Assembly (NCBI GenBank): GCA_018222825.1
Contig: JAAEZO010000014.1
Location: 1-33,036, forward strand
Source: Gammaproteobacteria bacterium
GTDB taxonomy: Bacteria; Pseudomonadota; Gammaproteobacteria; Enterobacterales; Aeromonadaceae
Direction of reading: 5' to 3'
DNA length: 33,036 nt
Shown here in pieces: positions 1 to 33,036 of this stretch (its first letter is position 1; each line of letters opens with the position of its first letter). The notes beneath the pieces are model-generated. The model ran no database searches, was not told the DNA's origin, and saw only the letters and a program-made list of their open reading frames with translations. Made by a program: the position numbers and the translations under genes.

Positions 1-81
1 CGCCTTGCAGATCACCACCAGCACCCACAGGGTGAGGGCGGGCCAGATCAGAATATAAGCGCCTAATGTCAGTTCGTTCAT
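1..81 (-). CDS. Small membrane partner of the SSS transporter (partial, runs off the window)
   Basis: The ATG lies at 79-81 and overlaps the symporter stop codon as ATGA, so the two genes are probably translationally coupled. The visible 27 residues begin MNELTLGAYILIWPALTLWV and form a single hydrophobic segment; the 3' end lies outside the window. Very short proteins of this look are annotated as 'putative transporter small subunit' after some sodium:solute symporters. That identification is from memory of the pattern, and the function is unknown. The overlap and the shared strand suggest an accessory or stabilising subunit of the upstream carrier. Confidence 0.6.
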   Translation of the reverse strand, partial: MNELTLGAYILIWPALTLWVLVVICKA

Positions 82-1772
82 GAAGGCTCCTTGGCCAGAT
101 GGGCGGGGGTGAGTGAGGCTTGGTTGCCGTGGACGGCAGCGGATCCCTGGTCATAATTGCCGACGCGCTGGGCAATCAGGTCAAAGTCGAATTCCTGGCG
201 TTGCATCAGGCTCATCACCACGCACACCAGGGTGCTGACGCCGTAGGCCACCAGGGATGACAGCAGCACCGTGTATTCACGCAGAAAGCCGGTGGCAAAG
301 AACATCAACGCCACCCCGGCAATAATGCCGGCCACAAAACCGGCGCGGGTGCCGAGAAAGCCGAACACCATCAGGCCGACGACCACGCCGCCACCCATGC
401 TGGCCAGCAGCTCGAACAGCACGGCCATGGCACCGGTCATGGGCACCAGTTCAAAGCGGGCCACGCAGAACATCAGCAGGCCGGCAATTACCGCGCTGGT
501 AAAGGCGCGGTTGGTGACCCGGTTCCAGAAACAGCTGGCAATCACCGGAAACACAATGGCGCCCCACAGCGCGCCCACAAACACCAGCATCACCAGAATA
601 TCGAGCGAGAAGCTGGCAAACACGATGCCGATCATGGTGGCGGCCACCATGGTCAGCCGGCCGATCAACAGCATGCGTTTGGGATCGGCCTTGCCGTTGG
701 CGATGTTCTTGCCGTAGACGTCGGCCATCATGATCGCCGACAGGGCAGACAGGTCCGAATCGGCGGTAGACGACAGCGAGCCGATCACCAGAATGAAGAA
801 CAGACCGATGAACACCGGCGGCAGGTAGGCAGACACCATTTGCGGGATCAGGTTGTTCATGTCGCCGTTCAGCGGCTCCACCCCGGTGGTGAGGGCCATC
901 AGGCCAATCATGCCCAGACCGATAACGATGGCGCCGTAGCCGAGGGTGGCGGTGATGAAGGTGGGTTTGATGTGTTTTTCGTTTACCGCAAACAGGCGCT
1001 GGGCAATGGTCTGGTTACCGATGGCATAGGCCAGCACCGCCACAAAGTAGGGCGCCCCCTGATGCATAATGGCGTCCATCGAGAAAATATCGGCCTGCTC
1101 CAGGCTGAGATTGTCAAAGCCGTTCAGCATTTCGGTCGGCCCGCCCATGGCGAACAGCACCGCAGGAATAATCACGATGGCCACCGCCATCAGTGCAATC
1201 AGCTGGGCAAAGTCGGTCAGCACCGAGGCGCGAAAGCCCGACCACAGGGTGTAACTGAGCACGCCCGCTCCGGCGATGATCACCCCGGTTTGAAACGACA
1301 GCGGCGACAGCACCGACACCAGGGCCCCGGCGGCGGTAAAGTTCACCATCAGGCTGATGAGGCTGCCCAGCAGGTTGGACATGGCCAGAATCAGCTGGCT
1401 GGACGAGCCGTGACGGGCGTGAATGATTTCACCCAGGGTATGGGCATTGGGCGCCAGGGCGCGAAAACGGCGGCCGAAGGGATAGATGAACAGAATCATC
1501 AAGGCGCCCCAAAAGCCGTAATGCAGCGGCCCCGACACCCCGTAGGTGTAGCCCGAGGTGGCGGCGGCATAAAACGAGGCGGCCCAAATCCAGGTGGCGG
1601 TCATGCTGGCCGCGCCCATGCCAAAGCCCACGCTGTGGTTGGACACCATAAAGGCGTCGGTGTCTTCCTGTTCCTTCTTGATGAAGGTGGTGATCAGATA
1701 GGTACCGCCGTAAAAGGCGGCCAGTAACAGCAGCACCGTAGTGCTGGAAAATTGGTAGAGTTCCAAGTTCAT
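78..1772 (-). CDS. Sodium:solute symporter (SSS family), substrate unknown
   Basis: A 564-residue inner-membrane carrier that should use the Na+ gradient to import a solute. It is almost wholly hydrophobic, with about 13 membrane segments. SSS hallmarks are visible: a GFRASVLTDFAQ stretch at about residues 179-190, GNQTIAQR at 252-259, and the Ser-rich SSTADSD motif at 334-340, where the family binds Na+. The soluble C-terminal tail after about residue 520 is short and polar. The substrate cannot be read from sequence. Start choice is uncertain: AAGGAG (1773-1778) abuts the ATG with no spacer, whereas a TTG two codons later (1764-1766) has a 6-nt spacing, so translation may start at 1766. The gene is followed by an ATGA overlap with a tiny membrane ORF. 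Confidence 0.88.
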   Translation of the reverse strand: MNLELYQFSSTTVLLLLAAFYGGTYLITTFIKKEQEDTDAFMVSNHSVGFGMGAASMTATWIWAASFYAAATSGYTYGVSGPLHYGFWGALMILFIYPFGRRFRALAPNAHTLGEIIHARHGSSSQLILAMSNLLGSLISLMVNFTAAGALVSVLSPLSFQTGVIIAGAGVLSYTLWSGFRASVLTDFAQLIALMAVAIVIIPAVLFAMGGPTEMLNGFDNLSLEQADIFSMDAIMHQGAPYFVAVLAYAIGNQTIAQRLFAVNEKHIKPTFITATLGYGAIVIGLGMIGLMALTTGVEPLNGDMNNLIPQMVSAYLPPVFIGLFFILVIGSLSSTADSDLSALSAIMMADVYGKNIANGKADPKRMLLIGRLTMVAATMIGIVFASFSLDILVMLVFVGALWGAIVFPVIASCFWNRVTNRAFTSAVIAGLLMFCVARFELVPMTGAMAVLFELLASMGGGVVVGLMVFGFLGTRAGFVAGIIAGVALMFFATGFLREYTVLLSSLVAYGVSTLVCVVMSLMQRQEFDFDLIAQRVGNYDQGSAAVHGNQASLTPAHLAKEPS

Positions 1773-2187
1773 CTCCTTGTCGTGCGGGAAGCAGACAGAT
1801 ACGCAGGCAAACGGAACCGAACAAACGGCACCGAACCTGGCGCAGGTTAAGACGACCTGGCTAGCGGCAACGGACGCGAGGATCCCGAGCGGGGATCGGC
1901 AATAAATAACGGTAACTTACTTAGAGACGTTGGCGATAGCCGGGTAATGTGCGGTCGACGGCACGGGGCCGTGATTCAGGGAAAAGATTCAATTGCGCCT
2001 ATCATATGGCGGACACCTCCTTGAGTTTGTGTTGTGCTACGGGTTGAGCGGCACTTACCTTAGCGATCGGCTTGGGCAATGTCCACCCTTGGGCGGTTTG
2101 CCGACTAGCCGCCAAACCGCCGTTTCGGTATAATCCGCGCTCCCCCGGATCCACCTAAATGCTGAACGTTGTTGAACAGGAGTTGTC
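1773..2187. promoter_or_regulatory. Divergent intergenic region between the symporter and purE
   Basis: This 415-bp region holds no long gene. On the minus strand a full Shine-Dalgarno, AAGGAGGTG (2014-2022), precedes a 9-codon ORF, MIGAIESFP (1976-2005). A short hairpin CACGG/CCGTG (1962-1973) follows the stop, and another, GATCCC/GGGATC (1881-1897), lies nearer the symporter. Together they make a long symporter leader that could act as a leader-peptide attenuator. On the plus strand lie the purE -10 box and a palindrome, listed separately. Confidence 0.4.
2092..2134 (+). promoter_or_regulatory. purE promoter with overlapping inverted repeat
   Basis: A perfect -10 hexamer TATAAT lies at 2129-2134, 53 nt before the purE ATG. 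No good -35 stands at 16-18 bp. Instead a perfect 9-bp inverted repeat, GGCGGTTTG (2092-2100) and CAAACCGCC (2113-2121), occupies the -35 region, which suggests an activator or repressor site. It does not match the enterobacterial PurR box (ACGCAAACGTTTGCGT) well. Either protein binding or an RNA hairpin from an upstream start is possible. Confidence 0.5.
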
Positions 2188-2682
2188 ATGCAAGCAAAAG
2201 TTGCCGTCATCATGGGCTCGAAAAGTGATTGGCCCACCATGCAGGGCGCAGCAGAAATTATGGACAAGCTGCAAGTAGCCTATGAAGTGGAAGTGGTGTC
2301 GGCTCACCGCACCCCAGACCGACTCATGGAGTTTGGCGAACAGGCCGTGGCGCGCGGTTTTCAGGTTATCATCGCCGGTGCCGGCGGTGCCGCACACCTG
2401 CCCGGCATGGTGGCCTCCAAGACCCGCCTGCCGGTGCTGGGTGTACCGGTACAGAGCAAGGCGCTGAACGGCATGGACAGCCTGCTGTCTATCGTGCAAA
2501 TGCCGAAAGGCGTGGCCGTAGGCACCCTGGCCATCGGCGAAGCCGGTGCCTTCAACGCGGGCCTGATGGCCTGCCAGATGCTGGCCAACAACGATCCGGC
2601 CCTGGCCGAGCGGCTGGACGCCTTTCGCAAGGCACAAACCGAGACCGTATTGGGCAGCCCCGATCCGCGGGAGGAAGCATGA
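2188..2682 (+). CDS. purE: N5-carboxyaminoimidazole ribonucleotide mutase PurE
   Basis: Cytoplasmic enzyme of de novo purine synthesis. It converts N5-CAIR, made by PurK, into 4-carboxyaminoimidazole ribonucleotide. The 164-residue length fits class I PurE. Conserved features seen are GSKSDW at residues 10-15 (phosphate and ribose binding), SAHRTP at 38-43 with the catalytic His40, and [11 protein letters not shown] at 63-73. An AGGAG 5 nt before the ATG supports the start. The stop overlaps the purK start (ATGA at 2679-2682), so the two are one translationally coupled operon, as in E. coli. Confidence 0.97.
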
Positions 2683-3746
2683 GCCGTATCTGGGTACTCG
2701 GCGCCGGCCAATTGGGCCAGATGCTGAAACATGCCGGCATGCCGCTGGATCTGGATGTGCGTCCGGTCGACATCGAGTCGGAAGAGACCTTTCCGTTGCT
2801 GCCGCACGAGCAGGTAACTGCCGAGCGCGAACAGTGGCCCGACACCGCCGCCACCCGTCAGCTGTCGGCTCACCCGGCGTTTGTTAACCTCGACACCTTT
2901 CCCATTCTGGCCGACCGCTTCACCCAGAAGTCGCTGATCGACAAGCTGGGTCTGGCCACCGCGCCCTGGCAGCTGGTTGAAACCGAGACCTCCGCCGACG
3001 ATCTGCACCAGCAGCTGGGCGAGCGGGTGCTGCTCAAGCGCCGCACCGGCGGTTATGACGGCCGTGGCCAGCACTGGCTGCGTGATCCGGGTCAGGACGC
3101 CATTCCTGACGACTGGCACACCCAGGCCATTGCCGAGCAGGCCATCGACTTCGACGAAGAAATGTCGGTCGTGGGTATGCGTGGCGCCGACGGTCAGTGC
3201 TTCTTCTACCCGCTGACCCTCAATCTGCACGTTAACGGCATTCTGCTGGGTTCGGTTGCGCCACTGGCACGACTGGCCCACTTGCAGGCCGAAGCCGAAC
3301 AGATGCTGGCCTCGCTGATGAACGACCTCGACTACGTGGGCGTGATGGCGATGGAATGCTTCCGGGTGGGTGAACACCTGCTGATCAACGAACTGGCCCC
3401 CCGCGTGCACAACAGCGGTCACTGGACCCAGGCCGGTGCCAGCGTCAGCCAGTTTGAAGCTCACTTGCGTGCCGTGGCCAAACTGCCGCTGGTGGAACCG
3501 CGGGTGAAAAATACCAGCGTCATGGTCAACCTGGTCGGCGTAGACAAAGACGACGCCTGGCTGTCGGTACCCGGTGCCGAGCTGTACTGGTACGGCAAGG
3601 AAGTGCGTCCCGGCCGCAAGGTGGGTCACATCAACTTCTGCCTCGACAGCCATGCCGACACCAAGGCGGCGCTCGACCAGCTGCAGCCCATGCTACCCGC
3701 CAACTACGTGCAGGTACTGGACTGGCTGCGCAGCCAGCTCGACTAA
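2679..3746 (+). CDS. purK: N5-carboxyaminoimidazole ribonucleotide synthase PurK
   Basis: ATP-grasp ligase that makes N5-CAIR from AIR, bicarbonate and ATP, the step before PurE. The 355 residues equal the E. coli enzyme length. The N-terminal GAGQLGQML (residues 8-16) is the family's glycine-rich entry motif. The ATP-grasp signature [11 protein letters not shown] lies at 120-130, and [15 protein letters not shown] near 236-250 carries metal and ATP ligands. It is coupled to purE by a 4-nt overlap and followed within 10 nt by a strong terminator, so purEK is a complete two-gene unit. Confidence 0.97.
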
Positions 3747-3751
3747 ACTCA

Positions 3752-3777
3752 AAAGCCCCGCACAAGCGGGGCTTTTT
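3752..3777 (+). terminator. Rho-independent terminator of purEK
   Basis: AAAGCCCCGC pairs with GCGGGGCTTT across a 4-nt ACAA loop, and TTTTT follows. It lies 5 nt after the purK stop. Confidence 0.93.
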
Positions 3778-3906
3778 GTTGGCGCATCGCCGATCGGCTT
3801 AGAATCTGTCCACGGCCTACGCCGCATTACCGGCTTTCCCCGCTGTATCGCACCAGCCCGAGTTGTTATGCTGAGTATCCACTCTATTTGATACGGATAA
3901 TCACCA

Positions 3907-4998
3907 ATGGCAGTAGGCGCGTTCACGCAATGGCTGGCCCGGCACAAGGGGCTGGGGTGGATTCTGTTTGTGCTGGTGGTGGCGCTGTTCTGGTTGTGGC
4001 GCGGCGATGTGTATCAGGCCCGGGTGAACGAGCCAGAGATGCAGGACACGCCGGTGCCCGGGCTGCCCACGGTGGAAGTGACGCGCCTTGATGCCGAATC
4101 CTACCAACCCACACTGATGCTGCAGGGGCAGCTGCTGCCCCAACGCTCGCTGGTGCTGTTGGCCCAGGTGAGCGGCACCGTGGCGAAGGTGCCCGAGCTG
4201 GGCCAGACCGCCACCGAGGGCGAGCTGCTGCTTAGCCTGAGTGACGACGGCCGCCGCGCCGAACTGGCCCGGGCCGAGGCCGAGCTGACCTTGCGCCAGG
4301 CCGAAGTCACCGGCGCCGTTCGGCTGCGCCGCAATCAACTGATCTCCGAAACCGGCTATCTGTCGCTTAAATCCGCCGTCGCCGCCGCCGAAGCGGAGCT
4401 GGCCGAGGCGCGTCTGGCGGTAAGCCGTACCCGTATTACCGCCCCCTTTGCCGGCAGCGTGGATGCCCGGCCGGTCGAGCAAGGGGACTTTGTGCAGGCG
4501 GGAGATGCGCTGCTGACGCTGGTGGACGTGTCGACCCTCAAGCTCAATGCCACCGTGCCGCAACAGCAGGTGGCCGGGCTGACGCCGGGGCTGCCGGTGA
4601 CGGCGGTACTGCTGGACGGACGCGAGCTGAGCGGCACACTGAGCTTTGTGGCCCAGGCCGCCGACGCCGCCACCCGCAGCTATGCGCTGGAAGCCCGGCT
4701 CAACAACCCGCACGGTTGGCGAGTGGCCGGGGCCAGCGCCGGTTTGAATATCACTCTGCCGACCCGCCAGGCCGTTCGGCTGTCGCCGGCGTTGCTGACG
4801 CTGGACGACAATGGCCGCACCGGCGTTTATCTGGTGGATGAGCAGAACCGGGCGACGCTGGTGCCGGTGACGCTGCTCAGCATCGGCACCGATCGGGCCT
4901 GGGTCGGCGGCCTGCCGCAACCGGCCCGCATCATCACGCGCGGGGCCGGCTTCATGACCGACGGTGCTCCGGTGCGCATACACGAGCCCCAACCATGA
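3907..4998 (+). CDS. RND efflux periplasmic adaptor (membrane fusion protein)
   Basis: A 363-residue HlyD/AcrA-type adaptor that should bridge the inner-membrane pump encoded next to an outer-membrane channel. After a short cytosolic start, one uncleaved membrane anchor lies at about residues 18-34. Next come a lipoyl/barrel-sandwich half (LLAQVSGTVAKVPELGQTA), an Ala/Glu-rich alpha-hairpin at about 115-165, the second lipoyl half (RITAPFAGSVDARPVEQGD), and a beta-barrel plus membrane-proximal domain. It has an N-terminal anchor rather than a lipobox Cys. Its ATGA overlap with the pump gene (4995-4998) shows a coupled operon. The start has only a weak Shine-Dalgarno. The substrate is unknown. 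Confidence 0.9.
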   Translation: MAVGAFTQWLARHKGLGWILFVLVVALFWLWRGDVYQARVNEPEMQDTPVPGLPTVEVTRLDAESYQPTLMLQGQLLPQRSLVLLAQVSGTVAKVPELGQTATEGELLLSLSDDGRRAELARAEAELTLRQAEVTGAVRLRRNQLISETGYLSLKSAVAAAEAELAEARLAVSRTRITAPFAGSVDARPVEQGDFVQAGDALLTLVDVSTLKLNATVPQQQVAGLTPGLPVTAVLLDGRELSGTLSFVAQAADAATRSYALEARLNNPHGWRVAGASAGLNITLPTRQAVRLSPALLTLDDNGRTGVYLVDEQNRATLVPVTLLSIGTDRAWVGGLPQPARIITRGAGFMTDGAPVRIHEPQP

Positions 4999-7900
4999 GG
5001 GCGCTGATTGCCGCCGCGGTCTTTCGCAGCCGCGCCACCCTGATGGCGTTTGTGTTTTTGCTGATCGGCGGCGTGGCGGCCTATCAGGCCATTCCCAAGG
5101 AAGCCAATCCCGACGTCACCATTCCCATGATGTATGTATCGATGGCACTGGAGGGCATCAGCCCGGAGGACGGCGAGCGGTTGCTGGTGCGGCCGATGGA
5201 GCAGGAACTGCGCACCCTGGAAGGGGTGAAGAAAATGACCTCCACCGCCAGCGAAGGCCATGCCTCTGTGATGCTGGAGTTTGATGCGGGCTTCGACCCC
5301 AGACAGGCGCTGCAGGACGTGCGCGAAAAGGTCGACTCGGCCCGCAGCAAGCTGCCGCAAGAAGCCGACGAGCCGGTGGTACACGAAATCAACGTCGCCC
5401 TGTTTCCGGTGTTGTCGGTGGCACTGTCCGGCCCCTTGTCGGAAGCCGAGCTGGTGATGATTGCCCGGCGGCTGAAAGAAGAAATGGAAGGCATTCCCGA
5501 GGTGCTGGAAGTGGACATCGGCGGCGACAGGGAAGATCTGCTGGAAATTCTGGTCGACCCTCAGGTGCTGGACAGCTTCGGTATCGACTACACCGCATTG
5601 TTCAACCTGGTGTCGCGCAACAACCGGCTGGTGGCGGCAGGCAGTCTGGATACCGGTGCCGGGAGGCTGGCGATCAAGGTGCCCGGCGTGATTGAAGATC
5701 TGGACGACGTGCTGGGCCTGCCGATCAAGGTGAGTGGCGACCGGGTGGTGACCTTTGGCGATGTGGCTACCCTGCGGCGCACCTTCAAGGATCCGGCCGG
5801 GTTTGCCCGCATCAACGGGCAGCCGGGTGTGGTTCTGGAGGTCAGTAAACGTGCCGGTGCCAACATCATCAACACCATAGAGCAGGTCAAGCAGTTGCTG
5901 GCCGAGGCGGCGCCCTTGCTGCCGCCGGAGCTGGAGGTGGACTACATCATGGATCAGTCCATCCAGATTGAAGACATGCTGTCGGATCTGCTCAACAACG
6001 TACTCACCGCCGTGGTGCTGGTGCTGATTCTGATCCTCGCCACCATGGGCGCCCGCTCGGCGGTGATGGTGGGGTTGACCATTCCCGGCGCCTTTCTCGC
6101 CGGTATTCTGATCATCTGGTCCATCGGCTTTACCATGAACATCATAGTGCTGTTCTCGCTGATCCTGGTGGCCGGCATGCTGGTGGATGGCGCCATTGTG
6201 GTGTGCGAGCTGGCCGATCGTCATCTGCATGAAGGGCAGACGCCCAAACAGGCCTGGATTAATGCCGCCCACCGCATGAGCTGGCCGGTGATTGCCTCTA
6301 CCGCCACCACCCTGGCGGTGTTTGTGCCACTGCTGTTCTGGCCCGGGGTAGTCGGTGAATTCATGAAATACCTGCCCGCCACCGTCATCATCTGCCTGCT
6401 GGCCTCGCTGGCCATGGCGCTGGTGTTTTTGCCGACCATGGGCGGGCTCAGTCGTCAGGGTGCGCCAAACCGGGGGCCGGTGACGGTGCCGGGGCTGGCC
6501 CGCTACCGGGCATTGCTGAGCCGGCTGCTGCGCCGGCCCGGCCTGACCCTGGCCGGCACCCTGCTGCTGATTGGGCTGATGTATGCGGGCTATGCCCGCT
6601 TTAACCATGGCGTCGAATTCTTTCCCGACATCGAGCCCGACAGCGCCCAGTTGCAGGTGCGTGCCCGCGGCGACTTGTCGGTGTATGAAAAAGACGCGCT
6701 GTTGCGCGAAGTGGAGCAGCGACTGCGCGGCCTGAGCGAGGTGAAGGCGCTGTATGCCCGCAGCTTTGCCATGGCCGACAGTCAGATGGGCAGCGATGTG
6801 ATTGGCGTGTTGCAGTTTCAGTTTACCGACTGGTATCTGCGCCGCCCGGCCAGCGCCATCAAAGACACCCTGCTGGCGCTGACCGACGACATTCCCGGCA
6901 TAGTGCTGGAGTTTCGGCAACAGCAGATGGGGCCGGGCGGCGGCAAGCCGGTGGAGATTCGGTTGTCGGGCACCGACAATTCATTGCTGGAGCAGGCCGC
7001 CGACGGTGTGCGCGCCGCCATGCAGCAGTTGGGCGGCTTTATCGACATCGAAGACGACCGCAGTCTGCCCGGCATCGAGTGGCGGCTCACGGTCAACCGG
7101 GAAGCGGCGGCCCGCATGGGGGCCGACGTGCTGAGCGTGGGCAATGCGGTACAGCTGGTGACCAATGGCCTGAAGCTGGCCACCTACCGGCCAGAAGACG
7201 CCAACGACGAGGTCGACATTCGAGTGCGACTGCCGCAGCACTGGCGATCACTCGACCAGCTATCCCGGCTGACGTTGTCTACCTCGCGTGGTCAGGTGCC
7301 ACTCAGCCAGTTTGTTACCCTGACCCCGGCACCCAAAATCGGCACCCTGCACCGGGTAGATGGCCGGCGCACCCTGACCCTGCAGGCCGATATTGCCGAG
7401 GGTTTTCGGCTGGATGAACGGCTGGCTGCACTGGCCGGCAGTGCACCGACGCTGCCGGCCGGGGTAAGCCTGACGGTCGCCGGAGAAGACGCGGATCAGC
7501 GAGAAGCGGGGCAGTTTCTGACCAGCGCCTTTGGCGTGGCTATTCTGCTGATGACTCTGATCCTGGTGACCCAGTTCAACAGCCTGTATCAAACGGCCCT
7601 GGTGTTGTCGGCTATCGTGTTTTCTACCGCCGGGGTCTTGCTGGGGCTGCTGCTGAACGGTCAGTCATTCGGCATCGTGATGGTGGGCATGGGGGTTATC
7701 GCCCTGGCGGGCATCGTCGTGAACAACAACATAGTGCTGATCGACACCTTCAACCAGTTGCGCAAGGACGGCATGAGCCCGACCGAGGCGGCGCTGGAAA
7801 CCGGCTGCCTGCGTTTGCGCCCTGTGCTGCTGACCGCCATTACCACGGTATTGGGGCTGATGCCGATGGTACTTGGCGTGAACGTCGACCTGCTGGCGCC

Positions 7901-8057
7901 CAGCCTCGGCATCGGTGCGCCATCCACCCAGTGGTGGACCCAGCTGTCGAGCGCCATCGCCGGCGGTCTGGCCTTTGCCACCCTGCTGACCCTGCTGCTC
8001 ACCCCCTGCATGCTGGTACTGGGCGCGGGACGCAAGCAGGCGGTGAAGGAGGAGTAG
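4995..8057 (+). CDS. RND efflux pump, inner-membrane permease (AcrB/HAE1-like)
   Basis: A 1020-residue proton-driven exporter with the family layout: TM1 at about 15-33, a large periplasmic porter loop to about 330, TM2-TM6, a second periplasmic loop from about 535, and TM7-TM12 to the end. The TM4 motif reads GMLVDGAIVV, so D398 matches AcrB Asp407 while Gly399 replaces Asp408. The TM10 region reads GIVVNNNIVLID, without the Lys940 equivalent. Such variants occur in distant HAE1-type RND pumps, so activity is not excluded. No TolC-like gene is adjacent; a housekeeping channel is probably shared. The substrate cannot be inferred. Confidence 0.92.
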   Translation: MRALIAAAVFRSRATLMAFVFLLIGGVAAYQAIPKEANPDVTIPMMYVSMALEGISPEDGERLLVRPMEQELRTLEGVKKMTSTASEGHASVMLEFDAGFDPRQALQDVREKVDSARSKLPQEADEPVVHEINVALFPVLSVALSGPLSEAELVMIARRLKEEMEGIPEVLEVDIGGDREDLLEILVDPQVLDSFGIDYTALFNLVSRNNRLVAAGSLDTGAGRLAIKVPGVIEDLDDVLGLPIKVSGDRVVTFGDVATLRRTFKDPAGFARINGQPGVVLEVSKRAGANIINTIEQVKQLLAEAAPLLPPELEVDYIMDQSIQIEDMLSDLLNNVLTAVVLVLILILATMGARSAVMVGLTIPGAFLAGILIIWSIGFTMNIIVLFSLILVAGMLVDGAIVVCELADRHLHEGQTPKQAWINAAHRMSWPVIASTATTLAVFVPLLFWPGVVGEFMKYLPATVIICLLASLAMALVFLPTMGGLSRQGAPNRGPVTVPGLARYRALLSRLLRRPGLTLAGTLLLIGLMYAGYARFNHGVEFFPDIEPDSAQLQVRARGDLSVYEKDALLREVEQRLRGLSEVKALYARSFAMADSQMGSDVIGVLQFQFTDWYLRRPASAIKDTLLALTDDIPGIVLEFRQQQMGPGGGKPVEIRLSGTDNSLLEQAADGVRAAMQQLGGFIDIEDDRSLPGIEWRLTVNREAAARMGADVLSVGNAVQLVTNGLKLATYRPEDANDEVDIRVRLPQHWRSLDQLSRLTLSTSRGQVPLSQFVTLTPAPKIGTLHRVDGRRTLTLQADIAEGFRLDERLAALAGSAPTLPAGVSLTVAGEDADQREAGQFLTSAFGVAILLMTLILVTQFNSLYQTALVLSAIVFSTAGVLLGLLLNGQSFGIVMVGMGVIALAGIVVNNNIVLIDTFNQLRKDGMSPTEAALETGCLRLRPVLLTAITTVLGLMPMVLGVNVDLLAPSLGIGAPSTQWWTQLSSAIAGGLAFATLLTLLLTPCMLVLGAGRKQAVKEE

Positions 8058-8092
8058 GAAGGAGGTTTGCGTAGCTGCCGCTTCAGCCGGCA

Positions 8093-8111
8093 GGCCCTGC
8101 GTAGCAGGGCC
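8093..8111 (+). terminator. Hairpin after the RND operon, possible terminator
   Basis: GGCCCTGC pairs with GCAGGGCC across a GTA loop, 35 nt after the pump stop. Only GATTAAAT follows, with no real T-run, so termination is uncertain. Confidence 0.4.
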
Positions 8112-8152
8112 GATTAAATGACAATGATGACACCAGAAAACCGTCGTCTGAT

Positions 8153-8236
8153 GTAGGGTCGAATTTATTCGACCAGCATCATGGCACGGCCTTACAGCGG
8201 TCGAATGAATTCGATCCTACTTCCGGTTTGAGTTTT
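8153..8236. repeat. Paired-palindrome repeat (REP/BIME-like), copy 1
   Basis: Two palindromic arms, GGTCGAATTTATTCGACC-type at 8157-8174 and GGTCGAATGAATTCGATCC at 8199-8217, face each other. The unit begins GTAGGG and ends CCTAC, then has a conserved tail TTCCGGTTTGAG. It is an extragenic REP/BIME-like element. The inner part between the arms is unrelated to that of copy 2. Confidence 0.8.
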
Positions 8237-8299
8237 AGCATCCCACATCGTTTGCCGGTTTGCGCCGCATAAATGGGCGCCTACAAGACGTGGTTTCTC

Positions 8300-8383
8300 G
8301 TAGGGTCGAATTTATTCGACCAGAACGGAGGCACGTTCCCAACGCGGTCGAATGAATTCGACCCTACTTCCGGTTTGATGTTT
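8300..8383. repeat. Paired-palindrome repeat (REP/BIME-like), copy 2
   Basis: Same architecture and same 68-bp length (8300-8367) as the copy at 8153, with the same tail TTCCGGTTTGATGTTTAG. The palindromic arms are conserved while the central 20 bp differ. This suggests selection on, or copying of, the arms. Related arms recur in the 98-bp array near 28 kb. Confidence 0.82.
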
Positions 8384-8400
8384 AGATCTTGCCGCCTGGT

Positions 8401-9441
8401 TTACCCGAACACCGCCAGCTGCTCGCGGTAGGGGGTGAGGTCGCCGATGTGCTTCGCCACCCACTCCGGGTTGTAGTAGGTGTCCAGGTAGCGTTCGCCG
8501 CCGTCACACATCAGGGTAACCAGGGAGCCGCGTTGGCCGTTTTGCTGCATGCGTTTGGCCAGCTGCAGCACGCCCCACAGGTTGGTGCCGGTCGAACCGC
8601 CGGCCTTGCGGCCCAGAATGTGCTCCAGCCAGTGAATGGTGGCGATGCTGGCGGCATCCGGCACCTTGATCATCTCGTCGATCACCTCGGGCAGAAAAGA
8701 CGCCTCGACTCGCGGCCGGCCAATGCCTTCGATGCGGCCACCGGCCTGGCTGACCAAACTGGCATCGCCGCTCTGGTAGCTGTCGTAGAATACCGAATTT
8801 TCCGGATCCACCACCACCAGCTGGGTGTCCAGCCCCAGGTAGCGCACATAGCGGCCCAGGGTGGCGGAGGTGCCGCCGGTGCCGGCGCTCATTACAATGG
8901 CGTCGGGAATGGGATGGGGCTCTTCGGCCAGCTGGCGAAAGATGCTCTCGGCAATGTTGTTGTTGCCGCGCCAGTCGGTGGCCCGCTCGGCAAAGGTGAA
9001 CTGATCCATGTAATGACCGCCGCTTTCCCGCGCCAGTCGCTCGGCCTCGGAATAGACTTCGGCGGCGTGATCCACAAAATGGCACTGGCCGCCGAGGCGC
9101 ATCACCTGCTCGACCTTCTTGCAGGTGGTATGGCGCGGCATCACGGCGGTAAAGGGCAGCCCCAGCAGCTTGGCGAAATAAGCCTCCGACACCGCCGTGC
9201 TGCCCGACGAGGCTTCCACTACCGGGGTGCCTTCATTGATCTTGCCGCTGCAGATGGCGTGCAAAAACAGCGAGCGCGCCAGCCGGTGCTTGAGGCTGCC
9301 GGTGGGGTGGGTGCTTTCGTCTTTCAGGTAGATATCGATGCCGTCGAGACCGGGAATGTCGAGCCGGTACAGGTGAGTGTCGGAAGTGCGCAGCTGGTCG
9401 CTGGACAGGGTTTTAAGGGCGGTGCGGGTCCAGTGGTTCAT
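8401..9441 (-). CDS. PLP-dependent cysteine synthase-fold enzyme, likely cysteine desulfhydrase
   Basis: A 346-residue fold-type II PLP enzyme. The Schiff-base Lys51 sits in HPTGSLKHR (45-53), the substrate loop SSGSTA is at 78-83, and the phosphate-binding SAGTGGTSA is at 185-193. The family includes cysteine synthases and desulfhydrases. The divergent neighbour at 9592 closely resembles E. coli DecR (YbaO), which activates cysteine breakdown. In Pantoea, as I recall, a similar pair (CcdA-CcdR) gives cysteine-inducible cysteine resistance. I therefore infer cysteine desulfhydrase activity (cysteine to pyruvate, ammonia and sulfide) rather than synthesis. The Shine-Dalgarno is weak. Confidence 0.8.
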
Positions 9442-9591
9442 GGTCGGGCGTCCGTAATAATAAGGTCAGGGAAGAACCGGGCGGCTCTGTCATGGCAGAA
9501 TTATATCCCCATACCGGGCAAAAATTTTTCTATCTTTCCTGCTCTGGTGTTATTTTTTGGAAAATTATTCTTACTTTTCGGGTTTTAGCGA
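9442..9591. promoter_or_regulatory. Divergent control region of the PLP enzyme and DecR-like regulator
   Basis: This 150-bp region becomes strikingly AT-rich from about 9495 to 9590, in contrast to its GC-rich surroundings. It contains a perfect AAAAATTTTT palindrome at 9520-9529. Lrp-family regulators often bind such AT-rich sites between themselves and a divergent target, so this is the expected operator region. Individual promoters are not clear. Confidence 0.5.
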
Positions 9592-10062
9592 ATGGATATT
9601 TTCGATCGGCAGATCCTGGCCCTGTTGCAGCACAATGCCTCGCTGCCGCTGAAAGACCTGGCCGAGGCGGTCAACCTGTCGGTAACGCCGTGCTGGAAGC
9701 GGGTAAAAAAGCTGGAAGAGGCCGGCTATATTCGCGGCCGGGTGGCACTGCTAGATGCCGACAAACTGGGGCTGGGGCTGTCGGTGTTCGTGCAGCTGAA
9801 AACCCAGCGCCACGACAGCCAGTGGCTGGCGCAGTTTGCCGACACCGTCACCGCCTTTGAGGAGGTGGTGGAGTTTTATCGCATGTCCGGCGAGTGGGAC
9901 TACATGCTGCGGGTGGTGGTGGCCGACATCGGCGCCTTCGATCGCTTCTACAAGAAGCTGATCACCAGCACCGATGGGCTGTCTGACATTACCTCCAGCT
10001 TCGCCATGGAGCAGATCAAATACACCACCGCCCTGCCGCTGGCTGATTCGGGCAAAGAGTGA
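9592..10062 (+). CDS. decR: Lrp/AsnC-family regulator, DecR (YbaO)-like
   Basis: A 156-residue transcription factor with an N-terminal winged helix-turn-helix (DLAEAVNLSVTPCWKRVKKL, about residues 21-40) and a C-terminal RAM ligand domain. From memory, the end SDITSSFAMEQIKYTTALP and the CWKR recognition helix are nearly identical to E. coli DecR, the cysteine-responsive activator of cyuPA. Here the likely target is the divergent PLP enzyme at 8401-9441 rather than cyuA. No strong Shine-Dalgarno precedes the ATG. Ligand and target are inferred from similarity and arrangement. Confidence 0.85.
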   Translation: MDIFDRQILALLQHNASLPLKDLAEAVNLSVTPCWKRVKKLEEAGYIRGRVALLDADKLGLGLSVFVQLKTQRHDSQWLAQFADTVTAFEEVVEFYRMSGEWDYMLRVVVADIGAFDRFYKKLITSTDGLSDITSSFAMEQIKYTTALPLADSGKE

Positions 10063-10103
10063 GCGGGTGGGGACCATGACACTGGCCGAGCCGTCACTTT
10101 TAT

Positions 10104-10117
10104 CTGATGCAGGTCAA
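10104..10117 (+). promoter_or_regulatory. Candidate FNR/Anr-type site upstream of the chemoreceptor
   Basis: CTGATGCAGGTCAA matches the Anr/FNR form TTGAT-N4-GTCAA at 9 of 10 defined positions. It lies about 144 nt before the receptor ATG. No good -10 stands at the class II distance (22 bp), so its role is tentative. A CRP-like TGTGATTGCAGTCATA also occurs at 10211-10226, too close to the start codon for simple activation. Confidence 0.4.
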
Positions 10118-10260
10118 AGAATGGAGTCATGGCCGAATATCACCGCTTTAATTTCTGCAACGGGTGCCGATACAGACTGCGATCACCATGGTGGTGTCGG
10201 GTAACAATCTTGTGATTGCAGTCATAGGCAGTGCGCTATTGCCAGATAAAGGAGCACAGA

Positions 10261-11871
10261 ATGAAGGGTAGCATGGCGAGTATCATGGACAATATCTTGC
10301 GTGCGGTAGGGTGTAAAACCATCAATCGCCAGTTTATGTTGTCCTACGCGTTGATCTTTCTGTTGGCGGTGGCGGCGGCGGTCTCACTGTATATGAGCAT
10401 GGCAATCAACCCCGAGACCATTAATGCGGCCGGTCGGCAACGCATGCTGAGCCAGCGTGTTGCTAAAGAGGCCATGCTGGTTGCTTCAGGGGTTGAGCAG
10501 CAAGAAGTGCTGAAAAAAACCATCGACCTGTTTGAACAGTCGCATGTACGCATCGTGAACGGTGATGCGGCGGCGGGAATGAATGCGCTGAACGACCCGC
10601 AGATCATCTCGCAAATGCAGCACGTCAACACACTGTGGCAGGAATACAAGGCGCTGATTGACCGCCATGTACGGGAAAACAGTCATGAGACGCTGGTGAG
10701 TATTCAGCAGCAGTCGCCGGTGATTCTGCGTGAGATGAACCAGGCCGTGGTCATGATGACCGAAAAGGCGAATCACACCATCCGTACCCAGTTGTTGATT
10801 GCGTTAGGCTGTATTTTACTGATCCTTGTTCTGGTGGTGTTGGGCCGGGTCTTTGGCCTGCGCATGTTGATGGACAATATTCTGCGCTTGCAAAACCGGA
10901 TGACGGAAGTGGGCAAGGGAGACTTCTCTCACCGTTTCGAGGTTGTTCATACCGATAATGAAGTCGGGCGCATGTTCGCTTCCTATAACAGCATGCTGGA
11001 TCACGTCGGTGAAGTGCTGCAAACGGTACAACGGGTGGCGAGGAATACCGAAAGTCATATTGATAACGTGGTAAAAGCCACCAAGGATGCGGAGAACGGG
11101 GTTATTCGTCAGTATGACGATATCGGACTGGTGGCAACGGCGATGACCGAAATGGCCGCCGCAGTAAAAGAGGTGTCCAGTAACACCTCCGAGGCGGAGA
11201 AAGCGGCCAGCGCTACCGGCGAGCAGGCCAGAAAAGGAGGTATTGTTGTCGGTCAGACCGAGTCTCACGCCTTGCAGATGCTGAAAAACCTGCAACAAAC
11301 CGCACAACTGATCACGGCGCTGAAAGAGGAAACCCTCTCTGTCGGCAGTGTGACCTCGGTGATTAATGACATTGCCGAGCAAACCAATCTGCTGGCGTTG
11401 AATGCCGCTATTGAAGCGGCCCGGGCCGGTGATCAGGGACGGGGTTTTGCGGTGGTGGCCGATGAGGTACGCACCCTGGCGCAACGAACTCAGCAGTCTA
11501 CCCAGCAGATACAGCAAATCATTCAGCAATTGCAGCTCAAGGCCGAAGAGGCGGTGGGATCCATGACCCAGAATAATGATTTGGCGCAAAAGAGCTGTGA
11601 ACTGGCGGTTGCTGCCGCCGAGGCGATAGAGCACATTATTGCCTCGGTAGAGACGATCTCGTCGATGAACATCATGATTTCTACCGCCACCAATCAACAA
11701 AGTGGCGTCGCGATCGATATTGATCAGCGCATCGTGAATATTTCCGATGTGGCGGGTAATACGCGAGAAGATGCCAACCGGGTGGTGGAAGCGATTGGCG
11801 AGATCCGTAACGAGATTCGGGAGCTTAACCAGCTGACCCATCGTTTTCAGCTGAGCAACGCCGTTCGTTAA
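10261..11871 (+). CDS. Methyl-accepting chemotaxis protein with PilJ-type (nitrate-like) sensor domain
   Basis: A 536-residue transmembrane chemoreceptor. TM1 lies at about 25-46, a small periplasmic four-helix sensor at 47-175, TM2 at 177-199, then HAMP and a cytoplasmic signalling domain with the hairpin-tip region containing [20 protein letters not shown]. The sensor begins [13 protein letters not shown] (54-66), the hallmark of PilJ/NarX-type domains. In Pseudomonas McpN that domain binds nitrate, so nitrate or nitrite taxis is a reasonable inference. No C-terminal pentapeptide for CheR/CheB is present. The start is fixed by AAGGAG 6 nt before the ATG. An Anr-like box upstream would fit anaerobic expression. 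Confidence 0.88.
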
Positions 11872-11891
11872 CCAGCAATGCTGTGTCATCC

Positions 11892-11932
11892 ATAACAACG
11901 CCAGGCATTCATTGAATGCCTGGCGTTGTTAT
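11892..11932. terminator. Bidirectional terminator, perfect 19-bp hairpin
   Basis: Arms 11892-11910 (ATAACAACGCCAGGCATTC) and 11914-11932 are perfectly complementary around a 3-nt loop. It lies between the convergent chemoreceptor and TRIC genes. The T-runs are short and interrupted on both sides, so the stem length probably does most of the work. Confidence 0.75.
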
Positions 11933-11940
11933 ATGGTCGC

Positions 11941-12561
11941 CTAGCTGCGCCAGCGCTCGGGCGAGTAGGAGAACACCGGCAGCGACCAGTGCCAGCGAAT
12001 GGCCGCCAGCCGAATGCACAGGCCGACCGCGAACGAGGCAATCATGTTGATGTTTTCATCCACGCCCAGCTTGCGCAGCAGCAGGTAGAGCAGGGCGACC
12101 AGCAGCGACACGCTGGCGTAGAGCTCGTGGCGCAGCACCTGCGGGGTGCGGTTGCACAACACATCGCGCAGTATGCCGCCAAAAATACCGGTGGTAATGC
12201 CGGCCATCACCACCACCGGCAGCGAGTAGTCGAGCCCCAGCGCCACGTTGCAACCGATGATGGTAAAGGCAATCAGCCCCATGGCATCCAGCAGCAAAAA
12301 CAGCCGGTGCAGCCGGTGCATGACCCGGGCAATCAGCATGGTGGCCAGGCCGGCGCCGATGGTGAGGTAGATATAGCTGGGGTGTTGGGTCCAGCCGATG
12401 GGAAAGTTGCCCAGCATGACGTCGCGTACCGTGCCGCCCCCCAGGGCGGTAAGAAAGGCGATCAGGCTGACGCCGAACAGGTCCATATTACGGCGACCGG
12501 CGGCCAGCGCCCCGGACATGGCTTCGGCGGTAATGGCAATCAGATAGATATAGAGCAGCAT
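11941..12561 (-). CDS. TRIC/UPF0126 family membrane protein (YadS/YicG-like), probable glycine transporter
   Basis: A 206-residue protein with about seven membrane helices in two repeats. The twin signatures GGGTVRDVMLG (about residues 41-51) and GGILRDVLCNRTP (about 128-140) are typical of UPF0126/TRIC proteins. Bacterial members were once compared with trimeric intracellular cation channels; genetic work by others has linked several to glycine uptake. A tandem glycine riboswitch in its own leader strongly supports glycine transport (uptake or export) here. It is a single-gene unit with its own promoter at 12773-12800 and a strong terminator after it. Family assignment is firm; transport direction is not known. 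Confidence 0.88.
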   Translation of the reverse strand: MLLYIYLIAITAEAMSGALAAGRRNMDLFGVSLIAFLTALGGGTVRDVMLGNFPIGWTQHPSYIYLTIGAGLATMLIARVMHRLHRLFLLLDAMGLIAFTIIGCNVALGLDYSLPVVVMAGITTGIFGGILRDVLCNRTPQVLRHELYASVSLLVALLYLLLRKLGVDENINMIASFAVGLCIRLAAIRWHWSLPVFSYSPERWRS

Positions 12562-12587
12562 CAGGAAACCCTGCGTGGTAAATGCCC

Positions 12588-12766
12588 CTCCCTCTGTCCT
12601 CTGTACCTGAGGGTTTAACGGATAGTCCGCTTGCCCCTTCGGTGGGTTGCCGGTTGTGCAACCGCTCTCCAGTTGGCGTGATTGAATGATCGCAGTACAT
12701 GGGCCTGAGCGTTTATGGGAGTTTGCGCCTTCGGCGGAAGCGAGTGTTGCTTCTCTCTCCTGCGAG
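12588..12766 (-). ncRNA. Tandem glycine riboswitch
   Basis: Read on the minus strand, two consecutive aptamers are visible. Aptamer 1 has GGAGAG (12755-12760), CCGCCGAAGGCGCAA (about 12724-12739) and CTCAGG (12704-12709). Aptamer 2 has GGAGAG (12665-12670), CCACCGAAGGGGCAA (about 12631-12645), CTCAGG (12606-12611) and the closing GGACAGAGGG (12590-12599). These are the conserved blocks of the gcvT-type glycine riboswitch. No T-run follows before the gene, so control of translation through the AGGG ribosome-binding site near 12570 is more likely than termination. Confidence 0.93.
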
Positions 12767-12772
12767 GCGCGG

Positions 12773-12800
12773 ATTATACCGAGAACAGTGCGGCTGTTAA
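12773..12800 (-). promoter_or_regulatory. Promoter of the glycine riboswitch and TRIC gene
   Basis: On the minus strand TTAACA (12795-12800), a 16-bp spacer and TATAAT (12773-12778) form a near-consensus sigma-70 promoter. Transcription would start near 12766, directly at the 5' end of aptamer 1. Confidence 0.85.
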
Positions 12801-12859
12801 CTGAAATCTGACAGCCTGTTCAACTTTTTTGATGTTCGATGCATGGCCGAGGCCAGGCG

Positions 12860-13642
12860 TCATGCTCGCCGGTGAAGATAATCTCCCGGCGTGCTGCCGA
12901 GCAGTGCACGAAAGGCGGCGATAAAGGCCGACAGGCTGTCGTAGCCACAGGCCAGCGCCACGTCGGTGACCCGATCGCCGCGCTCGAGCAGCGGCAGAGC
13001 GGCCAGCAGGCGGCTGCGCTGGCGCCATTGGCGAAAGCTCATGCCGGTGTGCCGGTTAAAGGCCCGGCTCAGGGTCTTGTCGCTCACGCCTAGCGGGCGG
13101 CCGAGCTCGGCAAGTGGTCGGCGACAATCCGGGTTGGCGGCCAGATAACGGCATAGGCGTTGCAGCCGTGGGTCTTCCGGCCAGGGCAGCATCAGCTCGC
13201 AGGGGCGGGCCTGGCTCAGGCGATCCAGCAGCACCGCCACCAGCCGGCCGTCGGCGCCCTCCTGGTCATATTCTTCCGGCAACCGGCTGAAGGCCACAAT
13301 CAGCTCTTTGAGCAGGACGTCGATTTCCAGCACCTGGCAGTGCTGCCGGGGCAGCATGCCGGCGGTGATATAGAGGCTGCGAATACGGGTGCCGGGCGGG
13401 CAGGTCACGCCATGCTCGATGCCGGGCGGGATCAATACGGCCCGGTTGGGCGGCGCCACAAAATGGCCGCCGTGGGTATCGACTTCCACCTCGCCGCTGA
13501 TGGCATAAGACAGCTGTGCCCACGGATGACGGTGGAGTACGGCGATGGCGACATTGGGCAGCGACATCTCCTGGCCCAGCACCGGGCGGGGCAGTTGATG
13601 CAGGTTACCGAGCCGGTTGAGTAACTGTTGTTGATGATCCAT
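12860..13642 (-). CDS. AraC-family transcriptional regulator with cupin sensor domain
   Basis: A 260-residue regulator. The N-terminal cupin (about residues 30-110) includes LHRHPWAQLSYAISGEVEV and VLIPPGIEHGV. The C-terminal pair of helix-turn-helices (about 165-258) includes RPLAELGRPLGVSDKTLSRA and VTDVALACGYDSLSAFIAAF, both typical of AraC/XylS. It diverges from the carrier gene at 13801 and probably controls it, in response to a small molecule bound by the cupin. No strong Shine-Dalgarno precedes the ATG. Many such regulators sit beside exporters; the ligand cannot be named. Confidence 0.88.
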   Translation of the reverse strand: MDHQQQLLNRLGNLHQLPRPVLGQEMSLPNVAIAVLHRHPWAQLSYAISGEVEVDTHGGHFVAPPNRAVLIPPGIEHGVTCPPGTRIRSLYITAGMLPRQHCQVLEIDVLLKELIVAFSRLPEEYDQEGADGRLVAVLLDRLSQARPCELMLPWPEDPRLQRLCRYLAANPDCRRPLAELGRPLGVSDKTLSRAFNRHTGMSFRQWRQRSRLLAALPLLERGDRVTDVALACGYDSLSAFIAAFRALLGSTPGDYLHRRA

Positions 13643-13668
13643 ATCGGTGGGCGAAAGAAAAAGGGGGC

Positions 13669-13707
13669 TTCAGGCTAGCCTGCGGTGTGGGGCAGAACAA
13701 GCCTGAA
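13669..13707. promoter_or_regulatory. Inverted repeat in the AraC/carrier divergent region, candidate operator
   Basis: TTCAGGCT (13669-13676) and AGCCTGAA (13700-13707) are perfect inverted 8-mers with centres 31 bp apart, about three helical turns. The first lies in a 12-bp palindrome CAGGCTAGCCTG (13671-13682). This layout suits a regulator with two DNA-binding units, presumably the adjacent AraC protein. Confidence 0.45.
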
Positions 13708-13800
13708 TGTCCGTTAGTCGATACTCTACTGCCTAATGCCGACAAACGCCGCCGTGATTTCGGGATAAAGTTGCCCCGGATGCTTAACCGGAGACTCCTT

Positions 13801-14790
13801 ATGTTCGGCTACTTACGGCTGTTGTTCGATAATTTCACCCTGATCCTGCTGGCGGTGGTGGCCGCGGCTACACTGCTGCCGGCACAGGGCCAGGGGGCGC
13901 TGTTCTTTGACTGGCTGACGGTGGCCGCCATAGCGCTGCTGTTTTTCATGCACGGCGCCAAGCTGTCGCGCCAGGCCATTATTGCCGGTGCCACTCACTG
14001 GCGGCTGCACCTGCTGGTGTTTGGCTGCACCTTTGTGCTGTTTCCGCTGCTGGGGCTGGCCGCCAAACCGCTGTTGCTGCCGCTGCTGGGCGAGCAGCTC
14101 TATCTTGGTGTGCTGTTTTTGTGTGTCTTGCCGGGCACGGTGCAGTCGGCCATTGCCTTTACCGCCCTGGCGGGGGGCAATGTACCGGCGGCGGTGTGCA
14201 GCGCCTCGGCCTCCAGCATACTGGGCATTATTGTCACGCCGCTGCTGGTGGCGTTATTGATGCAAGTAGAGTCCGATACCGCCGTGTCGCCGTTGCGCTC
14301 CATCGGTGCCATCAGCATGCAGTTATTGCTGCCCTTCGTGCTGGGTCACAGCCTGCGGCCAATCATCGGCCCTTGGGTCGACCGGCACAAAAAACAGCTG
14401 AGCCGGCTGGATCAGGGCTCCATTCTACTGGTGGTGTATACGGCGCTGAGCGCGTCTGTGGTGGAAGGATTGTGGAGTACGGTGTCGTCGTCGCGACTGC
14501 TGGTGCTGACGCTGGTGTGTTGCCTGCTGCTGACGGTGGTGCTGCTGTTGACCGCCTGGCTGGGTCGGCGTTTCGGTTTCAACCGGGCCGATCAAATCAC
14601 CATCGTCTTCGGTGGTTCCAAGAAAAGCATGGCCACCGGGGTGCCGATGGCGCAGGTACTGTTTGCCGGGCCGCTGCTGGGCCCGGCGTTGTTACCGCTG
14701 ATGATTTTTCATCAGATTCAGCTGATGGTCTGTACCGTGCTGGCGCAGCACTACGCTCGGCAGGGAGCCATGGTTAAAGCCACTGGCTGA
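13801..14790 (+). CDS. Bile acid:sodium symporter-like carrier (SBF-like, YfeH type)
   Basis: A 329-residue protein with about ten membrane segments. It resembles E. coli YfeH and the SBF-like group of the bile acid:sodium symporter superfamily. Supporting stretches are the early LTVAAIALLFFMHGAKLS, the motif LPGTVQSAIAFTALAGGN in the centre, and FGGSKKSMATGVPMA near the C-terminus; the last two are typical crossover and binding motifs. The start is set by GGAG 7 nt before ATG 13801. It is divergent from the AraC regulator, and its last 17 nt overlap the convergent phosphate transporter. The substrate is unknown (an organic anion in characterised relatives). Confidence 0.87.
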   Translation: MFGYLRLLFDNFTLILLAVVAAATLLPAQGQGALFFDWLTVAAIALLFFMHGAKLSRQAIIAGATHWRLHLLVFGCTFVLFPLLGLAAKPLLLPLLGEQLYLGVLFLCVLPGTVQSAIAFTALAGGNVPAAVCSASASSILGIIVTPLLVALLMQVESDTAVSPLRSIGAISMQLLLPFVLGHSLRPIIGPWVDRHKKQLSRLDQGSILLVVYTALSASVVEGLWSTVSSSRLLVLTLVCCLLLTVVLLLTAWLGRRFGFNRADQITIVFGGSKKSMATGVPMAQVLFAGPLLGPALLPLMIFHQIQLMVCTVLAQHYARQGAMVKATG

Positions 14791-15940
14791 TGCCGACCAC
14801 CATCAGTGGGAATACAAAGAACACGCCAATGATATAGGCGGCGACATAGCCCTTGTTGCGCTGGGCCTGGGTCGCGAGGTATTCGGCCATGACCACCGGC
14901 ACCTGACGCAGAAACGGCAGCACGTAGATAACGGCAATCGCCAGCAGGTTGAACAGCAGGTGCACCAGGGCAATTTGCAGCGCGACCGTGGCGGCGGCGC
15001 CGCTGATGGCGGTGGCCGCCAGCAAGGCGGTGATGGTGGTGCCGATGTTGCTGCCCAGAATGAAGGGGTAGACCTGTTTCAGCGAAAACACGCCAGTGCC
15101 GGCCAGCGGTACTATCAGCGAAGTGGTGGTAGAAGACGACTGTACCAGCACGGTGACCAGGGTGCCGGAGGCCATGCCGGAGACCGGGCCGCGACCCACG
15201 GCGGTATGCAGTATGTTCATGGCGCGCCCCACCATCAGGGTACGCAGCACCTTGCCGATCTGGGTGACCACCATCAGGATGAGGCCGATGCCAATCAGGA
15301 TCAGCGCCACGCCAGACCAGACACCGGGCAACCAGGCCACGCTGGCTTTCAGCAGATCAGATGCCGGCGACAGCAGTACCTTCATGAAATTCATGCCGCT
15401 CATGCTGACGCTGGCATCGCTGACCAGCAGGCCGGCCAAGTATTCGGAAGCGGTCGCCAGCGGCCGGAACAGCAGCTCCAGCGGCAGCAGTATGGCCACG
15501 GCCAGAATGTTGAAGCTGTCATGCACGGTGGCGGCAGAAAAGGCCCGCTTGAACTCTTCGCCATTGCGAACATGGCCCAGGCTGACCAGGGTGCTGGTGA
15601 GTGAAGTGCCGATATTGGCACCCATGATCATGGGAATGGCAATGGAAATGGGCAGGCCACCGGCCACCATACCCACGATAATCGAGGTTACGGTGCTGGA
15701 ACTCTGGATCAGTGCGGTGGCCACCACCCCGACGATAAGCGCGATACCCGGGTTGGAAGCAAAGGCAAACAGCTCTTTGGCATCGCTGCCGGCGGCGGCC
15801 TTGAAGCCGGAACCGATGGCGCCCACGGCGGCCAGCAGCATATAAATCAGGAATGATACCAGCAGCCAGGACAGCCAGCCGGTCTGAACGTTGCTTTCGT
15901 TTGCGGAGCCGGGAAGGGCGGTGGATTGAAGGCTCATCAT
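14774..15940 (-). CDS. nptA: Sodium-dependent phosphate cotransporter (NptA, Na/Pi family)
   Basis: A 388-residue type II Na/Pi cotransporter that imports phosphate with Na+. The two inverted family repeats are clear: IQSSS (78-82) with GANIGTS (107-113), and VQSSS (266-270) with GSNIGTT further on. It has no C-terminal PhoU-like domain, so it is the short NptA form. Two adjacent ATGs begin the protein; GAGG precedes them by 4 and 7 nt, so either may be used. Tandem Pho boxes lie 41-78 nt upstream, so PhoB should induce it under phosphate starvation. Its 3' end overlaps the convergent gene by 17 bp. Confidence 0.92.
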   Translation of the reverse strand: MMSLQSTALPGSANESNVQTGWLSWLLVSFLIYMLLAAVGAIGSGFKAAAGSDAKELFAFASNPGIALIVGVVATALIQSSSTVTSIIVGMVAGGLPISIAIPMIMGANIGTSLTSTLVSLGHVRNGEEFKRAFSAATVHDSFNILAVAILLPLELLFRPLATASEYLAGLLVSDASVSMSGMNFMKVLLSPASDLLKASVAWLPGVWSGVALILIGIGLILMVVTQIGKVLRTLMVGRAMNILHTAVGRGPVSGMASGTLVTVLVQSSSTTTSLIVPLAGTGVFSLKQVYPFILGSNIGTTITALLAATAISGAAATVALQIALVHLLFNLLAIAVIYVLPFLRQVPVVMAEYLATQAQRNKGYVAAYIIGVFFVFPLMVVGISQWL

Positions 15941-15965
15941 GCATCCTCATTTCAAAGTTGGCGCC

Positions 15966-16018
15966 ACTATGCCGAGCCTTTGTGACGGTTTTATTACAGT
16001 GCGTCAGTTTTATGACAG
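15966..16018 (-). promoter_or_regulatory. PhoB-dependent promoter with two tandem Pho boxes
   Basis: On the minus strand CTGTCATAAAACTGACGCA (16000-16018) is followed directly by CTGTAATAAAACCGTCACA (15981-15999). Both follow the CTGTCAT-A/T4-CTGTCAC pattern. A -10 candidate CATAGT (15966-15971) stands 9 nt downstream, the usual PhoB geometry. Confidence 0.88.
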
Positions 16019-16125
16019 CCTTGTTTCAGCTGGGTCTCCTTTGCCGGTTAAAAGGATTCATTCAAGTCATAAGATGCTGTTTAACCGCGTTTTTCACCCT
16101 CGGATTGTGTCGAGAGGATAAGCTG

Positions 16126-16212
16126 ATGAGCGAGAGCCGGGGGCCGTATGATTCGGTGCCAACAGATGATGGTGATAGCGCTCCTTGCTGCGACCACAGG
16201 TCAACGGTTTGA
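16126..16212 (+). CDS. Possible 28-residue small protein
   Basis: The ORF MSESRGPYDSVPTDDGDSAP... ends CCDHRSTV. It has a good Shine-Dalgarno, AGAGGA, 7 nt before the ATG. It is acidic, with a Cys-Cys pair near the end. Its stop lies inside the palindrome at 16199-16214. No family is recognised, and chance cannot be excluded at this length. Confidence 0.3.
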   Translation: MSESRGPYDSVPTDDGDSAPCCDHRSTV

Positions 16213-16236
16213 CCGGGTCTGTCCCTCGGGTAAGCT
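16199..16236 (+). promoter_or_regulatory. Promoter and palindromic operator before the HExxH protein
   Basis: The perfect palindrome GGTCAACGGTTTGACC (inverted GGTCAA/TTGACC) covers 16199-16214. Its right arm doubles as a -35 TTGACC (16209-16214), with a 16-bp spacer to TAAGCT (16231-16236). A regulator bound here would block the -35. Confidence 0.45.
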
Positions 16237-16269
16237 AGTGCCCGAAACTCAGGCAGACGAAGGGTGACC

Positions 16270-17079
16270 ATGGCACAAGAGGCGGGAAAGAGAGTGGACA
16301 ACAAGGAGTCTGGCAGCCGTTTTTATCGTAACGGGCCCGATCACGGCGCCGGTGAGCAGATTGATTTTGTGCAGATTCGCCGGCGTTTCGACTTTTGCAG
16401 CATCGAGATAGGCCGCTGGGTTACCCGGGCGGAGCGTGAGCGCGCCGCGGGCCTGTTTTTTGATGCCCTGTGTGATCTGATGCTGATTTTGCAGGGGCCC
16501 GAACCCTTGATCTCTTTGCGCGGCACCCTTTCGCTGCAATACGGCATTGGCGGTCGCCCCGGGGTGTCGGCCCATTATAATCCGGGCACCCGTTGTTTTT
16601 CGCTGGCCAAAAACGCCGGCCCCGGCAGCATTGCCCACGAATGGTTTCATGCCTTCGATCACTACATGGCCGACAAGGCGATAGCCGGTGCCGCCGGGGG
16701 GGCATTTGCCTCGCGGGCCTGGCTGAATGATGCCGCCACCCTGAATCACCCGCTCAACGATTTGCTGTTCGACTGCTTTCACACCATTCTGCTGGATGCC
16801 GAAGGCGTCAAGCCCAGCCCGTTGTTTACGGCGTCGGCGGCTACCGACCGGCGCCTGGGCACGGTGTATTACAGCCAGCCGGAAGAACTGTGTGCCCGGG
16901 CCTTTGAGGCTTTTGTGCAGGACGCCGCCATCAAGAACGGTTTTCTGGTCAAGGGTACCAAGGCCACCAAAGAGGCCGAGCTGGGGCTTTATCCGCAGGG
17001 CGAACAGCGCGTGCGGATCAACGCCGCCTTTGGCCGCTACTTCCGTACCCTGGGGGCCGCGCTGCAACGGCGTGGCTAG
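16270..17079 (+). CDS. CLCA_X-like protein with HExxH zinc-peptidase-like motif
   Basis: A 269-residue cytosolic protein, with no signal peptide, of unknown function. The core IAHEWFHAFDHYM (121-133) has HEWFH at 123-127, the HExxH zinc site of metallopeptidases, followed by Asp130/His131. A later acidic stretch, EELCARAFEAFVQD, could supply a third ligand. The layout resembles proteins named CLCA_X and the LPD1 domain; this is recalled rather than searched. ATG 16270 is preferred over the GTG at 16264 because AAGGG lies 5 nt before it. It precedes cobQ by 78 nt on the same strand, possibly in one transcript, but no functional link to cobalamin is evident. Confidence 0.72.
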   Translation: MAQEAGKRVDNKESGSRFYRNGPDHGAGEQIDFVQIRRRFDFCSIEIGRWVTRAERERAAGLFFDALCDLMLILQGPEPLISLRGTLSLQYGIGGRPGVSAHYNPGTRCFSLAKNAGPGSIAHEWFHAFDHYMADKAIAGAAGGAFASRAWLNDAATLNHPLNDLLFDCFHTILLDAEGVKPSPLFTASAATDRRLGTVYYSQPEELCARAFEAFVQDAAIKNGFLVKGTKATKEAELGLYPQGEQRVRINAAFGRYFRTLGAALQRRG

Positions 17080-17157
17080 CCGCTTACATCTTTTAGCGGC
17101 TGTGATATGGTGCCGCTCCAGACTCGATAGCACCCGATGCCCAGCAAGGACAGGCTC

Positions 17158-18717
17158 ATGACCTCATCATTCACACCCCGGCAAGACGGCCGGGCTTATA
17201 CCCTGATGGTGCAGGGCACCGCATCCGATGCCGGCAAAACCACCCTGGTGGCCGGTTTGTGCCGGCTGTTTGCCCGGCGCGGCGCCAGGGTGGCCCCCTT
17301 CAAACCGCAGAACATGGCGCTGAACAGCGCGGTCACCATAGATGGCGGCGAAATCGGCCGGGCCCAGGCGCTGCAGGCGGCGGCCTGTTTTTTGCCGGCC
17401 GAAACCGATTTCAACCCGGTACTGCTGAAACCCCAGAGCAACACTCAGGCCCAGGTAATAGTGCAGGGCCGGGCGCTGTCGGTGATGGAAGCGAAAGACT
17501 TTTTCGGGCCCAAGGCCAAAGACTACAAGCACCGCATGCTGGATGTGGTGATGGACTCGTTTGACAGGCTTCGCCAACGACACCAGCTGGTGTTGATAGA
17601 AGGAGCGGGCAGCCCGGCCGAGATCAACCTGCGCGACAACGACATCGCCAACATGGGCTTTGCCGAAGTGGCCGACTGCCCGGTGATTCTGGTGGCCGAC
17701 ATCGACAAGGGCGGCGTGTTCGCCCAGCTGGTGGGCACCCTGATGCTGCTGAGCGAGTCGGAGCTGGCGCGCATCAAGGGCTTTGTGATCAACCGTTTTC
17801 GCGGTGACATCAGCCTGCTGCAAAACGGCCTGACCATGCTGGAAGAAATGACCGGCAAGCCGGTGCTGGGCGTGCTGCCCTACCTCGACAACCTGCATCT
17901 GGATGCCGAAGACGCCATGTGCCGCACCGCCACCACCAGTGCCGACGAACGGCCGCTCAAGGTGCTGGTACTGGTAACACCGCGCATCAGCAACCATACC
18001 GATCTGGATCCGCTGCGGCTGCACCCGCGGGTAGAGCTGACCCTGATGCACGTGAGCGCCGATCCGGCCGAGTGCCCGGCGGCCGACCTGATTATTCTGC
18101 CCGGCAGCAAGTCGGTACGCGACGATCTGGCCTCGCTGCAAGCGCAGGGCTGGGGCAAGGCACTGAATCGCCATTTACGCTACGGCGGCAAGCTGCTGGG
18201 CATTTGCGGTGGCTACCAGATGCTCGGCCGGCGTATCAGCGATTCACTGGGGGTAGAAGGCGTGGCGGGCGAAAGTGCAGGCCTGGGACTGCTGCCGATA
18301 GACACCGAGTTGCGGCAGAGCAAACAGCTGCGTAATGTGGCAGGTACTCTGCAACTGGGTGGTGAGCAGGGCACAAGCTGCCCGGTGCAAGGCTATGAAA
18401 TTCACTGCGGCCAGAGCCGGGTACTGCAACCGGGGCTACAGCCTTTTCGGTTGTTTGCCGCCGGTCCCGATGGCGAGCCGGGCGAGACCGGCGTTGCCGA
18501 CGGCCTGTTGTCTGACGATGGCCAGGTGCTGGGCACCTATCTGCACGGCCTGTTCGACCATCCCGACGCCTGCAATCAATTGCTGGCCTGGGCCGGTCTT
18601 GAGAATAGCCAGCAGGCGCAGGATCAAAACGCCATTCGGGAAGCCAACCTTGACCGGCTGGCCGACGTGCTGGAACAACATCTCAATCTGGAATTACTAC
18701 AAGACTGCATGCAATAA
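17158..18717 (+). CDS. cobQ: Cobyric acid synthase CobQ
   Basis: A 519-residue cytosolic glutamine amidotransferase that amidates four side-chain carboxyls of adenosylcobyrinate diamide to give adenosylcobyrate. The N-terminal dethiobiotin-synthetase-like domain has [11 protein letters not shown] (20-30) for ATP. The C-terminal type I amidotransferase domain has LLGICGGYQ with nucleophile Cys350 and the catalytic His region LHGLFDHP near 461-468. ATG 17158 is chosen over 17137 because AAGGA precedes it by 8 nt and homologues begin close to the P-loop. CobO follows after 8 nt. The rest of the cobalamin pathway is not in the window. Confidence 0.95.
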
Positions 18718-18725
18718 GGAACCCC

Positions 18726-19349
18726 ATGAGCGAAGCAAACGACAACAACCGTGATCAGGTAAAGGCCGAACGCCACCAGCAGCGGCAGCAAAAGGTAAAA
18801 GAGGCGGTCGACGCCAGAGTGGCGGCGGCCAGCGACGAGCGCGGCGTGCTGATGGTGATTACCGGCAACGGCAAGGGCAAGAGCACCGCCGGTTTTGGTA
18901 CAGTGGCGCGGGCCGTGGGCCACGGCAAAAGCGCGGCCGTGGTGCAGTTTATCAAGGGCGGCTGGGAATGCGGCGAGCGCAACCTGCTGCAAAAAGTGGG
19001 CGTGCCCTTTGTGGTCATGAACACCGGCTTTACCTGGGAAACCCAGAACCGGGAACAGGACATGGCCGCCTGCGAACAAACCTGGCTGCCGGCCGAAAAA
19101 ATGCTGGCCGACCCGAGCATCGATCTGGTGCTGCTGGACGAACTCACCTACATGGTGGCCTATCATTATCTGGATCTGGACCGAGTGCTGACCGCGCTGA
19201 AAAACCGCCCGCCGCACCAGCATGTGATCATTACCGGCCGTGGTTGCCACCGCTCCATCATCGAGCTGGCCGACACCGTGAGTGAAGTACAACCGATCAA
19301 ACATGCCTTTGATGCCGGCGTTAAAGCCCAACCCGGCTTTGATTACTGA
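18726..19349 (+). CDS. cobO: Corrinoid adenosyltransferase CobO/BtuR
   Basis: A 207-residue ATP:co(I)rrinoid adenosyltransferase that attaches the 5'-deoxyadenosyl group to cobalt. It serves salvage as well as synthesis of cobalamin. A charged helical N-terminus (1-35) precedes the P-loop GNGKGKST (47-54). FIKGGWECGE, LLDELTYM and VIITGRG are all conserved in the family. It lies 8 nt after cobQ with AAGGA before its ATG, so the two form an operon that ends at the strong terminator at 19377. No B12 riboswitch fits in the 78 nt before cobQ. Confidence 0.95.
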   Translation: MSEANDNNRDQVKAERHQQRQQKVKEAVDARVAAASDERGVLMVITGNGKGKSTAGFGTVARAVGHGKSAAVVQFIKGGWECGERNLLQKVGVPFVVMNTGFTWETQNREQDMAACEQTWLPAEKMLADPSIDLVLLDELTYMVAYHYLDLDRVLTALKNRPPHQHVIITGRGCHRSIIELADTVSEVQPIKHAFDAGVKAQPGFDY

Positions 19350-19376
19350 GGCAATTTTGCAGAATTAAAAAATAAA

Positions 19377-19410
19377 GGCGCTACTGCATATGCAGTAGCG
19401 CCCTTTTTTT
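19377..19410. terminator. Rho-independent terminator after cobO
   Basis: A fully palindromic stem (GGCGCTACTGCA and its complement, 19377-19402) is followed on the plus strand by CTTTTTTT. On the minus strand an A/T stretch also follows, so it may serve the convergent ydcH-like gene. Confidence 0.93.
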
Positions 19411-19428
19411 GATGTTGAGCATAATGAA

Positions 19429-19680
19429 TTACTGAGCCGATTCTTCTTTTTTAACCAGATTGAACAGAGTGTCTTTCAGATTGACACGTTTCAGCTTCAA
19501 CTCTTCAAGATGATTGTCGCCGGTAGGCCGGTCTGCCGCCTCGATTTTAAATACTTCATTGTCGATTTCATGGTAATCATCAAATAACTTGGCGAAGTGA
19601 CGATCATTCATTTTAAGGTGACGAATAGTGTGGTGATGATCGGGGAATTCTTTTAATAAGCTATGTTTTTCTAAAGACAT
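19429..19680 (-). CDS. YdcH family protein (DUF465)
   Basis: An 83-residue, highly charged, helical protein. The core HFAKLFDDYHEIDNEVFKIE, followed by LEELKLKRVNLKDTL, matches the DUF465/YdcH pattern: a short coiled-coil hairpin of unknown function, common in gammaproteobacteria. A GAGG lies about 10 nt before the ATG. A perfect FNR box lies 72-85 nt upstream, and TTGACA (19738-19743) with TAGTGT (19716-19721) forms a plausible promoter between. Family assignment is good; role unknown. Confidence 0.82.
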   Translation of the reverse strand: MSLEKHSLLKEFPDHHHTIRHLKMNDRHFAKLFDDYHEIDNEVFKIEAADRPTGDNHLEELKLKRVNLKDTLFNLVKKEESAQ

Positions 19681-19715
19681 ATTATATTGGCCTCGCGCTA
19701 TTGGTTTGATTTATT

Positions 19716-19765
19716 ACACTAGCAACATGACACTGCATGTCAAGCCGTGCATTGATCCAAATCAA
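19716..19765 (-). promoter_or_regulatory. Perfect FNR box and promoter upstream of the ydcH-like gene
   Basis: TTGATCCAAATCAA (19752-19765) matches the FNR consensus TTGAT-N4-ATCAA at all ten positions. On the minus strand TTGACA (19738-19743), 16 bp and TAGTGT (19716-19721) follow. The box centre would be near -49, not the usual -41.5, so the controlled gene and mode are uncertain. Confidence 0.6.
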
Positions 19766-19791
19766 AAGTGTGTAGCTGAAGGCCAAATGTT

Positions 19792-19921
19792 TACACTGCC
19801 TGATAAACCAGAGAGTTATCTGCTTTTTCTGTTTCGGACTTGTGACGAGCATACTTGGGAGCAGATGAACGGGCAGGGCACAACACAACACCAGCTCCGC
19901 CACTGGCGGCAGTAAATTCGG
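19792..19921 (+). mobile_element. Decayed 5' end of an IS903-like element (remnant)
   Basis: Read on the plus strand, this stretch aligns along its length with the 5' end of the intact IS at 19992-21044 read on the minus strand. The first well-aligned block (19804-19827) has 20 of 24 identities, and a 52-nt ungapped block follows TGACGA. CACTGGCGGCAGTA matches the codons for NWRQY. The transposase start ATG is ACG here, and most changes are transitions. It is therefore a truncated older relative in opposite orientation. Confidence 0.75.
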
Positions 19922-19991
19922 GTTCTGCTCAGTCTTGAATAAACCATTGCGGCGGTGTGCGTTTGGTCCATTTTGCAAAGGCGGCTTTGTC

Positions 19992-21044
19992 GGCCTTGTT
20001 GATCAAATCAAAGCCGAGACAACCTGTCCCTAAAGGGCTTTGCGCCCTTAACTGACCGGCTGACGAACAGGCATACCAAGACCTATTACTTTGTTCATGA
20101 CCTTAACACCGGCCAGGATTTCACCGACCTGGCCGTTGTAGTTACGCAAGCTCAACTTGGGATTCACCAATTGTTTGTATCGGGACATCGCCGTTTCCGC
20201 CAGTGACCGCTGATGGTAGCCAGACGTGGTTTTCCAGTCGGCTAGGTGACCTGATTTCAGCGCAGCAACGGCCTCGTTCCTCGGATGCCCTTCATCCCAA
20301 TAGCCGACATTCTTTCGGGGTGGAATGGTCGCTTTGCTGCCTTTCCGGAGCAGTAACTGATGGCACTCCTTGGTATCGTAAGCCCCATCGCCCGAGACCT
20401 GATGCAACCGGCGCCGAAGCGGGTTGAGCAGCGTCGGCAGTACCTCGTTATCCGCCACGTTTTCCAGGCTGACTTCAGCGGCAATCACTTCGTGGGTACG
20501 CGCATCAACCGCAAGGTGTAACTTACGCCAGACCCGGCGCTTACCCTTGCCATGCTTGCGCTGCTTCCATTCGCCGTCACCGAACACCTTCAGCCCGGTG
20601 GCATCGATAACCAGATGAGTGACCGCGCCTTTACTCGGCAAGCGGTACTTCACGTCCACAGTCTTGGCGCGTTTGCTGATACTGCTGTATCCCGGCGAGG
20701 TCAGCGGCACGTCCATCAGCTGAAAAATGGAGTTGATAAACCCTTCCAATGCCCGCAACGGCAAGCCGAAGAAGGCTTTGAGCATCAGCGCCGTTTCAAT
20801 GGCACTATCGCTGTATTGGAAACCGCGACCCCGGCGGCCATGGTGCTGATGGCAATGCCACTGTTCGATGGCCTGTTCATCGACCCATAAGGTAAGCGAA
20901 CCGCGATTAATCAAGGCTCGATTGTACTGCCGCCAGTTACTGATGTTGTGTCGTGCCTTGCCCATCGTGCTGCTCCCGAGTCCATTCGTCAGGAGATCGG
21001 ATCACGGGAAAAGCAGATAGTTCCCTGATTTAGGAAACAACGCC
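19992..21044 (-). mobile_element. IS5-family insertion sequence, IS903 group
   Basis: The element is about 1053 bp. The end after the transposase starts GGCCTTGTTGATCAAATC (19992-20009). The other end, on the minus strand, starts GGCGTTGTTTCCTAAATC (21027-21044). The two 18-bp ends share 13 bases and resemble the IS903 terminal repeat GGCTTTGTTGAATAAATC. No 9-bp target duplication is visible at the flanks, which suggests a rearrangement after insertion. Confidence 0.85.
20048..20965 (-). CDS. IS5-family (IS903 group) transposase
   Basis: A 305-residue DDE transposase of normal length for the group. The catalytic triad is intact: Asp121 in LVIDATGLKVFG, Asp193 in SGDGAYDTKE, and Glu257 in RSLAETAMSRYK (the Y-R-K/E-type signature). 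The N-terminus ISNWRQYNRALINRGSLT matches the family pattern. GGGAG lies 7 nt before the ATG. No frameshift or stop is seen, so the element may still be active despite the missing target duplication. Confidence 0.95.
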   Translation of the reverse strand: MGKARHNISNWRQYNRALINRGSLTLWVDEQAIEQWHCHQHHGRRGRGFQYSDSAIETALMLKAFFGLPLRALEGFINSIFQLMDVPLTSPGYSSISKRAKTVDVKYRLPSKGAVTHLVIDATGLKVFGDGEWKQRKHGKGKRRVWRKLHLAVDARTHEVIAAEVSLENVADNEVLPTLLNPLRRRLHQVSGDGAYDTKECHQLLLRKGSKATIPPRKNVGYWDEGHPRNEAVAALKSGHLADWKTTSGYHQRSLAETAMSRYKQLVNPKLSLRNYNGQVGEILAGVKVMNKVIGLGMPVRQPVS

Positions 21045-21231
21045 CCTCTAAAGCATTAAGGACAGCGCTGAACAAGGTAGATTAGCGTGGCAAGGTTAGC
21101 ACTATGCCTTCACGATCTTCTCGGTTACAGCGCCAAATAGTTCAATACAACAAGGCGCTGCACGCGCACAAGGCAATCAAAGTTTAGAGCTGATAAATTT
21201 CAATTGCCTTACATCCTGGTTCTTTTGGTTC
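21045..21231. other. IS flank; possible 27-residue ORF
   Basis: This 187-bp stretch between the IS and yegD has no recognisable gene. A small basic plus-strand ORF at 21104-21187 (MPSRSSRLQRQIVQYNKALH...) could be a fragment of a gene broken by the IS or chance. No Shine-Dalgarno supports it. Confidence 0.25.
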
Positions 21232-22590
21232 TTATGAAAAAATGGTCCTGGCCCAGCGGGTCAGGCCGGCGGTGACACTGCCGAAGTGGTCACCGATAAC
21301 GATGGGGGTATGCTGAAACTGCTGTTGCAGAAACTGGTTCAGCACCGGTGATTTGGCGGTACCGCCGGTCACAAACACCACATCCGGCTGGCAGTTGGCC
21401 TGAGTAATGGCATCGTTCATCAGTGCGGCTATGGTGCTCAGTTCACGATGGCAGGCGCTGGCAAAGCCGTCTCTGTCCAGGTTTACGGTCAAGCCTTTGT
21501 CTATGTCGAACAAGTCGACTCGCCGCTCGGTGTGATCCGTCAGGGCAATTTTGCTTTGCTCAGCCGCATTCACCACGCGGTAGCTGAGTTTGTTTTTTTG
21601 CACCGTTAACAGGCGCGACAACAGCTCGGGCTGTTCGGCATCACGGATCAGCTGCTCCAGAAACCGGCCATTGGCGGCACTGTAAAATTCGGTCTGATTA
21701 TGAATGTTGTTAATGGAAACCGCTTGCGCGTAGCTATTGGCGGGCACCGGCTTGCCGGTTTTCAGCATGCTGTCCAGGCCAAAGCTGGGCATGATGCCTT
21801 TCAGCGCAAAGGTAATATCAAAATCATTACCCCCCACCCGCTCACCGCTGTGGCTTAGCAAGTCACCGCTTCTGTCTTGCAACAGCGCCTGTTTTGGCCC
21901 CATCAGCAGCATAGAGCAATCGGTGGTGCCACCGCCGATATCGACCACCAGCACTCGGGTTTCTTTGGTCAGGCTGGCTTCGTATTCAAAGCCGGCGGCA
22001 ACCGGTTCAAACTGAAATTCAACGTCCTTGAAGCCGACGCGCTTGGCGGCCTTGGTCAATATCTCCAGGGCTTGCCGGTTACTTTCTTCACCACGCAACC
22101 CCTGAAAGTTGACCGGGCGTCCAATCACCGTTTGGCTGACGCTTCTGCCAAGTGCCGCTTCGGTAAGCCGTTTTACATTGCTCATCATCGCCGCAACAAT
22201 GTCTTCAAATAACTCAACTTGCTGGGGCATCAGGCCACTGGCACCCAGAAATGATTTGGGTGACTTTATGTAGTAACCTTCATCTGGCTCTTGCAGGTAA
22301 TTATTCAATGCCTGCTGGCCAAACGACAATTCGGTTGGGTAGCCATCCAATGCCAGCTCTTTTAATTCAAGCTGTCCTTTTTGCAATTGTCTTTGGCGTT
22401 GCAGCTGAAAGTTTTTTTGCTCTGCCAATGGCAGGTGTTTATGCAGCCAGTTGACGATAACATCTCGGCTTGGCGCATATAAGGTTGACGATATATATCG
22501 ACCATGATCACCTAAAGATAAAATCCTGGGGTTATTATCTTCCATAACGCCGACAGCACAGTTTGATGTGCCGTAGTCAAATCCGATCAT
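21232..22590 (-). CDS. yegD: Hsp70-family chaperone-like protein YegD
   Basis: A 452-residue protein matching E. coli YegD (450 residues) along its whole length from memory. It has the actin/Hsp70 ATPase fold without a normal substrate-binding domain. Phosphate-binding loops are IGFDYGTSN at the N-terminus and VVDIGGGTTD near the middle; VTGGTAKSP near the C-terminus binds adenosine. Other marks are YIKSPKSFLGASGL and VIGRPVNFQGL. The ATG at 22590 is chosen over an upstream TTG because homologues begin at the MIGFDYG motif. The client or role is unknown. It has its own promoter at 22620-22648. Confidence 0.93.
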   Translation of the reverse strand: MIGFDYGTSNCAVGVMEDNNPRILSLGDHGRYISSTLYAPSRDVIVNWLHKHLPLAEQKNFQLQRQRQLQKGQLELKELALDGYPTELSFGQQALNNYLQEPDEGYYIKSPKSFLGASGLMPQQVELFEDIVAAMMSNVKRLTEAALGRSVSQTVIGRPVNFQGLRGEESNRQALEILTKAAKRVGFKDVEFQFEPVAAGFEYEASLTKETRVLVVDIGGGTTDCSMLLMGPKQALLQDRSGDLLSHSGERVGGNDFDITFALKGIMPSFGLDSMLKTGKPVPANSYAQAVSINNIHNQTEFYSAANGRFLEQLIRDAEQPELLSRLLTVQKNKLSYRVVNAAEQSKIALTDHTERRVDLFDIDKGLTVNLDRDGFASACHRELSTIAALMNDAITQANCQPDVVFVTGGTAKSPVLNQFLQQQFQHTPIVIGDHFGSVTAGLTRWARTIFS

Positions 22591-22619
22591 GTTGACATCC
22601 AAAAGCAAAAAGGCCGCGC

Positions 22620-22648
22620 ACTATACAGACACTTCCCGCTCAAGGCAA
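22620..22648 (-). promoter_or_regulatory. Promoter of yegD
   Basis: On the minus strand TTGCCT (22643-22648), a 17-bp spacer and TATAGT (22620-22625) form a good sigma-70 promoter about 30 nt before the ATG. Confidence 0.65.
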
Positions 22649-22701
22649 GATATTTCAGCTCACCTGGTAACGGCATCATTGTGAAGGAATTGGCCTTTTA
22701 C

Positions 22702-22726
22702 TGTTGATTTCAAAAATAAAATCAAC
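22702..22726. promoter_or_regulatory. Inverted repeat upstream of the lipoprotein gene
   Basis: TGTTGATTT (22702-22710) and AAATCAACA (22718-22726) form a perfect 9-bp inverted repeat across 7 AT-rich bases, in the divergent region between yegD and the lipoprotein. It could be an operator or a weak hairpin. Confidence 0.4.
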
Positions 22727-22791
22727 AAGATGGTCCTTTATGGTTTCTGATTTTCAACCCAGGCACAGCTTCAACAAGAGAGCACTTATAA

Positions 22792-23208
22792 ATGAAAAAA
22801 ATATTACTGTTATTTTTTATAGCGGCACTGACTGGATGCACCAACACTGTCAGCGACGAAGCTAAATACCTGCATCCCAATAAAACGGAAGGCTATAGCA
22901 CCGTTCGAGTTTTTGATTTGGCCAGGGAATTTATAACCAATAAAGACTATCAGTGTGAGCCGTCATCCAGCGCCGGCTATGTGCAGTGTGTCAGATACAC
23001 ACGCGAGTGGGATATTCACACCACCCAGGTCATCATCAAAATAGTGCGGGATTATGATGACGGAAACAGCGTATTAATAGTGGCGTCACGATGGGATGAG
23101 GGACTGATTCCCGGCGAGTTTATTTCAAACACCTTTCACAGCGAAGATCTCGCTGATTTGTGTCAATTTGTTGAAAACGAAAACATTGCGGTCTGTAAAA
23201 AAAGCTAG
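22792..23208 (+). CDS. Small lipoprotein of unknown function
   Basis: A 138-residue exported lipoprotein. The signal MKKILLLFFIAALTGC carries a lipobox LTGC with Cys16 as the lipidation site. Residue 17 is Thr, not Asp, which favours the outer membrane. The mature part has four Cys (in YQCEP, YVQCVRY, LCQF and VCKKS) that could form two disulfides. Codon use is noticeably more AT-rich than the neighbours, which suggests later acquisition or relaxed constraint. No family is recognised. It lies between yegD and the racemase, with no evident functional link, and ends at a hairpin terminator. Confidence 0.8.
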   Translation: MKKILLLFFIAALTGCTNTVSDEAKYLHPNKTEGYSTVRVFDLAREFITNKDYQCEPSSSAGYVQCVRYTREWDIHTTQVIIKIVRDYDDGNSVLIVASRWDEGLIPGEFISNTFHSEDLADLCQFVENENIAVCKKS

Positions 23209-23219
23209 CTCGGGCGTCA

Positions 23220-23244
23220 AAAGAGGCAACCGGGTTGCCTCTTT
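23220..23244. terminator. Hairpin terminator between lipoprotein and racemase genes
   Basis: AAAGAGGCAAC and GTTGCCTCTTT form an 11-bp stem around CGG. The genes are convergent, so it can serve both strands, although the T-run is short on each. Confidence 0.8.
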
Positions 23245-23299
23245 GATTACGCACCTCGATTGATGAGCTGAAGACTGACTTTCAGCCCGAAGCCGTCGC

Positions 23300-24532
23300 T
23301 TACTGGGTGCGCTTCAGTATTTTAGGGTTGGAGTTACCCCATACGGTGTACAGATCGGCCAGCAGGGCACCGTTGGCGTCTTCCAGCTCGCCCTGGGTCA
23401 CTTCGGCATCACCCTGTTTGCCGAACAGCACCACTTCGTCACCCGGTTTTACGCCCGGAATGTCGGTCACGTCGATCATGGTGGTGTTCATCGACACCTT
23501 GCCCACCACCGGGGCCCGGTGGCCGTTGACCACCACGTAAGCCTTGTTGGTGAACACCCGGCGATAACCGTCGGAATAGCCCATCGGCAGGTTGGCCAGC
23601 AGCGAGTCACGCTGCAGGGTGTAGGTGCCGTCATACCCCACCAGGTTGCCGGCCGGGTAGTTGTTGACCGAGGCGACCCGGGTCTTGAACGACATCACCT
23701 TCTTGTATTCGGTATAGGAAGGCAGGGTGTCGCCGTAGATGATGCCGCCCGGGCGTACCATGTCGAGGCGGGCTTCCGGCACTTCCAGGGTGGTGAAGGA
23801 GTTGGCGGTGTGCAGGGTCAGCTTGCTGCGATCCAGCTTGCCGTCTTCAATCAGCCACTGAGACTGTTCGTTGAACTTGGCCAGCCCCGCCCGCACGAAG
23901 TCCGCCTCTTCATACTGAAAGTGGGTCATGATGCCGACCAGCTCCAGATTATCCAGCGCCAGCAGCTCGCGGGCTTCCTGCTTGCCTTCGTCTGTGGCCA
24001 CTTCCAGCCCGTTGCGGCTCATGCCACCGGCGTTCAGCCCCAGGTGATAACGCAGGGTCTTGCCTGCCGCACTCGCTATTTTCGCCGCTTCACGCGCGGC
24101 ATCGACGTCACCGAACAACTCTTCCATCTCGTATTGCAGGCCGTCGCTCACCTCGGCGGGGCTGGCACTGCGCACCCGCATGATACGGCCTTGATAGCCG
24201 CTTTCGCGCACCACCCGCGCCTCTTCGTTGCTGGTAATGCCCACACAGGGAATCTTGGCGGCCATCACCGACGGCATCAGGTTGGCAATGCCGTGGCCAT
24301 AGGCGTCGGCTTTCATGATGGCGCAAATACTGGATTTACCGTCGAGCAGGGTTTGCAGGGTGCGAATGTTGTGCTCGAATGCCGCCTGATCGATCTCTAC
24401 CCAGGCATTGGCGGTCTGATACTGGCTGCTGCCGGTATCCAGGCCGGTTACCGGCAACTCGGGAGCCGCCTGTACGGAAGTAGACAAACAGGCAGCCAGG
24501 GCCATTGCCAGCACGGTCGGTTTAAACGTCAT
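23300..24532 (-). CDS. bsr: Periplasmic broad-specificity amino acid racemase (Bsr)
   Basis: A 410-residue PLP enzyme of the alanine-racemase fold, exported to the periplasm. The signal peptide is about MTFKPTVLAMALAACLSTSV with cleavage after QA. The PLP Lys74 lies in KADAYGHG, and the Arg region NAGGMSRNGLE and catalytic Tyr region MGYSDGYRR follow. The signal peptide and motif set match BsrV-type racemases, which make non-canonical D-amino acids that alter peptidoglycan and signal to neighbours. ATG 24532 is chosen over an upstream in-frame ATG because AAGGAG precedes it by 8 nt and the signal peptide starts there. It is a single-gene unit. Confidence 0.92.
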   Translation of the reverse strand: MTFKPTVLAMALAACLSTSVQAAPELPVTGLDTGSSQYQTANAWVEIDQAAFEHNIRTLQTLLDGKSSICAIMKADAYGHGIANLMPSVMAAKIPCVGITSNEEARVVRESGYQGRIMRVRSASPAEVSDGLQYEMEELFGDVDAAREAAKIASAAGKTLRYHLGLNAGGMSRNGLEVATDEGKQEARELLALDNLELVGIMTHFQYEEADFVRAGLAKFNEQSQWLIEDGKLDRSKLTLHTANSFTTLEVPEARLDMVRPGGIIYGDTLPSYTEYKKVMSFKTRVASVNNYPAGNLVGYDGTYTLQRDSLLANLPMGYSDGYRRVFTNKAYVVVNGHRAPVVGKVSMNTTMIDVTDIPGVKPGDEVVLFGKQGDAEVTQGELEDANGALLADLYTVWGNSNPKILKRTQ

Positions 24533-24583
24533 CTCATACTCTCCTTGAATAGGGGTTATCTGCTCCATTGGTGCCGAACACCA

Positions 24584-24647
24584 GCCGAAAACCCTTTTCG
24601 GCCTGCAGACAACCCGGCCACTATACAAGGAACACAACAAAGCTTAA
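24584..24647 (-). promoter_or_regulatory. Promoter and leader hairpin of bsr
   Basis: On the minus strand TTAAGC (24642-24647), 16 bp and TATAGT (24620-24625) precede the gene by about 88 nt. The leader holds a perfect 8-bp hairpin, GCCGAAAA/TTTTCGGC, with a 3-nt loop (24584-24602). Both are pattern-based guesses. Confidence 0.5.
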
Positions 24648-24951
24648 TAGTGAAAATTAACCAAAGATTAACATTAAAACCCAACATAAAACCTAAAAAC
24701 TGGTTTAATCAACTATTTAAAACCAGTAAAACCGATCATTTATGCAAGGCCTTCTCTTAAAGCCCCATATGAGATTAATGATGAAGCAGACATGCAGACC
24801 CTCATTTATCGGCAGATAGAGATTTATAACACCACATTCACATCCCGCTGAATGGGTGCGAAAAAGGTACCATTTGAATGCTTATGCACACTCTAGCAAC
24901 GCTAAACTCAGCACCTGCAGGCGCTCACGGCGACCACCGCCGCCAACAAAA
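24648..24951. other. AT-rich intergenic stretch without recognised features
   Basis: Between the bsr promoter and the next terminator lie about 300 bp that are markedly AT-rich up to about 24850. I see no ORF with a start signal, no RNA motif and no repeat that I can name. Confidence 0.5.
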
Positions 24952-24981
24952 AAAAGCGGGAAGGTCGCCCTTCCCGCTTTT
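24952..24981 (-). terminator. Rho-independent terminator of the acidic secreted protein gene
   Basis: On the minus strand a 13-bp stem AAAAGCGGGAAGG/CCTTCCCGCTTTT with a 4-nt loop is followed by a T-run. The core of the stem is identical to the ndh terminator at 28314. Confidence 0.93.
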
Positions 24982-24998
24982 AGCATCACAAACCCGGT

Positions 24999-25358
24999 TT
25001 ACCTAGGTTCGTAGTCGACGCTGTATTCAATAATATCGTTATGTTCCAGCTCGATATCCACTTCAATATTGTCCTGCTCTTTAACAAACACCAACTCAAC
25101 GTCATCGGCATCGGCTCGATCCCGGCGGAGTTCAAACCCCCTCTCGTGATAAAAAGCTTTTACTTCTTCACTCAGGCCATCAAGAGAACCACCTGAAATA
25201 TCGGCTTCCAGTTCAAAACCACCGCGCCGTTTCTGTTCGGCGTCAATCACCTGGGCATTCTCCGGTACAAAAATAATATCGGGAATGGGGTCCTGTGCGG
25301 CATGAGCCGTGAATGCAAAGGCCGCGGCGGTCAGTGCTAACGCAATGTTGGTCTTCAT
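24999..25358 (-). CDS. Small acidic secreted protein of unknown function
   Basis: A 119-residue protein. The signal peptide MKTNIALALTAAAFAFTAHA is expected to be cleaved at AHA-AQ. The mature part is rich in Asp and Glu and has no Cys. It contains GLSEEVKAFYHERGFELRRD and a strongly acidic C-terminus (VDIELEHNDIIEYSVDYEPR), which suggests metal or polycation binding, but no family is recognised. ATG 25358 is set by AAGGAG 5 nt upstream and by the signal peptide. It ends at a strong terminator, so it is a single-gene unit that diverges from the diguanylate cyclase gene. Confidence 0.82.
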   Translation of the reverse strand: MKTNIALALTAAAFAFTAHAAQDPIPDIIFVPENAQVIDAEQKRRGGFELEADISGGSLDGLSEEVKAFYHERGFELRRDRADADDVELVFVKEQDNIEVDIELEHNDIIEYSVDYEPR

Positions 25359-25585
25359 GGCTTCTCCTTGGTGTTGAATTAAACAATATAAGCAGAAAAA
25401 ACGTACATTTGGTACTGCTCCATTACTATGGCCCCGGCCGGAAAATATCAATAGGCAGCACCTCGTCTGGTTGAAAAAATGTGCTGTTAAAACGGCTTTT
25501 GCTTGTCTTTTGCTTCGTGATACTGAAAATAAAACCGTTGCTGACAATTCTGTCATGACGATTGCTTGCTGGAATCTCTCCAAAT

Positions 25586-27289
25586 ATGCGTATTGGAATA
25601 ATGGTCGTTCGAGTGTGGGTGCTGTTGCTGGCAAGTCTCGCTTCCTCCACCTCTTATGCCGAGGTGGGCGGTAGCCTGCAACTCAATGAAGCCGTTCATC
25701 AGTTGGCCGATCAGCAACGCTGGTATCCGCTGGATGCCTCTCTGGCGCGCGCCCCGCTCGAGGAGCTGCAACAACGGCTGAGCGTTGCAGCACCCGTCGA
25801 GAGTCTTCTCGGTCGGGCCGGCACCTTTGTTACCCGCGTACCGATCAGCAATACTCGGCAGCAAACTTGGTTTGTGGTGCCCGGCAGCAATTTTGTCGAT
25901 ATCGGGCTGGCCTACTGGCAGCCCGCTCAAGGGCCGCCGCGTATGCTGGCAGAATTTTCCCAGCTGAACGACGGTGCTACCCCCCGGTTGATGCACAACC
26001 AGGTGCTGCCGCTGCCGCTTGAAGAGCAGGAGTCGGGCCAGCTGTGGATAGTGGTGCAGGCGCAGCACTTTCCCACCCCGGTTCCGCTCGTCTTTTATTC
26101 CCAGCAGGCGTTTTACCAGCACCAGTTTCGCTCTAACATGACAACTGTCGGCGCCATTGCCATCATGCTGACCCTGACGGTGCTGGCTTTAGCCATTTAT
26201 GTGCGTACCCGCCAGTCACTGGCGCTGACCTACGCCGGCTATGTGGGCTTGCATGCGCTGGGGTGGGCGGCGGCGGCCGGCGCCATTAACGGTCTTGCCG
26301 CGCACACCGGGCTGAATGTGACCTATGCCGGCATGCATCTGTTTCCGTTTGCAATTGCCTGCGCCAGCCTCTTTGCCTGTGGCCTGTTCAATTGCACCGA
26401 GCAGCGCCCCGGACTGGCCCGGGTGTTGAGGTGGCTGGCCATTCTGGTGACCCTGCTGGGCATGGTGATGCTGTGGCTGCCCTTTCAGATCACCTTTTAT
26501 CTGTCTCATGTTATTGCGCTGGTGTGGGTGCCGCTGAGCCTCTGGATTGGCATGACCATGCTGTCGAGCGAAGACTTCAGGGCCAAGTACTACCTGATAG
26601 GCAATCTGTTCTACAGCGCCTCGCTGGTGTACTACGTGGTTTCCCATTCCAGTCTGGTTTCCGGTCTGGTCTATCCGGAGCTGGCGGTGATGATGGCTCT
26701 GGCCATCGACTGCCTGTGTATCCTGTTTTCGCTGTCGGAATGGCTGAAAATCAAGCAGCACGAGTTTAACCGAATCTTCTACGAATCCCGCATAGACCCA
26801 CTGACCCAGGTAGGAAACCGGCTGCTGCTGCAGGAGCGTCTCACCGGTCTGTCCGGCTGCTACCTCATCATGTTTATCGACTTTGACGGCATGAAGGCGA
26901 TTAACGATTCAATGGGCCATGGCGCCGGCGATCGCTTTCTGTCCGAGGCATCCCGATTGATGCGCAAGCGAGTCGATCATACCGGCGAAGTATTCAGAAC
27001 CGGTGGCGATGAATTTGTGTGGCTGGTTCAGGGCATGACAAAAGACCGGCTGCCCGAGGCAAAACGGCGGCTTGAAGGTCTGATTGCAGAGATAGAAACC
27101 GCGCTGCACGTCCACTGGCCGATGTCCGGCATCAGTTTCGGGCTGGTCAGCAGCGAAGATGGCGCTAATGCCTCGGAATCTCTGGCCATGGCCGACCGCA
27201 GAATGTACCAGCACAAGGCCGCCAAACAGGGCCGCCGAGAACGAGCCATCAACATCACCCCGCAGGCTCGGCACAGCGCCGTGAAATAA
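25586..27289 (+). CDS. Diguanylate cyclase with 7TMR-DISM sensor module
   Basis: A 567-residue membrane protein that should make c-di-GMP. A signal-like N-terminus (to about residue 25) leads to a periplasmic 7TMR-DISM extracellular domain (about 30-180), then seven membrane helices (about 190-395), and a cytosolic GGDEF domain from about residue 405. The active-site GGDEF (473-477) is intact, as are DPLTQVGNR and FIDFDGMKAIND upstream. No EAL domain is present, and no RxxD inhibitory site is evident five residues before GGDEF. The start is uncertain: ATG 25586 and ATG 25601 (with TTGGA 4-8 nt before it) are both possible. The periplasmic ligand is unknown. Confidence 0.9.
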   Translation: MRIGIMVVRVWVLLLASLASSTSYAEVGGSLQLNEAVHQLADQQRWYPLDASLARAPLEELQQRLSVAAPVESLLGRAGTFVTRVPISNTRQQTWFVVPGSNFVDIGLAYWQPAQGPPRMLAEFSQLNDGATPRLMHNQVLPLPLEEQESGQLWIVVQAQHFPTPVPLVFYSQQAFYQHQFRSNMTTVGAIAIMLTLTVLALAIYVRTRQSLALTYAGYVGLHALGWAAAAGAINGLAAHTGLNVTYAGMHLFPFAIACASLFACGLFNCTEQRPGLARVLRWLAILVTLLGMVMLWLPFQITFYLSHVIALVWVPLSLWIGMTMLSSEDFRAKYYLIGNLFYSASLVYYVVSHSSLVSGLVYPELAVMMALAIDCLCILFSLSEWLKIKQHEFNRIFYESRIDPLTQVGNRLLLQERLTGLSGCYLIMFIDFDGMKAINDSMGHGAGDRFLSEASRLMRKRVDHTGEVFRTGGDEFVWLVQGMTKDRLPEAKRRLEGLIAEIETALHVHWPMSGISFGLVSSEDGANASESLAMADRRMYQHKAAKQGRRERAINITPQARHSAVK

Positions 27290-27312
27290 CGCCCCGGGAG
27301 AACCCAACACCG

Positions 27313-27594
27313 TCAACTGCCGACGATGTGGTTGCGCACCAGCCCGCGTTTAACGCTCTTGCACAGCTTGCCGAAGCGACGAATTTCATCGAACTGCGGC
27401 GTTATGCCGCGCTTGATGCTGTATTCCCAGTAGCTCAGCTCGGTATCCAGCAGCTCCATCAGCTTTTTAGGGCAGCCGATACAGTTGTTATCGGTACCAC
27501 AGACAAAGGTGTCGGCTTCATACAGGGGAAACTCGACCTTGGCCTGCTCGATAATCTGTTGCATCGCGGTGATGCGATCCGGCTTTTTCGACAT
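27313..27594 (-). CDS. 93-residue protein with Cys-x5-Cys-x2-Cys motif, FNR-controlled
   Basis: A small cytosolic protein. A Cys cluster lies at C32, C38 and C41 (FVCGTDNNCIGCPKKL), with a fourth Cys78 near the basic C-terminus, which suggests an iron-sulfur or zinc site. The remainder is helical (MELLDTELSYWEYSIKRG). I do not recognise a named family, although it looks conserved-hypothetical in style. ATG 27594 is favoured by GGAG 8 nt upstream. The upstream region has a near-perfect FNR box at -41.5 with TATAAT, so anaerobic induction is expected. It is convergent with the diguanylate cyclase, with no clear terminator between. Confidence 0.75.
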   Translation of the reverse strand: MSKKPDRITAMQQIIEQAKVEFPLYEADTFVCGTDNNCIGCPKKLMELLDTELSYWEYSIKRGITPQFDEIRRFGKLCKSVKRGLVRNHIVGS

Positions 27595-27624
27595 GACAAC
27601 CACTCCGGCATGAATACGCCACCG

Positions 27625-27666
27625 ATTATATCGATGCACCCGGCGGTAAAAGCTGATGCGGATCAA
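27625..27666 (-). promoter_or_regulatory. Class II FNR-type promoter of the Cys-motif protein gene
   Basis: On the minus strand TTGATCCGCATCAG (27653-27666) matches FNR at 9 of 10 positions. A spacer of exactly 22 bp leads to a perfect TATAAT (27625-27630). This places the box centre at -41.5, the standard class II activator position. No good -35 is present, as expected for an activated promoter. Confidence 0.75.
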
Positions 27667-27735
27667 GCCGCAATACAACGCCCTGCCCTAGGCTGAACGA
27701 GTGGACCCTACCGCAGCTCAGGAGGCAAACGTCAG

Positions 27736-27963
27736 ATGACCGACCGCATGCTAATCCGACTGCTTAAAATCATGATGGTGATTGGCATCATGCTGATTTT
27801 ACTAGGCGTCTACCTGCATAACAGTGCCTTCGCCGCCGCGCTGGGGGTAAAAGGCATTCTGCTCAGCGCCGCCTGTGTAGCGATAGGCATGATACTGTCG
27901 CTGCCCACCAAGATGTACCTCACCTTTGTGCTGATGAAGCGCGAAAACAACAAGCCCCCGTAG
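27736..27963 (+). CDS. 75-residue inner-membrane protein of unknown function
   Basis: Two membrane helices lie at about residues 10-34 and 38-57, followed by a short segment and a basic C-terminal tail (MKRENNKPP). AGGAGG lies 10 nt before the ATG. It diverges from the FNR-controlled Cys-motif gene and is followed by the 98-bp repeat array. No family is recognised, and nothing in it suggests a reaction. Confidence 0.65.
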   Translation: MTDRMLIRLLKIMMVIGIMLILLGVYLHNSAFAAALGVKGILLSAACVAIGMILSLPTKMYLTFVLMKRENNKPP

Positions 27964-27967
27964 AGGC

Positions 27968-28293
27968 CGAGTCATTGGCCCGCCGGATCTTGGTGCAACG
28001 CCATGGGTCGAATGACAACGCGGTAGGGTCCAATTCATTGGACCGTCAGACCTGGGTGCAACGCTGCTGGTCGAATAAATTCGACCTTACGACGGCGCCC
28101 ATGGGTCGAACGACAACGCGGTAGGGTCCAATTCATTGGACCATCGGGCCCCGGTGCAACGCTGCTGGTCCCATAAATTCGCCCCTACAACGGCGGCCAT
28201 GGGTCGAACGACAACGCGGTAGGGTCCAATTCATTGGACCGTCAGATCTTGGTGCAACGCCATTGGTCGAATAAATTCGCCCCTACAACGGTA
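27968..28293. repeat. Tandem array of 98-bp double-palindrome repeats
   Basis: Three units (28000-28097, 28098-28195, 28196-28293) have an exact 98-bp period, preceded by a decayed partial unit (27968-27999). Each unit carries GGTCCAATTCATTGGACC and a second palindrome of the type GGTCGAATAAATTCGACC, joined by GGTGCAACG and CGACAACGCGGTAGG links. The second palindrome is degraded in units 2 and 3. The arms belong to the same family as the repeats at 8153 and 8300. There are no unique spacers, so this is not a CRISPR array. Confidence 0.88.
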
Positions 28294-28313
28294 GGAATAC
28301 AAGCACCGCCAAT

Positions 28314-28344
28314 AAAAAAGCGGGAAGGTTTCCCTTCCCGCTTT
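28314..28344 (-). terminator. Rho-independent terminator of ndh
   Basis: On the minus strand a 12-bp stem AAAGCGGGAAGG/CCTTCCCGCTTT with a 4-nt loop is followed by TTTTTT. It lies about 27 nt after the ndh stop. Confidence 0.93.
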
Positions 28345-28370
28345 CGGCTAACACTCGGCATGACCGGTGT

Positions 28371-29663
28371 TTAGTGCAGTTTCAGTCGTGGCCGCAGAAA
28401 ACGGTTGATGCGCCCGACCAGCATCATCAATCCGGTGCGGGTGTAACCGTGCAGCGCCACCTGGTGCATGCGGTACAACGACACATACACGGTGCGCGCG
28501 ATGCGCCCTTCTACCATCATGGAGCCGCGCATCAGGTTGCCCATCAAGGATCCGACGGTGGAGTAACGACTCAGGCTAACCAGAGAGCCATGATCCTTGT
28601 AGACGTAAGGCTTGAGCGGCTTGTTGTCGAGCCGGGCCAGTATGTTGTCGTAGGCCAGGCTGGCCATCTGGTGGGCGGACTGGGCGCGCGGCGGCACCGG
28701 TTTGCCGTTTTCCTGCAGGCAATGGGCACAATCGCCAATCACGAAGATCTGATCGTCCCGGCTGGTCTGCAGGGTCGGCTTGACCGTCAGCTGATTGATG
28801 CGGTTGGTTTCCAGCCCGGCAATGTCTTTCATGAAGTCCGGTGCCTTGATGCCCGCCGCCCATACCATCAGGGTGGCCGGGATCAGCTCGCCATCCTTGG
28901 TTTTCAGGCCATCCGGGGTAGCTTCCACCACCATGGTGTTGGTGCGCACGTCCACCCCCAGCTCACGCAGCTCCTTGTGGGCCATGCCGGAAATGCGCTC
29001 CGGCAGGGCTGGCAAAATGCGGGGGCCCGCTTCCACCAGGGTCAGGCGCAGGCACTCGGGGCTGAGCTTCTTGAAGCCATAGGCGCTGAGGTGCTCTACC
29101 GCATTGTACAGCTCGGCAGACAGTTCCACCCCGGTGGCGCCGGCGCCGACGATGGCAATGCTCACCTTGTCGTCGGTCGACTCGCTTTCACCGTATTGCA
29201 GGAAGCGGTTCATCAGTTCGTCATGAAAACGCTCGGCCTGCTGCGGGCTGTCCAGAAAGATACAGTGGTCGCGCACGCCCTGGGTGCCAAAGTCGTTGGA
29301 CACGGAGCCGATGGCCAGCACCAGAATGTCATACGGCAGGGTGCGTTCGCTCAGCATCGGCTTGCCGTTATCGTCCAGCATCGGCGCCAGGGTAATGGTG
29401 TGGGCGTCCCGGTCGATGTGGGTCAGTGAACCCATCTGAAAGGAAAAACCGTGGTTATGGGCGTGAGAACGATAGCTCAGACCATCGATGCCGGGGTCCA
29501 TGGCGCCGGTCGCCACTTCATGCAGCAGTGGTTTCCACAGGTGGGTACGGTTACGGTCTACCAGTGTCACTTCCGCCTTGCCCTTGCGGCCCAGCTTGCG
29601 GCCCAGTTTGGTCGCCAGCTCAAGCCCGCCGGCACCGCCGCCGACCACGATAATCTTTGTCAT
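28371..29663 (-). CDS. ndh: NADH:quinone oxidoreductase type II (Ndh)
   Basis: A 430-residue FAD enzyme on the inner face of the membrane. It passes electrons from NADH to quinone without pumping protons. The FAD fold begins [20 protein letters not shown] (2-21). The NADH-binding motif [19 protein letters not shown] is central, and FVIGDCAH binds FAD near the C-terminal third. A basic, amphipathic C-terminus ([13 protein letters not shown]) should hold it to the membrane. ATG 29663 is chosen because AGGGG stands 6 nt upstream and homologues begin at this motif. The neighbouring nagZ and hinT genes follow the E. coli order. Confidence 0.95.
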
Positions 29664-29694
29664 GTTTGACCCCTGATAATGTAATAAAAACCTG

Positions 29695-29791
29695 CGGCTA
29701 TGGCGGCGTTGTGTTGCCGCCATAGCCGAAGATTCTGGCAACGGCCTTCACGCGGAAGGCCATATTTTAAAACCCGGCGGCGAAAGTACAA
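29695..29791 (-). promoter_or_regulatory. ndh promoter and leader hairpins
   Basis: On the minus strand TTGTAC (29786-29791), 16 bp and TAAAAT (29764-29769) form a promoter. The leader then holds a 7-bp hairpin (GGCCTTC/GAAGGCC) and a perfect 13-bp hairpin (29695-29707 with 29716-29728), followed by AGGTTTTTATT. The latter looks like a terminator or attenuator before the ndh ATG. It may stop read-through from nagZ. Confidence 0.55.
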
Positions 29792-29829
29792 CTTTATTTT
29801 CACATAAAATTAACTCTCGAACCGATCGC

Positions 29830-30843
29830 TCAGCCTTCGAGCCGGCGCAGCCGTTCGCTTGCCTCCCGCCAGCGACGACTGCTATAAAGCTGGCTGGAAG
29901 CCGTATCATGCTTGCCCGGGACAGAGAGCTCACGCTTGCGCAACGCAGACAAGTCTCGCTGCAGGTCGTGGGGCAGCGCGTCGATAATCTGGACCGCCCC
30001 GGCTCTGTGATTGCACGCCAGCAGCAGGTCGCAGCCCGCCTGCAGGGCGCTGTGGGCCCGGTCGGCATAGCTACCGGCCACGGCGGCACCTTCCATGGTC
30101 AGGTCGTCACTGAAAATCAGCCCCTCGAAGCCGAGTTTCCGGCGCAACACCTGTTGCAGCCAGAACGACGAAAACCCGGCCGGGTGCGGGTCTACCGCCG
30201 AATAAATCACGTGGGCCGGCATCATGCCCTGCACCAGGCCGGCGGCAATCAGGGCACGAAACGGCACCATGTCGGCCTGCTCTATCTCGGCATAGTCACG
30301 GGGGTCGACCGGGCTTTCCTTGTGGGAGTCGGCACGCACGCTGCCATGACCGGGAAAATGCTTGGCCACCGCCGCCATGCCGGCGCTATTCATGCCGCGA
30401 ATATAGGCGCCGGCATGCTCGATAACCGGTTCGGGATCGGTGCCGAAGCTGCGATCGCCAATCACCTCGCTGCCCCGCTCCAGATCGAGCACGGGCGCAA
30501 AGCTCAAATCGATGTCGTGCGCCAGCAGCTCGGCCGCCATCATCCAGCCGGCATCTTCCAGCAGGGTGAGTTTGTCCGGATGATTCAGCGCCGCCAGGGT
30601 GCCCGGGGCCGGCAGCGGAAAGAAACCGTCGCGAAAGCGCTGCACCCGGCCGCCTTCGTGATCCACCGTTAACAACAGCCCGGGTTTCACCGCACGAATG
30701 GCCTTGACCAGGGCGCTCAGCTGCGCCCGGTCGTGATAGTTACGACGGAAAAAAATGACCCCGCCCACCGTAGGATGCGCCAGCAGTTCGCGCTCTTCGG
30801 CGTCCAGCTCACAACCCTGAACATCAAGAATAAAGGGGCCCAT
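29830..30843 (-). CDS. nagZ: Beta-N-acetylhexosaminidase NagZ
   Basis: A 337-residue cytosolic GH3 enzyme. It removes GlcNAc from 1,6-anhydro-muropeptides during cell-wall recycling, and its products can affect AmpC induction in related bacteria. The motif KHFPGHG (161-167) binds the sugar, Asp172-His174 in VRADSH form the family's acid/base pair, and the nucleophile Asp lies in FSDDLTM (244-250). The length is normal (E. coli 341). CGGAG stands 5 nt before the ATG. It lies 27 nt after thiK in a five-gene block with hinT, lpoB and ndh. Confidence 0.95.
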   Translation of the reverse strand: MGPFILDVQGCELDAEERELLAHPTVGGVIFFRRNYHDRAQLSALVKAIRAVKPGLLLTVDHEGGRVQRFRDGFFPLPAPGTLAALNHPDKLTLLEDAGWMMAAELLAHDIDLSFAPVLDLERGSEVIGDRSFGTDPEPVIEHAGAYIRGMNSAGMAAVAKHFPGHGSVRADSHKESPVDPRDYAEIEQADMVPFRALIAAGLVQGMMPAHVIYSAVDPHPAGFSSFWLQQVLRRKLGFEGLIFSDDLTMEGAAVAGSYADRAHSALQAGCDLLLACNHRAGAVQIIDALPHDLQRDLSALRKRELSVPGKHDTASSQLYSSRRWREASERLRRLEG

Positions 30844-30870
30844 GACTACTCCGTTTCCGCCCGTTGGCGA

Positions 30871-31695
30871 TTAGTTCAATTCGATGAATGTTAATGCCTG
30901 TGACAACCGCGTCAGCGCCCGCTGTTGCAGCGCAAGATAGCGCTGGGCCGGGTCGCGCCGATACTGCAGCGCCGCCCACAGGGCAGTCAGCCATTGTACC
31001 CAAGGCCGGCGCAGCTGAAAACGACGCTCATCGAGCAGGCCGCCGGCAGCACCATAGGCCGTCAGCAGCGCTCGCTCCTGCTCGGGGTTCAGCTCGAAGC
31101 TGTCGGCAATCACCGCCAGTTCAAAGGCTGCATCGCCGCGGGCCGCATATTCCCAGTCCAGCAGCCAGGGCCGCTCGCCCAGCAGGTTGGCGGCGTTGAG
31201 ATCGTGATGGCAGAACACGGGGGTAAAGGCCGGATTGAGCGCCGGCGAGGCAAAGTGCGGCACAAACACCGCCAATTCGGGTGCCAGCGGCGTGAGCTGT
31301 TGCAGATAATGATCCGCCTGGGCCGCCAGATCCAGCAACGGCAGCTCGATGTTGATGCGATGCAGGCGAGCCACCCGCGTCATCAGCCGCGGCAAGTCGG
31401 GCTCGCGCCCGCACCAGTCGGATTCATCCAGCCAGTCCAGGATCAGCAGCCCCTGTTCGGGCCGGGAATAGTGAATCACCGGTGCCAGCCCCGCCTCGGC
31501 GGCGGCGGTGTGAGCACGCAGTTCAAGGCTTCTGTCTATGCCCAGCAGGGCCGGATGATCGCAACCCAGCCGAAGCCAGTAGCTGCCGCCTGTCGTATCG
31601 AGCCGCCAGCAACGGTTGGTGTAACCGCCCGCCAGTGGCGTCAGCTGTCCCTGCCACTGGCGGGGCAGCGACGCCAGCAGCCGATCAGCGTTCAC
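30871..31695 (-). CDS. thiK: Thiamine kinase-like phosphotransferase (ThiK)
   Basis: A 274-residue aminoglycoside-phosphotransferase-fold kinase. The catalytic loop FCHHDLNAANLL (161-172) gives Asp165 and Asn170, and LLDWEYA (about 178-184) holds the Mg-binding Asp. In E. coli the gene in this position is thiK (ycfN), which phosphorylates thiamine to thiamine phosphate for salvage. The assignment rests on fold and position. The start is GTG at 31693-31695, inside the end of lpoB (11-nt overlap), so translational coupling is likely. Choline or other small-molecule kinases are alternatives. Confidence 0.8.
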   Translation of the reverse strand: MNADRLLASLPRQWQGQLTPLAGGYTNRCWRLDTTGGSYWLRLGCDHPALLGIDRSLELRAHTAAAEAGLAPVIHYSRPEQGLLILDWLDESDWCGREPDLPRLMTRVARLHRINIELPLLDLAAQADHYLQQLTPLAPELAVFVPHFASPALNPAFTPVFCHHDLNAANLLGERPWLLDWEYAARGDAAFELAVIADSFELNPEQERALLTAYGAAGGLLDERRFQLRRPWVQWLTALWAALQYRRDPAQRYLALQQRALTRLSQALTFIELN

Positions 31696-32287
31696 TCACG
31701 CGATCGGACCAGAGTACTTCACCACTGCTCAGCTCCATCAGTTGCCCCTGCAGACTGGTGCCGCCGCCGTTGCGGGTCAGGGTGGTCGACAACAGATAAT
31801 CGGCGCCACTCTGCTTGCCCAGCCGTACCAGCGCCGCCATGTCGGCCCGACCGCTCTGATAGGCCAGTTGCTGGCGCAGGCTGCTGACCGTGGCCCCGTC
31901 GGCAAAGTTCAGGCTGCCGGCCAGGCTGGCGCGCAGGCGCTCGGTCAGCCCCCGGGTATCCACCGGGCTGCCGGCCTGGTTACTGATGTCGTTCAGCAGC
32001 ACCACGCCCTGCACTTCATTGATGGCAGCGCTGTTTTTAAGGCGGCCGGCCAGGCCGTCGACCAGCCGTTCCAGATTGGCACTGCGTACTTCCGGCAGCG
32101 GTGCCACCGGCGCCTCGGGCAGCTCAATAACCGGTGGCGGTGGCAGAGTGAGTGGCGGCATCGGTTGCGTCGAGTCCGGCCCTGCCGGACGAACCGGAGC
32201 AGACGGCGACGAATAGGGGTTGGGCAAGGCACAGGCGGTGAGCACTCCGCCGGCGGCCAATAGTAAGGTGATGCGGAACAGGTTCAT
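31685..32287 (-). CDS. lpoB: Penicillin-binding protein activator lipoprotein LpoB
   Basis: A 200-residue outer-membrane lipoprotein that stimulates the cell-wall synthase PBP1b from outside the peptidoglycan. The signal peptide ends in the lipobox VLTAC with Cys19. A Pro-rich, disordered tether (about 22-65) spans the gap to the wall, and the folded C-terminal domain (about 70-200) includes LKNSAAINEVQGVVLLNDI and YLLSTTLTRNGGGTSLQGQL. ATG 32287 is chosen over an upstream in-frame ATG because AAGGA lies 7 nt before it and the signal peptide starts there. It sits 10 nt after hinT. E. coli ycfL, normally between them, is missing. Confidence 0.92.
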   Translation of the reverse strand: MNLFRITLLLAAGGVLTACALPNPYSSPSAPVRPAGPDSTQPMPPLTLPPPPVIELPEAPVAPLPEVRSANLERLVDGLAGRLKNSAAINEVQGVVLLNDISNQAGSPVDTRGLTERLRASLAGSLNFADGATVSSLRQQLAYQSGRADMAALVRLGKQSGADYLLSTTLTRNGGGTSLQGQLMELSSGEVLWSDRVSER

Positions 32288-32297
32288 CGAGCTTTCC

Positions 32298-32648
32298 TTA
32301 TCTGGCCAGCAGCGGACCCAGCGGACGGCCACCCAGCAGGTGCATGTGAATATGATAAACTTCCTGCCCGCTGTCGCGGTTGCAGTTCATGATCAGCCGA
32401 TAGCCGCTTTCACTCACGCCCGCCTCGGCCGCCAGTTTGCGGGCCACGGTAAACAGCCGGCCCAATGCCAGTTCGTGCTCGGCCTCTACATCGTTAACCG
32501 TCGGGATCAGCACATTGGGGATAATCAGAATATGGGTTGGCGCCTGGGGCGAAATATCGCTGAAGGCGGTGACCAGCTCGTCCTGATACAAAATTTCGGT
32601 AGGAATTTCCTTGCGAATGATTTTGCTGAAAATGGTTTCTTCTGCCAT
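32298..32648 (-). CDS. hinT: HIT-family purine nucleoside phosphoramidase HinT
   Basis: A 116-residue cytosolic dimeric hydrolase that cleaves phosphoramidate bonds such as AMP-lysine. The histidine triad HIHMH at 99-103 is intact, and [20 protein letters not shown] and the N-terminal [12 protein letters not shown] are classic. AAGGAG stands 7 nt before the ATG. It is the first gene of the hinT-lpoB-thiK-nagZ block, with a TATAAT (32709-32714) about 60 nt upstream as its likely -10. Confidence 0.95.
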
Positions 32649-32708
32649 TGCCGATCTCCTTGAAATAAATCACCGGACCCTGTGACGCGGCCTCGGTCAA
32701 GAGTCGCC

Positions 32709-32714
32709 ATTATA
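32709..32714 (-). promoter_or_regulatory. -10 box of the hinT operon
   Basis: A perfect TATAAT on the minus strand about 60 nt before hinT. The best -35-like hexamer, TTGACG, is only 11 bp away, too close, so the -35 is unclear. Confidence 0.5.
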
Positions 32715-32743
32715 GCCTTGTTGTTCGTCAAGGGAATGATGTC

Positions 32744-32941
32744 ATGGCGAATAAACTATTGATTAAAAACACAACCCCGAGCAGTCGCACCCGGCAGACA
32801 ACGGCGGCCGTTTACCCGCCATCAACACAAGGTGTCGTGCCGATTGTGCAGATAAACGGCAAACGCACCCGTCGGCCCCGGTTCGGTATTGACAGGTTCG
32901 AGGACATTACCTACTATCCATCCCGTCGCTTACCGAGGTAA
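32744..32941 (+). CDS. Possible 65-residue basic protein
   Basis: The ORF starts MANKLLIKNTTPSSRTRQTT and is basic with a Ser/Thr/Arg-rich body, no membrane segment and no Cys. AAGGG lies about 9 nt before the ATG. Doubt comes from its 3' third, which carries a strong promoter (32889-32917) for the downstream tRNA and ends 12 nt before it. A real gene would overlap that promoter. No family is recognised. Confidence 0.35.
   Translation: MANKLLIKNTTPSSRTRQTTAAVYPPSTQGVVPIVQINGKRTRRPRFGIDRFEDITYYPSRRLPR
32889..32917 (+). promoter_or_regulatory. Promoter of tRNA-Pro
   Basis: A perfect TTGACA (32889-32894), a 17-bp spacer and TACTAT (32912-32917) are followed by a C-rich discriminator (CCATCCCG). 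This is the type expected of growth-rate-controlled stable RNA. The start would be about 30 nt before the tRNA. Confidence 0.8.
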
Positions 32942-32953
32942 GGTTGACGTTGT

Positions 32954-33030
32954 CGGCGTGTAGCGCAGCTTGGTAGCGCACTAGCATGGGGTGTTAGGGG
33001 TCGGAGGTTCGAATCCTCTCACGCCGACCA
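32954..33030 (+). tRNA. tRNA-Pro (anticodon GGG)
   Basis: A 77-nt cloverleaf. The 7-bp acceptor stem CGGCGTG/CACGCCG is followed by ACCA, with the CCA encoded. The D-stem GCGC/GCGC, anticodon stem CTAGC/GTTAG (one G-U pair) with loop ATGGGGT, and T-loop GGTTCGAATCC are all present. The anticodon GGG lies at 32988-32990 and reads CCC and CCU proline codons. Confidence 0.97.
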
Positions 33031-33036
33031 GATTAC

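Follow-up and report, generated by a model that had tools for sequence, protein, structure and literature searches.

The window, by which we mean the whole stretch of 33,036 nucleotides analysed, contains two small divergent genes on either side of an FNR-type box (Table 1). The minus-strand gene encodes a 93-aa protein with a three-cysteine core (hereafter the Cys gene), and the plus-strand gene encodes a 75-aa small membrane protein (hereafter the membrane gene). A sequence-only reading of this DNA had assigned the box to the 93-aa gene, which stands, but it missed that the same box also faces the divergent membrane gene.

Table 1. Positions of the promoter elements and genes in the window
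Feature	Position	Strand	Details
FNR-type box TTGATCCGCATCAG	27666..27653	-	Reads CTGATGCGGATCAA on the plus strand; proposed to be common to both promoters
-10 TATAAT, Cys-gene promoter	27630..27625	-	22 bp from box; predicted start near 27618
93-aa three-Cys-core protein gene	27594..27313	-	Cys at 32, 38, 41 and 78
Codon of C32	27501-27499	-	
Codon of C38	27483-27481	-	
Codon of C41	27474-27472	-	
Codon of C78	27363-27361	-	
-10-like TAGGCT, membrane-gene promoter	27689..27694	+	22 bp from box; predicted start near 27701
75-aa small membrane protein gene	27736..27963	+	Two hydrophobic stretches (hydropathy); divergent from the Cys gene
GGDEF gene	25562-27289	+	Adjoins the Cys gene; convergent

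The box matches the FNR consensus TTGAT-N4-ATCAA at 9 of 10 positions, and on the minus strand it is followed by TATAAT after exactly 22 bp, ahead of the 93-aa ORF. The center of the box falls at -41.5 from the predicted start if +1 is placed 7 nt beyond the -10 element. On the other side, TAGGCT represents a weak -10 element. TATAAT lies 20-23 bp from the box at a single place in the window, a combination that none of the 100 dinucleotide shuffles reproduced. Out of 100 shuffles, 8 contained the box pattern by itself (TTGATNNNNATCAG), so that spacing and conservation carry the weight of the argument. As a control from the same genome, 39 distinct TTGATNNNNATCAR sites were listed, and the 23 of them with loci were looked at. 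A TA...T hexamer at 21-23 bp was present on one strand of four other sites, and on both strands of the window site only.

Other elements were observed in the window. A perfect FNR consensus box, TTGATCCAAATCAA, is located at 19752-19765, by eye upstream of a minus-strand frame starting near 19681; no TA...T hexamer was found at 20-24 bp from it on either strand. A transposase-like reading frame was recognized by eye on the minus strand at 20048-20965. Three 98-bp units (88% matches) are arrayed in tandem at positions 28001-28291, between the membrane gene and the next long minus-strand ORF (28371-29741).

The three-cysteine protein family and its genomic neighbors

The 93-aa ORF is evidently a real coding gene, because relatives are encoded at 71 loci with best-segment identities of 50-96%. 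These loci belong to Vibrio, Photobacterium, Grimontia/Enterovibrio, Aeromonas, Oceanisphaera/Oceanimonas, Shewanella, Psychromonas, and Colwellia relatives, and the closest named relative is from an uncultured Oceanisphaera (96%). Within the order, 114 of 394 genomes gave a match to the protein, and so did 14 of 369 in the class sample (own genome included). Phages yielded no match at E ≤ 0.01, and the plasmids with a match were five records of 1.7-4.9 Mb.

Residue conservation was counted over 144 distinct sequences, including that of the window and two fragments. C32 and C41 were present in all 144 sequences, C38 in 142, and C78 in 115; the last position was otherwise occupied by Ser, Ala, or Gly (27 sequences) or lay beyond the end of the sequence (2). 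K44 and W56 were also present in all 144. The spacing of the core was C-x5-C-x2-C in 92 sequences, C-x3-C-x2-C in 48, and other in 4. To judge from these counts, the family is marked by three Cys, not four, plus K44 and W56, because C32, C38, and C41 are near-invariant and C78 is found in only 115 of 144. The sequence-only reading had rightly counted four Cys in the product, three of them clustered; the clustered three are strongly conserved, and the fourth is dispensable.

The same reading had called the protein unrecognized, and the searches agree, giving no Pfam, NCBIfam, or PDB match. A Pfam search with 33 members of the family returned nothing usable (best 0.0059, to DUF5981, in 4 of 33), nor did NCBIfam (best 0.082) or a PDB sequence search (best 0.4). 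The predicted model consists of three helices (residues 7-21, 42-61, and 68-87) without strands, with a mean pLDDT of 88. C41 is positioned just before helix 2, and the lowest pLDDT (69) was assigned to residues 31-40, which contain the Cys loop. Foldseek gave a lowest E of 1.5, and VIA-align 2, which covers listed families only, gave a best Z of 7.5, in a range that its notes call common. The 75-aa membrane protein likewise had only Pfam and NCBIfam matches below cut-off (best E-values, 0.003-0.006). Literature searches by topic found no paper on either gene family.

Two known groups resemble the Cys protein in part. The small Cys proteins of DUF1289 (PF06945) also have a conserved Trp after a CxGC stretch, but they differ in lacking any family match to the Cys protein: an hhalign profile comparison gave a probability of 0.6%, and DUF1289 was absent from the Pfam matches of the 33 members at E ≤ 10, a search in which HMMER filters drop most weak matches. 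Radical SAM enzymes share the C-x3-C-x2-C cluster motif with the 48 homologues mentioned above, but the Cys protein differs from them in its length of 93 aa and its three predicted helices without strands. The window copy does not fit that superfamily: it has C-x5-C-x2-C instead of C-x3-C-x2-C, and a SAM-binding barrel domain is not indicated, with no Radical_SAM among the Pfam matches of the 33 members and no strands in the model.

The genomic neighbors of the Cys gene were compared across loci. The sequence-only reading had linked the protein to c-di-GMP through the adjoining GGDEF gene; this link was not sustained, as a homologue of that neighbor recurs in just 1 (L005) of the 71 relatives' loci. 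No neighbor cluster was common to most of the 71 loci. Two distant families, f8 and f14, have genes of nitrate/nitrite respiration beside the Cys gene in 5 of their 6 loci. At L326, a NarX/Q-like kinase (408 bits, below the cut-off) and NarL (above the cut-off) precede the Cys gene, and a NarK-like/hemerythrin fusion (NarK part below the cut-off) follows it. The Cys gene comes after genes for siroheme decarboxylase, NirJ, and a cytochrome d1 protein at L327, and after those for a radical SAM protein and a cytochrome d1 protein at L330. At L328, it is flanked by NarK and a kinase/PP2C on one side and HPP on the other, with MoeA nearby, and at L329 the order is NarH, hemerythrin (opposite strand), the Cys gene, and UbiU. 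No nitrate/nitrite neighbor was recognized at any of the 7 loci of genus f6g10 or of the 13 class-level loci, the latter including several on short contigs; for both groups, the long reading frames were assessed by eye on their first residues.

The neighbors in families f8 and f14 suggest that the joint function of the two products may be to support nitrate/nitrite respiration. The Cys protein may be an accessory factor of anaerobic respiration, serving nitrate/nitrite respiration in some lineages. The Cys core probably binds a metal, most likely as an Fe-S cluster and next most likely as zinc. It is quite conceivable, if on balance doubtful, that the promoter works as described below while the core is a zinc site or a redox thiol/disulfide instead of carrying an Fe-S cluster; this alternative bears on the protein alone and does not conflict with our reading of the promoter. 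The variable spacing of the first two Cys and the replacement of the fourth in 27 of 144 sequences speak for zinc or a thiol, but an oxygen-labile cluster is the better fit to FNR-type control and to neighbors from anaerobic respiration, with neither consideration being decisive.

Distribution of the FNR-type site ahead of the two genes

Conservation of the site was assessed by a composite test (a box matching 8 or more of the 10 positions, followed by TA...T after 21-23 bp) that was designed after the window was seen, whose controls were first-order Markov resamplings, not exact shuffles, and whose counts include related species that are not independent. The Cys gene is present in 8 of 23 genomes of the genus, the copy in G001 having an internal stop. 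All eight homologues are preceded by a box (8 or 9 of 10) that is followed after 21 or 22 bp by TATAAT or TATGCT, against 0.008 expected; in G001, G003, G008, and G018, the hexamer is TATGCT, 21 bp downstream of the box. In an ungapped alignment of the eight promoters, the box was the most conserved of 90 14-bp windows, with 86% pairwise identity overall and 95% in the half-sites, compared with 33% identity upstream of it and 42% in the spacer. The class II FNR-type geometry described in the sequence-only reading (9/10 box, 22 bp, and TATAAT) is present in the window in every part, and class II FNR-type geometry is conserved in 8 of 8 genus members with the gene.

Outside the genus, the composite site was found ahead of 3 of 67 Cys-gene homologues in a first set (0.69 expected) and 19 of 73 in a second set from order and class searches (about 1.2 expected as the sum of per-group values), and the two sets may have species in common. 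Nine of the 19 came from one genus (9 of 11, with 8/10 boxes and similar promoters) and six from a second one (6 of 20). Control of the Cys gene by an FNR-type site thus appears to be lineage-specific. Looking for the box among homologues, the check suggested by the sequence-only reading, gave a divided answer: the box is kept throughout the genus but is missing ahead of most homologues outside it.

A different element was noticed in the first outside-genus set. The spaced dyad TAC-N9-GTA occurs in 11 of 67 Cys-gene upstream regions (1.7 expected; maximum of 6 in 200 resamplings), for example at L072, L066, L067, L032, and L058, several of the species being close relatives. In several promoters it lies, by eye, approximately 22-24 bp before the -10 element, which is the position of the FNR box in the window. 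The NarL/NarP-type spacing, TAC-N10-GTA, was found ahead of only 1 of the 67 homologues.

The membrane gene is present in 17 of 23 genomes of the genus. One box is common to both genes in four of them (G000, G016, G020, and G013), and in these four, where the membrane gene is the neighbor of the Cys gene, TAGGCT or TAGCCT is located exactly 22 bp away. The other four genomes with the Cys gene, in which the membrane gene is not its neighbor, have no TA...T hexamer at 20-24 bp on that side. The membrane gene lies 0.8-0.9 kb from the Cys gene in G003 and G018, with a separate box for each. It was not found in G001 and G008, and there too a box precedes the Cys gene.

Across the order, 73 of 295 genomes had a match to the membrane protein, some of them weak. 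The composite site was identified in 32 of 70 membrane-gene upstream regions, compared with 0.85 expected, leaving 38 without it. Of these 32, 12 are among the 16 genus regions and 20 among the 54 from elsewhere, where they are spread across four other families; the 54 were drawn from 67 genomes, and six of them belong to weak homologues (32-36% identity). One further genus region (L122) was left out, as its contig ends within the gene. In two further genus regions, a 9/10 box is followed after 22 bp by CAGGCT. Boxes of 9/10 or 10/10 that lack this spacing occur in five regions from one other genus. FNR-type sites are more widespread ahead of the membrane gene than ahead of the Cys gene.

This distribution, which extends over five families at class II distance, could mean that the site is the membrane gene's, with the Cys gene merely adjoining and its -10 match incidental; the perfect half-site (ATCAA) is also the one closer to the membrane gene. 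We consider this rather improbable, since in G001, G003, G008, and G018, which lack the shared arrangement, the Cys gene itself retains a box and a -10 hexamer, and since FNR-like sites at the same distance precede it in the two other genera mentioned above.

A different protein could also use the box. Crp/Fnr-family regulators have related half-sites, so that CRP or an NO-sensing relative might act here instead of FNR, and the genome contains a second match to the FNR model, which is weak (52 bits) and has two stops in the matched frame. The half-sites TTGAT and ATCAG/ATCAA, however, are FNR sequence rather than CRP, and the genome encodes an fnr orthologue scoring 460 bits against a curated cut-off of 228. 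This orthologue contains the CAIHCQDCSISQLC stretch and the helix GLTVETVSRLL, which in E. coli FNR correspond to the ligands of the cluster and to the recognition helix. Use of the box by another family member is thus, in our estimate, slightly less probable still. A coincidental pairing of box and -10 element, for which the shuffles containing the box pattern by itself could be cited, is highly improbable given the absence of the combined pattern from all 100 shuffles and the retention of the site in 8 of 8 genus homologues despite diverged flanks.

Proposed divergent control and comparison with known systems

FNR binding and anaerobic induction would explain the arrangement at this locus. 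When oxygen is absent, FNR is predicted to dimerize and bind the shared site, which lies midway between the two divergent promoters with -10-like hexamers 22 bp to each side. Bound FNR would recruit RNA polymerase at either -10 element, resulting in class II activation of both genes: the minus strand would yield the 93-aa protein with its C-x(3 or 5)-C-x2-C core, and the plus strand the 75-aa protein with two hydrophobic stretches. Because the inner ends of the two -10 elements are 58 bp apart, the two polymerases may exclude each other.

We regard it as reasonably probable that one FNR site near -41.5 serves both divergent promoters for anaerobic class II activation, with the Cys protein as an accessory factor of anaerobic respiration. 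The best reading of the Cys protein is that of a small metal protein, probably Fe-S, which would be made without oxygen and in some lineages would be linked to nitrate/nitrite respiration. A bolder proposal is that the three-Cys proteins form a new Fe-S family acting as an O2/NO-labile accessory factor or sensor of nitrate/nitrite respiration, co-induced with a membrane partner by a bidirectional class II FNR dimer; we consider this unlikely as a whole.

These findings mark two conserved families, neither of which has a curated model, as likely to belong to the anaerobic response. As the Cys gene is located within narL and heme d1 loci of distant relatives, its nitrate/nitrite role can be checked. 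The class II distance to two divergent promoters also raises the question of whether a single FNR dimer is able to recruit polymerase in both directions.

The locus resembles FNR class II promoters of the E. coli type in its consensus box, in the center of the box at about -41.5 from the predicted start, and in the presence of fnr in the genome. It differs from them in that one site here is proposed to serve two divergent promoters and in that both products are uncharacterized. The regulatory principle is therefore known, and what is new is the two gene families and the two-sided geometry.
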